Positions 1 through 64,000 of a DNA stretch of 64,000 bases are shown in pieces (within the stretch, counting starts at the first letter, position 1; each line of letters begins with the position of its first letter). The DNA lies in the NCBI GenBank assembly GCA_013289685.1, contig JABCZL010000004.1, positions 62,001 through 126,000 of the forward strand, given 5' to 3'. Source of the DNA: Acidobacteriota bacterium (lineage in GTDB: Bacteria > Acidobacteriota > Terriglobia > Terriglobales > Acidobacteriaceae). The notes beneath the pieces were generated by a model that saw only the letters and a program-made list of their open reading frames with translations, was not told the DNA's origin and did not search any database. The position numbers and the translations under genes were made by a program.

Positions 1-727
1 CTTCGATGGCGAGCAGGCGCTTTCCGCCCAGCGCGAGGACGTTGCAGGCCAGGGTGTCGCGCTCGGAATCGTCGATGGAGATGAACTGGTAGCCGCGCGA
101 CTTGAGCAGTTCGACGGTTTCGACCGCGAGCCAGGGGAGATCGACCAACGCGGTTCGCTCGTCGAGCAGGCTGATCAGCGACATCAGGTGCAGGCAGGCT
201 GACGGTCCGGGGCCGTACGGGAGCGGCGCGGAAAGAACGCCTATGCCCTTGGGCGCGAGAAGGGCGCGCATCTGTTCGATGCCGGCCGCGTTGGTGCGGT
301 AGCCATGACCGATGAGCAGCGTCTTCGAATCGAGCCAGAGGATGTCTCCAGCTTCGGTAGTGCCGGGCGCGACGATCTTGGCCAGCGTGGGAATGCCGAG
401 GTGCGTGCAGAATGAGCCGTGGGTCCGGCCTTCGGCGACTCGGTTGGCTTTGCCGGGACGCATGACGATCAGGCCGAAGTCGGTGGCGAGTGAGGCGTCG
501 TGAGCGTAGACGGCATCGAGAGAAACGTCGGGAGCGGGAGGCGCCTCGATCACTTCCGTGCCTGCAGTTTCCAGTTCGCGGCAAAGAGCGTCATGCTGCG
601 ACTGAGCCGTGGCGAAGTCGGGGGCATGATGAAAGCCGAGATCGCGCCAACGCGCGGCTCTTTCGGGCTGGTTCCATCCCGCGGTTCGAGGGGAGCACAC
701 CAGGACGCGCTGGAGCGGTCCGACCAT
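1..727 (-). CDS. DDAH/amidinotransferase-family hydrolase, C-terminus beyond window
   Basis: Translating the minus strand from the ATG at 727 gives 242 residues, open to the left window edge. They read like an N(G),N(G)-dimethylarginine dimethylaminohydrolase or related guanidino-group-modifying enzyme of the pentein fold. Visible signatures are an N-terminal VLVCSPR strand, YAHDASL, RPGKANR, a conserved HGSFCTHLG block, a GDILWLD strand (family usually EGGDVL, here EAGDIL) and LIGHGYRTNAAG. Such enzymes hydrolyse or transfer the amidino group of arginine or methylarginines in the cytoplasm, using a catalytic Cys/His pair. The end of the protein is missing, so the active site cannot be fully checked. 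Codons stay open upstream of 727 without an obvious ATG, so a slightly longer N-terminus is possible. The exact substrate cannot be told from sequence. Confidence 0.8.
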   Translation of the reverse strand, partial: MVGPLQRVLVCSPRTAGWNQPERAARWRDLGFHHAPDFATAQSQHDALCRELETAGTEVIEAPPAPDVSLDAVYAHDASLATDFGLIVMRPGKANRVAEGRTHGSFCTHLGIPTLAKIVAPGTTEAGDILWLDSKTLLIGHGYRTNAAGIEQMRALLAPKGIGVLSAPLPYGPGPSACLHLMSLISLLDERTALVDLPWLAVETVELLKSRGYQFISIDDSERDTLACNVLALGGKRLLAIE

Positions 728-1010
728 GGAGTGCCCGTTGGATGCCAAGCCGGGTTGGGTGGATGTGGGCAGAGTGTGCCTCCTGAGGGAATCTGAGCGA
801 TGGGAAGATTTTAAGGCACCGCAGGCGCAAACGAGAAGCGGGGTGAGAGTGGGAAGGCTTTGTTTAGCGGTTCTAGCTTCAGGTCTGTTCAGGAGAAGAC
901 TTCTTCCGCCCCCTGGGGCTCGCTCTTTGTCTTCTACCTATCCCACGGCTCACGCTGTGGGCTGCATTCTTGCGCCGCCTCGCGGCTGAAGTCTGCAAGA
1001 TTTCGTGCTT

Positions 1011-1763
1011 TTATTCGGAGGCGGCGAAGGAGACGTGGGCGTCCTCGGGCGGCAGCAGGTCGCGCATGTCGTGCTTGTCTTTCTGCTTGCTGTGGGCACT
1101 GCGCTTGTGGAGCCACTGCTTGAGATGTTTGCGGGCTACGGGGCTGAGCTTGGAGAAGAAAAGTCCGGCGCGGCCCTGATCGCTGGCCCACATCACGTCG
1201 GCGTGGCCGTGCAGCGTCACTTTCGTGCCGGGCAGCACGCAGCGAAACGCCAGGTTTGAGCTCATGGGGACGGGTTCGGTGGCCTGGAGCGCGAGGCCGT
1301 GCTCGCCAATATCGATGCTGACACCGGAAAGAGGCCCGGTTTCAAGGTCGAGATAGACCAGAGTTTTGACTTCGTAGCGCGCGGATTTGCGGCGATTGCT
1401 TTTGTTGTTTTTGCTGCCGAGCCTTAAGGCGTGCAGGACCTGCTCGGCTTCGAGCGGCCGGTAGAGGATGCGGCTGGCGCCGGACTGAAATGCCTGGCCC
1501 GTGCCGGGCCACGCCCGGCTGGCGACTGCCAGCAGATCCGGCTTCTGCGCGGGCGGCAACAGCGCCGCCATGCGGATGACTTCATCGGCGCCGGGCAAGT
1601 CGAAATCCACAATCAGCGTGGAGCAGCGGCCCGTCATGACCAGTTCCAGCGCGGCCTGTCCTGACGGGCAGTTTACCAGCTCGATTTCAAGCACTTCGAG
1701 GGCGGCTTCCAGCGTTTGAAGGGACCGCTTGTCGTGACATAAGACCGCAGCAGACTGGCGCAT
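1011..1763 (-). CDS. Receiver-like domain fused to PilZ domain
   Basis: A 250-residue two-domain protein. Residues about 3-115 resemble a degenerate response-regulator receiver: an acidic stretch FDLPG around D53/D55 ends a hydrophobic strand, and RPLEAEQVLHAL fills the alpha-5 region. A basic linker (SKNNKSNRR) leads into a PilZ domain at about 124-220, with RRKSAR (RxxxR) at 124-129 and DIGEHG at 151-156. PilZ domains bind cyclic di-GMP, although here the usual Ser of the second motif is Gly. The tail is Lys/Arg-rich. No kinase is adjacent, but a hybrid kinase at 24.4-26.6 kb also ends in PilZ. A role in c-di-GMP-linked signalling is inferred. Whether the receiver is phosphorylated is uncertain because the usual acidic pair and conserved Lys are not clear. 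Confidence 0.8.
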   Translation of the reverse strand: MRQSAAVLCHDKRSLQTLEAALEVLEIELVNCPSGQAALELVMTGRCSTLIVDFDLPGADEVIRMAALLPPAQKPDLLAVASRAWPGTGQAFQSGASRILYRPLEAEQVLHALRLGSKNNKSNRRKSARYEVKTLVYLDLETGPLSGVSIDIGEHGLALQATEPVPMSSNLAFRCVLPGTKVTLHGHADVMWASDQGRAGLFFSKLSPVARKHLKQWLHKRSAHSKQKDKHDMRDLLPPEDAHVSFAASE

Positions 1764-1902
1764 GAATTACAAAGTACGGGCTGGGGAGGGGCGGGTAAAT
1801 GTCACAGCGGTAATCGGTGGAGTGGTTACTGAAGGGCTCTATAAATGCCAGGAAAGGCTAGGAGGCATATCATATATCCGCAACGGTCGGACAGGAGCGG
1901 AC

Positions 1903-1970
1903 CTCGGGGGCTAAAGCCCGCGAATCCCGGGCGCCCTTGACGCGGCGCTAAAGCGCCGCTCTTCCACGCG
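1903..1970. repeat. Palindromic intergenic element (GCTAAAGC-hairpin family)
   Basis: Two hairpins, GGGGGCTAAAGCCCG and GCGGCGCTAAAGCGCCGC, are followed by TCTTCCACGCG. The same arrangement (hairpin around CTAAAG or CTGAAG, then CTCTTCCAC) recurs at 28522-28878, 33268-33342 and inside tilS at 47360-47522. It lies directly upstream of the hslV promoter region. Confidence 0.65.
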
Positions 1971-1986
1971 CTGTTATACGCGCTGC

Positions 1987-1992
1987 TATAAT
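1987..1992 (+). promoter_or_regulatory. Candidate extended -10 box for hslVU
   Basis: TATAAT is preceded by TGC, which gives the extended -10 form TGnTATAAT. No convincing -35 is seen. The hslV ATG lies only 14 bases downstream and has no Shine-Dalgarno, so a very short leader or leaderless mRNA is implied. Confidence 0.4.
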
Positions 1993-2006
1993 CGAAAATT
2001 GCGCTC

Positions 2007-2549
2007 ATGACTACGAAGCGACTGATTCGATCGACCACAGTTTTGTCGGTTCGCCGCGGCGGGAAGGTTGTGCTTGCTGGCGATGGCCAGGTCACCTTGG
2101 GCGAGTCGGTGATCAAGCACACGGCCAAGAAGATCCGGCGGCTCTACAACGACAAGATTGTCGCGGGATTTGCCGGGTCGACGGCGGATGCGTTTACGCT
2201 GTTCAGCCGGTTCGAGGCCAAACTGGAGCAGTATCACGGAAACCTGGGCCGAGGCGCTGTGGAACTGGCGCGCGATTGGCGCACCGACAAGTTCTTGCGG
2301 CATCTGGAGGCGTTGCTGCTGGTGTGCGACAAGGAGCAGACGTTTCTTCTCAGCGGGCAGGGTGACGTGATTGAGCCCGACGGCGCGGTGGCGGCGATCG
2401 GCAGCGGCGGGCCTTATGCACAGGCCGCGGCACAGGCGCTGGCGGAGCATACGGAACTCTCGGCGCGGCAGATTGCCGAGGAAGCCATGAAGATTGCGGG
2501 CAAGATGTGTATTTATACGAATGACAAGGTAACGATTGAAGAACTGTGA
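2007..2549 (+). CDS. hslV: ATP-dependent protease proteolytic subunit HslV
   Basis: HslV (ClpQ) is the threonine protease of the cytoplasmic HslUV complex, a double hexamer that degrades unfolded and regulatory proteins fed to it by HslU. The 180-residue product has the N-terminal-nucleophile signature [13 protein letters not shown], so processing should expose Thr10 after a 9-residue propeptide. GDGQVTLG and [13 protein letters not shown] follow, then the C-terminal [18 protein letters not shown] segment, all typical of the family at normal length. hslU follows after 97 bases, as expected for a shared operon. No ribosome binding site is visible upstream of the ATG. Confidence 0.97.
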
Positions 2550-2551
2550 CG

Positions 2552-2639
2552 GTCGTTGGTCGATAGTCGTTGGTTTCGTTGGCTTGAATCCAAACCCTCG
2601 ACCTACTGTGCTAACGACCAACGACTAATGACCAACGAC
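2552..2639. repeat. Inverted pair of GTCGTTGG-unit arms between hslV and hslU
   Basis: The left arm (2552-2574) and the right arm (2617-2639) are reverse complements at about 21 of 23 positions. Each arm is built from two tandem copies of the unit GTCGTTGGTC. The loop is about 42 nt. It could form a long hairpin in the hslVU mRNA. A near-identical pair lies between rpmA and obgE. Confidence 0.8.
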
Positions 2640-2645
2640 TGATTT

Positions 2646-4064
2646 ATGGCTATATATCTCCCGTCCACCGCTGAAGAAGAACAGCTTGCGCTGGATGAAT
2701 TGACTCCGCGCGAGATTGTGGTTGAGCTCGACAAACACGTGATTGGGCAAAAGGACGCCAAGCGCGCCGTGGCTATCGCGTTGCGCAACCGCATGCGGCG
2801 GCAGAAACTTTCGCCTGAGCTCGCCGAAGAAATCATTCCCAAGAACATCATCATGATCGGGCCTACTGGCGTGGGCAAGACGGAGATTGCGCGGCGGCTG
2901 GCTAAGCTGGCGAATTCGCCGTTCCTGAAGGTTGAGGCTTCGAAGTTTACTGAAGTTGGGTATGTGGGGCGGGATGTGGAATCCATGGTGCGCGATCTGG
3001 TGGAGATTGCGATCGACAATGTGCGGGAAGAGAAGCTGGAAGACGTGGCCGACAAGGCTGAGTTGAACGCGGAAGAACGGTTGCTGGATATTCTGCTGCC
3101 GCCGTCGCCTGCGCCACGGCCTGAGGCGACGTCGAGCGCGGGCGGGGTGGTGATTGATGGCAGCACGGCCTTGACGGAGTCTTCGAGTCGGACGCGCGAA
3201 AAATTGCGGCAGCAACTGCGCGAAGGAAAACTGGATGACCGCACGGTGGAGATCGACGTGCGCGAACGCAATTTTCCGTCATTTGAGATTCTGACCAACC
3301 AGGGCGTGGAGGAGATGGACGTCAACATTAAAGACATGTTGCCGAACATCTTCGGGCAACGCACCAAGAAGCGGAAGATGAAGGTCAACGAGGCTTTCGA
3401 ATATCTGATTCAGGAAGAAGAGCAGCGGCTGATTGATATGGACCAGGTCACGCGGATGGCGATTGACCGTGTGGAGAATTCCGGGATCGTGTTTCTGGAC
3501 GAGATCGACAAGATTGCGGGGCGCGAAGGCGGCCACGGGCCGGACGTTTCACGGGAAGGCGTGCAGCGCGACATTCTGCCGATCGTCGAAGGAACGACTG
3601 TCAACACGCGGTACGGGATGGTTCGGACGGACCACATTCTTTTTATTGCCGCGGGTGCGTTTCATGTATCGAAACCGAGCGATTTGATCCCGGAGTTGCA
3701 GGGGCGGTTTCCGATCCGCGTCGAATTGCAATCGCTCACCATGGAAGATTTCGTGCGGATTCTTACGGAGCCGAAATCATCGCTGGTGAAGCAGTACACG
3801 GCGCTGCTGGACACTGAGGGCGTGAAGCTGGACTTTACGAAAGAAGCGCTGGACGAGATTGCCCACTTCGCCTTCCGCGTGAACGAGAGCACGGAGAACA
3901 TTGGGGCGCGGCGGCTGCATACCATCATGGAACGAGTGCTGGACGAGTTGAGCTTCGAAGCGCCTGAGAAGAAGGGTGAGCACGTCACGATTGACGCCGA
4001 GTATGTCCGCAAGATGCTCACCGACATCGTGAAGGATCAGGATTTGTCGAGATATATCCTGTAG
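2646..4064 (+). CDS. hslU: HslU ATPase/unfoldase subunit
   Basis: HslU (ClpY) is the hexameric AAA+ unfoldase that recognises and threads substrates into HslV. The 472 residues contain Walker A GPTGVGKT (72-79), the pore loop GYVG (105-108), a long intermediate I domain (about 115-245, with an Ala/Pro-rich variable stretch near 152-166), Walker [10 protein letters not shown] (281-289) and the C-terminal SRYIL tail that docks into HslV. Length is normal for versions with a larger I-domain insert. The ATG at 2646 has no clear Shine-Dalgarno and directly follows the right arm of the inverted repeat, so translation may depend on coupling to hslV or on local RNA structure. Confidence 0.97.
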
Positions 4065-4075
4065 TTCCCGCCACT

Positions 4076-4110
4076 GCCCCATTTCCCGCAAAGAGAGCGA
4101 GAAATGGGGC
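4076..4110. terminator. Hairpin between convergent hslU and OmpA-family gene
   Basis: GCCCCATTTC (4076-4085) pairs with GAAATGGGGC (4101-4110) around a 15-nt loop. There is no long T-run. The right side (GAAATGGGGCACCC) matches the end of the repeat family at 27639-27705 and 48076-48141, so it may be a partial copy of that element serving as a bidirectional terminator. Confidence 0.5.
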
Positions 4111-4117
4111 ACCCGGC

Positions 4118-5935
4118 TTAGTGAGCCTTCGGCTGTGCCTTCTTCCTGACAGGCGTCCCAGCCGTTTTCCCGGTCCGTTCCTCTTTTAGCAGCGTCAAGG
4201 AATCCGCGGCGTTGAAGGGGTACTGGCGGACGGATTCCTGTGACGCCTGGCCGGCGTTACTCAGAGTGATGTCTGCCCGGCGATTGCTGGCCAGGATAAT
4301 CGTTCTCATATTATTGAGCACTCTCTTGCGGTCTTCGGGGCTCAACTCGGGATTCCGTTCCACTGCATCTCTTACTTGCCGGTCGGTGAGGTTTTCCTGT
4401 TTGCCGAAGGCCTTGGTCTGGATGTTAGCTTCAGGAACACCCTGGGCGATCAGGAAGCGCTTGACGCGGTCGACCCGCCGTTCGGAGAGTCCCTGATTGT
4501 ATTCCAGGGAGCCGCGCGGATCGGCATGGCCTTCCAGAGTCAGGCGGGCGTCGGGCTTGGCTTGGAGATAGATCAGGAAGTCGCCGGCGAGGGCGGTGAG
4601 AGTTTTCTCCTGGCTGGCAAGCAGGCCGGAGTCGGGACTCTCGAGTGAAGGCTTCGCCGTCGCAAAATAAACGCTGTGCAGGGCAAGTCTCTTCTCGATG
4701 GCGGCGATGACGGCGACATCGATCGCTGGCGGCGGTGGCGGTGGGGCGAGCAGGGTCACCGTAGTCAGGGAAGAAGCAGTGAGCGGCGGATTGCGGTCAT
4801 CGCCCACGTTGCAAGTCACGGTGATTGTCCCCGGCTGTGCGCCCCCGGTGTCCAGGGTAGCGGTGGCGGTGTTGCCGGTGATGTTTCCGGCGGTGGTGGT
4901 ATAGCTGTAAGTCAAGCTGCGGCCATCAGGGCTGGTGGCGTTTGCACTGATCGTTGAGGTTCCGCGCAGGGGCACGTTCGCCGGATCCGACGCACATGAA
5001 ATGGTGGGTGGGCGTGGTGCTTTCACGCCGAAACTGGCACTACAGGAGGCAACGCCATGCTTGCTGCCATCGCTCAAGTGGGCAGTCACCTGATAAGAGC
5101 CGGAGGGCAAGCCGGAGGTGTCAATCTGCGTGGAAGCAGCGGTGCCTCCAAGTGTCAGCCCGGAGCCACTCCAGGTGTACTGGACGGTGCGCTTGGGATT
5201 GAAACCCGAACCTGCGGCGGTCGCGGTGACCGGCTCGCCGGCAAAGACCTCGGCGGTCTGCACCGAGCAAGCTGCCGTGGGTGGCGTTGCGGCGCGCTCA
5301 CCGCCCCAGGAGAACACCAGGCCAGCCTGGGCCCGAATGCCCTGGAGATCGGTGCTCCTCGTCGTGGCAGAAGGACCATAGCGATAGCTGGACATTACGT
5401 AGTCCACTCTGGGCAGGCGCAAAGCGACGTGCTTGCTCACCTTGAAATCAAGGCCGCCGCCGATCATGAACCCTAATTTGTCGATAGCGTGGAAGGCATC
5501 CGGCATGAGACGGTGATCGCCTACCAAGACCTCCAGAAATGGAGAGAGATGGGATCCGCGGAAGGTAACCTTCGGCCCGAAGGAAAGGTTGGAGAAAGCG
5601 GCGTCGTCAATTCGGTTGTTCAGCCCGGACTCGCGGCTGCCCCAATGAGTGCTGGTATCGAGGGTGAGGCCGAACCAGCGATTGAAGTCATAGGTAATGC
5701 TGGCACCCGCACCCCGGGGATTGGATTCCAGGGGGCTGCTTACTGGCAGGATTCCTCCGGGAAGCAGGCCATGCAGATCAGTGTTGGGATAGAGGAAGGA
5801 ATATCCGCCGTAAAGTTCCCATTTGGGAGCAGGCCGGTCCTGTGCGGCTGCGAGCGTGGCAAGGCTACAGAGGACAGCAACTACCGCCGAGCTTATAGCG
5901 ACCCGGCCATAAAGATTATGAGAGTGAGATGACAT
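4118..5935 (-). CDS. OmpA-family outer-membrane protein with Ig-like repeats
   Basis: About 605 residues. The ATG at 5935 is preferred because GGAGG lies 9-14 bases upstream; an ATG 15 codons earlier lacks this. The layout is a signal peptide ending near LAAAQD; an N-terminal outer-membrane beta-barrel-like region starting KWELYGGYSFLYPN; two PKD/Ig-like repeats (about 240-420); a proline run (PPPPPP); and an OmpA C-terminal peptidoglycan-binding domain (about 420-560) with YFATAKPSL, LEGHADPRGS, YNQGLSERR and NRRADI. Such proteins tether the outer membrane to peptidoglycan, and the barrel may make a small pore. It is convergent with hslU and probably monocistronic. Ligands of the Ig-like part are unknown. 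Confidence 0.85.
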   Translation of the reverse strand: MSSHSHNLYGRVAISSAVVAVLCSLATLAAAQDRPAPKWELYGGYSFLYPNTDLHGLLPGGILPVSSPLESNPRGAGASITYDFNRWFGLTLDTSTHWGSRESGLNNRIDDAAFSNLSFGPKVTFRGSHLSPFLEVLVGDHRLMPDAFHAIDKLGFMIGGGLDFKVSKHVALRLPRVDYVMSSYRYGPSATTRSTDLQGIRAQAGLVFSWGGERAATPPTAACSVQTAEVFAGEPVTATAAGSGFNPKRTVQYTWSGSGLTLGGTAASTQIDTSGLPSGSYQVTAHLSDGSKHGVASCSASFGVKAPRPPTISCASDPANVPLRGTSTISANATSPDGRSLTYSYTTTAGNITGNTATATLDTGGAQPGTITVTCNVGDDRNPPLTASSLTTVTLLAPPPPPPAIDVAVIAAIEKRLALHSVYFATAKPSLESPDSGLLASQEKTLTALAGDFLIYLQAKPDARLTLEGHADPRGSLEYNQGLSERRVDRVKRFLIAQGVPEANIQTKAFGKQENLTDRQVRDAVERNPELSPEDRKRVLNNMRTIILASNRRADITLSNAGQASQESVRQYPFNAADSLTLLKEERTGKTAGTPVRKKAQPKAH

Positions 5936-6029
5936 GTGCCAGTTCCTCCGAAATTCAAACGCGAATTCATGCTTTTCCAACCCTGCTCAGTAGCGGGAGC
6001 AGCCCCAAGCTGATTTCATTTCCGAACCC

Positions 6030-7424
6030 TCATGGACCACAAGGAGGTACATTCACCTGATTGTTCAACAAACTGACTGCGCCCGTCCGAGCCAGCGCTC
6101 TGCCATTCAGGGTTGCGTTGGTGCCAAGCGAGATGGACGCCTGAGCCATAATGGTTCCGGCAAATGTCGTACTGGTTCCAAGGGTTGCCGAACTGCCGAC
6201 CTGCCAGAACACGTCTTGAGCCCTGGCACCACCGCTCAGGATGATGTCGCTGTTGTTGGTTGCCGTCGTCAGTGTGGAGACAACCTGGAAGATGTAGATA
6301 CCTTTGCCGCTGAGGGTAAGATTCCCGGTTATTCCCAGCGAGGGCTGGGCGCTGGTCGTCTTATAAACGCCCGGGACGAGTGTTTCCCCTCCGATATCAG
6401 CGGGGAGGACGGCCCCTCCTGCTGCTCCCGCGGCGTAGTCATACGCCGTGGTTAAGTCACCCTGGGCGGTCATGGCAACGGCATCGCCCGCGTGTTCCGT
6501 GCCGCTATAATTCAGCGGCGTAAATCCAGTAATCGCAGTCCCTGGCCACACGCCAATATCCCCAGTAACGAACGTGGACGCGCCGCTATTGGTGACCGTG
6601 GAGCCGCCCAGAATTCCGAACGTGCAAGCCGTTCCCAGCGGTACGGTCGATGAACACGGCGTCAAAGATGTGGTGAAGGTCCATACATAGTCGCTGGCTA
6701 ACGGATTGCCATTGAGGTCCTGGGCCCCCGTGGTAATGGTGGCGGTATAGGTGGTGTTCAGTGTGAGAGCAGTGGTTGGGGTGAAGGTCGCGACGTGGCT
6801 GGGCACATCATAAGTAACTGCTCCTGCCACGGCCACGGGTGGAGTGCCCGGCGCTGTCAGCGTAAAGGTTGTGGTATTGATGGTGGAAGGATTCATCGGC
6901 TCGCTGAAGGTGGCAACGACTACGGTATTGGGACAAATACCGTTAACGCCATTCGGGGGAGTCACGGAAATCACAGTGGGTGGACCGGACAGACAGGTCG
7001 TGGCACCGGTTGTGAAGCTCCACACAAAGTTACTCGCCAGCACAATGCCCCGCGCGTCCGTGGCTCCAGTCGTAATAGTGGCGGTATAGGTGGTATTCAG
7101 AGCAAGGGCGATGGATGGCGCAAAGGTCGCAGTGTTGCTTGAGGCTGCGTAGGTGACGACTCCATCCACAGCCACGGCTGGAGTGCCCGTGGTCAAAGTG
7201 AAGGTTGTGCTATCGATGGTGGCAGGATTCATGGCCACGCTGAAGGTGGCGGTCACGACCGTATTCGGACAAGCGCCGCCCACACCGCTGGGAGGGGCTA
7301 CGGAAATCACTGTAGGCGGGACTAAGCCAAGATTGGTGGCTTTGTCCGCATCGCTGCATCCGGTGGCGACAATAAGCAATACGAATACTGGGAACCAGAT
7401 CCTGGGATTGTTGTATCTACGCAT
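6030..7424 (-). CDS. Lipoprotein: two Ig-like (SbsA/Big_5) domains plus ice-binding-like DUF3494 domain
   Basis: A 464-residue secreted lipoprotein. The signal peptide ends in the lipobox VATGC (Cys about 23). Two near-identical about 105-residue Ig-like domains follow, each opening PPTVISVxPPxGV and containing VVTATFS or VVVATFS, TTYTATITTGA and SFTT/TFTT ends. From about residue 255 the DUF3494 ice-binding-like fold follows: FGILGGSTVTNSG, GDIGVWPG, ADIGGETLVPGVYK, GKGIYIFQV, DVFWQVGSSATLGTS, FAGTIMA and LNGRALA. In studied organisms this fold binds ice, but many bacterial members have unproven roles, for example as cell-surface adhesins. The tandem Ig domains probably hold it away from the cell. 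Confidence 0.85.
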   Translation of the reverse strand: MRRYNNPRIWFPVFVLLIVATGCSDADKATNLGLVPPTVISVAPPSGVGGACPNTVVTATFSVAMNPATIDSTTFTLTTGTPAVAVDGVVTYAASSNTATFAPSIALALNTTYTATITTGATDARGIVLASNFVWSFTTGATTCLSGPPTVISVTPPNGVNGICPNTVVVATFSEPMNPSTINTTTFTLTAPGTPPVAVAGAVTYDVPSHVATFTPTTALTLNTTYTATITTGAQDLNGNPLASDYVWTFTTSLTPCSSTVPLGTACTFGILGGSTVTNSGASTFVTGDIGVWPGTAITGFTPLNYSGTEHAGDAVAMTAQGDLTTAYDYAAGAAGGAVLPADIGGETLVPGVYKTTSAQPSLGITGNLTLSGKGIYIFQVVSTLTTATNNSDIILSGGARAQDVFWQVGSSATLGTSTTFAGTIMAQASISLGTNATLNGRALARTGAVSLLNNQVNVPPCGP

Positions 7425-7585
7425 GACCGTAATCCTTCTTTCCTTCTGACTTCATTGCAGCGGCACTTAGGAATCAAATAGCATTGCAGTTGAGAAGCCT
7501 AACCAGCCGTATTGGAGTCTGCGCACAATTGCTCATGTCAACCAAGAGCTGGGCAATCATGGAATTGTTGTATCTACGCATGACC
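7407..7585. repeat. Direct repeat of the 5' end of the DUF3494 gene, with a 35-codon remnant ORF
   Basis: A 22-bp sequence covering the start codon and first codons of the gene at 6030-7424 occurs at 7407-7428 and again at 7564-7585. The second copy opens a minus-strand ORF from 7581 to the TGA at 7474 (35 residues). It starts MRRYNN exactly like the intact gene and then diverges. It looks like the leftover 5' end of a duplicated gene, or a recombination scar. Confidence 0.7.
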
Positions 7586-7773
7586 TATATCCCCACTTAC
7601 TCACGGCTTCTCTCCTGCCGCGATTACATGGGCTCTGTCTTGCAAACTAATATTTTCCAGCGGTGAAACACAAGGATTCCTCTTAAACAAACCGCCATCG
7701 TTTGGTCGTAGCTTCCCATTTTGGGCAGGCCGAGTGACTCTGATATGCTGCCTCGATCGCATCAATTACCAAC

Positions 7774-9129
7774 ATGAGCACTATTGACCGGGGGCGGCTC
7801 GCCTCCCTGATGGCTCGCGAACAGAAGAAGTTTGTGGATGAGCGTCCGAAGTCGAAGGCGCTGTTTGGGCGGGCGCGGAAATCGCTGCTGGCGGGCGTCC
7901 CAATGAACTGGATGGTGAAGTGGGCGGGGGCGTTTCCTCCGTTTGTGCGGGAGGCGCAGGGGGCGCACTTCTTCGATGTGGATGGGCATCGCTACATCGA
8001 TTTTTGTTTGGGCGATACCGGAGCGATGACGGGACATTCTCCGTTCGCCACCGTCAAAGCGGTCGAAGAGCAGGCGCGGCGCGGCATCACGCTGATGCTG
8101 CCGGGGGAAGATTCCATTTTTGTGGCGGAGGAACTGCAGAAGCGGTTCGGCTTGCAGTACTGGCAGTTTGCGCTCACGGCCACCGATGCGAACCGGTTTT
8201 CGATTCGGCTGGCGCGGCAGATCACGGGGCGGCCGAAGATTCTGGTTTTCAACTGGTGTTATCACGGCACGGTGGATGAGACGTTCATCACTCTTGGAGC
8301 CGACGGAGCTGTGGGACCGCGGCCGGGGAATATTGGGCCTCCGGTGAATCCGGCGGTGACGACTAAAGTCGTCGAGTTCAATGATGTGGATGCGCTGGAA
8401 GCAGCGCTGGTCTCGAGCGATGTGGCTTGTGTGCTGGCCGAGCCAGCGATGACGAACGTGGGCATCGTGCATCCGGAGTCGGGATATCACAAGGCGCTGC
8501 GGGAACTCACGCGCGAGTACGGGACGTTGCTCATCATCGACGAGACACACACGATTTGCGCGGGGCCGTGCGGGTACACGCAGGCGGAGAATCTTGAGCC
8601 GGACATTCTTGTTTTCGGCAAGGCCATTGGGGGAGGGATTCCGGGCGCGGCCTATGGGTTTTCTCAGGAAGTGGCCGATCGCATTGCGGCCAAGCACGAA
8701 TTGGAGAACTGTGACGTGGGTGGGATTGGCGGGACGCTGGCGGGGAACGCGTTGTCGCTCGCGGCCATGCGAGCGACGCTGACAAAAGTTCTAACGAAAG
8801 AGGCGTTCGACCGGATGATTCCGATGGCCGAGCGCTGGACGGCGGGCGTAGCGAAGGCAATTGCGGACGCGGAGCTGCCGTGGCACGTGACGCGCCTGGG
8901 GTGCAGGGCGGAATATCTGTTTGGCGCAGCGAAGCCGAAGAATGGCAGCGAGGCCCACGATGCGATGGATTTTGAATTGGAACGGTTCATGCATCTTTAT
9001 GCGATGAACCGGGGAATCCTGCTGACGCCGTTTCACAATATGGCGCTGATGTCGCCGCAGACGGAAGCGGCAGATGTGGACCGGCATACGAAAGTGTTTC
9101 GCGAAGCGGTGAAGCAAATCAGTGGTTAG
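7774..9129 (+). CDS. Class III (glutamate-1-semialdehyde aminomutase-like) PLP aminotransferase
   Basis: A 451-residue fold-type I PLP enzyme of the class III aminotransferase family, cytoplasmic. Visible are the FCLGDTGAMTGHSP substrate/PLP loop, NWCYHGTVDE, the LAEPAMTNVG strand, the PLP-pyridine Asp in IIDETHT (D256) and the Schiff-base Lys in FGKAIGGGIPG (K283). The overall pattern is nearest to glutamate-1-semialdehyde 2,1-aminomutase-like proteins. It is not canonical HemL: the N-terminus and lysine loop differ and no heme gene is adjacent. It could therefore act on another amino or keto substrate. It stands alone, with 107 bases to the preceding remnant ORF start region and a 50-base gap to the next gene. 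Confidence 0.8.
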   Translation: MSTIDRGRLASLMAREQKKFVDERPKSKALFGRARKSLLAGVPMNWMVKWAGAFPPFVREAQGAHFFDVDGHRYIDFCLGDTGAMTGHSPFATVKAVEEQARRGITLMLPGEDSIFVAEELQKRFGLQYWQFALTATDANRFSIRLARQITGRPKILVFNWCYHGTVDETFITLGADGAVGPRPGNIGPPVNPAVTTKVVEFNDVDALEAALVSSDVACVLAEPAMTNVGIVHPESGYHKALRELTREYGTLLIIDETHTICAGPCGYTQAENLEPDILVFGKAIGGGIPGAAYGFSQEVADRIAAKHELENCDVGGIGGTLAGNALSLAAMRATLTKVLTKEAFDRMIPMAERWTAGVAKAIADAELPWHVTRLGCRAEYLFGAAKPKNGSEAHDAMDFELERFMHLYAMNRGILLTPFHNMALMSPQTEAADVDRHTKVFREAVKQISG

Positions 9130-9179
9130 TGGATAGTGGCTAGTGGGCAGGGAGGCGTTCTGGTACTGTTTTCTTTGGC

Positions 9180-10274
9180 ATGAAACGCTTCACGTCGAGG
9201 CTCTTTCTGGCTCTGGGTGCGCTGTTGATGGTGACGGCGTGCGCGACAATTGGGCCGCCGCAGCCTCCGTCGCTGGAGTTGCCGAAGCCCCCTAAGGATT
9301 TGCGGGCGACGCGCAAAGGCGAGCGCGTGATCCTCACCTGGACGGTTCCGAGCGTTACGACCGATCGGCAGTCGATGCGGAGTGTGGGTCCAACGCGGGT
9401 CTGCCGCGGACTCGAACCGGTGTTGACGCAGTGTGGAACTCCGGCAGGAGAGGCCGCTGCGCAGCCGATCTCCGGCGCCGCGCGCCCTTCGAAGCAACAT
9501 ATCCCAGGATCGTACACCGACTCGCTCATCGGGCAACTGCGCAGCGACGATCCATCAAGCTTCATTACCTACGCGATTGAGGTGCTCAATGCGGGTGGCC
9601 GCGGCGCTGGGCTATCGAATCAGGTGCGGGTTCCGCTGGTGCAAACGCTTCCGCCGCCGCGGGACTTCGCCGCGAGGGTAACGAGTCAGGGAGTCGTACT
9701 GAGCTGGACGAGCGACCTTCCGCCGACCGCCTCGCCGCAATCGGTGCGCTATGTCTATCGGGTGTACCGGCAGATGGAAGGCAGCAAGGAACGGATCCTG
9801 GCGGGCGAAGTTCCGGCGGGCAACGAGCGCAGTCTTGGTCTGACAGATTCGAGCATCGAGTGGGAAAAAACGTACGAGTATCAGGCGGAGACGGTTACGG
9901 TGATTGCCCAGGAGAACAAGCCTGAAGTGCAAGTTGAAGGGGACGACACGCCCGAAATCAAAGTTTTCGCGAACGATGTTTTCCCGCCGGCGGTTCCTTC
10001 CGGGCTGCAGGCGGTTGCTTCTGGTCCGGGGCAGGCGACGTTTGTCGATCTGGTGTGGGCACCAGTGGCCGACGTCGATCTCGACGGATACAACGTTTAT
10101 CGTCATGAAGAGGGTGCGGCTCCGGTGAAGGTAAATGCGGAGTTGGTGAAGGCCCCGGCTTACCGGGACGCGAACGTGGCTTCGGGGAAGAGTTATTTTT
10201 ATTCGGTGTCGGCGGTGGACACTCGCGCGAACGAGAGTGCGCGGTCGGAGGAAGCGGGCGAGACGGTGCCATGA
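9180..10274 (+). CDS. Lipoprotein with three fibronectin type III-like domains
   Basis: A 364-residue lipoprotein. The N-terminal hydrophobic segment ends in a lipobox with Cys21 (LMVTAC). Three FN3-like modules follow, each marked by a strand with Trp: PPKDLRATRKGERVILTW (about 41), PPRDFAARVTSQGVVLSW (about 160) and VPSGLQAVA...LVWAPV (about 275), with YRVYRQ and YNVYRHEEG strands. FN3 lipoproteins are usually envelope scaffolds or adhesion modules. No catalytic motif is seen. The upstream gap holds tandem TAGTGG units (9122-9150), related in style to the arm repeats elsewhere, and there is no clear Shine-Dalgarno. Confidence 0.8.
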   Translation: MKRFTSRLFLALGALLMVTACATIGPPQPPSLELPKPPKDLRATRKGERVILTWTVPSVTTDRQSMRSVGPTRVCRGLEPVLTQCGTPAGEAAAQPISGAARPSKQHIPGSYTDSLIGQLRSDDPSSFITYAIEVLNAGGRGAGLSNQVRVPLVQTLPPPRDFAARVTSQGVVLSWTSDLPPTASPQSVRYVYRVYRQMEGSKERILAGEVPAGNERSLGLTDSSIEWEKTYEYQAETVTVIAQENKPEVQVEGDDTPEIKVFANDVFPPAVPSGLQAVASGPGQATFVDLVWAPVADVDLDGYNVYRHEEGAAPVKVNAELVKAPAYRDANVASGKSYFYSVSAVDTRANESARSEEAGETVP

Positions 10275-10295
10275 GCCTCGGGGACTCAGAAACGA

Positions 10296-11051
10296 TCAGC
10301 GTCCCGCGGCCAGCCGCGTGGCCAGGCGCGGAGGAAGTTTCGCGGCGAAGATGCGGTCCTGTGCTTCCTTCAGATTGTAGGGCGTGCGGTGGAAGTGGAC
10401 TACCTGCGCATCCGTGTCGAACAGCGCGAATGCAGCGCGCCAGTCGCCATCGCGGGGCTGGCCGACGGAGCCGGGATTAATCAAATACCGCGTGGCCGGT
10501 TTCAGTTGCAGCGGAACCGATTCGGCTTGACCGACGGTGCGATACTCCGGCCGGAAACCGTCGGCCGAGGACCCGTTGGCAAAGAATCCACCCTGCAGGT
10601 GAGTGTGTCCAAAGAAAGTCAAGGGAGTCGTCAGGGTGATCAGCGGCGCGAGCGCGTCTCCCAGGGAAACCACGTACTCATCCTCATCGTTGGGCGAGCC
10701 GTGGACCAGTTGCACGTGGGGAAAGTCCGGCAACGAAATCGGCCCCTGCGGCAGGGCGCGCAGCCAGTCGAGATTTTCGGGGGTCAATTCGTTGCGCGTC
10801 CAGATGGCGGCCGCGGCAGCCATGGCGTTGAACTCGTCGAGCTCCATCACGCCGGTGGCGGCCTTGTCATGATTGCCGCGCACGAAAATCTTCCCCAGCT
10901 TTCGAGAGCGCTCGGCCACCTCGTTCGGACTGGCGCCGTAGCCCACGATGTCGCCGAGGTTCACCACCTCGTCAAATGGCGGAGCACCTGCCAGGGTCGC
11001 ATCGAGAGCCTCGAGATTGGCGTGGATGTCGCTTAGCAGCAGTATGCGCAC
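10296..11051 (-). CDS. Calcineurin-like metallophosphoesterase (YfcE-type)
   Basis: A 251-residue cytoplasmic phosphoesterase with every metal-binding motif of the family in order: DIHAN (Asp8/His10), NLGDIVGYG (about 32-40), RGNHD (about 60-64), LVHGSP (about 114) and FGHTHLQG (about 148). These ligate a di-metal centre that hydrolyses phosphomono- or diesters. The compact domain with the GDIVGYG sequence is typical of the YfcE/MJ0936-like group, whose physiological substrates are mostly unknown. It is convergent with the FN3 lipoprotein (21-base gap) and lies 93 bases downstream of the ABC ATPase gene on the same strand. Confidence 0.85.
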   Translation of the reverse strand: MRILLLSDIHANLEALDATLAGAPPFDEVVNLGDIVGYGASPNEVAERSRKLGKIFVRGNHDKAATGVMELDEFNAMAAAAAIWTRNELTPENLDWLRALPQGPISLPDFPHVQLVHGSPNDEDEYVVSLGDALAPLITLTTPLTFFGHTHLQGGFFANGSSADGFRPEYRTVGQAESVPLQLKPATRYLINPGSVGQPRDGDWRAAFALFDTDAQVVHFHRTPYNLKEAQDRIFAAKLPPRLATRLAAGR

Positions 11052-11144
11052 GAATCACCGGACAAACTGCCGATTATAGACTGAACAGAACATTCCCGCG
11101 CATCGGGAGGCTTGAGCTTCCTGCGATGAGGTCGAACGCGTCCT

Positions 11145-12209
11145 CTAAGAGTTGACGACCGGGCACCTTGCCCAGTGACCCGCCGCAACCTCGACCAGTG
11201 GCGGAAAGTCGCGGGCGCACTCGGGCACGCGGAATTCGCAGCGCGGCTCGAAAGCGCACCCCGGCGGCATAGCATGCAGCGCCGGCACCGTTCCCTCAAT
11301 TGTCTGCAGCGGACGCGCACGATCCGTCCTCAGATCAGGCACCGCGTGCAGCAAGCCCCGCGTGTAGGGATGCGCAGGAGCCTTGAAGATGTCTTGCCTC
11401 GCGCCCAGCTCCACCAGGCTGCCGGAGTACATCACGGCAACGCCGTCGGCGATCTGCGAAACTACCGCCAGGTCGTGAGAAATGAAAAGCATGGCCAGTC
11501 CGAACTTGGTGCGCAGTTCCGCCAGCAGCTCGAGAATCTGCGCCTGGATGGTGACGTCGAGCGCCGTGGTCGGCTCGTCGGCAATCAGCAACTGCGGGCG
11601 GTTGACGATGGCCATGGCGATCATGATGCGCTGGCGCATTCCGCCAGAGAGTTGGTGAGGATAATCGCGGGCGCGGCGCGTGGCATCGGGGATGGCAACG
11701 TCGTTCATGGCGTCGACCGCGCGCTGCCAGGCGTCGTGTTTCGAAATGGAGTTATGTGCGACGACTGCTTCCGCGATCTGATCTCCGACACGCATGACCG
11801 GGTTGAGCGCGGTCATCGGTTCCTGAAAGATCATCGCCATGCGCGAGCCACGCAACTGGCGCATGGCGTCGTCATTCAACGCGGGAAGGCTGCGCGGCGC
11901 CGTCCCGTTTTCTGCAAAGAGGATCGCTCCGGAGACTCGGGCCTGCGGCGGCAGCAGGCGCATGATGGCCAGAGATGTAATCGACTTGCCCGAGCCGGAT
12001 TCGCCGACCAGGCCAAGGACTTCGCCGGGGACGATGGAGAAACTCAGATCGCGGACGGCGAGCAAGGATTTTGTTTGTGTGGGGACAGCCGCGCGAGCCT
12101 GCCCTGAGCGAAGCCGAAGGGGCTGTCCCGCTGCCCGCAGGGCAGCGAGGTTTGGGGCCTGCGCTGGAAATGAAATGTTCAGATGGCGGACTTCGAGCAG
12201 CGGCTGCAC
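11145..12209 (-). CDS. OppD/DppD-type oligopeptide ABC transporter ATPase, with repeat inserted near N-terminus
   Basis: The ATPase energises peptide (or nickel/sugar) import. Visible are Walker [10 protein letters not shown]-loop FQEPM, signature LSGGMRQR, Walker [15 protein letters not shown]-loop FISHD, and the C-terminal Oligo_HPY region with HPYTRGLL and Cys residues in [10 protein letters not shown]. The frame is open to 12419, but that upstream part is repeat DNA. The GTG at 12209, just before [13 protein letters not shown], gives a normal N-terminus of 354 residues and is preferred, although no strong Shine-Dalgarno is seen. Between ISFPAQAP and [10 protein letters not shown] the protein carries about 22 extra residues encoded by a palindromic element (12082-12129). 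No permease or binding protein is nearby, so its partners lie elsewhere. Confidence 0.8.
12082..12129. repeat. 48-bp palindromic element inside the OppD-like coding sequence
   Basis: GGGACAGCC (12082-12090) and GGCTGTCCC (12121-12129) form the ends, flanking a core CCTGCCCTGAGCGAAGCCGA. The core recurs in either orientation at 12256-12302, 18664-18690, 27639-27670 and, modified, at 48076-48110. Here it is translated in frame. Confidence 0.85.
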
Positions 12210-12255
12210 GGCTTCATGGTAGCAGCGCACGCAAAAACCGTCGCCCTTGGGCGGC

Positions 12256-12302
12256 GGACAGCCCCTTCGGCTTCGCTCAGGGCAGGCTCGGGGGGCTGTC
12301 CC
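12256..12302. repeat. Second copy of the GGACAGCC-ended element, inverted
   Basis: The ends GGACAGCC and GGCTGTCC flank the core in the opposite orientation to the copy at 12082. It lies just upstream of the preferred start of the ABC ATPase, in a 240-bp stretch (12210-12449) that I read as repeat-rich leader. It happens to leave the frame open. Confidence 0.8.
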
Positions 12303-12417
12303 TACATGCATTACCGCGGCTACAGCGAACGGCAGGTTCCTCCACTGCGCCGTCGCTTTCGCTCCGGCTCCGGTCGGAATGACAAGTTTTTTAGCTATAT
12401 CCTCATTACTCTTAATC

Positions 12418-12457
12418 ACCGCGCCTGGCTACTGCATCACCGCGCCTGGCTACTGCC
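12418..12457. repeat. Tandem duplication of a 19-20 bp unit
   Basis: ACCGCGCCTGGCTACTGC occurs twice in immediate succession. The second copy runs into the stop codon of the SPFH gene at 12450, which makes this a possible recent slippage event at the gene end. Confidence 0.7.
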
Positions 12458-13304
12458 CCAAAATCAGCGGCAGGCCGTTCTTGTTATTGCCGATCACCAC
12501 CACCTTGGAGTTCGGACTCTTAGCCAGGTTTTCCGTGGCTTCGATTCCCTTCCATTCCAGCAGCGACGGGGTAATGCCCTGCGCGACAATCTGCTGGAAG
12601 TCGCGCACGCCGGCGGCCTCGATGCGCTTGCGCTGGGCTTCCTGCGTTTCTTTCTGCAGGCGGAAGTTCATAGCCAGCGATTCCTGTTCGGCCTGCTGCT
12701 TGGCTTCGATCGCGGCCTTCAGCGTAGCCGGCAGTTGAATGTCACGCAGCAGAACATTTTCCACCGTGATACCGCGTGCGTTGAGTTCCGTGGTGATCTG
12801 GTCCAGAATCTGCTTGGCCACCATTTCGCGCTCGCCGGTGTAAAGGGCGTTCGCGGTGTGTGAAGCGGTGGCCTCGCGGATGGCCGAACGCAGCGTCGGC
12901 TCCACTACGACTGTCTCATAATCTGCCCCAATCTTCTGAAAGACTTCCGCGGCGCGGTCGGGGTTGAGGTGATAGATGAGCGAAGTATCCAGGCTCATCA
13001 TCAGGCCCTCGCTCGACGGAACGTTAGCCGATTCCTTGAGGGTTTGAGTCTGGATCGACAGCTCGTTATTCGTTTTCAGCGGGTTAATGAGATGGATGCC
13101 TTCACCCAATATTTCTCCGGATTGCACTTTGCCGAAAAGAGTGAGCACCCCCACATGGCCAGTGCCCACACGGGTAATGGAACTGAGTAGCAGGATTACG
13201 AGCAGGAATGCAGCGATTCCCAGGCCGATCAGGCGAAGAAAGCCTCCGCCGTGGCTGCCGCCACCATCAATAACTCTGCCGCGAGCTGGATCAAAAATTG
13301 TCAT
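12450..13304 (-). CDS. Prohibitin-type SPFH/Band 7 membrane protein
   Basis: A 284-residue protein with a cytoplasmic Gly-rich N-terminus, a single transmembrane helix (about 24-44, LIGLGIAAFLLVILLLSSI) and an SPFH domain (about 45-225). The SPFH region contains RVGTGHVGVLTLFGKV, EGIHLINPL, and DIQLPATLKAAIEAKQQAEQE, which leads into a coiled coil. Prohibitin homologues form ring-like membrane scaffolds that often modulate FtsH-type proteases and lipid domains. ftsH is present at 49.6 kb but is not linked. The ATG at 13304 is preceded by AGGGAGAATTCCG, a good ribosome binding site. HflC is an alternative name, but the sequence is closer to prohibitin family proteins. Confidence 0.85.
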   Translation of the reverse strand: MTIFDPARGRVIDGGGSHGGGFLRLIGLGIAAFLLVILLLSSITRVGTGHVGVLTLFGKVQSGEILGEGIHLINPLKTNNELSIQTQTLKESANVPSSEGLMMSLDTSLIYHLNPDRAAEVFQKIGADYETVVVEPTLRSAIREATASHTANALYTGEREMVAKQILDQITTELNARGITVENVLLRDIQLPATLKAAIEAKQQAEQESLAMNFRLQKETQEAQRKRIEAAGVRDFQQIVAQGITPSLLEWKGIEATENLAKSPNSKVVVIGNNKNGLPLILGQ

Positions 13305-13387
13305 CGGAATTCTCCCTGTAGGATTCTAGGGTCGGGCAGGCGAGTGAGATAAGTGGCTTCTCTGGATCAGGGTTCTGGAAGGGGATG

Positions 13388-13840
13388 TCAGGGCCGAGTG
13401 TTTTTCAAGAGCCGTAGCGTTGCGGGATCAAATTCACCAACACAATATTTCTTCAACGCATCCAGAAAAACTTGATTCTCCGGCGTCGCTTGGGCGAACA
13501 GCGTCATGCAAGACCGGAACTTTAGGTGATCAGGAGAACCGAAGATTTGTCCGAGGGAACGCCCCTCAACCAGGTTTACCAGCTGCGTGCAGTCTCTGAG
13601 CCTTTGACCGAGAACCGGGTGCAGCAAATATGCCTGAGCCTCATCCAGAGAAGAAATCGAAAACCGGTCTGAGGTGGCACTCATGCCCAAACCTTTCATC
13701 TGGGGAAAGATGAACCACATCCAGTGCGAGGTCTTCAGTCCGGCCCGCAGTTCTGCACACACATCTTCATAGTCGTCGAGCTGCGCATTCACGAAGCGCT
13801 GCAGATTGTAGGGATCATTGTGGGGATGATCTGGAACCAT
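13388..13840 (-). CDS. DUF1810 family protein
   Basis: A 150-residue small soluble protein. DUF1810 is recognised by the opening NDPYNLQRFVNAQ, GLKTSHWMWFIFPQ, GLGMSATSDRFSI, AYLLHPVLGQRL, FGSPDHLKFRSCMTLFA and a C-terminal FLDALKKYCVGEFDPATL. This fills the whole family length and supports the ATG at 13840; longer frames upstream lack similarity. The function is unknown. In other genomes the family often lies beside metabolic or nucleotide-related genes. It is divergent from the MoaD-like gene, with 188 bases between the starts. Confidence 0.85.
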   Translation of the reverse strand: MVPDHPHNDPYNLQRFVNAQLDDYEDVCAELRAGLKTSHWMWFIFPQMKGLGMSATSDRFSISSLDEAQAYLLHPVLGQRLRDCTQLVNLVEGRSLGQIFGSPDHLKFRSCMTLFAQATPENQVFLDALKKYCVGEFDPATLRLLKNTRP

Positions 13841-14028
13841 TTTCAGCCTCGCGGCCCGACGAACGCTAACGTCCGGCTGAAGCGCGACAATTGTAGCTTT
13901 TTCGTGGGGGTTGCTGCATCGCACTCGAAGCGACACATATAGCAACTGGAGGCTTTGATCCCCTTCAGTCCAATTTGCGACGCTGCTGAATCTTGCTCTT
14001 CCCGTGGTGCATCTCTTACAGTACATCT

Positions 14029-14307
14029 ATGAGCAAGATTCACATTCCTACACCTTTGCGGCAATACGTGGGCAAACAATCGTCAGTCGAGGTAGGGGGA
14101 GCTACCGTCGGCGAGGCGATGAATGCGCTGGTGGCGCAGCATCCCGATCTGCGGAAGCATCTCTACACCGAAGACGGCAAACTGCGCGCTTTCGTCAATC
14201 TCTACGTCAACGACGAGGACATCCGCTACATGCAGAAAGAAGCGACCGCGCTGAAGGAAGGTGATAACATTTCCATTGTGCCTTCCATCGCCGGAGGCGC
14301 AGCCTGA
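14029..14307 (+). CDS. MoaD/ThiS-family ubiquitin-like sulfur carrier
   Basis: A 92-residue beta-grasp protein (SKIHIPTPLRQYVG at the start, YVNDEDIRYMQKEATAL, GDNISIVPSIAGG). The family carries sulfur as a C-terminal Gly-Gly thiocarboxylate made by an E1-like enzyme. The E1-rhodanese gene is the next gene on the same strand (167-base gap). Unusually, the chain ends GGAA, so two alanines follow the diglycine and would have to be removed before activation, as for carriers matured by JAMM proteases. No such protease is seen here. It could serve molybdopterin, thiamine, cysteine or thiouridine pathways. Confidence 0.85.
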   Translation: MSKIHIPTPLRQYVGKQSSVEVGGATVGEAMNALVAQHPDLRKHLYTEDGKLRAFVNLYVNDEDIRYMQKEATALKEGDNISIVPSIAGGAA

Positions 14308-14473
14308 CGAGGATTTCCGATTTGAATTCTGTCGCTACAATGCGCTGTTGTTGTTGTCGCCCTTCCTGTCGGTAGCGCGCGTTCGCGCGGTCGTCGAATC
14401 AATTCCAGCGACGAAGAATAACCTTTGAACCACGAAGGGCACGATGGTACACGAAGGAAAACTCAGAGGACTT

Positions 14474-15637
14474 ATGGCTACCACTATCGAAATTCCGGTA
14501 ACCCTCAGCAAAGACGAAATCCTGCGCTACTCGCGCCATCTCATCATGCCCGAAGTCGGCATGGAGGGGCAGCAGAAGCTGAAAGCGGCGCGCGTGTTGT
14601 GCATCGGCACGGGCGGCCTGGGATCGCCGCTGGCGCTCTACTTGGCGGCCGCGGGCGTGGGGACGTTGGGCCTGGTCGACTTCGATGTGGTGGATTACAC
14701 CAACCTGCAGCGCCAGATTATTCACTCGACCGCTGACGTGGGGCGCAAAAAGCTCGATTCCGCCGCGGATAAGCTGAAGGGGATCAATCCATTTCTCAAC
14801 CTGCGGACCTTCGATACTAGGCTGAGCAGTGCGAACGCGCTGGAATTGTTTCGCGACTTCGACATCATCGCCGACGGCACCGACAACTTTCCGACCCGCT
14901 ATCTGGTGAACGACGCGTGCGTCCTGACTGGCAAGCCGAATGTCTACGGATCGATCTTTAGATTCGAGGGCCAGGCCAGCGTGTTCGCCACGAAAGATGG
15001 ACCGTGCTATCGCTGCCTGTATCCCGAACCGCCACCGCCCGGCCTGGTTCCTTCGTGCGCGGAGGGCGGCGTGCTCGGCATTCTTCCCGGCCTCGTCGGC
15101 GTGATGCAGGCCACCGAAGTCATCAAGCTGATTCTCGGTATCGGCGATCCGCTGATCGGGCGCCTGCTGCTGATCGACGCGCTGGGCATGAAGTTTCGCG
15201 AACTGAAGCTGCGCAAGAATCCCGACTGCCCGGTGTGCGGCACCCATCCCACGGTCACGAAGCTGATAGACTACAACGAGTTTTGCGGCATTCGTGGGGA
15301 GGAAAAGCCTGTGAGCAGCGGAGTGCCTGAAATTCAGGTGGAAGAATTGAAGCGGCGTCTTGATGCCAAGGACGACGTATTCGTGCTCGACGTGCGCGAG
15401 CCGCACGAATATCAAATCTGCAATATCGGCGGATATCTGATTCCGTTGAACGATCTGCCCAAGCGCGTGAATGAGCTGGATTCGAGCCGCGAAATTGTTG
15501 TCCACTGCAAAATGGGCGGACGTAGCGCGAAGGCGGTCGCATTCCTGCAGCAGTCGGGATTCACCAAGGTGCATAACCTGGCGGGCGGCATCACGGCCTG
15601 GTCCGACCGCGTGGATCCCAAGGTGCCGAAGTACTGA
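14474..15637 (+). CDS. moeB: E1-like adenylyltransferase fused to rhodanese (MoeB/MoeZ type)
   Basis: A 387-residue enzyme that adenylates the C-terminus of a MoaD/ThiS-type carrier and loads sulfur. The ThiF/MoeB part (1-275) shows GTGGLGSPLALYLAAAGVG nucleotide binding, NLQRQI, the DGTDNFPTRYLVND block, the presumed thioester Cys in PSCAEGGVLG, and zinc Cys pairs CYRCLY and CPVCG. A rhodanese domain (about 285-387) has the active-site loop HCKMGGRS. Such fusions (MOCS3, MoeZ) supply both activation and persulfide sulfur. The ATG at 14474 follows AGAGGA at 14465-14470. The partner carrier is just upstream. The name moeB follows common annotation; moeZ would be equally valid. Confidence 0.9.
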   Translation: MATTIEIPVTLSKDEILRYSRHLIMPEVGMEGQQKLKAARVLCIGTGGLGSPLALYLAAAGVGTLGLVDFDVVDYTNLQRQIIHSTADVGRKKLDSAADKLKGINPFLNLRTFDTRLSSANALELFRDFDIIADGTDNFPTRYLVNDACVLTGKPNVYGSIFRFEGQASVFATKDGPCYRCLYPEPPPPGLVPSCAEGGVLGILPGLVGVMQATEVIKLILGIGDPLIGRLLLIDALGMKFRELKLRKNPDCPVCGTHPTVTKLIDYNEFCGIRGEEKPVSSGVPEIQVEELKRRLDAKDDVFVLDVREPHEYQICNIGGYLIPLNDLPKRVNELDSSREIVVHCKMGGRSAKAVAFLQQSGFTKVHNLAGGITAWSDRVDPKVPKY

Positions 15638-15674
15638 GAGTCAGTTGCCAGCGGCCAGTTGTCAGTTTTGAGAG

Positions 15675-15699
15675 GGGAGCGCGAAAGCGCTCCCTTTTT
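15675..15699 (+). terminator. Rho-independent terminator after moeB
   Basis: GGGAGCGC, loop GAAA, GCGCTCCC, then TTTTT. A perfect 8-bp stem with a GNRA tetraloop. Confidence 0.9.
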
Positions 15700-15826
15700 C
15701 TGCCTCGTACCAAGTTTCGGTTAGCTTCGTTTTTGCGTTGACATCGCCGCAGCCGTGCGGATAATACCAGTGTTCTGCACGTCGGCCCGAAGGACATCCC
15801 ATAAGACTTGAACGATGGAGGGGTTT

Positions 15827-16573
15827 ATGCAGGGAATTCCGCGTTGGCAACTCGCCTGGCTATTCCCAATTCTGTGCCTTTCGGCGCTCGCACAGGATTC
15901 TTCGAGGCCGCGCGTCTTCATCACCGACAGTCAGTCTTGGGAAGTCGGCGGTTACAGCGCAGGTACGTCCGGAGGCGGGGGTTCGGTCTCGCATGGAGGG
16001 GCGCGTCCCCAGACTGCCGAGATCATCAAAACTTTCGGCCAGCGGTGCCCGGAAGTGCTGGTGAACAACATCCAGGAAAAGACCGACTACATCGTCCTCC
16101 TCGATCACGAGGGTGGAAAGGGCGTTCTGCGGCACAAGAATAAAGTGGCGGTCTTCGCGAGAGTCAGCGGCGATTCGGTAGTCAGCAAGTCAACCTTGTC
16201 GCTGGGCGGCTCGGTGCAAGAGGCGTGTGAGGCGATCGACCGGGATTGGGCCGCGCACAGCTCCGCCATGCGGACGGCAGCGACAACAGCCGTCGCCAGT
16301 AAAATTGCAGATCCGCCGCCGGTCGCCGCCCCCGCTCCCGCGCCGCCGGCCTTGGCGGAAGAGAAGGGCAAAATTCTGGTCAGTTCAACGCCAGACGGAG
16401 CCGAAGTGTACGTCGACGATGCCTTCGTCGGAAATGCGCCCGCGACCCTGCAACTTTCCTCCGGCAAGCACATCGTCAGGGTTGCGCAAGAGGGCTACAA
16501 GGACTGGGCCAAAGAAGTTTCCGTGCTCGCGGGTTCCGAGGTGGGTCTAAAGGCGACGCTGGAAAAGAATTAG
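15827..16573 (+). CDS. Secreted PEGA-domain protein
   Basis: A 248-residue secreted protein. The ATG at 15827 follows GGAGGGG by five bases and is preferred over an ATG four codons earlier. A signal peptide ends at SALAQD. The middle region (PRVFITDSQSWEVGG, FGQRCPEVLVNN, YIVLLDHEGGK) has the look of a small alpha/beta domain also found in other secreted proteins. A proline/alanine linker follows. The C-terminal 68 residues form a PEGA domain (KILVSSTPDGAEVYVDDAFVG, LQLSSGKHIVRVAQEGYKDW). PEGA domains are beta-rich extracytoplasmic modules thought to bind surface layers or glycans. It ends at the hairpin shared with the convergent neighbour. Confidence 0.8.
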   Translation: MQGIPRWQLAWLFPILCLSALAQDSSRPRVFITDSQSWEVGGYSAGTSGGGGSVSHGGARPQTAEIIKTFGQRCPEVLVNNIQEKTDYIVLLDHEGGKGVLRHKNKVAVFARVSGDSVVSKSTLSLGGSVQEACEAIDRDWAAHSSAMRTAATTAVASKIADPPPVAAPAPAPPALAEEKGKILVSSTPDGAEVYVDDAFVGNAPATLQLSSGKHIVRVAQEGYKDWAKEVSVLAGSEVGLKATLEKN

Positions 16574-16641
16574 GCCTGTGGTTCCCGCTCGAGCGCGCCT
16601 TAACCCTGGCGTCACTGAACTAGAGTTGCCATAGCACGTAA

Positions 16642-16672
16642 AAAGGGGAGCACTCATGTGCTCCCCTTTATT
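16642..16672. terminator. Bidirectional terminator
   Basis: AAAGGGGAGCAC, loop TCAT, GTGCTCCCCTTT: a perfect 12-bp stem with A/T tracts on both sides, between two convergent genes. Confidence 0.9.
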
Positions 16673-16694
16673 CTTGTTGATTCACCATGCCGGA

Positions 16695-17081
16695 TTACTT
16701 GCTCGATCCGGCCTGCATGCCGCCGCTGGAGTCGCCAATCTCGAGGGCGAATTTCTTGCCTTCGAAGCGAGCGCCGGCCAGAGTGCTGGTTCCGTCATCG
16801 TTGTGCTTCAAGACGGCCGCATTGTTGTCCGATGGCTTGTTCAGGTCTACTACTTTCGCGGGCACTTTGGCGACCACAGCTTTGCCTTGCAGGATGCTGA
16901 CTTCCACGTCAGGACCGCTGCCGTCCCACTGTAGTTTATATTCGCCGGGTTTGAGTTTGGTCCCGTTGATGGTCGTGGGACTTTGCAACGTCAAGCTGGC
17001 CTTCGTAGCTGCAAACGCGCTGGATGCCAGCAGCAGAGCCAACCCCATCACCAGGCTTTTCGAAACTGTCGCGAACTTCAT
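16695..17081 (-). CDS. Small secreted protein, beta-rich
   Basis: A 128-residue protein starting at the ATG at 17081, which is preceded by AAGGAG. It has a typical signal peptide (MGLALLLASSAFAA) and then a beta-rich domain with TLQSPTTINGTKLKPGEYKLQW, VEVSILQGKAVVAKVPAKV and STLAGARFEGKKFALEIG. Similar small exported proteins are frequent in Acidobacteriota, usually in several copies per genome. I know no assigned function. A role as a periplasmic or matrix protein is inferred only from export. Confidence 0.75.
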   Translation of the reverse strand: MKFATVSKSLVMGLALLLASSAFAATKASLTLQSPTTINGTKLKPGEYKLQWDGSGPDVEVSILQGKAVVAKVPAKVVDLNKPSDNNAAVLKHNDDGTSTLAGARFEGKKFALEIGDSSGGMQAGSSK

Positions 17082-17709
17082 AGCTGCTCCTTTTTCTTTC
17101 CCGAAAAAACGTCGGGAAACGGTTAGGGCGGCCCGGCTCGCGACAGCGCGAGAAAACACTTGTGTTTCCCCACGAATCGCCTACAATGCTGCCTCCGGGG
17201 TTGAGCAAACAAGCTGGGCAGACAATTCGCAAAGCTTGTGTGCTGTGATGGGGGTTTTCTCATCTGGGCCGCCAAACCGAGTGTGAGAGAATCCCCAGAC
17301 CCCGCAAAAATATCGAATCAAATCGGACCGGCATCACCTCTGCGCCGTCTCTTTACCCACTCCGACAAACTACGCATTCGCCGCCGTCGAAGTTCCCTTG
17401 GATTGTGATCTCGTCGCGCACTCTTTGGACGCTGGGCGCGCCCTTCCGGTAGCAAGCAACTCACCCGAATTCATTCTGAGGGAAAGGGAACATTAAGCGA
17501 ATGTTTTGTGGAGATGGGTAAAACGGAGCAGCGTGGCAAAAAAAACAGTTTCTGCGGTGCGGGCTTTGGAATTTCTCTGCGTTCTCCGCGAACCCTCGGC
17601 GATCTCAGCGGTTAAACGCTTTGAAACATCTTAGCTGCAAAGCTCGCGGAGAAGACTCGCGGAGGATGCTAAGAAAGGCACTGGCCGCGTCATGAGATGT
17701 TCGCACGAA
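17082..17709. other. Gene-free stretch with a CCGCAGAG-type repeat
   Basis: About 630 bases between two minus-strand genes, with no credible ORF. At 17572-17620, read on the minus strand, it holds TTTAACCGCTGAGATCGCC followed by GCGGAGAACGCAGAG. This belongs to the repeat family also found at 57112-57150, in part at 14428-14458, and in frame inside folC (36666-36710). Nothing else is recognised. Confidence 0.5.
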
Positions 17710-18528
17710 TTAATCTGCGTCGCCGTGCTGGCGTTCGACTGACCAGACGTTCGCCTGATCTTTCTCGAACGGATAGACGTGCACCATCCAGTTGAAGATC
17801 ACCGGGCGAAATGTTCCGCCCGCCGCGTCGCAGGCTTCCTGCGTGGTGATGGATCCTCGCAACCCAAACTGTGGATGCGGCGCCAGCATTTCTTTCCTCT
17901 GGCCCGCGGGAGGCGCGCAGAAATTCACGTGCTCGTGCCACTGGGCCACGCTGAGCGGGATGCGCTCGTCGAGCTGCTCCTCCGTGAAGCGTTTGGGCGC
18001 GGTGTACATCACGCCGATCAGCTTGTAGTCGTCGCCGTGTTTCTCATAAAGCAGCGAGGTGGGGTGCTCGGGATTGAAATGAAAGAAAGCTTCCCGGGCG
18101 TAGCCGCGATTGGTGAAGTGATACATTTTCTGCGGGATTTCGGGATGGAAGATTTCGTAACCCTCGCTCAGCGCGGTGTGATAGTCGGAATATTTTTCTG
18201 ACGCCTTACGCGCTTCCGCGGTGACTTGCTGGGCGCGTGCCGCGTCGCCCGCCTTGGCCTGGCGCAACGAAGTCATCTTCATGTGCGGGCCCATGTCCAT
18301 GTGCCCTTCCATCGATTTCATGACGTGAGCGCTGGCGTCGCTGTCGGCATCCTTATCTCCGTCCATCGGCATGTCCTTCATCTTCGACATATCATGTCCC
18401 GACATATCCATGCCAGGCATCGACTGTTGGCCGGCCGACGACGTGCCGCTCGACGGAGCGTTCATTGTTTGCCCCCAGGCGATGCTGCACATCAGAACCG
18501 CAACCAAGACCACGATACGATCAAGCAT
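17710..18528 (-). CDS. Secreted protein with Met/His-rich N-terminal metal-binding-like segment
   Basis: A 272-residue exported protein. The ATG at 18528 follows GGGGAGGA at good spacing. After the signal peptide (ending IAWGQ) residues about 30-80 are dense in Met, His and Asp (MPGMDMSGHDMSKMKDM, HMDMGPHMKM), a pattern seen in periplasmic copper-binding proteins. A conserved-looking domain follows with YHTALSEGYEIFHPEIPQ, KMYHFTNR, FHFNPEHPTSLLYEK, VAQWHEHVNFC and IFNWMVHVYPFE. The His clusters suggest metal coordination. I do not recognise a named family. Copper handling is inferred from composition only. It is divergent from the TSUP permease, across a repeat-rich gap. Confidence 0.7.
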   Translation of the reverse strand: MLDRIVVLVAVLMCSIAWGQTMNAPSSGTSSAGQQSMPGMDMSGHDMSKMKDMPMDGDKDADSDASAHVMKSMEGHMDMGPHMKMTSLRQAKAGDAARAQQVTAEARKASEKYSDYHTALSEGYEIFHPEIPQKMYHFTNRGYAREAFFHFNPEHPTSLLYEKHGDDYKLIGVMYTAPKRFTEEQLDERIPLSVAQWHEHVNFCAPPAGQRKEMLAPHPQFGLRGSITTQEACDAAGGTFRPVIFNWMVHVYPFEKDQANVWSVERQHGDAD

Positions 18529-18663
18529 AAAACGTCCTCCCCACAATCTCAGTTGTTATAACCCTGCCGCACTGCGAATGTTTCTGCAAGTGATCGCGGG
18601 TTACCCGCGATGACGGAGGTAATCAGCCGATCTAAATTTGCGCACCAATCGTAGCGCAGGCAT

Positions 18664-18785
18664 CCCTTCGACTTCGCTCAGGGCAGGCTCTGCCGGCTGT
18701 CGCGTGGGCGTCTCGCCCTCGCAGTCGGCGCCACGCCGGGTGCCCCATTTCTCGCGCGTTCTTTGCGCGAGAAGCGGGGATTTTC
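18664..18785. repeat. Composite repeat: core element, GACGCCCACG segment and ATGGGGCACC hairpin
   Basis: Three recognisable pieces are fused. CCCTTCGACTTCGCTCAGGG (18664 on) is the core seen at 27639. GCGTGGGCGTCTCGCC matches, in reverse, the element at 63057-63107. GGGTGCCCCATTTCTCGCGC with its partner TTTGCGCGAGAAGCGGGGA is the right half of the 27639 element, inverted. It forms the 5' leader of the TSUP gene. Confidence 0.75.
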
Positions 18786-18859
18786 GACGGAGCTTGCTGA
18801 AGAGGCGTCTCGGGCTCGCATTTGGCGGCCCGCCCCAGTTTCTGATACAACCTGATTCC

Positions 18860-19624
18860 TTGACCCTCGAATTCGCAATCTTCCTTTTCTTCGCCGGAGC
18901 GCTGGGCGGAGCTCTCAATTCCGTCGCGGGAGGCGGCAGCTTCATCGCGTTTCCTGCGCTGCTGTTCACCGGCGTGCCTCCGATTCCAGCCAATGCCACG
19001 AATACGATCGCGCTCTGGACCGCCGCCGCGGCCAGTGGAGGCGCGTATCGCAAGCGGTTAGATGTCCCACGCCGCGTGATGATCCCGCTACTGGCCGCGA
19101 GTCTGGCCGGCGGCTTGGTGGGTGCGTTCCTGCTCTTGAAGACTCCCGCCCACACCTTCATGCGCGTCCTGCCCTGGCTGACTCTGGGCGCGACGTTGCT
19201 GTTTGCCTTCGGCAAGAAACTGGCCGGCGGGCGCCAGTCGGTGATTGAGCACGAGGCTTCGACTGCGGCTCTCGCCGGGACGACGCTGTTTCAGTTGTGC
19301 GTCGCGGTGTACGGAGGCTACTTCGGTGGTGGAATGGGAATCGTGATGCTCGCCATGCTGGCCGCTCTCGGCATGACCGACATTCATGCCATGAATGCGC
19401 TGAAGAGCGTGCTGGGGTTTGTGATCAACGGCGTCGCGGTGGTCACGTTCGTGGTCGCAGGCGCGGTGTACTGGAAGCACGCGATCGTGATGATCGTCGG
19501 TGGAATTGCCGGCGGATACTTAGGCGCGCACTATGCTCAGAAGATGCCGCAGCCCTGGATCCGTATATTCGTCGTTTTGGTCGGCGCCGGAATGACGATG
19601 TACTTCTTCTGGAAGTCGTACTGA
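18860..19624 (+). CDS. TSUP family (TauE/SafE) sulfite/organosulfur permease
   Basis: A polytopic inner-membrane protein of about 254 residues. The TSUP signature is FAGALGGALNSVAGGGSFIAFPAL near the N-terminus, repeated in weaker form as GGYFGGGMGIVMLAML at mid-protein. Seven to eight hydrophobic helices are visible. Family members export sulfite, sulfoacetate or related anions, or take up thiosulfate; the substrate here is unknown. The frame is open back to 18638, but that part encodes repeat DNA with no membrane character, so I infer a TTG start at 18860. This start is not certain because the Shine-Dalgarno is weak. The gene is convergent with the NTF2-like gene. Confidence 0.8.
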   Translation: MTLEFAIFLFFAGALGGALNSVAGGGSFIAFPALLFTGVPPIPANATNTIALWTAAAASGGAYRKRLDVPRRVMIPLLAASLAGGLVGAFLLLKTPAHTFMRVLPWLTLGATLLFAFGKKLAGGRQSVIEHEASTAALAGTTLFQLCVAVYGGYFGGGMGIVMLAMLAALGMTDIHAMNALKSVLGFVINGVAVVTFVVAGAVYWKHAIVMIVGGIAGGYLGAHYAQKMPQPWIRIFVVLVGAGMTMYFFWKSY

Positions 19625-19634
19625 AAAACAAAAT

Positions 19635-19720
19635 CGGCCACGGATTTCGCGGATCTCACGGATCAATTCAAATCACGGCCTTAGATTTTAATCCGTGAAA
19701 ATCCGTGCAATCCGTGGCCG
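19635..19720. repeat. Inverted pair of CACGGATT-unit arms between convergent genes
   Basis: The left arm at 19635-19663 starts CGGCCACGGATT. The right arm at 19691-19720 ends AATCCGTGGCCG. Each arm is three tandem degenerate CACGGATT units, and the arms are reverse complements with few mismatches. The same unit occurs as a single arm at 54577-54608 and 58377-58410. Confidence 0.8.
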
Positions 19721-19727
19721 AACTTTC

Positions 19728-20204
19728 TTACTGTAGCGGCGCCGAGACGTGTTCGTGCACGATGACCCACTTGCCGTCTTCGTTCTCAAAGATCACCGTC
19801 CAGCGGAAATTGCCCATTTCGACTTTTCCTGCCTTGGTCGTCATCTCCTCTTTTAGAGTCGCAGTGGCCCAGACCAGGTCTCCGTGCGGATGCACCACGG
19901 CATCATCATTCACCGTAAACTTCGCACTCTTGTAACCGGCGAGAACGCCCTTGACGCCCTTCTCGTATTCGTCCCAACTGCCATACTTCAGAGGAGCAAT
20001 ATCAAAATACGTGTGCGGCCCAGTCGCATAATACTGGGCAACGTTGGCGGGGTCGAGGGTCGTCCACCCGTCCCAGATTTTCTGTAGATAAGCTTTGTCG
20101 GGAGCCGGGCCCGCAGCCTTCTTCATGGGAGACTTCTTGGTTTGCGCGAAACTCGACAGGGTCAGAGCGAGCAGACATAGCGATACGGTTAAAAAGCGCT
20201 TCAT
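19728..20204 (-). CDS. Secreted NTF2-like (SnoaL/DUF4440-type) protein
   Basis: A 158-residue protein from the ATG at 20204, preceded by GGAGGAAT. It has a signal peptide (LCLLALTLSSFAQ), a short basic segment, then a cone-shaped NTF2-like domain: AYLQKIWDGWTTLDPANVAQYY, KFTVNDDAVVHPHGDLVWATATL and FRWTVIFENEDGKWVIVHEHVSAPL. The fold is used by ketosteroid isomerase-like enzymes and by binding proteins. The family of secreted copies in Acidobacteriota has no established reaction. A second, more distant member lies at 33344-33823. Confidence 0.8.
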   Translation of the reverse strand: MKRFLTVSLCLLALTLSSFAQTKKSPMKKAAGPAPDKAYLQKIWDGWTTLDPANVAQYYATGPHTYFDIAPLKYGSWDEYEKGVKGVLAGYKSAKFTVNDDAVVHPHGDLVWATATLKEEMTTKAGKVEMGNFRWTVIFENEDGKWVIVHEHVSAPLQ

Positions 20205-20555
20205 GATGGGATTCCTCCGCGGATTCGCCGAAATTCTCGCACAACCGCAGGAAAAACAATAGGCGCTTCCTCCGTGTGACTTCGTATCCTTGGCGGTGAA
20301 GGTCGTAGAGTTGAGGCGCCTGAGCGATTGAGTTTGACCGATTTCCACAGCGCACGTTAGAATGGTTGAGTTTGCCTGTACTGGCCGACCCGTTCTGGGG
20401 ACGCCTGTCTCGGCTGTAGAAGCGCCGCGGCGGAAAACACAGCAAGCACAGGAAAATCAGCAGGCCCCTTGGTTGCGCCCGTGTGCGCCCTGGGGTTTCC
20501 GGTTACGAGTTCCATTTGCGGGCTGATTTCAACGACATTTGACGGAGGCAGACGT

Positions 20556-21032
20556 ATGTACGCGGTCATCCGCGCCGGTGGCAAGCAGTACCGGGTGGCG
20601 CCCGGCGATGTAATTCGAGTGGAAAAAGTGGGCACCGGCACCGACGGACAGGTGGAGTTCCCTGTGCTTGCGGTTTCCGGCGAAGCCGGCCAGATTGAAG
20701 CAGGCCAGCAGTCGGATGCACGCGTAGTTGGCCAAGTCGTCGAAGAAGGCCGTGGCGCGAAGATCCTGGTGTTCCACTACAAGCGCAAGAAGCAGTACAA
20801 GAAACTGCGCGGACACCGGCAGGCTTACACTGCTGTGCGCATTTCTGAGATCGCTTTCGGCGGGCAGAGTTTCAAGGCCCCCGAACTGCCCAAGAAAGAA
20901 GCGAAGCCGAAAAAGGTGAAGGCGATTGAAGCTGAAGAGCCGGCGGCGGAACCGACAGTCGAGAAAGCTTCAGCCAAGAAGAAAGCTGCGCCGAAGAAGG
21001 CGGCAAAGAAGTCGCCAGCGAAGAAGAAATAA
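20556..21032 (+). CDS. rplU: 50S ribosomal protein L21 with lysine/alanine-rich tail
   Basis: L21 binds 23S rRNA in the large subunit. The ATG at 20556 follows GGAGG at 20544. The first about 103 residues are standard L21 (MYAVIRAGGKQYRVAPGD, VVEEGRGAKILVFHYKRKKQYKK, GHRQAYTAVRI). The remaining about 55 residues are a Lys/Ala/Pro/Glu-rich tail (AKPKKVKAIEAEEPAAEP, KKAAPKKAAKKSPAKKK) resembling eukaryotic histone H1 tails and presumably disordered. It is the first gene of the conserved rplU-rpmA-obgE cluster. Confidence 0.97.
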   Translation: MYAVIRAGGKQYRVAPGDVIRVEKVGTGTDGQVEFPVLAVSGEAGQIEAGQQSDARVVGQVVEEGRGAKILVFHYKRKKQYKKLRGHRQAYTAVRISEIAFGGQSFKAPELPKKEAKPKKVKAIEAEEPAAEPTVEKASAKKKAAPKKAAKKSPAKKK

Positions 21033-21041
21033 CCACGTAGG

Positions 21042-21063
21042 GACGGACGCATTCGTCCGTCCA
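21042..21063 (+). repeat. GGACGGAC palindrome after rplU
   Basis: GGACGGACG, loop CATT, CGTCCGTCC: a 9-bp perfect stem. It resembles the arm palindromes of the 51571-51706 element. There is no T-run, so it is more likely an mRNA-processing or stability hairpin than a terminator. It is followed by tandem ACTGAGAACTG units (21068-21104). Confidence 0.6.
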
Positions 21064-21106
21064 GGTTTTAACTGAGAACTGATCACCGAGAACTGAGAAC
21101 AGTCAT

Positions 21107-21370
21107 ATGGCACATAAAAAAGGGCAAGGCACATCACGAAACGGCCGCGACTCAAACGCGCAGCGGCTTGGCTTCAAAGCATTCGGCGGGCAGGTTGTGC
21201 CCGGCGGCACCATCATCGTGCGCCAGCGGGGGACCCGCGTGAAGCCGGGGCTGAACGTCGGCCGCGGCAAGGACGACACGCTATTCGCCAAGATCACGGG
21301 ACGCATCAAGTTCCTGAACAAGGGATCGATGGGCAAGTTCGTGATGGTCGAGCCGATCGAAATCAACTAG
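21107..21370 (+). CDS. rpmA: 50S ribosomal protein L27
   Basis: L27 sits near the peptidyl-transferase centre, with its N-terminus reaching the tRNA CCA ends. The 87-residue product starts directly with [16 protein letters not shown], without the cleavable leader found in Firmicutes, and contains [14 protein letters not shown]. Length and order after rplU are standard. It is followed by a strong terminator, so obgE is probably transcribed partly from its own promoter or by read-through. Confidence 0.98.
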
Positions 21371-21420
21371 CGTCTCCGCTGTTGGAAGGTTCGCGGCGCG
21401 GGAACGCCCGCGTCACACAA

Positions 21421-21448
21421 GCCTCGCCTTCGGGACGAGGCTTTTTTA
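21421..21448 (+). terminator. Rho-independent terminator after rpmA
   Basis: GCCTCG, loop of nine, CGAGGC, then TTTTTT (with A-T extension). It is classic in form. Confidence 0.9.
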
Positions 21449-21457
21449 ATGCAGTCG

Positions 21458-21578
21458 TTGGTCGCTAGTCGTTGGTCGTTCGCGGTTCGACAAGAACCCT
21501 AAGCGACCGGAGCTGACAAACAAAGGCCGACTTCCACAACCAAAGATCAACGATTAACGACCAACGACTAACGACCAA
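21458..21578. repeat. Inverted pair of GTCGTTGGTC-unit arms between rpmA and obgE
   Basis: The left arm 21458-21480 and right arm 21556-21578 are reverse complements at 22 of 23 positions, with a 75-nt loop. The unit is the same as in the hslV-hslU gap. The right arm ends a few bases before the obgE ATG, where a Shine-Dalgarno would be expected. Confidence 0.85.
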
Positions 21579-21586
21579 GGACCGCC

Positions 21587-22630
21587 ATGTTCATCGATGA
21601 GGCAAAAATTCGGGTCAAGGCCGGCGACGGCGGCAATGGCTGCATGGCCTTTCGGCGGGAGAAGTTTGTTCCGCGCGGCGGACCCTCCGGCGGCGACGGC
21701 GGCAAGGGCGGCGACATCGTCATGGAATCCAGCGAGCGCCACAACACGCTGGTGCATTTCCGTTTCAATCCCGAGCACACCGCCCAGCGCGGACGCCACG
21801 GCGAAGGTTCGAACAAGACTGGACGCGACGGCGACGGCATTGTCCTGAAAGTTCCGGTCGGCACGATTGTGTTCGACGACGAGACCGGCGACAAGCTTTT
21901 CGAGTTTACGCAGCCCGATCAGAGTTTCGTGATCGCCCGCGGCGGGCGCGGTGGACGCGGCAACGCGCGCTTTGCCACATCCGTACATCAAGCCCCGCGC
22001 GAGCATGAAGAGGGGCGACCCGGCGAGGAGCACGTCTACCGGCTCGAACTGAAGCTGCTCGCCGACGTGGGGCTGGTGGGATATCCGAACGTTGGCAAGT
22101 CGACGCTGATCTCGCGCATCTCGGCGGCGCGACCGAAGATTGCGGACTATCCCTTCACCACGCTCGAGCCCAACCTGGGCGTGGTCGCTGTCGGCGACGC
22201 TAAAAGCGAAGTCAGTTTTGTGGTCGCCGACATTCCCGGCCTGATCGAAGGCGCGCACACCGGCGCCGGACTCGGCACGCAGTTCCTGCGCCACATCGAG
22301 CGGACGCGCCTGCTGGTTCACCTGGTCGACGTGTCCGATTCCAGCGGCCGTCCCGACGTGACCAAGGACGTCGAAGTGATTCTCGGCGAACTGGGCAGCT
22401 TCGGCGCTCATCTCGACGAGAAGCCGATGATCATGGCCGCGTCGAAGATCGATGCCGTCAACAAAGACAAACTCGCCGCCCTCAAGCGCTACTGCAAGAA
22501 ACACAAGCTGAAGCTCTACGAGATCTCCGCGGTCACTGGCAAAGGGATCGAGGAACTGAAGTACGCGATGGCCGAGGAAGTGCAGAAGTTCCGGGAGCGG
22601 GAGTTGAGCGAAGCGGTCGAGAAACCGTAG
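21587..22630 (+). CDS. obgE: Obg-family GTPase
   Basis: ObgE/CgtA is an essential GTPase linked to late 50S assembly, (p)ppGpp response and cell-cycle control. The 347 residues contain the glycine-rich Obg fold ([42 protein letters not shown]), then the G domain at about 160-330: P-loop GYPNVGKST, switch [21 protein letters not shown] and a SAVTGKG-type G5 motif. The C-terminal OCT domain of some homologues is absent. It follows rplU-rpmA as in most bacteria. No clear ribosome binding site precedes the ATG because the inverted-repeat arm occupies that place. Confidence 0.96.
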
Positions 22631-22969
22631 GGGATATCGCTTCACATTTTTTTCTTCCTGGTCTTGTAAAATCCTTCCTTTCTTGACGTTACGGCCGATC
22701 GATATGCGGCATTCCCGGCAAAATCCTGAGGCGGAAGGACTTATTTGTAAAATATTGCGGAATAAGGAGTTATTCACAGATTTCTGGCCGCGCGGCGCTG
22801 CTTCCGATGGGCTCACCGAGTTGAGGGGGTTCTCGCGCACTAGACCATTGTGAGCTTTCTGTATCCTCAGTAAAGGTTGTCCGTCACAAAACCCGTAATT
22901 CTTTCTGTGGAAGGCTGTGGAAAACCCTCATGGCGTCTTAAGAGTCCGTTGATGAACGGTGAATAGAGA
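22631..22969. other. Gene-free stretch with scattered DnaA-box-like 9-mers
   Basis: About 340 bases between the convergent obgE and PIN gene. It holds TTATTCACA (22770-22778) and, on the minus strand, TTTTCCACA (22916-22924), each near the DnaA-box consensus TTATCCACA, plus TGTGGAAGG at 22906. There is no clear terminator and no ORF. The boxes may be chance. Confidence 0.3.
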
Positions 22970-23557
22970 TCAGGTGTTATTTTCTTGCGGTTCTATTCCT
23001 TCCACGAGATCGGCAAACCTTGGTGCTTGGAAGCGCTCACGAAAACGGCGCGTGACAGCTTCTCGCGTTTCGCGTATGGCAACCGCTTGCGCATCCAGCT
23101 TGTCGAGTACAGCTCCTGGGTTCAGGTGGTACTGATGAATTAGGAACTCATCAGGAGACATTCGATCAATCTCATATTGTGCTAAGCATTCGGCTGGAAA
23201 GTCCCTGTCATTTAGTGTCAAAATCGCATCAGCCTTTCCCCTGATGGCGGCAGCTAAGACATGACGGTCTTTGGGATCGGGAATACATGTCAAAGCTTGA
23301 ATGAGGTCATCGGGGATCGGGACGAACGCTTCCGGAAATGTACTCCGCATTGCGTCCAAACGTCGCTTGACCTGTTCGGAGTTGTATTTCATTCGTTCTA
23401 AAGCGGTACCGACCTCTTGGAGAATGGAATCGCTCCAAAGAGGCCGGTATAAAGCAGGTTCCTCAGCTAACCGCAAAAGAGTTTCGCAAAGTGGCATCGG
23501 AACTAACACACAGGCATCAAGCAAAACGGTATATTCATTGTCCGGCGTTAGGATCAT
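22970..23557 (-). CDS. PIN-domain ribonuclease, toxin of a type II toxin-antitoxin pair
   Basis: A 195-residue PIN-fold protein. Acidic metal-binding positions are visible: VLLDACVLVP (first Asp), the KDRHVLAAAI segment with preceding Asp (PDPKDRHV) and TLNDRDFP (third Asp), the pattern typical of VapC-like nucleases that cleave RNA. It is longer than the usual about 135 residues, with a C-terminal extension (RETREAVTRRFRERFQ). Its start overlaps the upstream HTH gene by 23 bases, which implies translational coupling. The probable target is tRNA or rRNA. It sits in the middle of the conserved obgE...nadD block. Confidence 0.85.
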   Translation of the reverse strand: MILTPDNEYTVLLDACVLVPMPLCETLLRLAEEPALYRPLWSDSILQEVGTALERMKYNSEQVKRRLDAMRSTFPEAFVPIPDDLIQALTCIPDPKDRHVLAAAIRGKADAILTLNDRDFPAECLAQYEIDRMSPDEFLIHQYHLNPGAVLDKLDAQAVAIRETREAVTRRFRERFQAPRFADLVEGIEPQENNT

Positions 23558-24020
23558 TCGGCATCATGTCGTAAATCCCTTCGTCATACTCCGCACGTGC
23601 CAGATCGTCTAACACTTTTCGGCGTGCGGCATCTCGCTTGGCTTTGTAGGCCAAAACGTCGCGGGCATAAATCCTGCGATGCGTTCCGACCTTGATGAAT
23701 GGGATCTCGCCTTTCGTTAGCAAGTTCACAAAAAACTGGCGCGACATACCCAGCATTTTGCTCGCTTCCATTGTCGTTAGTAACGCGTTGTTCTGCAAAA
23801 TGGTTACCGATGACCCCGCCGTCAAGTCGGCAAGCAGTTGGCAGAGAAATGAGTAAACGTTATTTGGAAGAACCTGAGTTTTCCCGTCAGGCCCAACCAA
23901 TTTTGCTGACGCCTTTTGCAACCTCCGGTAAATGCCGTCTATATCTTGTTGGTCGCGTTGTGAAATGGGGATGTGTGTCTGTGTTGGCGTAGTTGGACTC
24001 ATCTCCTTGGTCGCGGTCAC
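23535..24020 (-). CDS. Helix-turn-helix (excisionase-type) antitoxin
   Basis: A 161-residue protein. The C-terminal half has an excisionase/MerR-like winged HTH: ALLTTMEASKMLGMSRQFFVNLLTKGEIPFIKVGTHRRIYARDVLAY. The N-terminal part is helical (DIDGIYRRLQKASAKL). The C-terminal acidic tail (EYDEGIYDMMPNDPNAG) is a plausible toxin-neutralising segment. The gene order antitoxin-toxin, the 23-base overlap, and operator-like repeats in the upstream promoter all fit an autorepressing TA module. Confidence 0.85.
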   Translation of the reverse strand: MTATKEMSPTTPTQTHIPISQRDQQDIDGIYRRLQKASAKLVGPDGKTQVLPNNVYSFLCQLLADLTAGSSVTILQNNALLTTMEASKMLGMSRQFFVNLLTKGEIPFIKVGTHRRIYARDVLAYKAKRDAARRKVLDDLARAEYDEGIYDMMPNDPNAGQ

Positions 24021-24091
24021 GGTGCTCCTCCTTTACGGCTGGCGCTTGTTTTCGCTGGTCGCCCCATCTACAGAACCGTTGCACACTGCTT

Positions 24092-24148
24092 AAACACTAC
24101 AAACGCTACATATGACACAAATATACATGCTAAACGCTATAAGTACAA
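24092..24148 (-). promoter_or_regulatory. Promoter and operator repeats of the TA module
   Basis: On the minus strand, TTGTAC (24143-24148), a 17-base spacer and TATATT (24120-24125) form a sigma-70-like promoter. AAACGCTA (plus-strand reading) occurs at 24132-24139 inside the spacer and again at 24101-24108, with AAACACTA at 24092-24099 just downstream of the start point. The site layout suits repression by the HTH antitoxin. The segment is clearly more AT-rich than its surroundings. Confidence 0.55.
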
Positions 24149-24293
24149 CAAGTAAGAATGATGGCCATCCTAAGCTATTGATAATGCAGCCCTCCTCCCC
24201 CGCAAAGGGGGAGGCAAGGCACTACCCTCCCTAGCGCACAAGGCGCGGCTAGGATGGGGCACCATCGTCAGGGGTGATGCAGGCTGCCAAATC

Positions 24294-24324
24294 AAAAAGG
24301 CGGCCCGAGAGGTAGGCCGCCTTT
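24294..24324 (-). terminator. Terminator of the hybrid kinase gene
   Basis: AAAGGCGGCC (24296-24305) pairs with GGCCGCCTTT (24315-24324). On the minus strand the stem is followed by a T-run (plus AAAAA at 24294-24298). The flanking 24149-24293 holds nothing else recognisable. Confidence 0.85.
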
Positions 24325-24363
24325 CTCCGTGTTCAAAACCCCACAAAACCCCAGACTTGCCTC

Positions 24364-26631
<2,268 letters not shown>

Positions 26632-26814
26632 GTAACCCATCCTAGTTCCAAAATAGGAAACAGGGAACATTACAGGAGTTCATTTCGGTTTTGCGAACGG
26701 GGCGGATCGGCATGTCCCATCGCACGGTGATCGGAGGGCCAGGTGGACAATTGGAGGTGATCCCGCTTGCATCTTAGGCCGGGAATCTGGACACTAGGCG
26801 GGGTTCATTCACTC

Positions 26815-27522
26815 ATGAATATCGGACTTTTTGGCGGGACCTTCGATCCGGTGCATCGCGGACATCTGGCGCTGGCGCGGACGGCGCTGGAGCAGTACAA
26901 ATTGCACCGGATTCACTTCGTGGCGGCGAACATTCCTCCGCACAAACAGCGGCAGCCGCTTTCGCCTTTCGTCCACCGATTTGCCATGCTGGCGCTGGCC
27001 ACGGCCGCGGAGAAGGCGTTTGTGCCGTCGTTGCTGGAGGCGCCGGAGGAGGGCGTGACGCCGATTCGGAGAGACCGCCCAGAAAAAGACCGGCCGGAGA
27101 AGCCGAACTTTACGATCGACACGATCCGCCGACTGAAGCAGACGTTCAAAGCCAGTGACCAGCTTTTCTTGCTCATCGGGATGGATGCTTTTGCGGACAT
27201 CGCCAAATGGCACCAGGCCGAGGCGCTGTTCCGCGAGTGTGAATTTGTCGTGGCCAGCCGTCCCGGGTATTCGCTGGCCGATGTGGCGAACGCGCTGCCT
27301 GAGAGTCTGCGTCCGCGGCCGGAGGTGACTCGGCCGTTTCACAAGCAGCCGGCTACCGGTGATCTGGTGCTGAAGGGAGCGACCGTTCACCTAATGGCGG
27401 ATCTGCATCAAGCGGCGTCGGCGACGGCGATTCGGCAGGCTGCGGCCGCGGGCAAACCGCTGGGCCGTTTTGTGGATGCTCCGGTGGCGGACTACATCAA
27501 GAAGATGGGGTTGTACAAATAG
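26815..27522 (+). CDS. nadD: Nicotinate-nucleotide adenylyltransferase
   Basis: NadD converts nicotinate mononucleotide and ATP to deamido-NAD in NAD synthesis. The 235-residue product starts at the ATG at 26815 with the nucleotidyltransferase signature IGLFGGTFDPVHRGHLALA (HxGH). Then come IPPHKQ, a long acidic/basic insertion near residues 70-95 (EAPEEGVTPIRRDRPEKDRP), FTIDTIRRLKQ, LIGMDAFADIAKWH, and SATAIRQAAAAGK at the C-terminus (family: S-T-IR). It leads the set nadD - small ORF - rsfS - methyltransferase - rlmH, matching the usual nadD-rsfS-rlmH linkage. Confidence 0.93.
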   Translation: MNIGLFGGTFDPVHRGHLALARTALEQYKLHRIHFVAANIPPHKQRQPLSPFVHRFAMLALATAAEKAFVPSLLEAPEEGVTPIRRDRPEKDRPEKPNFTIDTIRRLKQTFKASDQLFLLIGMDAFADIAKWHQAEALFRECEFVVASRPGYSLADVANALPESLRPRPEVTRPFHKQPATGDLVLKGATVHLMADLHQAASATAIRQAAAAGKPLGRFVDAPVADYIKKMGLYK

Positions 27523-27597
27523 GGGGACGAGTTTCGCGAAAATCTCAGTGGCCGGATATGATGGAGAGATTCGGTGGTGGATCGACTTCAAGATCTT

Positions 27598-27705
27598 TAA
27601 CCACTAAGGGCACCCTTCGATTGCGCTCTGTAGAGAATCCCCACCCTTCGGCTTCGCTCAGGGCAGGCTTTCTCGCGCAAAGGACGCGCGAGAAATGGGG
27701 CACCC
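27598..27705. repeat. Dispersed palindromic repeat, intergenic reference copy
   Basis: Starts with TTTAACCACTAAGGGCACCC (degenerate CCACNGAG family). Then at 27639-27705 comes CCCCACCCTTCGGCTTCGCT and onwards to GAAATGGGGCACCC, with the internal hairpin TCTCGCGC ... GCGCGAGA. The 27639-27705 part is nearly identical to 48076-48141 inside tilS. Confidence 0.85.
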
Positions 27706-27837
27706 GGATTTTCATCGCCTCCGGGGGGCCAACGGCCCATGCGCACTCAGGGCAGGGCCCGGTGCACGAAGGAAACCAGAGAATTCTTAGAACGAATCAG
27801 GGCAGGCGTCCCGAACCGCCGAGGAAGCAGGAGGCAC

Positions 27838-27969
27838 GTGGCTCAGAATCACTACACTACCAAAACAAAGCGGCGTCAGAAGAGCAAGAAGCGTAAAGAC
27901 TCATCCCAGGCGACGATGGCAAAGCTGCGCGAGCTGGCAGCGGCGGAGGCGAAGCGCGCGGGCAAGTGA
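27838..27969 (+). CDS. 43-residue highly basic small protein
   Basis: A GTG start preceded by AGGAGG at 27830-27835 gives 43 residues beginning MAQNHYTTKTKRRQKSKKRK and ending in an Ala/Lys/Glu helix (MAKLRELAAAEAKRAGK). Basic residues dominate the first half, so RNA or ribosome binding is plausible. It lies in the same orientation between nadD and rsfS. The strong ribosome binding site and codon use support translation. I do not recognise a family. A longer frame from 27739 includes repeat DNA and is not preferred. Confidence 0.55.
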   Translation: MAQNHYTTKTKRRQKSKKRKDSSQATMAKLRELAAAEAKRAGK

Positions 27970-28055
27970 TCATGCGTGCGCGCGGATTTGTGGGGTCAAG
28001 GGTCGGTTACAATTGGGACTCACTTCAAGTTAAAGAGAGAGCATCCGACGACTGA

Positions 28056-28505
28056 ATGAAGAAGAGCGAACTCAAACAGCAGATTTCCGCAGCCATTCAA
28101 GCCTGTCTTGAGAAGAAGGCCGAAGAACTCAGCATCCTGGAAATGGAAAAAGGGTCGGGAGCGTTTACCGACTACTTTGTGCTGTGTAGCGGGACCAATC
28201 CGCGGCAGGTGCAGGCCATTGCCGACGAAGTGGAACTGCGTCTGAAGGCCGCGGACTTGCGTCCGGCGCATGTCGAAGGCTACAAACAGGCGGAATGGGT
28301 GCTGATCGATTATGTGGACTTCGTGGTCCACGTATTCTCGGAAAAGGCGCGCAAGTTCTACGATCTGGAACGGCTGTGGAAGACGGCCAAGCGGCTGGAA
28401 GTCGGCGATTTGCAGGCCGCGCCGAAGAAGAAAAAAGCGGCAGCGCCTAAGCCGAAAGTGACCAAGGCGGTCGCGCCGAAAAAGAAGAAGAAGGCGAAAG
28501 TCTAA
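28056..28505 (+). CDS. rsfS: Ribosomal silencing factor RsfS
   Basis: RsfS binds ribosomal protein L14 on the 50S subunit and blocks joining of the 30S subunit in starvation. The 149-residue product has the DUF143 domain (about 8-120): KKAEELSILEMEKGSGAFTDYFVLCSGTNPRQVQAIADEVE, HVEGYKQAEWVLIDYVDFVVHVFSEKARKFYDLERLW. The last about 30 residues form a Lys/Ala/Pro tail (KKKKAAAPKPKVTKAVAPKKKKKAKV-like) that is absent from most homologues and resembles the tail on L21 in this window. It lies downstream of nadD as in most bacteria. Confidence 0.95.
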   Translation: MKKSELKQQISAAIQACLEKKAEELSILEMEKGSGAFTDYFVLCSGTNPRQVQAIADEVELRLKAADLRPAHVEGYKQAEWVLIDYVDFVVHVFSEKARKFYDLERLWKTAKRLEVGDLQAAPKKKKAAAPKPKVTKAVAPKKKKKAKV

Positions 28506-28521
28506 CCTCGGGGGCTAAAGA

Positions 28522-28661
28522 GTATGCTGAAAAGCTCAGTTGGTCGAAGAAGAACGACGACGAGGGCTGAAGCCCAGATTAATTTTCGACGGCTTACGCG
28601 GCCCTAAAGGGCCGCTCTTCCACGGTAGCACCGACAAATCCGAGTTTTTCAGCAGACTGTA
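28522..28661. repeat. 140-bp MITE-like element, copy 1
   Basis: Ends are AGTATGCTGAAAAGCTC and the reverse complement of AGTCTGCTGAAAAACTC (15 of 17 matching). Inside are the hairpins GGGCTGAAGCCC and GCGGCCCTAAAGGGCCGC, followed by TCTTCCACG. It has no coding capacity. Confidence 0.9.
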
Positions 28662-28738
28662 AAGCCCTCATCGAGGGCAAGACTTTATCGCAGCACTGAA
28701 AGCGCTGCGCCACCCAAAACCGACGCGGCGGCTGAACG

Positions 28739-28878
28739 GTATGCTGAAAAGCTCAGTTGGTCGAAGAAAAACGACGACGAGGGCTGAAGCCCAGATTAAT
28801 TTTCAACGGCTTACGCGGCCCTAAAGGGCCGCTCTTCCACGATAGCACCGACAAACCCGAGTTTTTCAGCAAACTGTG
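28739..28878. repeat. 140-bp MITE-like element, copy 2
   Basis: Direct repeat of copy 1 at an offset of 217 bases, with only a handful of substitutions across about 140 bp. The 77-bp spacer (28662-28738) holds another hairpin segment (28687-28719) that is shared with the coding sequence of tilS. Confidence 0.9.
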
Positions 28879-28958
28879 AAGCCGGTGTTCATTTTGGAAG
28901 CAGTTTTTGGCGCGGCTGGAAGCCGCGCTTTTTCAGAGCAATGCCCTCCCAAATCTAA

Positions 28959-29798
28959 ATGACTTCGCGCTCAGAATCCGCGCCGGATTGGGGAAACCAG
29001 TACCGGCTGGTTGCATCGGAGAAGTGGAAGGCCAAGTCGGCAGCTATGGGCCGGGCTGTGACCGATGCGCTGGTGGAGTACGCGCAGCCCGCGCCGGGAA
29101 TGCGGGTGATCGACCTGGCCAGCGGGACCGGCGAGCCGGCGATTAGTTTGGCGTCGCGCGTGGGAGAACACGGGCACGTCACGGCTACTGATCTTAGCCC
29201 CGGGCTGCTGGAGATCGCCGACCAGCGTGCGCAGGCGCGGGGGCTCAAGAACTTCACGACTCAGCAGGCGGATGCGCACAGCCTGCCTTATCCAGCAGAC
29301 AGCTTCGATCTGGCAACGTCGCGCTTCGGCGTGATGTTCTTCAGCGATCCGGTTCGGGCTTTGGCGGAATTGCGCCGCGTTCTGCGGCCCGGAGCGCGGG
29401 CGTGCTTTCTGGCATGGGGCTCATTCGATCAGCCTTATTGGCAGAGCATGATGGGCGTGGTGCACCGGCATGTCGGCGGGCCTCTGCGGCCGCCCGATGG
29501 ACCGGACCCCTTCAAGTTTGCTGCGCCCGGCAGCCTGTCGGCGGTGTTGCGCAGCGCTGGATTCGATGCGATTGAGGAAGAGATAAGAACGTTGCCCTGG
29601 ATGTGGCCCGGTCCGGTTGAAGAATTGTGGGAGTATGCGCAATCGGTTGCGGTTCCGTTTCGTCCGATGTTGGAGCGCGTGCCTGCAGAGCAGTGGCCGC
29701 AGATTCACGGTGAGGTGCATGCGGCGGTGCGACAGTTCTGGGACGGCGAGAAGGTAGCGTTCCGAGTCTCGGTCGTGATGGCCTCGGGGAAGAAGTGA
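28959..29798 (+). CDS. Class I SAM-dependent methyltransferase (UbiE-like)
   Basis: A 279-residue cytoplasmic methyltransferase. SAM-binding motifs: MRVIDLASGTGEPAI (motif I), VTATDLSPGLLEIA (acidic end of beta-2), ADAHSLPYPADSFDLATSRFGVMFF (motif II region) and ELRRVLRPGARACFLAWG (motif III). The arrangement is that of UbiE/Coq5-type small-molecule methyltransferases; the substrate is unknown. It starts 81 bases after the second MITE-like element and ends 15 bases before rlmH, so the two genes are probably cotranscribed. Confidence 0.85.
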   Translation: MTSRSESAPDWGNQYRLVASEKWKAKSAAMGRAVTDALVEYAQPAPGMRVIDLASGTGEPAISLASRVGEHGHVTATDLSPGLLEIADQRAQARGLKNFTTQQADAHSLPYPADSFDLATSRFGVMFFSDPVRALAELRRVLRPGARACFLAWGSFDQPYWQSMMGVVHRHVGGPLRPPDGPDPFKFAAPGSLSAVLRSAGFDAIEEEIRTLPWMWPGPVEELWEYAQSVAVPFRPMLERVPAEQWPQIHGEVHAAVRQFWDGEKVAFRVSVVMASGKK

Positions 29799-29813
29799 GA
29801 GCGGATCTTGTCT

Positions 29814-30266
29814 GTGAAGATCAAAATTGCATGGATCGGGAAGACGAAAGAGCCGGCGGTTGCATCGCTGACGGAAGAGTATCTCAGGCGGATTTCACGC
29901 TATGTGCCGGTGGAAGGGCTTACGCTCAAAAATGAAGGCGCGTTGCTCGATCTGAGCGGGCGAGGGGCCGGGTCGAAAGCGGCCGCGAAATCGACGCTGG
30001 TGCTGATGGATTCACGAGGCAAAGAGTTCTCGTCCGAGCAGTTCGCCAAGTTTCTGGGCGACTATCAGGATCGCAATCCTCTGCCGTTGATCCTGGCTAT
30101 CGGTGGTGCCGACGGTTTCAGCGATGCGGTACGAGCCGCGGCCCAGCACGCGATCTCTCTCGGGAAGATGACGCTGGCGCATGAGTTGGCCCGAGTGGTT
30201 CTGCTGGAGCAGGTTTACCGGGCGTTCACGATTCTCAAGGGACACCCGTATCATTCTGGGCACTGA
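29814..30266 (+). CDS. rlmH: 23S rRNA pseudouridine1915-N3 methyltransferase
   Basis: RlmH (SPOUT family) methylates pseudouridine 1915 in helix 69 of 23S rRNA on assembled 70S ribosomes. It is about 150 residues, with the N-terminus KIKIAWIGKTKEPAVASLTEEYLRRISRY, then LILAIGGADGFSD (trefoil-knot SAM site) and the C-terminal SLGKMTLAHELARVVLLEQVYRAFTILKGHPYHSGH. I chose the GTG at 29814 because it places VKIKIAWIGK as in homologues; a TTG two codons earlier (29808) is an alternative. It is the last gene of the nadD-rsfS-rlmH group and is followed by a terminator. Confidence 0.95.
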   Translation: MKIKIAWIGKTKEPAVASLTEEYLRRISRYVPVEGLTLKNEGALLDLSGRGAGSKAAAKSTLVLMDSRGKEFSSEQFAKFLGDYQDRNPLPLILAIGGADGFSDAVRAAAQHAISLGKMTLAHELARVVLLEQVYRAFTILKGHPYHSGH

Positions 30267-30300
30267 ACCGGGCTGGTTCTGTACATACGTCAAGAATTAC

Positions 30301-30331
30301 ACCGCGCCCGCAAGGGCGCGGTTCTTCTTTT
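30301..30331. terminator. Rho-independent terminator after rlmH
   Basis: CCGCGCCC, loop GCAA, GGGCGCGG, then TTCTTCTTTT. A perfect 8-bp GC stem. Confidence 0.9.
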
Positions 30332-30341
30332 GCTCCGAATC

Positions 30342-31313
30342 TCAGTGGGCCGGCGGCGGATCCCAATGCCCGACAATGCCGATCATGAACGGCGTAAACG
30401 CCATGCCGTTCCCCAAAGGAATCGAGCCTCGATCCGGCGGACCGGGCGAGAGCGGCCCGAATCCCACACTCGAAGACGCCGTGACGGAAATCTGCGTGCT
30501 CACGTGCACTTCCAATTGTGCCTGCAACCCGGCGTTCGGTGCGCCACCAGAAAATCCGGCTTGCCCGGACAGACTGAGTTCCACGTCTGGCTTGATCAGG
30601 CCCCAGTTGCGTTTCAAATGCAAGTTGACCAGTGAGATGGCTCCCTGGTACGCCACGGGGTTGTTGGGGTCGGGAGAGAGTTGCACGCTCACATTGGGTT
30701 CGTGCAACAGCGCCAATTCCGTGTCTCCCTCACCCAGCTTCAACGCATCCAGATTTCGAAACACCACAGAAACCTGCATGGTCATGGGATTCCGCGTGAG
30801 GGGAGCGTTGGCCGTGATACCCGCGGCGGCGTCGAGTCCGGCATGAGCGGAGTCATTGTCAGCGCCTCCGCCTGCACCAACGGTGCGTGTGATATTGAAA
30901 TCCGGCGGGGCCAGCGACCGCGTTGACCAATAATAGTTCGACCACAGAGAGGGCGAGAGAGAATCGGGTGCCTGCGTCACCGCTCGCACGCTCGTGATGG
31001 CGAACTGCTGATCATCCGGCAGCAAGTGCAGCAGCGCATCCATGTCGCCCGGCGGCCGATCCTGAACCGCCCCGATGGCCGCGCGCAATCGCGGAATGTT
31101 GACGCCGGTCGACCGCGGCACAAAGAGCGCCAGATTGTCCAGCCGCGACGTCATCTTGATCCGCCAGATTTCGTCGAGCATGTCCGGCATCGACATGCCG
31201 TTCAGAATTCCACAACACTTCTGCCAGTCGGGATACGACGTCCCAGAGTTATAGATCGCGTCCCACACGTCGTTGTGCAAAGTCAGCAGCTTTGGATCTG
31301 TCAGCCAACCCAT
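30342..31313 (-). CDS. Conserved-looking protein of unknown function
   Basis: A 323-residue protein that I do not recognise. The first about 65 residues are helical with paired Trp/Cys positions (HNDVWDAIYN, YPDWQKCCGIL). The middle and C-terminal parts are beta-rich: SNYYWSTRSLAPPDF, MTMQVSVVFRNLDAL, VSVQLSPDPNNP, LHLKRNWGLIKPDVELSLSGQAGF and LQAQLEVHVSTQISVTASSSVGFGPL. There is no signal peptide or membrane helix. The C-terminus has porin-like amphipathic strands but no aromatic terminal signature (ends WDPPPAH). It might be a phage-tail-like or outer-surface structural protein, but that is speculation. It is convergent with rlmH and monocistronic. Confidence 0.6.
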   Translation of the reverse strand: MGWLTDPKLLTLHNDVWDAIYNSGTSYPDWQKCCGILNGMSMPDMLDEIWRIKMTSRLDNLALFVPRSTGVNIPRLRAAIGAVQDRPPGDMDALLHLLPDDQQFAITSVRAVTQAPDSLSPSLWSNYYWSTRSLAPPDFNITRTVGAGGGADNDSAHAGLDAAAGITANAPLTRNPMTMQVSVVFRNLDALKLGEGDTELALLHEPNVSVQLSPDPNNPVAYQGAISLVNLHLKRNWGLIKPDVELSLSGQAGFSGGAPNAGLQAQLEVHVSTQISVTASSSVGFGPLSPGPPDRGSIPLGNGMAFTPFMIGIVGHWDPPPAH

Positions 31314-31629
31314 ACAAACACCTCCACATCGGGGATTCGCTTCAAGACACTTGAGGTCGATCGGGACCCAGCTCGGGGGGAACCGGCTTTCCGGTTGCAG
31401 AGCGCCTGCTATTGTACACCCGTTCTTAGTGGGCGTTGGATGAGGCGAGCGGGCGACCCCCGCGTTCCGTCAGGCATCGAAGTTCGAAGAGCGGAATTTG
31501 AAGCGAGAGGGCGCAATTGGTCGCTCGGGCCGTGGGGCGTTGTTCCGCTTTTTTCCACAGGGCGTGAGATCGGATCGTCTTTTGGTGACTTGGATAGGAA
31601 CTGCGGGAGGGGATAAAGTTGGATCATTC
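31314..31629. other. Divergent intergenic region, nothing recognised
   Basis: About 316 bases between two divergent genes, presumably holding both promoters. I see no repeat element, hairpin or RNA gene that I can support. Confidence 0.3.
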
Positions 31630-32718
31630 ATGTCCCTCCGATTCAACTCTGGACTCATAGCGCTTGCATTGATCGTTCTGGGCTGTGCGTCCTGTCTGGG
31701 ACAACTCCCTGCGCAAGCACCGGTGGCTGGTCCCGCCAGTGGTCCGGAAATCCCGAGGACAGCTTCATCTGGCGTGCAGCTTCCCGTTCAGCGGTTGTCG
31801 GGAAGCATCAGCGGAACGGTCCTTGATCAGAGTGGAGCGGTCGTGGCCGGCGCCCGCGTGATTCTTAGCCTTGGAGATCAATCTCCAAAGCAAGAGATGC
31901 AAACCGGGGCCGGAGGGCAATTCCTGTTTTCCAACATAGCGCCTGGGACGTTTCAGCTCACCATTACGGCAGCAGGATTCTCGACGCAAACATCCTTTGG
32001 AATCCTGCATTCGGGCGAGAACTACATTGTCTCGGGGGCCGCATTGGCAGTGGCGACCACAGTCACGGATGTGGAGGTCGGAGTCTCGCAAGTCGAAGTG
32101 GCAGAGGAACAGATCAAGATTGAAGAACAGCAGCGTGTGTTCGGCGTCCTGCCAAATTTTTATGTCAGCTACATTCCCGACGCGGCTCCGCTCAACTCCA
32201 GGCAGAAGTTCGAGCTGGCTGCGAGGACGGTGGTGGATCCTTTCACCTTCGTATTCGTGGGAGGCGCGGCGGGAGTGGAGCAGGCGCAAAATCATTTCCG
32301 GGGATATGGGCAAGGCGCGCAAGGTTATGGCAAACGCTTCGGCGCCGGCTACGCCGATCAAGTCTCGGGTACATTTATTGGAAGCGCCATCCTGCCCTCG
32401 CTTCTGAAACAAGATCCGCGTTATTTCTACAAGGGAACGGGGAGTAAGGCGTCGCGGTTTCTGTATGCCGTCGCCAATGCAGTGATCTGCAAGGGCGATA
32501 ATCGACGCTGGCAGCCGAATTACTCGAATATGCTGGGGAGCCTTGCGGCGGGCGGCATTTCGAATCTCTACTATCCCGACCAAGATCGTGGAGCGGCATT
32601 GACGTTCGAAAACGCGGCCGTAGGGATTGGATCATCGGCCATTTCCAATCTGTTTCAGGAATTCCTCATCCGCAAGTTGACGCCGAAGGCTCCCAAGGAA
32701 GCCCCGGCCAACCCTTGA
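31630..32718 (+). CDS. Secreted carboxypeptidase-regulatory-like domain protein
   Basis: A 362-residue exported protein from the ATG at 31630. It has a signal peptide with a Cys-rich end (LIVLGCASCLGQ). After a short linker comes a carboxypeptidase regulatory-like (CarboxypepD_reg) beta-sandwich: GSISGTVLDQSGAVVAGARVIL, GGQFLFSNIAPGTFQLTITAAGF. A second domain from about 170 is less common: VFGVLPNFYVSYIPDAAPLN, FVFVGGAAGVEQAQNHFRGYGQGAQGYGKRFGAGYADQ and LLKQDPRYFYKGTGS. The first domain often precedes TonB-dependent barrels in Acidobacteriota; here no barrel follows. The second domain recurs in Acidobacteriota secreted proteins without known function. Confidence 0.75.
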   Translation: MSLRFNSGLIALALIVLGCASCLGQLPAQAPVAGPASGPEIPRTASSGVQLPVQRLSGSISGTVLDQSGAVVAGARVILSLGDQSPKQEMQTGAGGQFLFSNIAPGTFQLTITAAGFSTQTSFGILHSGENYIVSGAALAVATTVTDVEVGVSQVEVAEEQIKIEEQQRVFGVLPNFYVSYIPDAAPLNSRQKFELAARTVVDPFTFVFVGGAAGVEQAQNHFRGYGQGAQGYGKRFGAGYADQVSGTFIGSAILPSLLKQDPRYFYKGTGSKASRFLYAVANAVICKGDNRRWQPNYSNMLGSLAAGGISNLYYPDQDRGAALTFENAAVGIGSSAISNLFQEFLIRKLTPKAPKEAPANP

Positions 32719-32740
32719 GTCAAGACAGAAGAAGGAAGTT

Positions 32741-33247
32741 ATGAAAATCGCTGTTGTCCTCTTGCTGGTTACAGCCGCCGCATTTGCGCAGGTCGTGCCC
32801 ACTGCGTCTACCGCACCCTGCGGCCACGACACGGTCAGCTTCAAGGTGAAAACCGACCAGTCTCAACACACGCTGACGGACCCGGAGCCGGGGAAGGCGC
32901 GGGTTTACTTCGTTCAGGATGCCGGGACCACGATCGGGTTGGCCTATCCGACAGTGAAGATGGGGATGGACGGACAGTGGGTAGGAGCGAACCGGCTCAA
33001 TTCCTATTTCTCGCTCTCGGTCGAGCCGGGAGAGCATCATGTGTGCGTGATGCTGCAGTCCTCACTGCTGGCGCAGCGCGTGGAACTCGCGCATTTCACA
33101 GCCGAGGCGGGGAAGACTTATTACTACCGCACGCGGATCGTTATGTCGCGCAGCGTGGAGTTGTTAGAGCTTGAACCGATTGACAGCGACCAAGGCAAGT
33201 ATCTGGTTGCATTGTTCCCGTTAAGCGTTTCAAGTCCCAAGAAGTGA
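32741..33247 (+). CDS. Secreted DUF2846-like protein
   Basis: A 168-residue exported protein. The start follows GAAGGAAGTT, 22 bases after the upstream stop, so it is probably cotranscribed with the carboxypeptidase-regulatory-like gene. It has a short signal peptide (MKIAVVLLLVTAAAFAQ). The mature part resembles DUF2846-type beta-sandwich lipoprotein domains: KARVYFVQDAG, KMGMDGQWVGANRLNSYFSLSVEPGEHHVCV, LAHFTAEAGKTYYYRTRIV and VELLELEPIDSDQGKYLV. The function is unknown. Confidence 0.7.
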   Translation: MKIAVVLLLVTAAAFAQVVPTASTAPCGHDTVSFKVKTDQSQHTLTDPEPGKARVYFVQDAGTTIGLAYPTVKMGMDGQWVGANRLNSYFSLSVEPGEHHVCVMLQSSLLAQRVELAHFTAEAGKTYYYRTRIVMSRSVELLELEPIDSDQGKYLVALFPLSVSSPKK

Positions 33248-33267
33248 GGGTAGAAAACGCGCTCCGA

Positions 33268-33342
33268 TGACGGGGGCTGAACCCAACGCTGATTGGAGTG
33301 TTCCAAACGCGGCCCTGAAGGGCCACTCTTTCACACTGGCAT
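33268..33342. repeat. Degenerate GGCTGAA-hairpin repeat
   Basis: GGGGGCTGAACCC, then GCGGCCCTGAAGGGCCAC followed by TCTTTCACAC: the same two-part pattern as the MITE-like elements at 28.5 kb, diverged. It lies between two convergent genes and could act as a transcription-end hairpin. Confidence 0.65.
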
Positions 33343-33343
33343 G

Positions 33344-33823
33344 TCATTGGGTAACGGTGGCCTGGTAGCTCACGGCCTGCCAGTGGCCGATGCGGCGCAC
33401 CCAGACCCGGGTATAGCGATAAGGACCGCTGAAGTCCTCGCCAAACTGGTGACCTTTCACGTCCGCCCGAGCGGTGACGACGGCCGTGTCGCCGTAGACG
33501 CGCACCACCATGTCACTCACATTGATGGCTTCATAGCGCAGCTGGTTACTCTTGCGGGCGGAAACCGTGTCCTGCTTGGTCGTGACCTGGCCCAAGGGTG
33601 AGATGGCGACGTAGTCCTCGGCGAGGGTTCGCTGGGAGAAATCGGGATCGCGGTGGAGGCTCGCTTCCTTGGCTTGCCGCTCCATTTCCACGATCTCGCG
33701 GATGGTCGCCTGTTCGCCCGAGTCGACCGCCCGTGGATGTACCGCTACATGCTGGCCCGAACCTGCAAAGACCGGCAGCGCCACGAGCAGAGACCACAAT
33801 AACACCGCACACTTGTTGATCAC
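33344..33823 (-). CDS. Secreted DUF4440/NTF2-like protein
   Basis: A 159-residue exported protein: signal peptide (LLWSLLVALPVFAG), then an NTF2-like domain with IREIVEMERQAKEASLHRDPDF, LAEDYVAISPLGQVTTKQDTV, VSDMVVRVYGDTAVVTARADVKG and YRYTRVWVRRIGHWQAVSYQ. This is the DUF4440 pattern. Secreted DUF4440 proteins have no assigned reaction; small-molecule binding is possible. It is preceded by GGAGGTCTCATCGTG, giving a ribosome binding site for the ATG at 33823. Confidence 0.8.
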   Translation of the reverse strand: MINKCAVLLWSLLVALPVFAGSGQHVAVHPRAVDSGEQATIREIVEMERQAKEASLHRDPDFSQRTLAEDYVAISPLGQVTTKQDTVSARKSNQLRYEAINVSDMVVRVYGDTAVVTARADVKGHQFGEDFSGPYRYTRVWVRRIGHWQAVSYQATVTQ

Positions 33824-34281
33824 GATGAGACCTCCGCGGTTTGCGAGGGGACAGAGATCCGCCTGACCGAGCTACGCAACCTTGGATGCTTGAGTTCCGT
33901 GGAAAAGTTAGCTGCGGTCTCATTCCTGCCAACATCATTCCTGCAAACATCAATGATGGGCGAGTGTTCACAAGTCATGGCGGAGAGTCTTTTCCTAAGA
34001 GTAAAGACGGTGCTGGGGCCTGTATTGTTTCTGGGAAATTCTGAGCCGAGCCAATGTCGCTCTCGCCCCGAGCGCACCCCCACATCCCACTGCCACTGGT
34101 TACAGCAACTCCGCTTCCATGCAGGGCACCCTCCAAATCCTTGAAAGAGGGAGACAACCGCTTCCGAGATGCGATTCGGTTGTCCACTCCGGGACTGGAC
34201 TGTCCAGTATTGGACAGGAGTTTTGCGGGATGACCGGTGTACGGGAGGAGGGCAGCATCTAGTAGAATCAAACGTTCCTGC
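33824..34281. other. Divergent intergenic region with a 15-bp palindrome
   Basis: About 460 bases. At 34194-34208 ACTGGAC-T-GTCCAGT is a perfect palindrome, framed by TGTCCA (34181) and TGGACA (34211), which makes a nested dyad about 75 bases before the cobO start. It could be an operator. I looked for a cobalamin riboswitch and found no convincing core. Confidence 0.45.
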
Positions 34282-34818
34282 ATGGCTGACATCCGTCGTG
34301 GTCTGATTATCGTGAACACCGGGCCGGGTAAAGGCAAGACCACCGCCGCCATGGGAACCGCTTTACGAGCCGTGGGTCAGGGGATGCGGGTGCTGATGCT
34401 GCAATTCCTGAAGGGATCGTGGCACTATGGCGAGCTCGACGCCGTGAAGGCCTTCGGCGACAAGTTTGTGATGAAGCAGATGGGCCGGGGCTTCGTGAAG
34501 GTCGGCGCGGAGAAGCCGGACCCGGAAGACGTTCGCATGGTGGAAGAGGCCTGGGCCGAGGCCGAGAGCGCGATTCAGTCGGGGACATGGGATCTGGTGG
34601 TCCTCGACGAGATTAACTATGCCATCAGTTATGGCATGCTGGACGCGGCGAAGGTGGTCGAGAGCCTAAGGAAGAAGCCGGAGATGGTGCACGTCATCTT
34701 GACGGGCAGGAATGCGCACCCCACAATTATCGAGGCTGCGGATACGGTGACGGAAATGCGCCAGGTGAAGCACGCGTATGAAAAGGGCGTTATGGCGCAG
34801 AGGGGAATCGAGTACTGA
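34282..34818 (+). CDS. cobO: Corrinoid (cob(I)alamin) adenosyltransferase
   Basis: The CobO/BtuR-type enzyme transfers the 5'-deoxyadenosyl group of ATP to cob(I)alamin to give adenosylcobalamin. The 178-residue product starts at the ATG at 34282. It has a P-loop NTGPGKGKTTAAMGTALRA, LMLQFLKGSWHYGE, DLVVLDEINYAISYGMLD and VILTGRNAHPTIIEAADTVTEM, and ends in RGIEY as is usual. No other B12 genes are nearby, so it may serve salvage. A palindrome upstream might control it. Confidence 0.93.
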   Translation: MADIRRGLIIVNTGPGKGKTTAAMGTALRAVGQGMRVLMLQFLKGSWHYGELDAVKAFGDKFVMKQMGRGFVKVGAEKPDPEDVRMVEEAWAEAESAIQSGTWDLVVLDEINYAISYGMLDAAKVVESLRKKPEMVHVILTGRNAHPTIIEAADTVTEMRQVKHAYEKGVMAQRGIEY

Positions 34819-34819
34819 A

Positions 34820-34926
34820 CGATTGAGTAATTGAGGAAATTGGTAATTTAGTAATTGAAAGGCCCGGCATCGCGCCGGGTTTTCAATTACTCAATTACCA
34901 AATTTCCCGATTACCAAATTCTTCTT
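34820..34926 (+). terminator. Terminator nested in AATTGAGTAATTG-unit inverted arms
   Basis: The core GGCCCGGC/GCCGGGTTTT hairpin (34861-34884) looks like an intrinsic terminator. It is extended on both sides by AT-rich arms (left about 34825-34860, right about 34881-34920) made of units like TTTAGTAATTGAA and TTCAATTACTCAA. The combined inner stem is over 20 bp. It lies between cobO and accD. Confidence 0.75.
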
Positions 34927-35769
34927 ATGGCTTGGTTTAAGCGCGAATCCGGCGAGCTGGACACTTCGGGGGAGAAGCGCGTCAAGACCGAAGGGTTGTG
35001 GGTGAAGTGTGATGGTTGCCGGCAGATTATCTGGAAGAAGGATCTGGAAGACAACATGAACGTCTGTCCGAAGTGCGACAAGCACTTCCGGATCGACGCC
35101 CGCACCCGGCTGTCCCTGTTGCTCGACGACAACCAGTACGAGACTTTCGACGGGGATATTGCGTCGACCGACCCGCTGAAGTTCGTGGATTTGAAGCCGT
35201 ATTCGTCGCGATTGAAGCAGGCGCAGGCCGATACGGGCCTGAACGACGCCATTATTAACGCTCACGGCAAGCTGCAGGGACGGCAGGTGGTGGCCAGTGT
35301 GATGGAATATGCTTTCATTGGCGGCAGCATGGGCGCGGTGGTGGGCGAAGCTATTACGCGGGCCGTGGAGCGCGCAGTCGACACGCGTACGCCTCTGATT
35401 ATCGTGTCCGCTTCGGGGGGCGCACGCATGATGGAAGGCGTGATCAGCCTGATGCAGCTGGCGAAGATTTCCGCGGCGCTGGCGCGGCTGGATAAGGCCA
35501 AGGTCCCGTACATTTCGCTGCTCACCGATCCAACCACTGGTGGCGTCACTGCGTCGTTCGCCATGCTGGGCGATTTGAATATCGCGGAACCGGGTGCGCT
35601 GATTGGGTTCGCGGGGCCGCGCGTGATTGAGCAGACGATCCGGCAGAAGCTGCCGCCGGGCTTCCAGCGCAGCGAATTCCTGCTGCAACACGGCATGCTG
35701 GACGCGGTGGTTCCGCGTAAAGAGCTCAAGCCTTATATTGCGCGGGCGCTGGATTTTATGGTGGCGTGA
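34927..35769 (+). CDS. accD: Acetyl-CoA carboxylase carboxyltransferase beta subunit
   Basis: AccD forms the carboxyltransferase with AccA and moves CO2 from biotin to acetyl-CoA, making malonyl-CoA for fatty acid synthesis. The 280 residues begin MAWFKRESGE. A four-Cys zinc ribbon (VKCDGCRQ, VCPKCDKHF) follows at about 27-50, then the crotonase-like core: GVISLMQLAKISAALARL, SASGGARMMEG, LLTDPTTGGVTASFAMLGD, AEPGALIGFAGPRVIEQTI. Length is normal. folC follows, as in many bacteria, so the two are likely one operon. Confidence 0.97.
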   Translation: MAWFKRESGELDTSGEKRVKTEGLWVKCDGCRQIIWKKDLEDNMNVCPKCDKHFRIDARTRLSLLLDDNQYETFDGDIASTDPLKFVDLKPYSSRLKQAQADTGLNDAIINAHGKLQGRQVVASVMEYAFIGGSMGAVVGEAITRAVERAVDTRTPLIIVSASGGARMMEGVISLMQLAKISAALARLDKAKVPYISLLTDPTTGGVTASFAMLGDLNIAEPGALIGFAGPRVIEQTIRQKLPPGFQRSEFLLQHGMLDAVVPRKELKPYIARALDFMVA

Positions 35770-35774
35770 AGACG

Positions 35775-35911
35775 CTTTTGGCTCTTAGCTCTTGGCTGTT
35801 GGCTTGAATCAGCGCTGCCCTTTGCCTTTCCCTCACACCTGCAGACTCGAATCCTAATCGGACTTGGTAAGCTAGAAGCCAAGAGCCAAAGGCCAAAAGC
35901 CAAGAGCTTCT
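35775..35911. repeat. Inverted pair of TTGGCTCTT-unit arms between accD and folC
   Basis: The left arm (about 35775-35805) is CTTTTGGCTCTTAGCTCTTG and onwards. The right arm (about 35873-35911) is its degenerate reverse complement, made of AAGAGCCAAAGGCC-type units. It has the same design as the other arm pairs but with a different unit sequence, and again ends right before a start codon. Confidence 0.8.
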
Positions 35912-35913
35912 TC

Positions 35914-37326
35914 ATGTCCTACGAAACCGCAGTGGCGAGCATGTTTGCGCTGGGGCACGAATTGGCCCAGACGCCGTCGAACAAGTTCGACCTGGCGCAT
36001 ATGCGTGTGCTGCTGAGGGAGATGGATCATCCGGAGCGGGCATTTCCCAGCGTGCTGATCGCGGGGACGAACGGGAAAGGCTCGACTGCCGCGACGTTAG
36101 CGTCGATTCTGCGGGCGTCAGGCTTGAAGACTGGGCTCTATACCTCGCCGCATCTCATTCGAATCAACGAACGCATCCGCGTGAATGGAGAAGAAATCGG
36201 CGACGATGAGTTTGCGGAACTGCATGGCGAGGTGGATCGCATCGCAGAGAAACTGGTGGAGCAGAGAGAGTTGCCGTGGCATCCCAGCTTTTTCGAGATG
36301 ATGACGGCGATTGCATTCGTCTACTTCGCGCGCGAGCGGGTGGAGATTGCGGTGCTCGAAGTCGGTATGGGCGGGCGGCTGGATGCGACTAATGTTGTGG
36401 AGCCGCTGGTCAGCGTGATTGCCGACATCTCGCTTGACCATCAGAAGTTTCTGGGCAACACGGTGGGTGAGATCGCGCGGGAGAAAGTTGGAATCATCCG
36501 GCCCGGGGGCGTAGTTGTGACTCTGCCGCAGCAACCGGAGGCGAACGACGTCATCGGGAATACGATTCTTGAGCTGGGGGCGTGGGGAGTTAGCGCGGTG
36601 CAGTACGTGCCGCCCGTCTCGCCGGGGAGTGGCGACTACCTGGTCACGAGGAGCGCAGAAAAGCCTTTAACCGCGGAGGACGCTGAGAAAGCCGCAGAGC
36701 ACGCGGAGAAGGGCACGCCCCAGTTTGTTTATCGTTATCCGCTGCGGGTTATGGGAGAGCAGATTCTCGTCGAGTCGCCGTTGGTGGGGCGGCATCAGCT
36801 TCGCAATGTGGCGCTGGCTGTGGCTACGGCGGAAGAGTTGTCGAAGCTGGGAGTTGCCGGGATTACGCCGGAATCGATCGAGCGCGGGATTCGGGAGACG
36901 CGCTGGCCGGGACGATTCCAGGTTTTGCCTGCGCGGGCTGGCTGGCCGGAGATGGTGCTCGACGTGGCGCATAATCCGGCGGGAGCGTGGGCCCTCCGCT
37001 CCGCCCTTTCGGAGCGCTATGACAACCGTCCGCTGATTTTCGTTTTCGGAGCGATGCGCGACAAGGCAATCTCAGAGATGACGGAGATCTTGTTCCCGCT
37101 GGCCGAGCGGGTGATCGCCACGCGGCCGGAGAATCCCAGGTCGGCGTCGCCGGAAGGGATCCGGCAGGCCGGGAGCCGCACCGGAACTGAGATTCAGCCG
37201 GTTGCCGAGATCGGGGCGGCTTTGGAACTAGCGCGCGCTGGCGCCGGACCTGAGACTGTTATTGTGGTGACGGGATCGATTTATCTGGTTGGGGAAGCGA
37301 TGCGTCTTCTCGGAATAGCAGCTTGA
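35914..37326 (+). CDS. folC: Bifunctional folylpolyglutamate/dihydrofolate synthase, with in-frame repeat insert
   Basis: FolC adds glutamate to dihydropteroate and to folates. The 470-residue product has the Mur-ligase-like ATPase: SVLIAGTNGKGSTAATLASIL (P-loop), YTSPHLIRINERIRVNG, VEIAVLEVGMGGRLDATNVV, VIADISLDHQKFLG and EKVGIIRPGG. The C-terminal domain has ETRWPGRFQVL, VLDVAHNPAGAWAL and FVFGAMRDKAI. Residues about 245-268 (SAEKPLTAEDAEKAAEHAEK) have no counterpart in typical FolC. They are encoded by an intergenic-type repeat (36666-36710). The rest of the motif set is complete, so the enzyme is probably active. It follows accD. Confidence 0.95.
   Translation: MSYETAVASMFALGHELAQTPSNKFDLAHMRVLLREMDHPERAFPSVLIAGTNGKGSTAATLASILRASGLKTGLYTSPHLIRINERIRVNGEEIGDDEFAELHGEVDRIAEKLVEQRELPWHPSFFEMMTAIAFVYFARERVEIAVLEVGMGGRLDATNVVEPLVSVIADISLDHQKFLGNTVGEIAREKVGIIRPGGVVVTLPQQPEANDVIGNTILELGAWGVSAVQYVPPVSPGSGDYLVTRSAEKPLTAEDAEKAAEHAEKGTPQFVYRYPLRVMGEQILVESPLVGRHQLRNVALAVATAEELSKLGVAGITPESIERGIRETRWPGRFQVLPARAGWPEMVLDVAHNPAGAWALRSALSERYDNRPLIFVFGAMRDKAISEMTEILFPLAERVIATRPENPRSASPEGIRQAGSRTGTEIQPVAEIGAALELARAGAGPETVIVVTGSIYLVGEAMRLLGIAA
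36666..36710. repeat. CCGCGGAGGACGC-type dispersed repeat translated within folC
   Basis: TTTAACCGCGGAGGACGC, GAGAAAGCCGCAGAG and ACGCGGAGAAG match the style and partly the sequence of intergenic copies at 17572-17620 (minus) and 57112-57150 (minus). Confidence 0.75.
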
Positions 37327-37352
37327 GCAGTTTGCTGAAGGACGCCTGCGGG

Positions 37353-37506
37353 TTCGTATCAGGGCATCGCTTTAGCGATGCCTAAGAGCTGTGATGGTCG
37401 GGCGCCTTTAGGCGCTGAGGGGGAAAAGTTTGGGTCGAGCAGCGCCCGAAGGCTGCGATCAATCGTGATCCCCTGTGGTATGCCTGAAGGCATACCCTGA
37501 TACGAA
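37353..37506. repeat. 154-bp MITE-like element with 12-bp terminal inverted repeats
   Basis: TTCGTATCAGGG (37353-37364) and CCCTGATACGAA (37495-37506) are perfect inverted ends. Inside are the short hairpins GCATCGCTTTAGCGATGC, GGCGCCTTTAGGCGC and GGTATGCCTGAAGGCATACC. It is non-coding, between folC and the acyltransferase gene. Confidence 0.85.
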
Positions 37507-37557
37507 TCACGACGAACGGATCGCGACGATACGAATCACGACGATACGAATCACGAC
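37499..37557. repeat. Tandem 15-bp repeat
   Basis: GATACGAATCACGAC occurs at 37499-37513, 37528-37542 and 37543-37557, with a variant (GAACGGATCGCGAC) at 37514-37527. It begins inside the right terminal repeat of the preceding element, so the array may have grown from that end. Confidence 0.85.
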
Positions 37558-37612
37558 TCTTGCGGGGAAGCGTGGCGGCGCATTTTGCGGGTAGTTCGCC
37601 TAGAATGGAAGT

Positions 37613-38482
37613 GTGCAGGAAGTGAAGTCATCTGTCGATCAAGTAGAGAGCGGCGCGGTTGAAAGCCGCCCGCTGGAAATAGCCGCGCCCCAGACCGTGA
37701 CGGTCGTTTCCCCGTCAGCCTCGCCGCGGCGTATTCCCCATGCCAGTCCGGCGCTGAAACACGGCTGGCTGAGCCGGATGCGCTCGTACTTCATCTTCGA
37801 TCCGCTGATCTGGTTTTACACGCTGGTGATGGGGGTGATCGCGATCCCGGGCGGCGCGTTCGACCGGACGGGGCGGCGCCTGCACTGGTTTTCCTACACA
37901 TGGTCATGGCTGATCATGAAGACGATCTCGTCGCCCGTGAAGGTGACCGGGCTTGACCAGATCGACACGTCGAAGCCGCATGTCTACGCGGTCAATCATG
38001 CGTCGGCGCTCGACATTCCTGTCTTGTATACGTATCTCCCGTTTCAGTTCCGCATCGCGTTCAAGAAAGAGTTGTTGTCGTATCCCGTGGTGGGCTGGCA
38101 GTTGAGGCGCTCGGGGCAGGTCTGCATCGACCAGCAGAACCCGGCACACTCGATCAGCAGCATCCGGGCGGCGTTAAAGGGACTGAGGGCCGGGCTGCCT
38201 CTGGTGATTTATCCCGAAGGCGGGCGGACGCCTGACGGTGAGATCAAGCCGTTTCTGCCGGGAGCGTTCTTTCTGGCCATCAAGGCGCAGGTGGATATTG
38301 TTCCGGTGGCTTTGGTTGGCACTTACGAGTTGCTGCCGATGAATACCTACCACATCAAGTGCCGTCCGCTGGAGATGCGGGTGGGAGAACCGATCTCGAC
38401 GAGCGGGCTGACGATGAAGGATTTGGAAGCGCTGTCGGCGAAGGTGCGGAAGGCGGTGGAGGATCTGTACTACCGAGCGTAG
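37613..38482 (+). CDS. 1-acyl-sn-glycerol-3-phosphate acyltransferase (PlsC family)
   Basis: A 289-residue membrane-associated acyltransferase, starting at a GTG. The PlsC domain (about 105-270) has the HX4D motif NHASALD, FKKELLSYPVVGWQLRRSGQVCIDQQ, the EGxR-like block YPEGGRTPDGEIKPF (Gly-Gly-Arg) and PFLPGAFFLAIKAQVDIVPVALVGTYE. An N-terminal hydrophobic segment (FDPLIWFYTLVMGVIAIPGG) could anchor it. It makes phosphatidic acid or a related lipid from lysophosphatidate. The first about 50 residues are low-complexity and the true start may lie further in. Confidence 0.85.
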   Translation: MQEVKSSVDQVESGAVESRPLEIAAPQTVTVVSPSASPRRIPHASPALKHGWLSRMRSYFIFDPLIWFYTLVMGVIAIPGGAFDRTGRRLHWFSYTWSWLIMKTISSPVKVTGLDQIDTSKPHVYAVNHASALDIPVLYTYLPFQFRIAFKKELLSYPVVGWQLRRSGQVCIDQQNPAHSISSIRAALKGLRAGLPLVIYPEGGRTPDGEIKPFLPGAFFLAIKAQVDIVPVALVGTYELLPMNTYHIKCRPLEMRVGEPISTSGLTMKDLEALSAKVRKAVEDLYYRA

Positions 38483-38498
38483 ATTTCGCTTCCGGTCC

Positions 38499-39329
38499 TC
38501 ACGGAAGCTGAAAATTCACAGCGACTTGCGTCTTCACTTCCATCGCTTCCCCGTTGACCATGTAGGGCTTATATCTCCACTGCTGAACCGCGCCGATGGC
38601 CGACTCGGTCAGTTCCTTGGGACCCGAGATCAGGGTCAAGTTCGTGATTCTGCCCTCCTTGCTGATCGTGGCCTGCAGCAAGACAACGCCTTGAATGTGT
38701 TCACGTCGAGCCACTTCTGGATAGATGGGAGCAACTTTATGCACCAGAAAGCCTGCCATGGCCGGGACCACCTTGATGGGCACACGTGCATCGCCCTGCG
38801 TATGGGTACCGGAAGCGGCTTGCTTCGATGGATCCGGAACAGCGATCTGATTGGCGGGTGGTGTCTGGTCCGATACTTTGTCGGCGTATGCAAAATCGAA
38901 TGGCAGCTTCGTGCTGACTTTAATCGGCTTCCCGTTCTTTAAGAACGGCTTGAACTTCCATTTTTTCACCGCCTGCAATGCGGCATCTGCGAGAACCGGG
39001 TCGCCGCTGATTACCCCGGCGCTTTCGACGTCACCGGTCTCGGAGACAAGAATCTTTACCCAAACCTGACCCTGCAGTTGTTTCTCTCGCGCTCCGTACG
39101 GATATGGCGCTTTTACAATCTTGATCGCCTCCAGCGCTGTAGAGTCTCCAGAACCTGGCGCGGGAGCCGGCTCAAACGGAGCCTTCTTGGCAGGCTCGGA
39201 GGTTGTCTGTGGAGACTGGTTTAGCTCGAAAAACGAGTGGCTTTGCTTAGATGTCGATGATCCGTCTTGCGCGCACAAAGGAGCGCAGCCGAGCAGAATA
39301 ACTCCGGCAAATTTCCGCAGCAAGGGCAT
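38499..39329 (-). CDS. Periplasmic protein with two TonB C-terminal domains
   Basis: A 276-residue exported protein: signal peptide (FAGVILLGCAPLCAQ), a Pro/Ala-rich linker, then two copies of the TonB C-terminal fold. Copy one (about 68-145) has YPYGAREKQLQGQVWVKILVSETGDVESAGVI and ALQAVKKWKFKPFLKNGKP. Copy two (about 195-275) has YPEVARREHIQGVVLLQATISKEGRITNLTLI and AIGAVQQWRYKPYMVNGEA. It lacks the N-terminal transmembrane anchor of true TonB and seems fully secreted. Such TonB-C-only proteins are abundant in Acidobacteriota. A direct energy-transducing role is doubtful. It is convergent with the acyltransferase gene, with only 16 bases between. Confidence 0.85.
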   Translation of the reverse strand: MPLLRKFAGVILLGCAPLCAQDGSSTSKQSHSFFELNQSPQTTSEPAKKAPFEPAPAPGSGDSTALEAIKIVKAPYPYGAREKQLQGQVWVKILVSETGDVESAGVISGDPVLADAALQAVKKWKFKPFLKNGKPIKVSTKLPFDFAYADKVSDQTPPANQIAVPDPSKQAASGTHTQGDARVPIKVVPAMAGFLVHKVAPIYPEVARREHIQGVVLLQATISKEGRITNLTLISGPKELTESAIGAVQQWRYKPYMVNGEAMEVKTQVAVNFQLP

Positions 39330-39417
39330 GGCGCAAAGATTCTATCTCACGCCCTAATCCCGCTGTGAACATTTCCGTGCACAAACGCTTGCCTTCAACA
39401 ATCGGCGCGACACTCCG

Positions 39418-40218
39418 CTAGGCGGCCTTTCTGGTTTCATCGCAGAGCCGCTGGTAGTATTCCCGGCCGCGCTGGTAGCCGCGGGTAAAGGCTTCTTCGA
39501 CTTCCTCACCGGGGTGCTCGCGTTGAACGTCTTCGAGGGCGGCACCCATCGCGGCCGAGACCTGATCGAATTCCATGCAGCGGGTGCGGGCATGCAGTGC
39601 GGCCTCGAAGCCGCGGCGGAAGTATTCTTCATCCTGGGCGAAACTCTTGCCAGACTTTGCATAGTGGCTCTCTTCAGCGCTACGCAGGCCGATCCACCAT
39701 TGCTCGCGGGCCGCGTCGATCGACTCCGCCCCCTGCATCTTCATCAGTTCGCGGAGGAGGGACGCCTGTTGTTTATCGTCTGCGAGGACGAGGACCACAC
39801 TCCGGCCCCGGCGCAGCGCGTCTTCATAAACGAAGATTGCGTCCTCCGGGAGCCCTTCGGTGGTGTAGCTCTCCATTTCATTTCCTACGGTCGCGCCAAT
39901 CGTGGCTCCGGCTGCCGCCAGGATTGCCGCTCCCAGCAACCCGATCGCGGTTATAGGGCCGACTCCGGGCACCAGGGCCATCAGGAGTGAACCGCCTGCC
40001 AAGCCGACCCCTCCGCCGGCCAGCGCGCCCAGGGCCTCGCCCATTCCCGGTGGCTCGGCTGCCTCGGTGGGGACCGCCAGCATTTCCTGGTTGACGTGAT
40101 CGACGGTGCCGGGAGTGAGAAGCGTGACTCGGTCGGGGGAAATGCCGGACTTGAGTGCTTCCTTCACCGCGTTTTCCGCCTGCGTCTGTGTTTTGAAAAC
40201 TCCGCTGATAGGTTCCAT
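39418..40218 (-). CDS. Glycine-zipper stress-type protein
   Basis: A 266-residue protein; the ATG at 40218 follows GGAGGACAACC. Residues 1-45 look like the general-stress YflT/heat-induced domain (ISGVFKTQTQAENAVKEALKSGISPDRVTLLTPG). A Gly/Ala-rich double membrane-like segment follows (about 62-112, ALGALAGGGVGLAGGSLLMALV and AIGLLGAAILAAAGATIGATVG), then VFVYEDALRRGRSVVLVL (second half of the domain). The C-terminal about 95 residues are helical and charged (YFRRGFEAALHARTR, FTRGYQRGREYYQRLCDE). Related proteins are stress-induced in other bacteria; the mechanism is unknown. It is divergent from the ECF sigma gene, which might control it. Confidence 0.75.
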   Translation of the reverse strand: MEPISGVFKTQTQAENAVKEALKSGISPDRVTLLTPGTVDHVNQEMLAVPTEAAEPPGMGEALGALAGGGVGLAGGSLLMALVPGVGPITAIGLLGAAILAAAGATIGATVGNEMESYTTEGLPEDAIFVYEDALRRGRSVVLVLADDKQQASLLRELMKMQGAESIDAAREQWWIGLRSAEESHYAKSGKSFAQDEEYFRRGFEAALHARTRCMEFDQVSAAMGAALEDVQREHPGEEVEEAFTRGYQRGREYYQRLCDETRKAA

Positions 40219-40308
40219 GGTTGTCCTCCTTACTCGCGATAGGGATGAGATGCTAAGTTTATCAGCGCGGCTCCATTGAGAATTGTAAAGATCAATTTTC
40301 TGCCGCCC

Positions 40309-40336
40309 GTAACCTTTTTGCCCCGCCCAGCGTTTA
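40309..40336 (+). promoter_or_regulatory. Candidate ECF-type promoter of the sigma factor gene
   Basis: GTAACC (40309-40314), a 16-base spacer and CGTTTA (40331-40336). An AAC-type -35 with a CGT -10 at 16-17 spacing is the usual form of ECF sigma autoregulated promoters. It lies 33 bases before the sigma start. Confidence 0.5.
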
Positions 40337-40368
40337 CTCTTATGTAAGGCAAAACCGCGGAGAATTCG

Positions 40369-40914
40369 TTGAAGGCTCTGAAGAAAGAAGCGGACGAGCG
40401 GCTTCTGATCGAGGCTGCGCAGAAGGACCCCGCCTGCTTTGCCGACCTTTACGAAATCAACTTCGAGCGCGTGTATGCCTATGTTGTGAAGCGGGTGGGA
40501 AACCGGACTGAGACCGAAGACGTCACCTCAGAAGTCTTCCATCAGGCGCTGGCGAACCTGAAACGGTTTGAGTGGCGCGGGATCCCGTTTGCGGCGTGGC
40601 TGTTCCGGATCGCGGCGAACCTGATTTCGGACCGCTGGCAGCGCTCGGGGCGGGAAGTGGCGGATGATGCCGCAATCGAATCGGCGCAAGTGAGTCCTGC
40701 GGACATTGAAGACGTGGAGCGGCGGGCTACCTTGTTTCGCTTGGTGGATACGTTGCCGGTCGAGCAGCGTAGGGTGGTGGTGCTGCGGTTTGTGGAACAG
40801 AAAAGTATCAAGGAAGTGGCGCGGGAGATTCGCAAGACTGAGGGCGCGGTGAAACAACTGCAGTTCCGGGCACTCAGCAGTCTGCGGGCGCGCATGGAGG
40901 GTGCCGATGCCTAA
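40369..40914 (+). CDS. ECF-family RNA polymerase sigma factor
   Basis: A 181-residue sigma factor with only regions 2 and 4. Sigma2 (about 20-90): FADLYEINFERVYAYVVKRVGNRTETEDVTSEVFHQALANL, then WLFRIAANLISDRWQR. Sigma4 (about 120-175): LFRLVDTLPVEQRRVVVLRFVEQKSIKEVAREIRKTEGAVKQLQFRAL. The start is a TTG preceded by GCGGAG. The next gene begins inside its last codons. That gene has no obvious membrane anti-sigma architecture but carries a short N-terminal segment that may act as one. It is probably autoregulated (see the candidate promoter). Confidence 0.9.
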   Translation: MKALKKEADERLLIEAAQKDPACFADLYEINFERVYAYVVKRVGNRTETEDVTSEVFHQALANLKRFEWRGIPFAAWLFRIAANLISDRWQRSGREVADDAAIESAQVSPADIEDVERRATLFRLVDTLPVEQRRVVVLRFVEQKSIKEVAREIRKTEGAVKQLQFRALSSLRARMEGADA

Positions 40915-42439
40915 GCGCTCTCTGAATCCGGGGAATGGCGGCAAGAACAACGCCGAGCAGAAAAAGATCGAGCAGCTGAACCAGGCTCTCGACAAAATGC
41001 TGGCGCGGAATGACGGGCGAGTTCGCAAAGTGGGGACGGAGATCGAGCCACTGGTGCGCATCGCGGCGGACTTGCGCAATCTGCCGAGTGCGACTTTCAA
41101 GGCACGATTGAAATCCGAATTAGGAGGAAAGAAGCGTATGTCTACTGTTGCCGAACCCGTTGCCGAACTTGTTACCAAACCCGTTGCCGCCGCTCGCGTG
41201 AGTGCTGCACCCAGGTTGGCGTTCCGAGATCCTGCCAAAGCGATTGAATTCTACAAGCGCGCTTTGGGAGCGAAAGAAGCGTTCCGTTTCGAGGTTGGAG
41301 GGACAATCCCGCACGCCGAGCTGATGATCGGCGAGTCCCCAATCGACATAACCGGCGAATGGCCCGAGGGTGGCCGCTTCAGCGCCGAAACGCTGGGCGG
41401 TTCGCCGATTTCAATTTCCGTCCAGGTCCCGGATGTAGATGCATTTGCGAAACATGCCGTGGCGGCGGGGATGAAACTTGTGCGCGCGCCCAAGGACCAG
41501 TTCTACGGGCATCGCGATGCGACGCTCGAGGATCCGTTTGGATATTCGTGGGGCGTGTTCACGGTAAAAGAACAGATGTCGGTCGAGGAAATGCACCGCC
41601 GCATGCAGGGGATGACGACGACCGGCCCCGAAGGCGGGAAGACGGCCGAACCGAAGAAGGGCGTAAGCCCGGTTCCACGCGGCTTCCGCATGGTCACTCC
41701 GTATCTGGTCGCCGCCGATGGTCTGGAGCTGTTGGAGTTCGCCAAACAGGGTCTGGGCGCGGAAGAACTCATGCGGGCGGTGATGCCTACCGGCGTGCAC
41801 GCCGAAGTGCGCATCGGAGATACCACGCTGATGATGGGCGGGGGCCTCGCCGGAAAGAAATTCCCCGGCACGCTGCAGCCGAATGCGCTGCACATCTACG
41901 TCGAGGACGCGGATGCGGTGACCGAGAAGGCTGTCGCGGCGGGAGCGACGTTGATTGATCCAGTGCGCGATCAGGAGTACGGCGAGCGCTCCAGCACGGT
42001 GCGCGACAAGGCCGGCAACTACTGGTATATTGCCACGGCCCAGGGAGAGAGCCATGTCCCCAAGGGGCTGTTCAGCGTGAATCCGTATCTGCATCCGCGG
42101 CGCGCTGAGCCTTTGATCAGCTTCCTGAAGCGTGCGTTCGAGGCGGAGGAGGTGGTGAAGTATGCCTCACCCGACGGCGTGGTGCACCATGCCGTGGTTC
42201 GCGTCGGCGATTCAGTCGTGGAGATGGGTGAGGCCCATGGCAAGTACGAGACGATGGAGGCTATGTTCTACCTGTATGTCCCGGACATGGAGGCGGTGTA
42301 TCGGCAGGCCCTGGCGGCGGGTGCGACCTCGTTCCAGGAACCGACCGACCAGCCTTACGGCGACCGCAACGCCGGGGTGAAGGATGCGTTCGGGAACAAG
42401 TGGTACATCGCCACCCATGTCAAGGACGTGACGATGTAG
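40907..42439 (+). CDS. Triple VOC/glyoxalase-like protein with short sigma-linked N-terminal segment
   Basis: About 510 residues. The ATG at 40907 overlaps the sigma stop and is preceded by GGAGG, so it is translationally coupled. Residues 1-80 are charged and helical (QLNQALDKMLARNDG, IEPLVRIAADLRNLPSATFKARLKSEL), like the short cytoplasmic regions seen next to ECF sigma factors. Then follow three VOC domains of the PhnB/glyoxalase type: about 100-215 (LAFRDPAKAIEFYKRALGAKEAFRFE...DPFGYSWGVFT), about 260-375 (LELLEFAKQGLGAEELMR...DKAGNYWYIAT) and about 388-510 (LISFLKRAFEAEEVVKY...DAFGNKWYIAT). A metal-dependent lyase or dioxygenase-like role, or ligand binding, is possible; no substrate can be named. 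Confidence 0.8.
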   Translation: MPKRSLNPGNGGKNNAEQKKIEQLNQALDKMLARNDGRVRKVGTEIEPLVRIAADLRNLPSATFKARLKSELGGKKRMSTVAEPVAELVTKPVAAARVSAAPRLAFRDPAKAIEFYKRALGAKEAFRFEVGGTIPHAELMIGESPIDITGEWPEGGRFSAETLGGSPISISVQVPDVDAFAKHAVAAGMKLVRAPKDQFYGHRDATLEDPFGYSWGVFTVKEQMSVEEMHRRMQGMTTTGPEGGKTAEPKKGVSPVPRGFRMVTPYLVAADGLELLEFAKQGLGAEELMRAVMPTGVHAEVRIGDTTLMMGGGLAGKKFPGTLQPNALHIYVEDADAVTEKAVAAGATLIDPVRDQEYGERSSTVRDKAGNYWYIATAQGESHVPKGLFSVNPYLHPRRAEPLISFLKRAFEAEEVVKYASPDGVVHHAVVRVGDSVVEMGEAHGKYETMEAMFYLYVPDMEAVYRQALAAGATSFQEPTDQPYGDRNAGVKDAFGNKWYIATHVKDVTM

Positions 42440-42441
42440 GG

Positions 42442-43227
42442 CTATTCCTTGGGTCTTCCTTGGGGCTCTTCCTTGGGTTGAGGCACGAACTGGAAGTCTC
42501 GAATCACAACGGATTGATCGGTTGAAGGTGTTTCCTTGAAGCACCACAGATTGATGCCTACCGGCGAAGCCACCTGCGGAATGTCGGTGGCTTTGGACCG
42601 GTAGGTTTCAGTTTTCAGTACGTCAGCGACCGTCCCGATGGGCTGAATACCCTTCATGATGGTGAAAACGATGTGATCAGCGGCCCATTCCATTCTGGCC
42701 GTGGTCAGGGTTTCATCGGTGGTGGCGTGAAAGTCGACGTGAAAGTTGTCTTCCCAACTGGAGGTGCCGTCCTTCTTGCGGTTCCCCGTTGCGGGATAGA
42801 CGGTGAAGTCGGCATTGCACCCGTGGCAGGTGTCATTCCACTTCGAGAACTCGATATCAATTTCGTTCTCCGCATCAGCCCCGAGATGCGCCACCGGGCC
42901 ATAGGTAAATAATCCAAGCACCGTCGACTTGTCCATGTCGTAAATGTTTCCCTTGATCACCCACTGATATGTGCCGAAGCCGAGGTTATCGGTGGTGAAC
43001 ATTTCCGCCGCACGCCACTTTCCCTCGCGTTTGACGATCTTGAGATGCAAGTATCCGTTCGCGTCAATCTCGACGTTGGCCGGGTTCCCAGCGGCAACGC
43101 CGGCCATGCCGCCGTGGGTGACGCGCCATGGATGGCCCTTCCAGTTGATCGTCTGCGCCTGCATGCAGCAGCAGACCGACAGAACGATGGCGAAGAAGAC
43201 TGTGATGCGCGTGGGCGTTTGTTTCAT
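42442..43227 (-). CDS. Secreted GH16-like (concanavalin fold) protein
   Basis: 261 residues from the ATG at 43227, which follows GTGGAGGA. It has a signal peptide with a Cys cluster (IVLSVCCCMQAQ). The mature protein resembles glycoside hydrolase family 16: WRAAEMFTTDNLGFGTYQWVIKG, a catalytic ExDxE-like strand ENEIDIEFSKW (about 140-150), FHVDFHATTDE, ARMEWAADHIVFTI, and a final beta strand FKETPSTDQSVVIRDFQFV. GH16 enzymes cut beta-1,3/1,4-glucans and galactans. Several extra Cys residues (CHGCNADF) are notable. Substrate and activity are inferred. It is convergent with the VOC gene, with a 2-base gap. Confidence 0.75.
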   Translation of the reverse strand: MKQTPTRITVFFAIVLSVCCCMQAQTINWKGHPWRVTHGGMAGVAAGNPANVEIDANGYLHLKIVKREGKWRAAEMFTTDNLGFGTYQWVIKGNIYDMDKSTVLGLFTYGPVAHLGADAENEIDIEFSKWNDTCHGCNADFTVYPATGNRKKDGTSSWEDNFHVDFHATTDETLTTARMEWAADHIVFTIMKGIQPIGTVADVLKTETYRSKATDIPQVASPVGINLWCFKETPSTDQSVVIRDFQFVPQPKEEPQGRPKE

Positions 43228-43425
43228 CGGTCCTCCACTATTGCGCATTTTGTGACTGAAATCGGCCAATTCTAGATGAGCGCTTGGCCTGTTCGCAACA
43301 ATTTGGATAAGCAACGACACTTTGAAAGACTGCAAGCTCCGTGTAGCTCAGCGTTCCTAGACAGGCGGCGTTTGGGGTGATTCCGTGTTGAAGAAGACTG
43401 CGTTCGTTGCTCTGGCGCCAAGCTA

Positions 43426-43722
43426 TTGTTACCCTCCTACGTGACCAGTCCCCGCCAAGCGCGGGAACGTATCATCCATCAGGATTTGCTTACGATGCGT
43501 GCCGTCATCGGCCAATACACACTTGACAAACAAAAGCGACCCCACTCTCTTGACGACCTTGTTGTGGCCGGATACCTCCGGGAGGTGCCAACAGACCCGG
43601 CTAGCGGACGAAAAGACACATGGATCATCGAATGCTCCGAAGACATCAGGGCGCCTGGAATCGTAGACATCGATGCCACCTCTGGCACCACCGGCAGCAC
43701 TAGAACTCTTCGTTGCGACTAG
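43426..43722 (+). pseudogene. GspG/pseudopilin-like C-terminal fragment
   Basis: A 98-residue frame beginning at a TTG. RERIIHQDLLTMRAVIGQYTLDKQKRPHSLDDLVVAGYLREVPTDPASG is the typical C-terminal body of type II secretion major pseudopilin-like proteins. The prepilin peptidase site and hydrophobic helix (FTLIE...) that should precede it are absent. Upstream, a different frame from 43388 reads LKKTAFVALAP and ends at a TGA near 43444, which could be the remains of a normal start split by a frameshift. I treat it as a truncated or frameshifted gene, but a short secreted variant cannot be excluded. Confidence 0.5.
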
Positions 43723-43814
43723 CGAAAAGATAGACAACTGGCGAAACATATCGATTTCGCTGACCATCTGTTAAAACGGCCAGTGCCGCATAATTGGATC
43801 GGGGAATTTCCAGC

Positions 43815-44123
43815 ATGTTGTGGGAACTGCTCGTCGCAATCGGGTCGGTCATGTTCTTTGTCTCTGCGGTGCAATCGGCCCGGCACGCGAATACTGGGCC
43901 TGGAGGCTTTGCACTGGTAGTCGCTGTTGGACTAATTTTCGCTGTGGTTTACGAGTGGGCGGCACACAAGTTTGCTGATGCTTTTGATGACCGCAAAAAT
44001 CGTTGGCCGGAGCCAGCGCAAAGGTGGTGCCTGCGGGGTTTGTACATTGGGCCATTGTTGTTCCTGCCGTTCGCCGCTCTACTTGGCGAGTATGTGAGTC
44101 TCAGCCTGTTGCGGCTGCGATGA
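43815..44123 (+). CDS. Small membrane protein, three predicted helices
   Basis: 102 residues from the ATG at 43815. Hydrophobic segments: LWELLVAIGSVMFFVSAV (about 2-20), GFALVVAVGLIFAVVYEWAA (about 32-52) and GLYIGPLLFLPFAALLGEYV (about 77-96). A charged loop (DAFDDRKNRWPEPAQRW) separates the last two. I do not recognise a family. It is probably an inner-membrane protein of unknown role. It is not obviously linked to the pseudopilin fragment or to thrS. Confidence 0.6.
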   Translation: MLWELLVAIGSVMFFVSAVQSARHANTGPGGFALVVAVGLIFAVVYEWAAHKFADAFDDRKNRWPEPAQRWCLRGLYIGPLLFLPFAALLGEYVSLSLLRLR

Positions 44124-44271
44124 TTGGTGAAAAATCGCGATATCACGCACTGACCCGCCCTCAGGAGTGGGCAACCTTTTCCGTCTCTTTCTTTCACTCC
44201 CAGGTCGGTTTGACCCTCCCCCATCCCTCCCATAAACTGAAAGATTCAGTAGACTCGCAGGTTTCTAACTT

Positions 44272-46218
44272 ATGGCTGACAGCATTCATGTAAAGCTCCC
44301 GGATGGGAGTGTGAAGGAAGTTCCCAAAGGCACGACGGCGCTGGAGATTGCGAAGTCGATCAGTCCGGGGCTGGCGGACGCCGCCCTCGTCGCCAAGGCC
44401 AACGGCGATTTGATCGATCTGACTCGTCCACTCGAGCAAGACACCGATTTGCGCCTGCTCAAGGAAAAAGATCCTGAGTCGCTGGAGGTGTTCCGGCATT
44501 CTTCCGCGCACCTGCTGGCGGCGGCGGTGCTGGAGCTTTTCCCTGAGACCAAGCTTGGCCACGGGCCCGCGACCGAGAGCGGATTTTTCTACGATTTCTA
44601 CCGGCCGACGCCGTTCACTCCTGAAGATCTGGAAAAGATCGAGAAGAAGATGCAGGAACTGGTGCAGCAGAACCTGCCGTATGCACGCGAGTTTCTGCCA
44701 CGCGATCAGGGGCTGGCCGAGTTCAAAAAAGAAGGCGATTTCATGAAGTGCCATTTCATCGAGCAGTTCACCAAGCCCGACGAAAAAATTTCGATTTACC
44801 GCACCGGCAAGTTCGTGGATTTCTGCCGCGGGCCGCACATTCCGTCGACGGGGAGGATCAAGGCGTTCAAGCTGTTCAACATTGCCGGCGCCTACTGGCT
44901 GGGGGACGAGAAGAATCCGCAGCTGCAGCGGATTTACGGGACCTCATTTTTCTCAAAAAAAGATCTCGACGATCATCTGAAGCAGATCGAAGAGACCAAG
45001 AAGCGTGACCATCGCGTGATCGGCCAGCAGCTGGATCTGTTTTCGATTCAGGAGCTGGCCGGGCCGGGGTTGATCTTCTGGCACCCCAAGGGCGGCATCA
45101 TCCGCAAAGAGATGGAAGATTGGATGCGCTCGGAGTACCTCAAGCGCGGATATTCGCTGGTGTACACGCCGCATGTGGCGCGGCGACAGCTGTTCTTCAC
45201 TTCCGGACATGAGGGCTACTACTCGCAGAATATGTTCGATGCGATGGAGCTCGACGACGCCGAATATCGGCTGAAGCCGATGAATTGCCCGGGGCACATT
45301 CTGATTTACAAGGATTCGCTGAAGTCGTATCGCGACCTGCCGGTGCGGCTGGGCGAGTTGGGCACCGTGTATAGGTATGAACGTTCTGGCGTGATGCACG
45401 GGCTGCTACGGGTGCGTGGGTTTACGCAGGATGACTCGCATATCTTTTGCACGCCGGAGCAGGTCGAAGGCGAGATTACCGGTTGTCTCGATTTTGCCCT
45501 GGATGTGCTGAAGGATTTTGGCTTCGACAAGTACCAGGTCGAGCTTTCCACCTGGGATCCGGACGACCGCAAGAATTTTGTGGGCAGCGAAGAGCAGTGG
45601 CTCCACGCCATCCAATCGCTGGAAAATGTGCTGAAACGCAAGAATGTCGAATACAAGACCATCCCGGGTGAAGCGGCGTTTTACGGGCCGAAGATTGATA
45701 TCAAGCTGGTGGACGCCATTGGACGCTTGTGGCAACTTTCGACGATCCAGGTCGACTTCAACCTGCCGCAGCGCTTTGGCTTGGAATATGTGGCGGAAGA
45801 TGGTTCGCGGAAACAGCCAGTGATGGTGCATCGCGCGCTGTTCGGATCGATCGAGCGCTTCTTCGGCGTGCTGATCGAGCACTATGCGGGGGCGTTTCCG
45901 GTGTGGCTGTCGCCGGTGCAGGCGGTGATGATTCCAATCAGCGAGCGGCATGCGGAGTATGCGAACAAAGTCGCGGCGCAACTGAAAGCGATTGGCGTGC
46001 GCGTCGAAGTGGATGCGCGCAATGAAAAGATGAATGCCAAGATCCGCGAGCACGCCATGCAGAAGGTGCCGTTCCTGCTCGTCGTCGGGGATAAAGAGGC
46101 CGAGGCGGGGAAGGTGAATGTGCGCTCGCGGGGGAAAGAGAAGACGGAGGACATGCCGGCGACGGAATTTGTGGCGAATATTGGGAAGCTGATTGCGGAG
46201 AAGAGCGCCGGCGCGTAA
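44272..46218 (+). CDS. thrS: Threonyl-tRNA synthetase
   Basis: ThrRS charges tRNA-Thr and edits mis-acylated Ser. The 648-residue product has an N-terminal TGS domain (MADSIHVKLPDGSVKEVPKGTTALEIA), then the editing/tRNA-SAD domain with HSSAHLLAAAV and FCRGPHIPSTG. The class II core has zinc and active-site residues in MNCPGHI (Cys), DDSHIFC (His) and VMVHRALFGSIERF (His/Arg motif 3), and the C-terminal anticodon domain (VWLSPVQAVMIPISERHAEYA). Length is typical (E. coli 642). No T-box leader is seen upstream. Confidence 0.98.
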   Translation: MADSIHVKLPDGSVKEVPKGTTALEIAKSISPGLADAALVAKANGDLIDLTRPLEQDTDLRLLKEKDPESLEVFRHSSAHLLAAAVLELFPETKLGHGPATESGFFYDFYRPTPFTPEDLEKIEKKMQELVQQNLPYAREFLPRDQGLAEFKKEGDFMKCHFIEQFTKPDEKISIYRTGKFVDFCRGPHIPSTGRIKAFKLFNIAGAYWLGDEKNPQLQRIYGTSFFSKKDLDDHLKQIEETKKRDHRVIGQQLDLFSIQELAGPGLIFWHPKGGIIRKEMEDWMRSEYLKRGYSLVYTPHVARRQLFFTSGHEGYYSQNMFDAMELDDAEYRLKPMNCPGHILIYKDSLKSYRDLPVRLGELGTVYRYERSGVMHGLLRVRGFTQDDSHIFCTPEQVEGEITGCLDFALDVLKDFGFDKYQVELSTWDPDDRKNFVGSEEQWLHAIQSLENVLKRKNVEYKTIPGEAAFYGPKIDIKLVDAIGRLWQLSTIQVDFNLPQRFGLEYVAEDGSRKQPVMVHRALFGSIERFFGVLIEHYAGAFPVWLSPVQAVMIPISERHAEYANKVAAQLKAIGVRVEVDARNEKMNAKIREHAMQKVPFLLVVGDKEAEAGKVNVRSRGKEKTEDMPATEFVANIGKLIAEKSAGA

Positions 46219-46236
46219 GCGACGCTTCTCAGTTTG

Positions 46237-46797
46237 TCACACTGGCCCTGGCTTGCGCTGTTTGCGGGCGTTCCATTCTTCCGCGTTGATCTCCCACATT
46301 TCAGCGGGCAGTCGGCCGGACACGTACTCGTGTTCTTCGGTTGCCACCAGGCGCATACCGCTTCGTTCTGAGATGCGGCGCGATGCAATGTTGGCAACCG
46401 CCTTGGGAGCGCGCAGTACCGGGAACTTGAGAGTATTGAACCAGAAATCAGTGACGGCTTCGCAGGCCTCCGTCATCAGGCCTTGACGGTGCCAGGGCAG
46501 TCCCAACCAGAATCCGCGATTGATGGGTCCGTTCTTGATCAGCGAAATGCTGCCGATCAGCCGCTCGGGGTCGGTCTTCAGCCGCAGCGTCCAGTGCCAT
46601 TGTTCTTCGCGTTCCATCGCTGGGAGAGCGACGTCGCGATAGTAGGAATGCGCTCCATCCGGCGGATAGGGCCAAGGCACAGTCTTCGCGAGATAGCGGA
46701 CGATCTCCCAATGCGGAAACAGAAGTTGCGTTTGCGGCGCATCTGCAAGCTCCAGAGGCCGCAGCAAAAGGCGCGAAGTTTGAAGCGGGGGCACCAC
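46237..46797 (-). CDS. GNAT-family N-acetyltransferase (RimJ/RimL-like)
   Basis: 186 residues from a GTG at 46797. The Acetyltransf_3/RimJ pattern is clear: LQTSRLLLRPLELADAPQTQLLF, WHWTLRLKTDPERLIGSISLI, NRGFWLGLPWHRQGLMTEACEAVTDFWF (acetyl-CoA binding: Q/RxxGxT position is HRQGLM) and ASRRISERSGMRLVATEE. Such enzymes acetylate protein N-termini or small amines; the substrate is unknown. It is convergent with thrS and 188 bases from the divergently placed tilS start. Confidence 0.85.
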   Translation of the reverse strand: MVPPLQTSRLLLRPLELADAPQTQLLFPHWEIVRYLAKTVPWPYPPDGAHSYYRDVALPAMEREEQWHWTLRLKTDPERLIGSISLIKNGPINRGFWLGLPWHRQGLMTEACEAVTDFWFNTLKFPVLRAPKAVANIASRRISERSGMRLVATEEHEYVSGRLPAEMWEINAEEWNARKQRKPGPV

Positions 46798-46984
46798 GCG
46801 TCAGCATGATAGCGCAGGATCGGAGTTTGACCCTCGGCGATGCTCTTCGCGGCGAGCTACACCGCCAACACGGGCCCCACTCAAGCCAAAGGATGGCTTG
46901 AATGGGCCGCCTATCCGCAGCAGGGCTTCGCTCCGCCGGAACCGAGGCGGCGTCCCCGCACAGTCCTTGCGCTAACATGTTTCC

Positions 46985-48838
46985 GTGCATTCTCTGGCAC
47001 AGCACGTGCTTGGCCATATTCGGCGGCAGGAACTGCTTGCGGCCGGGGACCGCGTGGGCGTGGCTATTTCTGGCGGGATTGATTCGGTGGCGCTCTTGCG
47101 GGTGCTTTTGGAGTTGCGCCACGAACTCGGGATTGTTCTTTCGGTTGTTCATTTCAATCACAGGCTGCGGGGGGACGAATCGGACGGGGATCAGGAATTC
47201 GTGGCGTGGCTGGCTCGCGAGTTCGATTTGCAACTTCACACCGATAGCGACAATGTGGCGGAGCGGGCGCGCGAGGAAGGTGTGAGCGTCGAGACGGCAG
47301 CGCGCGAGTTGCGGTATGGATTCTTTCGGTATCTTTTGGGCGTGGAGGGCGAGGGGAATTCCTCGGGGGCTGAAGCCCCAGTTCATCGGGGATCCGAGAA
47401 TCGCAGCGCTGAAAGCGCTGCGCCACCCAAAAGCCAGGCATCCAACAGCGGCCCTCAGGGGCTAAAGCCCGATTCCTCTGAGGCGCTTAACGGCACGGCT
47501 AAAGCCGTGCCCTTCCACGAACCGCCTTCGCTTCGCTCGGCCTCGCACCAGCCGAGGACCTCTCATCTGAACAAGATCGTGACCGGGCACACGCTCGACG
47601 ACCAGGCCGAAACTGTGCTTATGCGGATCATTCGCGGGGCGGGGCTGCGGGGGCTGGGCGGGATTCATCCGCGGATTCTGGTGGAGGACGACGACGGAGA
47701 AATTTCTGGTGAGATCGTGCGGCCGCTGCTCGCGGTTCGTCGTCGCGAATTGGAGCGGTATCTCAAGGACATCGGGCAGGGCTGGCGCGAGGATTCGAGC
47801 AATGCTGACGAACGGTTCACACGCAACCGGATCCGCAAGCTCGTCGTTCCGCTGCTGGAGCGGGAGTTTAATCCCGCGGTGGCGGAGAATCTTGCCGAAC
47901 TGGCGGAGATTGCGCGCGGCGAAGAAGATTACTGGGAGAACGAAGTCTCGGGCTGGCTGGGAACCATAGTGCAGTGGTCGCAGCCGGAATGGGCGCGGGC
48001 GGGGTCTAATGCGGAGGGACTCGTTCAGATCGCGGGGCTCGAGAATTCGCGCAGCCTGTCAATTTCCGCCAACACCCCCACCCTTCGACAGGCTCAGGGC
48101 AGGCTTTCTCGCGCAAAGGACGCGCAAGAAATGGGGCACCCAGGAATGAACGATTTGCGCTTGCGAATCGACAACGCTCCCTGGTTGGTGATGAACGCGT
48201 CGGTGTCGCGGATGTGGTTTCTTGGCGAGTCCATCGCCGTGCAGCGCCGGCTGATCAAGGCGATTGGCGAGAATGCTGGGATTCCGCTGGAGTTCAAGCA
48301 CGTGGAAGAGATCCTGCGGGTCGCGGCCGAGGATGGCGCTGGCAAGGGGTTGTCGCTGCCGCTGGGCTGGAAGCTCGCGCTCGAACCCGAGGAGTTGAGA
48401 TTCCTGACTCCCGATTTGCGAGAGTCGGTGCCTCCGCAGGAATACGAGTATGAACTCCCGGTCCCTGGGCGAATCGTGGTTTACGAAGCTGGCTCCGCGA
48501 TCGAAGCGCGGGCCATTCCAGCGGGCGCGGATGCGGGGTATAATCCTGATCACCTTCTGGATGCAGAATCCTTGCCCGGACTTTTAAGGGTGCGGAACTG
48601 GCGTCCCGGCGACCGATTCTGGCCGGCCCATACGAAGTCCCCCAAGAAGATCAAGGAACTGCTGCAGCAACGTCATGTGGCCCAGCCGGAGCGCAAAGCG
48701 TGGCCGGTGATCGTGAGCAGCAACGAGAGCGGCGATGAGATTGTGTGGATGCGTGGGTTTCCGTCGCCAACGAAATACCGGGCGCAGTCGGGGCGGGCGG
48801 CGATCAGGATTGTGGACGAGCCTTTGAACGAAGCTTGA
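46985..48838 (+). CDS. tilS: tRNA(Ile)-lysidine synthase with two repeat-encoded insertions
   Basis: TilS puts lysine on C34 of tRNA-Ile(CAU) so that it reads AUA. The start is GTG. Core motifs: PP-loop VAISGGIDSVALL (SGGxDS at 29-34), VVHFNHRLRGDESDGD (52-69), GHTLDDQAETVLMRIIRGAGLRGLGG (201-226) and NADERFTRNRIR (273-284). The C-terminal region (about 560-610) has LLRVRNWRPGDRFWP and KIKELLQQRHVAQPERKAWPVIV. At 617 residues it is 150 or so longer than usual. About 73 extra residues (122-194) and about 28 extra residues (361-388) are encoded by DNA matching intergenic repeats of this window. tilS is essential in most bacteria, so the inserts are presumably tolerated. Confidence 0.95.
   Translation: MHSLAQHVLGHIRRQELLAAGDRVGVAISGGIDSVALLRVLLELRHELGIVLSVVHFNHRLRGDESDGDQEFVAWLAREFDLQLHTDSDNVAERAREEGVSVETAARELRYGFFRYLLGVEGEGNSSGAEAPVHRGSENRSAESAAPPKSQASNSGPQGLKPDSSEALNGTAKAVPFHEPPSLRSASHQPRTSHLNKIVTGHTLDDQAETVLMRIIRGAGLRGLGGIHPRILVEDDDGEISGEIVRPLLAVRRRELERYLKDIGQGWREDSSNADERFTRNRIRKLVVPLLEREFNPAVAENLAELAEIARGEEDYWENEVSGWLGTIVQWSQPEWARAGSNAEGLVQIAGLENSRSLSISANTPTLRQAQGRLSRAKDAQEMGHPGMNDLRLRIDNAPWLVMNASVSRMWFLGESIAVQRRLIKAIGENAGIPLEFKHVEEILRVAAEDGAGKGLSLPLGWKLALEPEELRFLTPDLRESVPPQEYEYELPVPGRIVVYEAGSAIEARAIPAGADAGYNPDHLLDAESLPGLLRVRNWRPGDRFWPAHTKSPKKIKELLQQRHVAQPERKAWPVIVSSNESGDEIVWMRGFPSPTKYRAQSGRAAIRIVDEPLNEA
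47360..47522. repeat. Hairpin repeats translated within tilS (insert 1)
   Basis: The hairpins GGGGCTGAAGCCCC, GCAGCGCTGAAAGCGCTGC and CACGGCTAAAGCCGTG, the last followed by CCCTTCCACG, have the same grammar as the intergenic elements. Bases 47400-47432 match 28687-28719 at 32 of 33 positions. The reading frame stays open throughout. Confidence 0.9.
48076..48141. repeat. Dispersed palindromic repeat translated within tilS (insert 2)
   Basis: From CCCCACCCTTCG to AATGGGGCACCC, nearly identical to intergenic 27639-27705. Differences are a CAGG variant in the core and one base in the hairpin. It adds about 22-28 residues (TPTLRQAQGRLSRAKDAQ...). Confidence 0.92.
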
Positions 48839-48895
48839 GCTGCTCGTCCACGCCGGAAGATTAAGTAGGGATGTGCCGGGAGGCACGCAAATTTC

Positions 48896-49450
48896 ATGGA
48901 CGGTCCCCGAGTCGAGCCTCTTCGCCCGGTCATCACGACCGATCAGATCCAGAAGCGAGTGAAGGAACTGGCCCGGCAAATCTCCGACGACTACAAGGGG
49001 CAGACCGTCCAGATGCTGGCGGTGCTGGAAAACGCGTTCATGTTTCAGGCCGACCTGGTACGGGCTCTAGAGGTACCGGTGGTTTGCCAGTTCATCAAGC
49101 CCAGGTACACGCGGCCACCAAGCAGTTCCTCTCACGAAGTAATGGAAATCTTTTTCAGCCATGAGCCCGACATTCGCGGACAACATATTCTGCTGGTGGA
49201 AGGGCTGGTCCATTCCGGGGTGACCAGCGAATTTCTCATGAGTGATCTGCGGGCTCGCGGGGCAGCTTCGGTAAAGCTGGTGACGCTGCTGGACCGGCAG
49301 TCGGCGCGCCGCGTGCCGTTGCAGCCGGATTATTTCGGATTCCTGGTCGATGAGACTTTCCTGGTGGGCTACGGCTTGGGAGCGGTCGAACAGACCAACC
49401 GGAATCTGCCCTACCTGGCGGCGGCAAATCCAAGAGCCTCCGTGACTTAA
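48896..49450 (+). CDS. hpt: Hypoxanthine phosphoribosyltransferase
   Basis: Hpt salvages hypoxanthine and guanine with PRPP to give IMP and GMP. The 184 residues show ITTDQIQKRVKELARQISDDYKG, MLAVLENAFMFQADLVRAL, the PRPP loop region HILLVEGLVHSGVTSEFLMSDLRARGAASVKLVTLLDR, and C-terminal YFGFLVDETFLVGYGLG. Note that the canonical PRPP motif EDIxDTGxT appears here as VEGLVHSGVT: the acidic pair usual in active enzymes (E-D) is replaced by E-G. Function as a transferase is therefore somewhat uncertain. Its place between tilS and ftsH is the conserved one. Confidence 0.85.
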   Translation: MDGPRVEPLRPVITTDQIQKRVKELARQISDDYKGQTVQMLAVLENAFMFQADLVRALEVPVVCQFIKPRYTRPPSSSSHEVMEIFFSHEPDIRGQHILLVEGLVHSGVTSEFLMSDLRARGAASVKLVTLLDRQSARRVPLQPDYFGFLVDETFLVGYGLGAVEQTNRNLPYLAAANPRASVT

Positions 49451-49601
49451 GTCATACGCGCCTTTTTAGCGGGGAAAAGGTAGAATAAGGCCATATTAGG
49501 ATTTTTCCCAATCGAAAGTCAGGGACGGGCATCTAATCGCATTAGGAACCTCGGGGAGTTGGCGCAGACAGCCACCCGTTTGAAATTCAGGAGTCTTCTA
49601 G

Positions 49602-51518
49602 GTGAACTCAACTGTAAAAACCGTGCTGTTCTGGTTGCTGATTGGAGTCTCGGCGCTGTTGTTGTGGACCGTGGTCAAGAGCGCCCGCGACGGCCAGAAG
49701 GATACCGAATTAAACGTCAGCCAGTTCATGACTAACGTGGACCAGAACAACATTCAGGAAATGACGGTGAACGGGATGGAAGTGCGGGGCAAACTCCGCA
49801 CCAATAGTTCCCTGTTCCACGCCACCATCCCCGCCAACTATTTCAGCCCGGAAATGTTGAAGAGCCTGAATGACAAGCATGTCACAGTCATCTTCCGTGA
49901 CGTTAACGGCGGAAACCTGACCTGGCAATTGATCGGCACCTACGCTCCGCTGATCCTGATCGGCGCGCTGTGGTTCTTCATGCTGCGCCAGATGCAGACC
50001 GGCGGGAATAAAGCGCTGTCCTTCGGCAAGAGCCGGGCGCGGCTGCTCTCGATGCAGCAGAAGAAAGTCACGTTCAAAGACGTGGCGGGCGTGGAAGAGG
50101 CCAAAGAAGAGCTGCGCGAGATTATTGAGTTCCTGCGCGAAGCGCAGAAGTTCCAGAAGCTCGGCGGACGCATTCCGAAAGGCGTGCTGCTGGTAGGGCC
50201 TCCAGGAACTGGCAAGACGCTGCTGGCGCGAGCGGTTGCGGGCGAGGCGAATGTTCCCTTCTTCTCGATTTCGGGTTCGGACTTTGTCGAGATGTTTGTC
50301 GGCGTCGGCGCCAGCCGGGTACGCGACCTGTTTGAGCAGGGCAAGAAGAATGCTCCGTGCATAATCTTCATCGACGAGATCGACGCCGTGGGACGTCATC
50401 GCGGCGCCGGCCTGGGCGGTGGACACGACGAGCGCGAACAGACTTTGAATCAACTTCTGGTTGAGATGGACGGCTTCGAATCGAACGAGGGCGTCATTCT
50501 GATGGCGGCGACCAACCGTCCTGACGTGCTCGATCCTGCGTTGCTGCGCCCCGGGCGCTTTGACCGGCGGGTCGTGGTGAGCCGCCCGGATGTACGTGGA
50601 CGTGAAGAAATCCTTCGCGTACACACCCGCAAGATTCCTCTTGCGGAAGATGTCGATCTCTCCGTATTGGCGCGCGGTACGCCGGGATTCTCGGGCGCGG
50701 ACCTGGCCAACATGGTCAACGAGGCGGCCCTGGCCGCAGCCCGGCAGAATCGCAAAGCAGTTCTGCAGTATGACTTCGAACTCGCCAAAGACAAAGTGCT
50801 GATGGGCGTTGAGCGGAAATCGCTGCTGCTCACCGATGCCGAGAAAAAGAACACGGCATATCATGAGGCGGGACACGCGCTGGTGGCGGCGAAGATGCCG
50901 AACTCCGATCCGTTGCACAAGGTTACGATTATTCCGCGCGGCATGGCGCTGGGCGTCACCATGCAGTTGCCGACGGACGATCGCCACAACTACTACAAGA
51001 ACTACCTGGAGACCGAGATCGCGATCCTGATGGGCGGGCGCATCGCGGAAGAGTTGTTCCTGAACGTGCTGAGCACGGGCGCCGGCAACGACATTGAGCG
51101 GGCCACGGAAATGGCGCGCAAAATGGTTTGTGAGTGGGGCATGAGCGATCTTGGCCCCATGACGTTCGGGAAAAAGGAAGAGCAGATTTTCCTGGGCCGC
51201 GAGATTGCGCAGCATCGCGATTACAGCGAAGACACGGCGATTAAGATCGATCAGGAAGTCCGCAAATTGGTGAACGCCGGTTACGCCACGGCAAAGCAAG
51301 TCATTTCCGATAATCGCGATGTGCTCGAGCGGATTGCTCGGGCACTGATTGAGCGCGAGGTTCTCGACGCGAACGAAATCAAGATGTTGGTCGAGGGCCA
51401 GGAACTGCCGCCGGTGCAGCCACCGCCGTCCTCCAAGGACGACGGCGTGCAGCACGTCATCAAGCCGGAACTGCAGCCGGGACGCGCCAAGGGCGGGGAA
51501 CGGCCGGCCACGGCGTAA
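49602..51518 (+). CDS. ftsH: ATP-dependent zinc metalloprotease FtsH
   Basis: FtsH is the inner-membrane AAA+ protease for quality control and regulated turnover. The 638-residue product starts at a GTG with AGGAG upstream. Two transmembrane helices (about 7-24 and 107-125) flank a periplasmic domain. The AAA module has Walker A GPPGTGKT, pore-region [17 protein letters not shown], Walker [17 protein letters not shown] and second region of homology [18 protein letters not shown]. The protease domain has the zinc motif HEAGH, and an Asp ligand is expected in the later [10 protein letters not shown] segment. It follows tilS and hpt as in many bacteria, with its own leader of about 150 bases. 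Confidence 0.97.
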
Positions 51519-51540
51519 GGCAGTTGTGGGATCGGTATCA

Positions 51541-51570
51541 GGGCGGCCTTTGCGGCCGCCCATTTTATTT
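51541..51570 (+). terminator. Rho-independent terminator after ftsH
   Basis: GGGCGGCC, loop of five, GGCCGCCC, then ATTTTATTT. Confidence 0.9.
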
Positions 51571-51706
51571 GTGGGACGGACACTCCTGTCCGTCGCTGTT
51601 GACGTTGCAGTTCGCTCCCGTGCTATGCCTCTGGTCAGACCGACCAACATCGACATCTAAAGTCACGATCAACAGCAACGGCGGCGGACAAGAGTGTCCG
51701 CCCCAC
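51571..51706. repeat. 136-bp MITE-like element with 22-bp terminal inverted repeats
   Basis: GTGGGACGGACACTCCTGTC (51571 on) and its inverted partner ending at 51706 match at 20 of 22 positions. Each arm contains its own small palindrome (CGGACAC...GTCCG). The interior is non-coding. The arms resemble the palindrome at 21042-21063. Confidence 0.9.
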
Positions 51707-51766
51707 AGGGGGGCTGTTACTCCCTCGATTCGGCGCTTTTCTGCGGGCCCGAAAAATGGCGATTTG

Positions 51767-51775
51767 TGGTATAAT
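51767..51775 (+). promoter_or_regulatory. Candidate extended -10 promoter for gyrB
   Basis: TGG followed by TATAAT (51770-51775) in an AT-rich patch (51770-51835), about 165 bases upstream of the gyrB ATG. There is no good -35, as is usual for extended -10 promoters. Confidence 0.5.
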
Positions 51776-51836
51776 TTGAACAGTCACAAAACGACCCTAA
51801 GTATTAAGAATTTCAATAACTTGAAGTCTTTTGTAG

Positions 51837-54569
<2,733 letters not shown>

Positions 54570-54576
54570 AACTTTT

Positions 54577-54608
54577 CGCCGCGGATCTACGCGGATTTAC
54601 GCGGATAT
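54577..54608. repeat. Single arm of the CGCGGATT repeat
   Basis: CGCCGCGGATCTACGCGG, continuing with ATTTACGCGGATATACC, is a tandem CGCGGATNTA unit. A near-identical arm lies at 58377-58410 and related units form the 19635-19720 pair. Confidence 0.7.
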
Positions 54609-54625
54609 ACCAATAGGAATGTTTT

Positions 54626-54652
54626 GGGCGGCCTTCGGGTCGCCCATTTGTT
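54626..54652 (+). terminator. Terminator after gyrB
   Basis: GGGCGGCC, UUCG tetraloop, GGTCGCCC (one G-U pair), then ATTTGTTT. Confidence 0.85.
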
Positions 54653-54692
54653 TGCGCCCCAGTCAGGCCTTAACGGCTTACAATGTGCCGTC

Positions 54693-56030
54693 ATGATCCG
54701 CCACCGCGTGTTCTTCTGTTTCCTGTCACTCACGATTCTCACGGCCTCGCTGCGTGCCGTTGACCCTTCCACCGCTCCGACTCCACCGATGGGCTGGAAC
54801 AGCTGGGATTCCTACGGGACCACGGTGCGGGAGGCTCAGGTCAAAGCAAATGCCGACTGGATGGCGGAACATCTCGCAAAATATGGATGGAAGTACATTG
54901 TGGTCGATATCCAGTGGTATGAGCCGAACGCGCAGGGACACGACTACAAGCCCGGCGCTCCGCTGACCATGGATGAGTACGGGCGCCTGCTGCCTGCGGT
55001 CAACCGCTTTCCGTCGTCCGCCAACGGCGCGGGGTTCAAGCCGCTGGCGGATTATGTTCACAGCAAGGGATTGAAGTTCGGCATTCACATCATGCGCGGC
55101 ATTCCGAGGCAGGCCGTCGAGAAAAATCTTCCGATCAAGGGCACGGCTTTTCATGCGTCGGAGATTGCGGACAAAGAAAACGCGTGCCGCTGGAATCCCG
55201 ACATGTGGGGCGTAGACACGACCAAGGCCGGAGCTCAGGCCTACTACGATTCGATCGCGGAACTGTATGCCTCGTGGGGCGTGGACTTTATCAAAGCCGA
55301 CGATATGGGAAGCCATCTTTATCAGCCGGCTGAGATGAAGGCTTTAAGTCTCGCGATCCGCAAAACCGGGCGGCCCATGGTGTTGAGTATTTCGCCGGGG
55401 CCGGCGCCGGTTTCGGAAGCGGAGTTCTTCGAGAAGTATGCGCAGATGTGGCGCATCTCCGACGATTTCTGGGACGAGTGGAAACTGCTGCGGCAGCAAT
55501 TCGATTTCGCGCGGGACTGGGCGCCGTTCGTGGGCAAGAACGGAACCTGGCCCGACGCAGATATGCTTCCGCTGGGCAGATTGAAGGTCACCGACAAGGA
55601 AGGCGGCGGGGCGCCAACCAAATTTACGCCGGCTGAGCAGCAGACCGTGATGACGCTGTGGAGTATCTTCCGCTCTCCGCTGATTTTCGGCGGCGACCTG
55701 CCCAGCAACGACGCGGCAACAACCGCTCTCATTACGAATGAGGAAGTCCTCGACGTCAATCAGCACAGCCACGGCGGGCATCAGGCGCTGGAAAGGGGCA
55801 ACGTGCGCGCGTGGGTTGCAGAGGGCGCGAAGCCAGGCGAGCATTACGTCGCGGTGTTCAATCTCGGAGATTCTGCTCAGAAGGTTGATCTGCAGTGGAA
55901 CGATGTCGGCCTCGCAGCGCGAACTGCCGGGCTCCGCGATCTATGGGCGCACAAGGATCTGGGAAGAGCCGATGGGATGCACGTCCACTTGCCGGGGCAC
56001 GCGAGCGTTCTGTACGGCATCGACGAATAA
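54693..56030 (+). CDS. Secreted GH27 alpha-galactosidase-like enzyme
   Basis: 445 residues from the ATG at 54693: signal peptide (FFCFLSLTILTASLRAV), then a (beta/alpha)8 GH27 domain opening with TPPMGWNSWDSYG, KYIVVDIQWY, LKFGIHIMRGIPRQAV, WGVDFIKADDMG (nucleophile Asp in KADD), LSISPGPAP and MWRISDDFWDEW (acid/base Asp). A C-terminal beta-sandwich ends VHLPGHASVLYGI. GH27 enzymes release terminal alpha-galactose (or alpha-N-acetylgalactosamine) from polysaccharides in the periplasm or outside. It heads a carbohydrate-degrading group at the right end (GH130, GH13, GH42-like), although the genes are separated by unrelated genes. Confidence 0.9.
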   Translation: MIRHRVFFCFLSLTILTASLRAVDPSTAPTPPMGWNSWDSYGTTVREAQVKANADWMAEHLAKYGWKYIVVDIQWYEPNAQGHDYKPGAPLTMDEYGRLLPAVNRFPSSANGAGFKPLADYVHSKGLKFGIHIMRGIPRQAVEKNLPIKGTAFHASEIADKENACRWNPDMWGVDTTKAGAQAYYDSIAELYASWGVDFIKADDMGSHLYQPAEMKALSLAIRKTGRPMVLSISPGPAPVSEAEFFEKYAQMWRISDDFWDEWKLLRQQFDFARDWAPFVGKNGTWPDADMLPLGRLKVTDKEGGGAPTKFTPAEQQTVMTLWSIFRSPLIFGGDLPSNDAATTALITNEEVLDVNQHSHGGHQALERGNVRAWVAEGAKPGEHYVAVFNLGDSAQKVDLQWNDVGLAARTAGLRDLWAHKDLGRADGMHVHLPGHASVLYGIDE

Positions 56031-56117
56031 CCATCTGCGTGGTCCCCGCAGGGTACGAGCCAATGAAATCGCTTGCAAGGCCCGCCCGGCTCGGCGTTCT
56101 TTCTAGGGGATAGAAAC

Positions 56118-57095
56118 ATGTCGACTTCGGTGCAATCACTGGGAGAGATCAAGAAACCTTGGCTATGGATTGCGGTTGGTGGAGCGATCCTGGCGGTTTG
56201 GGGCGCCATCGCATTTCCCCGATACAACTATGCGCCGGCGCCGCAGCAAGTAACCCTGCTGAAGCCTATGGCGGAACTTCATTCACCCGCTCCGTCAAGG
56301 GCTGAGCCTGTGGCCCGGTCACAGGACAGCGACACGATGATGACGGTTGGGCAGGTTGCGGCACCGGCATTGCCCGACGCTGTGACGGCCGCGCGGAAGA
56401 TCATTCGCACAAGTTCCATGGAAATGGTGGTGCAGCATCCCGCGGAAGCAGCCCAGAAAATCACCTCACTTGCTGAGAGCCTGGGCGGATACCTGGTGAG
56501 CGCCGATGGCGGCGGGCAAAATGCAACTGCTGGAATGGTCACGATTCGCGTGCCGGCTTCGCGCTTTGAAGAAGCACGCGCCGCAATTCGCAAGTTGGGG
56601 TTGCGAGTGGAGAGCGAGAAGATCGATGCGCAGGATGTTTCCCGCCAGTATGTGGATCAGGATGCGAACCTTCGCAATCTGAGAGCCGAGGAGGCGGGAT
56701 ATCTGGAGATTCTGAAACAGGCGCACACGGTGAAGGACATGCTCGCGGTGAGTGAGAGGCTGAGCGCAGTGCGTGGACAAATTGAACAGCAGCAGGCGGA
56801 GTTCAACGCACTGTCGCGGCAGATCGAGACGGTCGCCTTGACCATCTCGCTCCGGACTGAGGCGGAGGCGCAAGTCTTCGGCCTGAACTGGCGACCGGGC
56901 TATCAGCTGAAGCTTGCGGTCCGCGACGGCTTGGAGAGCCTGGCGACGTACGCCACGGCGATGACCACGATTCTGTTTTATCTTCCCGCCACGCTGTTGT
57001 GGGTGGGAACGATTGTGATAGGAGCTGCGATTGGATGGAAGACCGTGCGCTGGGTGGGGCGGCGGTGGTTTGGCTGGACTGAAGCGACACTGTAG
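56118..57095 (+). CDS. DUF4349 membrane protein
   Basis: A 326-residue protein. A membrane helix near the N-terminus (PWLWIAVGGAILAVWGAIAF, about 14-33) is followed by a linker and a DUF4349 domain (about 90-300): RKIIRTSSMEMVVQHPAEAAQKITSLAESLGGYLVSAD, MVTIRVPASRFEEARAAIRKLG, SQYVDQDANLRNLRAEEAGYLEIL, a coiled coil (VSERLSAVRGQIEQQQAEFNALSRQIE) and a second membrane helix (YLPATLLWVGTIVIGAAIGW, about 288-308). In other bacteria DUF4349 proteins include putative lipoproteins of unknown function. It is close to the GH27 gene (87 bases) on the same strand, perhaps cotranscribed. Confidence 0.85.
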   Translation: MSTSVQSLGEIKKPWLWIAVGGAILAVWGAIAFPRYNYAPAPQQVTLLKPMAELHSPAPSRAEPVARSQDSDTMMTVGQVAAPALPDAVTAARKIIRTSSMEMVVQHPAEAAQKITSLAESLGGYLVSADGGGQNATAGMVTIRVPASRFEEARAAIRKLGLRVESEKIDAQDVSRQYVDQDANLRNLRAEEAGYLEILKQAHTVKDMLAVSERLSAVRGQIEQQQAEFNALSRQIETVALTISLRTEAEAQVFGLNWRPGYQLKLAVRDGLESLATYATAMTTILFYLPATLLWVGTIVIGAAIGWKTVRWVGRRWFGWTEATL

Positions 57096-57111
57096 GGACG
57101 ACGGGGCGCTT

Positions 57112-57150
57112 TCCTCCGTGTTCCTCCGTGTCCTCTGTGGTAAAGGCTGC
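57112..57150. repeat. CCTCCGTG-type dispersed repeat
   Basis: TTTCCTCCGTGTTCCTCCG, then TGTCCTCTGTGGTAAAG; reverse-complemented it is a TTACCACAGAGGACACGGAG sequence. It belongs to the same family as the folC insert and 17572-17620. Confidence 0.7.
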
Positions 57151-57166
57151 TCCGCCGGCGTAACCC

Positions 57167-58327
57167 TCAGGATGTCTCCGGAAGCTTGCTGGTTTCCGAC
57201 TCCGGCTTCTCGCCGCGGAACACGCGCGAGATGCCGCGAACGATGCGGCGCATGGGCAGTTCGCCTTTCGCATCCGCGAAAAAGATTTCGCCGGTCCGGC
57301 TGCCGCGGTAGTACCAGCGCTTGAGCAGGGCCAGGTGCTCCATGTTTTCGAGCGCGGACTTTGGTTTGGGCGGCGGAAAGGATTGCAGAATCTCCTGCAC
57401 CCGCCCCTCCATCGACTGCGACTTGGCGTGATCCGTTGGCTGAATGCTGAATGCGATCGGTCCGGAGATTCGCCCGCATTCCACGCGGAAGAATGCAACC
57501 GAGCCCGCGAGCGAACTGGGCTGAATCATGAGCGCCGAAAGCCGGTCGAGGCGCTGCACGATCTCGGGGAGTTGGCTCAGGATGGGTTTCAGTTTTTCTA
57601 CTCGCGCGTGAATCGCGGCGGCGTCCTCGAACGCAAGCCTGGCTGACGCGGCTTCGCGCTCGGCCGAGAGTTCACGGGCCAGGGAATCTCCCGCGGAATC
57701 GAAATAGGCCTGCACCCGGTTTACCTCAGACACATATTCCTCGTCGCTGCATCCTTTGAAACAGGGAGCCAGGCACATTTTCATCTCGGAATAGATGCAG
57801 CCGGGAAACTTGGGGTCGGGATGGAGATCGTCCACGCAGCGCCGCATTTTGAAAAAGTCGAGCGAATCGTTCATAAACTTCTCGGCGACCAAGCGCGAAA
57901 CGAACGGGCCATAGTAGAGAGAACGTCCGCCGAGACGGCCGAGTCGCGTCGTGATGGAGGCCCGGGGATACTCGTTTTCAAGATGCAGCTTTACCAGCGG
58001 GGCGAAGCGGAAGCGCATGCGGTTCGCGTAGGTCCTGGGGAATGCAACTCGCAGAACGCTGTAGAGCAGGAATCCCGACTCAAAGTCGGAACCGGTGGGC
58101 GCGTACTCGATTATGCGCACGCGGTCGCGGAGGTTGAGTTTCTTCGTGCGCTCTTCGACCGGTCCGAGCAGCCGCTGCAGACGGCGCCGCAGATTTGCAG
58201 TCTTGCTGACGTAGGGTTCAGCGTGGGTGTCCGCCGCGCGCAAAAGAAACGCGGCCGGGGCTGCGGGGACGGCGGCGAAAACCTCCGCATCCCGCTCAGG
58301 CGCGAATTCCAGGCGCTCGGTCAGCAC
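57167..58327 (-). CDS. UvrC-like protein lacking the nuclease domain, degenerate GIY-YIG
   Basis: 386 residues from a GTG. The first about 80 residues align by eye with the UvrC GIY-YIG domain, but the core motif is changed: AAFLLRAADTHAEPYVSKTANLRRRLQRLLGP, with AAF for GIY and YVSK for YVGK. Then come YYGPFVSRLVAEKFMNDSLDFFKMRRC and CIYSEMKMCLAPCFKGC (the Cys region of UvrC that binds Fe-S in some members), and a UVR motif (about 228-258; RLAFEDAAAIHARVEKLKPIL). The RNase H-like endonuclease and HhH domains are missing. It may be a regulatory or repair paralogue; incision activity is doubtful. Confidence 0.8.
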   Translation of the reverse strand: MLTERLEFAPERDAEVFAAVPAAPAAFLLRAADTHAEPYVSKTANLRRRLQRLLGPVEERTKKLNLRDRVRIIEYAPTGSDFESGFLLYSVLRVAFPRTYANRMRFRFAPLVKLHLENEYPRASITTRLGRLGGRSLYYGPFVSRLVAEKFMNDSLDFFKMRRCVDDLHPDPKFPGCIYSEMKMCLAPCFKGCSDEEYVSEVNRVQAYFDSAGDSLARELSAEREAASARLAFEDAAAIHARVEKLKPILSQLPEIVQRLDRLSALMIQPSSLAGSVAFFRVECGRISGPIAFSIQPTDHAKSQSMEGRVQEILQSFPPPKPKSALENMEHLALLKRWYYRGSRTGEIFFADAKGELPMRRIVRGISRVFRGEKPESETSKLPETS

Positions 58328-58376
58328 GGAATCATTCTAGATTGCGATCATGCCGAGCGCACTATGGAGAACTTCT

Positions 58377-58410
58377 TTCGCCGCGGATTTACGCGGATTC
58401 ACGCGGATAG
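58377..58410. repeat. Single arm of the CGCGGATT repeat (copy 2)
   Basis: TTCGCCGCGGATTTACGCGG, then ATTCACGCGG. Near-identical to 54577-54608. Confidence 0.7.
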
Positions 58411-58447
58411 CTCAAATGATGGAAATTTTGAAGGGGGAGCGAGAGTT

Positions 58448-59365
58448 TCATCCAAAGCTGGCGCTGCGGAACGTCTTCCGGAAATCATTTTCGCCGTCCA
58501 ATCGCACGATGCGGCACATTTCGTGCAGCCGGGAGCGCATACGCTCGCCGATCCGGTCACCGAGAGTGTCATCCCGGACTGCTGCACGCGCGGTCGCAAA
58601 GGACTCAGAGACCCTCGGCGCATCCGGCTCAATAACTCCCGCGGCTGGCTCGTCCGCAAAATTGGTGGTGATGATTGTGGTGAGGCTATCGTTGTAGCGC
58701 GCGTTTAGAATCAGGCGCACTGTGTCCCATCGCCACTCCGTCGGCCTTACTGAGCCGAGATCGTCCAGTACCAGTACTTCCGCCTTAAACACCGGCCGGA
58801 GCAAATCGAGCTCGGTGGTTTGCACCGCGGGATTGTAAGAGTCTTGGATCTGCTTCAGCAGATCCGCATAGTCATAGAAAAGGCACTCAACCCCTTTTTC
58901 GCGGATCAATGCCTTTGCGATACCGACTGACAGGTGCGTTTTCCCCCTCCCAGCCTTGCCCACCAGCAATAGACCAGTTTTATTCAGCGGGTACTCTTCC
59001 ACAAACCGGCACGCCGCCATCCGCGCCGGTGCAAGGCGGGAGAACGATCCCTCAAACTCGAAGTTCGACAATTCGCAATGCTCGTGTCTCTTCGGGATGC
59101 GAGCTGCGGCCAGCAGAGCCTCTCTTCGAGTCCGCAACTGGCAGTCGCAGCGCGTGACGCGGCGGTCGTTGGTGCTGCCGCTGGCCTTGGCCTTCGCGGT
59201 CTTCCATCCGGTACCCTCGCAGAGCGGGCAAACCTCTGCGGGAGCTTTGATCGCCTGGGCCCGATCCATCTTCACCGCGTCCAGCTTCGTCCCATCCGTC
59301 TGCGCGACTTTCATCCTCGACCCATCCAACTTCGTCTCACCCATCTTCGAGCCCATCATCTTCAA
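58448..59365 (-). CDS. DnaC/IstB-like AAA+ ATPase with N-terminal zinc-ribbon-like motif
   Basis: A 305-residue ATPase. The first about 40 residues are a low-complexity repeat around (K)LDG/TDG/KMD (METs and Lys every few residues), followed by a Cys cluster CPLCEGTGW ... TRCDCQ that could bind zinc. Then follows a DnaC-type AAA+ domain: LLLVGKAGRGKTHLSVGIAKALI (Walker A), VLVLDDLGSVRPTEW (Walker B), LNARYNDSLTTIITTNF (sensor 1) and GDRIGERMRSRLHEMC (arginine-finger region). The organisation matches helicase loaders such as DnaC/DnaI, which bring DnaB to DNA. No transposase is adjacent, so IstB is less likely. A role in replication is inferred. Confidence 0.85.
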   Translation of the reverse strand: MKMMGSKMGETKLDGSRMKVAQTDGTKLDAVKMDRAQAIKAPAEVCPLCEGTGWKTAKAKASGSTNDRRVTRCDCQLRTRREALLAAARIPKRHEHCELSNFEFEGSFSRLAPARMAACRFVEEYPLNKTGLLLVGKAGRGKTHLSVGIAKALIREKGVECLFYDYADLLKQIQDSYNPAVQTTELDLLRPVFKAEVLVLDDLGSVRPTEWRWDTVRLILNARYNDSLTTIITTNFADEPAAGVIEPDAPRVSESFATARAAVRDDTLGDRIGERMRSRLHEMCRIVRLDGENDFRKTFRSASFG

Positions 59366-59685
59366 ACGGATTTCCTCTCTCTTGACTTTGCACCCGAGGG
59401 CCGGTTCCGCGCAAGCCGGAAACCGTGGCTGCCTGTGTACATCCTGTGAAGGAAGGGCGAGGCCTGTGGAGGACGGAGGAAAACCCTCCCCACGGAACCG
59501 GAAAGCCGCCCGGGTAGCCCCAATTCGGGCCTAAAGAGTGCGAAACGGGCTTCCGGCGCGGATTTTCACAGTTGACTTTCGCCGCAGAGGGAGGAGAATA
59601 CAAGCCGTCAGGTTTCCCAACTCAGCCCGGGCTTGTTTTGCCGCCGTTGTTGGCTGAGCACGAAAGAGACCTGCGAGGAGAGACT
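59366..59685. other. Divergent intergenic region between DnaC-like and HU genes
   Basis: 320 bases. It presumably holds promoters for both strands. Between about 59400 and 59520 there are GC-rich imperfect dyads (for example GGAAAACCCTCCCC and CGGGTAGCCCC). I see no clear box or ORF. A Shine-Dalgarno GAGGAG lies at 59675-59680 for the HU gene. Confidence 0.35.
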
Positions 59686-59964
59686 ATGAACAAGGCCGAT
59701 CTGGTTGACAAGATCGCAGGCGCATGTGAAATCAGCAAGGCGCAGGCCACGACTGCAATTGATACCGCTGTCGACAGTATTACAGGTGCCCTCCGCAAAG
59801 GAGATCGGGTGGCGTTGATAGGCTTCGGCACCTTCTCGGTGTCGCAGAGAAAAGCGCGGAACGGGCGCAACCCGCAAACCGGCGCTACCATCAAAATCGC
59901 TGCCCGCAAAGTCGCGAAGTTTAGCCCGGGAGCCGAACTCAAGAAATCCGTCAACAAGAAGTAG
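59686..59964 (+). CDS. hup: HU-family DNA-binding protein
   Basis: A 92-residue nucleoid protein. It is typical of HU: MNKADLVDKIAGACEISKAQATTAIDTAVDSITGALRKGDRVALIGFGTFSV, then RKARNGRNPQTGATIKIAARKVAKFSPGAELK, with Pro at the DNA-intercalating arm tip (RNPQTG). It binds and bends DNA as a dimer. The ATG at 59686 follows GAGGAG. It ends in a strong terminator. The start choice excludes an upstream open stretch with no HU similarity. Confidence 0.96.
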   Translation: MNKADLVDKIAGACEISKAQATTAIDTAVDSITGALRKGDRVALIGFGTFSVSQRKARNGRNPQTGATIKIAARKVAKFSPGAELKKSVNKK

Positions 59965-59987
59965 TCGGAGCAAGCACGCAAGATCGC

Positions 59988-60019
59988 AAAACGGCAGGGG
60001 GTCGGCCCTGCCGTTTTTT
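59988..60019 (+). terminator. Terminator after HU gene
   Basis: AAAACGGCAGGG, short loop, CCCTGCCGTTTTTT. A perfect 8-bp core with A/T extension. Confidence 0.95.
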
Positions 60020-60060
60020 ACTGCCCAGCGAGAATGCCCGACGCAACAGGAGTGATGCAG

Positions 60061-61041
60061 ATGCCTCGTTTGGTTCGCTCCAGAATCTGGATTGTGCTGG
60101 GGTTACTGACGGCGCTGGCCGCGCAAAGCAGCGGGCCGTTGCCGTACGGCGTTTGGCGCCGTGTGTCTGAAACGCCTGTGATCGCACCACAGGGCAGCGG
60201 TTGGGAAGCGGCGGGGACATTCAATCCCGCAGTCGTTATCCGTGGGGAGAAGATCGTGATGCTCTATCGCGCCCAGGACAAGCAAGGCACTTCGCGACTG
60301 GGATATGCGGAGAGCACTGACGGGATCCATTTCACTCATCGGGATGAACCTGTTCTAAGCCCTACGGAAGAATACGAGAAGGACGGCGGGGTGGAGGATC
60401 CACGGCTCGTCCAATTCGGCGATACCTACTACCTGACGTACACGGGCTACAACAAGAAAGACGCGCAACTCTGCCTAGCGACATCGCGAGATCTGATTCA
60501 TTGGGACCGCAAGGGGGTGATCATTCCGGCCAACCAAGGAAACTGGAATGTAAAGTGGACGAAGTCGGGCGCCATTGTGCCGGAAAAAATCGAGGGAAAA
60601 TACTGGATGTATTTTCTGGGTACGAATGCGGATAACAAGGATCAGGCAGGGCTGGCGAATTCGCCGGACCTGTTGCATTGGACCGAAGCCACGCAGACTC
60701 CCGTGCTGCCGGTGCGGCCGGGGAAGTTTGATTCGCGCGTCGCGGAGCCGGGGCCGTCGCCGATTCTCACATCGAAGGGAATTGTCCTGATATACAACGG
60801 CGCGGACGACAAGCTGGTGTATCGGACAGGAATTGCCGTCTTTGACCGCACCGACCCGCGCAAATTGTTGTCGCGGACCGATGAGCCGCTGTTCTTCCCC
60901 AAGAAGAAATGGGAGACCGTCGGTCAGGTACCCAATGTAGTTTTCGTAGAGGGCTTGGTGCAGCAGCGGGATCGATATCTGCTCTACTACGGGGGCGCTG
61001 ACACCTACGTGGGTGTGGCGGAGTTCCCGATCATTCATTGA
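60061..61041 (+). CDS. Secreted GH130-like (beta-mannoside phosphorylase/hydrolase type) protein
   Basis: 326 residues. The ATG at 60061 is chosen because AGGAG (60048-60052) lies eight bases upstream and a good signal peptide follows (IWIVLGLLTALAAQ). The five-bladed beta-propeller of GH130/GH43-like enzymes shows as FNPAVVIRGEKIVMLYRAQDK, STDGIHF, GVEDPRLVQFGDTYYLTYTGYNKKDAQL, WTKSGAIVPEKIEGKYWMYFL and the C-terminal YYGGADTYVGVAEF. GH130 members act on beta-1,2 or beta-1,4 mannosides, many as phosphorylases. With export, hydrolysis is more likely than phosphorolysis. Substrate is inferred only. Confidence 0.8.
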   Translation: MPRLVRSRIWIVLGLLTALAAQSSGPLPYGVWRRVSETPVIAPQGSGWEAAGTFNPAVVIRGEKIVMLYRAQDKQGTSRLGYAESTDGIHFTHRDEPVLSPTEEYEKDGGVEDPRLVQFGDTYYLTYTGYNKKDAQLCLATSRDLIHWDRKGVIIPANQGNWNVKWTKSGAIVPEKIEGKYWMYFLGTNADNKDQAGLANSPDLLHWTEATQTPVLPVRPGKFDSRVAEPGPSPILTSKGIVLIYNGADDKLVYRTGIAVFDRTDPRKLLSRTDEPLFFPKKKWETVGQVPNVVFVEGLVQQRDRYLLYYGGADTYVGVAEFPIIH

Positions 61042-61226
61042 AGCGGATTCGCTTGACCCGGCTCGTGCTGGATAATTTCGGCCGTTCCCGAAGAAATCTT
61101 GCGCCCACGCTTTCCGCTCGCGCAACCAGAGACAGAAAAGGATTACACTCAGCAAATTGCCACCTTTGTCGAGTTCGACACCTCGCGGTGGGTCGAGGGT
61201 CGATGCAATCTTTCGAAAGGACCCCG

Positions 61227-62948
61227 ATGAGTCATCTTGTGCGTCGTATGTTCTACTGGATATTGGCAGTTTCGTTCTTATGTTTGTCGCTGCTCACGGC
61301 CGCGCAGACCGCAGGCAAAGCCACCGCCGCCAAAGGCCTGGACGCAGAAGGTCACCAGTGGTGGCAGCATGCCGTGTTTTACGAGATCTATCCGCGCAGC
61401 TTTGCCGACAGCAACGACGATGGAATCGGCGATCTGAAGGGCATTACCTCCAAGCTGGACTACTTGAAGGACCTGGGCGTGGACGCGATCTGGATCACGC
61501 CGTGCTTTCCTTCGCCGCAGGTAGATTTCGGCTACGACGTCTCGGACTACGAAAACATCGATCCCATGTACGGGACTTTGGCGGACTTCGATACGCTGGC
61601 CAGCGAGGCGAAGAAGCGCGGCATCCACATCATCCTCGATTTTGTTGTGAATCACACTTCCGATCAGCACAAGTGGTTCCTGGATTCGAAGTCGTCTCGA
61701 ACCTCGGAGCATCGCGACTGGTACATCTGGCGCGACGGAAAAGGGCCGGGGCAACCGCCCAACAATTGGACTTCTACTTTTGGCGGCTCGGCGTGGAAGC
61801 TTGATCCAACGACCGGTCAGTATTACTACCACTTCTTTTACCCCGAGCAACCCGACCTGAACTGGCGGAATCCAGCGGTGAAGGACGCGATGTTCGATGT
61901 GACGCGCTGGTGGTACCAGCGGGGTGTGTCTGGCTTTCGTCTCGATGCGGTGGATACGCTGTTTGAAGATCCCAAGCTGCATGACAATCCAGTGAAGCCA
62001 GGCACAAATGCCTTTGGCGATCCCATCGAAGAGAATAAGTACAACACCAAATTGCCCGAGGTGCATGACGTGCTGCGCGGATTGCGCAAAGTGGCGGACG
62101 AACACAATGCAGTGCTGATCGGAGAGACCTGGACTGCCGACATCGCGGAACTCAACAAGTATTACGGCGAGGGCAACAACGAGCTGCAGCTGCCCATGGA
62201 TTTTCTTTTCACCACGGTGAACAAGCTTTCGCCCGCCGACTTCCGCAAGCAGATTGCTGCCGTCGATGCCGCTTCCGGCTGGCCAACATTCGTTATCAGC
62301 AACCACGATATCGTCCGCTCCTATGACCGCTATGGTGACGGCGAGCATAACGATCAGATCGCGAAGCTTATGGCCGGGCTGTATCTGACTCTGCGCGGAA
62401 CTCCCATCATGTATTACGGTGAAGAGATTGGGATGAAGACCACACCGCCCACGCGTAAGGAAGATGTCAAAGATCCGATCGGCCGCACGGGCTGGCCCAG
62501 GGAGAAGGGGCGGGACGGTGAGCGTACACCCATGCAGTGGGATAACAGAGAGAACGCCGGGTTTTCCAAGGCTATACCGTGGCTTCCCGTGCCTCCGACG
62601 GCCAAGACCCACAACGTCGCCGACGAGTCTAAAGATCCGGAGTCGGTGCTCAATTTCTACAAGAAGGTGCTCAAGCTGCGCCATACGAATAAGGCCCTGC
62701 TGGATGGAACCTATACTGCGCTGAATGATAACGATCAAAACGTCCTGTCGTATATGCGTACGTACAAGGGCCAGGCGGTTCTGGTGGCCCTGAATATGTC
62801 AGGAGCGGAGCGGAAGGTGAATTTTGAATTGAGTAAGGACGGGTTCTCGTCAGCGAAGAGTCTGGTGGCGACCGGAAAATCTTCGGCTACCGGAACTGTC
62901 GTGACGCTGGAGCCTTACGGAGTTTTCATCGGCCAGCTTTCGAAGTGA
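61227..62948 (+). CDS. Secreted GH13 alpha-glucosidase/oligo-1,6-glucosidase-like enzyme
   Basis: 573 residues from the ATG at 61227 (AAAGG six bases upstream): signal peptide (FLCLSLLTAAQ), then GH13 (alpha-amylase family). Visible conserved regions: YPRSFADSNDDGIGDLKGI, DAIWITPCFPSPQVDFGYDVSDY, LDFVVNHTSDQH, GFRLDAVDTLF (nucleophile Asp), LIGETWTADI (acid/base Glu) and FVISNHDIVRSYDRYG (third Asp). The C-terminal beta domain follows. The DFGYDVSDY and QW-NH segments fit the oligo-1,6-glucosidase/alpha-glucosidase subfamily. It degrades alpha-glucosidic oligosaccharides or trehalose-like sugars. It is 185 bases after the GH130 gene on the same strand. Confidence 0.9.
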   Translation: MSHLVRRMFYWILAVSFLCLSLLTAAQTAGKATAAKGLDAEGHQWWQHAVFYEIYPRSFADSNDDGIGDLKGITSKLDYLKDLGVDAIWITPCFPSPQVDFGYDVSDYENIDPMYGTLADFDTLASEAKKRGIHIILDFVVNHTSDQHKWFLDSKSSRTSEHRDWYIWRDGKGPGQPPNNWTSTFGGSAWKLDPTTGQYYYHFFYPEQPDLNWRNPAVKDAMFDVTRWWYQRGVSGFRLDAVDTLFEDPKLHDNPVKPGTNAFGDPIEENKYNTKLPEVHDVLRGLRKVADEHNAVLIGETWTADIAELNKYYGEGNNELQLPMDFLFTTVNKLSPADFRKQIAAVDAASGWPTFVISNHDIVRSYDRYGDGEHNDQIAKLMAGLYLTLRGTPIMYYGEEIGMKTTPPTRKEDVKDPIGRTGWPREKGRDGERTPMQWDNRENAGFSKAIPWLPVPPTAKTHNVADESKDPESVLNFYKKVLKLRHTNKALLDGTYTALNDNDQNVLSYMRTYKGQAVLVALNMSGAERKVNFELSKDGFSSAKSLVATGKSSATGTVVTLEPYGVFIGQLSK

Positions 62949-63056
62949 GGGGATGGAGGAGTATTGAACTTCCATTCGCAGCCACTGGCAGAGCAGAGAG
63001 CGGTGGTAAAGACGTAGAGCAAGCCATTTCACGACAAGGGCAATGCGCTGCTTGCG

Positions 63057-63107
63057 CCGTGGGCGAGACGCCCACGGGACAGCCGGCGAGTCGCCGGCGC
63101 TACTAGA
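63057..63107. repeat. GTGGGCGAGACGCCCAC dispersed repeat
   Basis: The stem GTGGGCGAGACGCCCAC is followed by GCCGGCGAGTCGCCGGC, a second stem. Part of it (GGGCGAGACGCCCACG) appears in reverse at 18690-18725. Its right end carries the TAG stop codon of the next gene. Confidence 0.75.
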
Positions 63108-64000
63108 AGCCGTACTTGGCTACGATCTTCTTTTCTTTTTTTCCAATCACGACAATTGCGGCGTGTTCCGCGGGCAATGTGAACGCAATCGGCACGCCGG
63201 TGGACTGGTCGTGCAGGCTGATATTGGTGTCGTTCGCAGAGTCTGAAACAAGGACGTAGAGCACGGAGTCCGCCAGGACGGTGGGAAATATCAGCACCCC
63301 GGGCGGCAGAGGCGTTTGCTGGCTGAACATCGGCGTGATGTTCAGCCTGGTTGCGACATAGGCATAGAGTTCGGATGCCCCGTGCAGGTCCTCGGCGAGT
63401 TCGACCGGGTAGGATGTCCAGAAGATCCGGCCTTTGCCGCGAGAGAGTTCTTTGAAGTTCGATCCATCGTCGAAGCGCAGGGAATCCAGCCAGTTTTGTT
63501 GGGGCTGACCAAAAGCCAGGGCTAGCGAACGGTCCGCGATGCGCACTGTGGCGTTGTGATAGGTCAGGGGTTCGACGTGCGCTGCGAGTCCAAGTTCGGC
63601 GGCTCGATGGACGATCTGCCAGTGCTCGTCGCGATCGACTGGACCCGAGACCAGGAGGTTGCCGCCGGCGTCCACATAATTCAGCAGAGCCCGCCATGCG
63701 GTTTCGGTCAACGCTTGCGGGGAGGGCAGAATGGCGAGCTTGGGTGAGCCGAGTTTCTCGATCTGATTTTCCGCGATCACATAAGCGGGCAGGTGGGCGT
63801 CATAAGCGAGGGCACGAACCGCGTTCTGTTGGGCTGCCACTTGGAAATCGGCGAGGACGGAGAACTGTGCGGCCTGCGATGTGACGATTGCGATGGAAGG
63901 CAGCTGCGGGTCACGAAGGTGCTCGTGCAACGACGGGGCGAATTCGGCGAAGGCGCGCAACAGCGTGGCCTCCGGCTTCTCGGTGTAGTCGGTCCGGACG
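63103..64000 (-). CDS. C-terminal part of a GH42-like glycosidase (trimerisation-type domain)
   Basis: The frame is open to the right window edge, so the 5' part is missing; the visible 299 residues end at the TAG at 63103. The first half looks like the class I glutamine-amidotransferase-like fold used for trimerisation in GH42 beta-galactosidases: LPSIAIVTSQAAQFSVL, AYDAHLPAYVIAENQIEKLGSPKLAILPSPQALTETAWRALLNYVDAGGNLLVSGPVDRDEHW. A beta-rich C-terminal end follows, with LIFPTVLADSVLYVLVSDSANDTNI. A glycosidase is inferred from the domain alone, since the catalytic part lies outside. The stop codon falls at the edge of a dispersed repeat. Confidence 0.6.
   Translation of the reverse strand, partial: VRTDYTEKPEATLLRAFAEFAPSLHEHLRDPQLPSIAIVTSQAAQFSVLADFQVAAQQNAVRALAYDAHLPAYVIAENQIEKLGSPKLAILPSPQALTETAWRALLNYVDAGGNLLVSGPVDRDEHWQIVHRAAELGLAAHVEPLTYHNATVRIADRSLALAFGQPQQNWLDSLRFDDGSNFKELSRGKGRIFWTSYPVELAEDLHGASELYAYVATRLNITPMFSQQTPLPPGVLIFPTVLADSVLYVLVSDSANDTNISLHDQSTGVPIAFTLPAEHAAIVVIGKKEKKIVAKYGF

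Follow-up and report, generated by a model that had tools for sequence, protein, structure and literature searches.

In-frame REP doublets in the tilS gene of an acidobacterium and their recurrent gain or loss at one site among related genomes

The tRNA(Ile)-lysidine synthase gene tilS, found in the window (the whole analysed stretch of 64,000 nucleotides from an Acidobacteriaceae genome), carries 73 extra residues in the middle of a conserved domain, which raises the question of where this segment came from and how it came to be kept in frame. The gene (46985-48838) is one uninterrupted open reading frame of 617 amino acids. Its PP-loop domain is split by the insert, and the TilS C-terminal domain is present downstream. 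In a phmmer comparison with solved structures, residues 8-118 and 197-329 aligned with residues 5-115 and 122-247 of the Geobacillus TilS 3a2k, with 78 residues here against 6 at the equivalent place of the latter. The in-frame insert of the original prediction (47348-47566, residues 122-194) was recovered, its reading frame open and the Pfam and NCBIfam TilS domains retained.

Two hairpin doublets inside tilS

The original prediction treated the entire insert as repeat, containing three hairpins of an intergenic type. The hairpins do belong to dispersed repeats, but they number four, arranged in two tandem doublets named AB and CD1 (Table 1), and the repeat-derived part covers about 47358-47521; the rest of the insert region 3' of CD1, 47522-47566, gave no repeat match. 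In each doublet, a left and a right hairpin enclose a spacer of about 20 nt, which differs between copies. AB is composed of CCTCAGGGGCTRAAGCCC, about 20 variable bases and ATCGCAGCGCTGAAAGCGCTGCGCCACCCAAAA, and CD1 of the left module common to AB, about 20 variable bases and ACGGCACGGCTGAAGCCGTGCCCTTCC; a third right module, CD2, reads GCGGCCCTGAAGGGCCGCTCTTCCAC. The left and right hairpins of a doublet are thus different sequences, and the same left module is combined with several kinds of right module. The right hairpin bore a GTGG head (CCAC at the 3' side on the plus strand) in 14 of 15 AB and 8 of 16 CD copies, the left module having CCTC instead. Among these 15 AB and 16 CD copies from the own genome the hairpins were conserved and the spacers similar in length, with varying sequence.

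Table 1. Positions of tilS, its repeat-derived parts and related elements in the window and elsewhere in the own genome.
Feature	Position	Strand	Description and evidence
tilS, tRNA(Ile)-lysidine synthase	46985..48838	+	617 codons, GTG start; PF01171 and PF11734 (Pfam), TilS_N and TilS_C (NCBIfam), PDB TilS chains 3a2k, 1wy5, 1ni5
Insert region, residues 122-194	47348..47566	+	Lies after helix LRYGFF and before strand IVTGHTLDDQ; other genera have about 15 residues here (aligned relatives)
AB REP doublet	47358..47437	+	Translated SSGAEAPVHRGSENRSAESAAPPK; nhmmer profile built from 14 further copies of the own genome, E 2e-18; element alignment
Left hairpin of AB	47366..47379	+	GGGGCTGAAGCCCC; read from sequence
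Right hairpin of AB	47402..47422	+	CGCAGCGCT-GAA-AGCGCTGCG, then CCAC (read as a GTGG head on the opposite strand)
CD1 REP doublet	47451..47521	+	Translated PQGLKPDSSEALNGTAKAVPFH; nhmmer profile built from 15 further copies of the own genome, E 4e-20
Left hairpin of CD1	47458..47470	+	GGGGCTAAAGCCC
Right hairpin of CD1	47491..47512	+	GGCACGGCTAAAGCCGTGCC
Second, different dispersed hairpin repeat in tilS	48076..48141	+	In frame, residues about 364-386, PTLRQAQGRLSRAKDAQEMGHP
AB copy outside tilS, matched in the original prediction	28648..28724	+	nhmmer
Array of mixed hairpin modules (AB, CD2, others) outside tilS	28500..28940	.	Read from sequence; nhmmer matches 28648-28724 and 28868-28936
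Copy of the second-site repeat outside tilS	27639..27705	+	92.5% identity over 67 bases
In-frame AB doublet in rlmN	L124 (G000:C2:252694-252766)		
In-frame doublets in mutY, priA, hpnE	L002, L114, L130		priA and hpnE in opposite orientation

The 219-base segment had at least 42 own-genome matches at E ≤ 1e-3, itself included, a lower bound obtained with 40 of the 142 first-look candidates scored; pieces of 32-35 bases reached 100% identity. With at least 41 further matches, the segment is far from confined to tilS, and the claim that a dispersed hairpin repeat had entered the gene with the frame kept and the domains intact was supported. The reported 33-base match between 47400-47432 and 28687-28719, with one difference, was confirmed as well; it can be lengthened to 40 bases with 90% identity. 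No open reading frame with at least 30 codons on both sides spans the element at 28648-28724.

Profiles built without the tilS copies recovered both tilS doublets (Table 1). In the own-genome sequence examined there were 42 distinct AB or CD copies (E ≤ 1e-3; 44 rows, two pairs being the same place), and 20 spread stretches (400 kb) by themselves included five copies. As in REPs, the elements are short palindromes with many dispersed copies, and they are mostly extragenic: six of the 42 lie in genes with recognised domains (two in tilS and one each in mutY, rlmN, priA and hpnE), which is not a genome-wide rate, the copies having been fetched largely for matching the insert.

The RNA fold of 47355-47525 reached -75 kcal/mol (z -3.6), and none of 200 dinucleotide shuffles was equally stable. 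No Rfam family matched the insert segment. The sole Rfam match of the window was an Acido-Lenti-1 RNA at 942-987 (score 47 bits, gathering score 37). Since the frame is open and conserved domains stand on both sides, the insert is probably translated. It would form a flexible loop close to neutral. The AlphaFold model of TilS (mean pLDDT 63.9, pTM 0.35) was low in confidence at residues 123-191 and likewise at the conserved residues 203-252 and 268-322, and it was set aside as loop evidence because of these low values in conserved parts.

Beyond the original prediction, tilS holds a second repeat-derived stretch at about 48076-48141. The segment 48070-48145 had 43 own-genome matches, itself included, several of them 66-67 bp copies at 93%, and a further window copy lies at 18738-18773. 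This repeat was found at the equivalent place of tilS in the relatives L011, L015, L017 and L018.

The tilS site among relatives and doublets in other genes

The genus, which falls among soil Acidobacteria, was represented by 45 genomes, including Candidatus Sulfotelmatobacter and Acidobacteriaceae MAGs, of which 42 had a TilS match and 39 an intact site. The TilS of G009 and G012 (fragments), L018 (without the site) and L053 were left out, the last being an additional, divergent TilS whose loop is short (G043:C393), found beside the typical copy of the same genome, either a duplicate or contamination. For the outgroup, 142 genomes of other genera were searched and 22 loci returned, 16 of them measurable and six not fitting the motif pattern.

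The segment from LRY to GHT ranged from 20 to 143 residues (median 50) in the 39 genus genomes and from 14 to 30 in the 16 measurable loci of other genera. The aligned relatives share no common conserved domain here, and a conserved TilS domain is ruled out by the varying length and content. An assembly chimera is likewise ruled out by the 38 further genus genomes, separately assembled, many of them with inserts at the same site and with varied contents.

AB, CD1 or CD2 was present at the site in 24 of the 39 genomes in changing combinations, and none of them in the remaining 15. By profile, AB was found in 13 rows and CD1 in 14, and CD2 was assigned to ten rows by eye from peptide words. Besides the 24 rows, L026 and L049 retained the right half of AB alone. 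The extra residues in relatives are the same translated words, put together in varying ways. The near relative L031 (73% identical) has CD1 and the common 3' flank without AB, and AB was therefore regarded as a separate event. Also sister rows differ: L010 has CD1 and L016 AB, and L024 has AB with CD1 and L048 AB. In L048 (G003:C254), tilS is broken into two frames 3' of the insert, possibly by an assembly error.

On a TilS tree constructed without both variable sites, where changes are gains plus losses together, AB required 11 changes against a mean of 11.5 with shuffled labels, and nine of these were forced by supported branches; the figures were 12 changes, mean 12.0 and nine forced for CD1, and eight changes, mean 9.2 and seven forced for CD2. 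Given the 11 gains or losses of AB with nine forced, the tilS loop looks like a recurrent insertion hotspot, apparently genus-wide.

All 15 AB-profile and 15 CD-profile matches in the genus tilS genes were on the coding strand. Thirteen of the AB matches were in one frame, the other two overlapping CD-type elements, and 14 of the 15 CD matches were in one frame, with L051 as the exception. In copies outside tilS the frame used was stop-free in 9 of 14 (AB) and 11 of 15 (CD), and the other frames in 1-8 of 14 and 1-6 of 15, respectively, counts that are approximate as they were made from the extracted copy start. Because the used frame is most often stop-free elsewhere, part of the frame bias in tilS is expected without selection on the peptide; the remainder may stem from ancestry, target preference or selection.

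TilS is one among several genes hit by doublets, which the original prediction had not covered. Of the six in-gene copies in the own genome, four share the strand of their gene (two in tilS, one each in mutY and rlmN), and those in priA and hpnE are on the opposite strand. The mutY doublet sits within the NUDIX domain, and in mutY and rlmN the AB right hairpin is read in another frame than in tilS. In rlmN, too, the AB doublet recurs in frame across the genus, and some relatives have different repeats there: among 30 loci (L182-L211), 29 with the motif, 11 had the AB word KRCATQ and one SAESAAPPK, and others were short. When the relatives' genes were searched for CD1 doublets, in the tilS frame only, such doublets turned up inside MoaA of two genomes, in the domain of an ATP-dependent DNA ligase, and between the domains of a SIS-CBS protein and of a PurL-like protein.

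Several candidates were not counted. In the esterase frame on L111 the element lies, by eye, upstream of a plausible start; in the long frames L004, L006, L121, L131-L135, L140, L149, L153 and L155-L157, which came from a peptide search, it is at the extreme start or end. In L136, L150 and L151 it is ahead of the recognised domains, and these may be in-gene cases. The frames of L118, L003, L123 and L112 span an element and matched no Pfam family.

A candidate mover and the explanations weighed

Four PF01797 genes were found in the own genome. With the NCBIfam model of REP-associated tyrosine transposases (RAYT; REP_Tyr_transpos, cut-off 80), the Y1 gene on C26 scored 115.6 bits, that on C20 84.5 and that on C3 71.1, below the cut-off, while the gene on C9 matched the NCBIfam IS200-like model (56.8 against 55). 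The C26 gene is flanked by inverted full doublets (score 39; maximum of 500 shuffles 20), and the alignment of the reverse-complemented upstream flank with the downstream flank begins with CGGTACC and ends with the CD2 right hairpin and CTTCCAC. A RAYT gene of the relative G001 (104.2 bits) is bracketed alike (score 44, shuffle maximum 16), its downstream doublet being CD1-like. The arrangement expected of a RAYT, a Y1 gene between inverted repeat copies, is thus present in C26 and G001. No inverted repeats were found in the flanks of the C3 gene (score 9, 257 of 500 shuffles as high), and the C9 and C20 genes are bracketed by other hairpin families. The 3' ends of two RAYT frames, L042 1303-1818 (G000:C26) and L142 701-1285 (G001:C33), run into the downstream doublet, which encodes their last residues. 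As the C26 gene is bracketed by inverted doublets of the same architecture, this RAYT is proposed as the probable mover of the tilS doublets.

We consider it quite likely that two RAYT-linked REP doublets transposed into a tolerant loop of tilS, and that doublets have been recurrently gained, lost and restocked there within the genus. Observed are the identity of the repeats, the preservation of the reading frame, gain or loss recurring across relatives, and a RAYT gene bracketed by inverted doublets. A Y1-type transposase would recognise the hairpins in single-stranded DNA and copy or move the doublet, and AB and CD1 would have been transposed successively into a solvent-exposed loop. Most landings in genes would be lost, and those that keep the frame and are free of stops would survive in a tolerant loop as flexible extra peptide. 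Such a tolerant site would be the loop of TilS that joins the LRYxFF helix to the GHTxDDQ strand, with doublets gained, lost and restocked many times. Counting against this explanation, the changes on the tree mix gains and losses, so that fewer gains with many losses are possible, and no target site is defined. Furthermore, the Y1 gene on C3 lacks inverted flanks and those on C9 and C20 are flanked by other families, and the single strand and near-single frame in tilS are not predicted by a purely neutral, orientation-blind model on its own.

Uniform orientation and frame throughout would also follow from a single old insertion of an AB+CD1 composite at the base of the genus, eroded lineage by lineage and kept similar by gene conversion, and the AB-then-CD1 order indeed recurs in L009, L024, L028 and L029, with CD1-AB-CD1 in L019. 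This is unlikely, as the early-branching L033, L035 and L046 have 20-22 residues and no repeat, AB and CD1 are scattered on the tree like shuffled labels (11 against 11.5 and 12 against 12.0), CD2 right hairpins occupy the site in other rows, and L031 has CD1 with the common 3' flank but no AB. Selection for the inserts, with the peptide or the mRNA hairpins altering TilS activity, tRNA contact or expression and both tilS and rlmN keeping them, appears very improbable. It would fit the recurrence in two RNA-modification genes, and the uniform orientation in tilS with a single frame for each family, set against the opposite orientation in priA and hpnE and the other frame of the AB right hairpin in mutY and rlmN. 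Against it, 15 of the 39 genus genomes have none of the three elements at the site, contents differ between sister rows, spacers are unconserved, and part of the bias is explained by the used frame being the one most often stop-free outside tilS (AB 9/14, CD 11/15).

Building on the preferred explanation of recurrent RAYT-linked transposition, a more speculative and rather doubtful extension is that doublets borne by RAYTs are a recurring source of new protein segments, with tilS and rlmN as standing landing pads and modular peptides swapped quickly between species. Its basis might, equally tentatively, lie in stop-poor frames of the doublets combined with a bias towards particular loops in enzymes of RNA modification and repair. 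Across dozens of related genomes, a single loop of one conserved enzyme holds anywhere from zero to three mobile doublets, and the tilS inserts are tied to a candidate mover within their own genome. With this natural series it can be asked how frequently a selfish repeat turns into protein sequence, at what pace such repeats are replaced, and whether the orientation and frame bias stems from the transposase or from selection.

Comparison with known palindromic elements

Rickettsia palindromic elements are palindromic repeats inserted in frame in essential genes, with the peptide translated. To our knowledge they are not RAYT-linked. The original prediction had likened the tilS insert to them, and the analogy holds for the in-frame insertion in conserved genes (here tilS, mutY, rlmN, priA and hpnE) with host domains kept, but not for the type of element, which looks like a RAYT-linked REP doublet rather than anything particularly Rickettsia-like. 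The Rickettsia elements, which are mentioned in PMC3733652 too, are also longer, about 150 bp (PMC10969869).

A closer likeness is with intragenic REPs. According to Di Nocera and colleagues (2013, PMC3733652), these occur in open reading frames as single units or dimers adding 20-30 residues, with clusters of up to 82, mainly in O. terrae, R. conorii, Xanthomonas, Stenotrophomonas and others, and are GTAG or CGTC tagged. Their targets include repair and RNA-modification genes, and in two Xanthomonas species recB was hit at roughly the same position; for Koribacter (Acidobacteria) the parts consulted give only TIR-flanked transposases and one TIR family. Short palindromic repeats inside reading frames, with doublets in repair and RNA-modification genes, are common to both; here the host is Sulfotelmatobacter, the left tag is another one, and one gene is recurrently hit genus-wide. 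In our limited literature search, which implies no priority, nothing was found on palindromic repeats in Sulfotelmatobacter.

According to Bertels and Rainey (2011, PMC3116915), the ends of a REPIN are inverted copies of one 16-mer and the elements are extragenic. The doublets share with REPINs two conserved hairpin ends, a spacer conserved in length, a RAYT nearby and several families per genome, and differ in that the left and right hairpins are unlike, one left goes with several rights, and some copies are intragenic. The RAYT of Nunvar (2010, PMC2817692) is a Y1 transposase gene between two inverted hairpin repeats, with a GT(A/G)G head on the REPs. The inverted flanking hairpins and the GTGG head on the right hairpin (14/15 AB, 8/16 CD) agree with this, whereas the two RAYT genes here run at their 3' ends into the downstream doublet. 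In-frame intragenic REPs, REP doublets and RAYTs with inverted REPs are thus already known, and the tilS insert is a case of that kind; new to us are the lineage, the modular doublet with one left and several right hairpins, and a single tilS loop that is occupied time and again across the genus.
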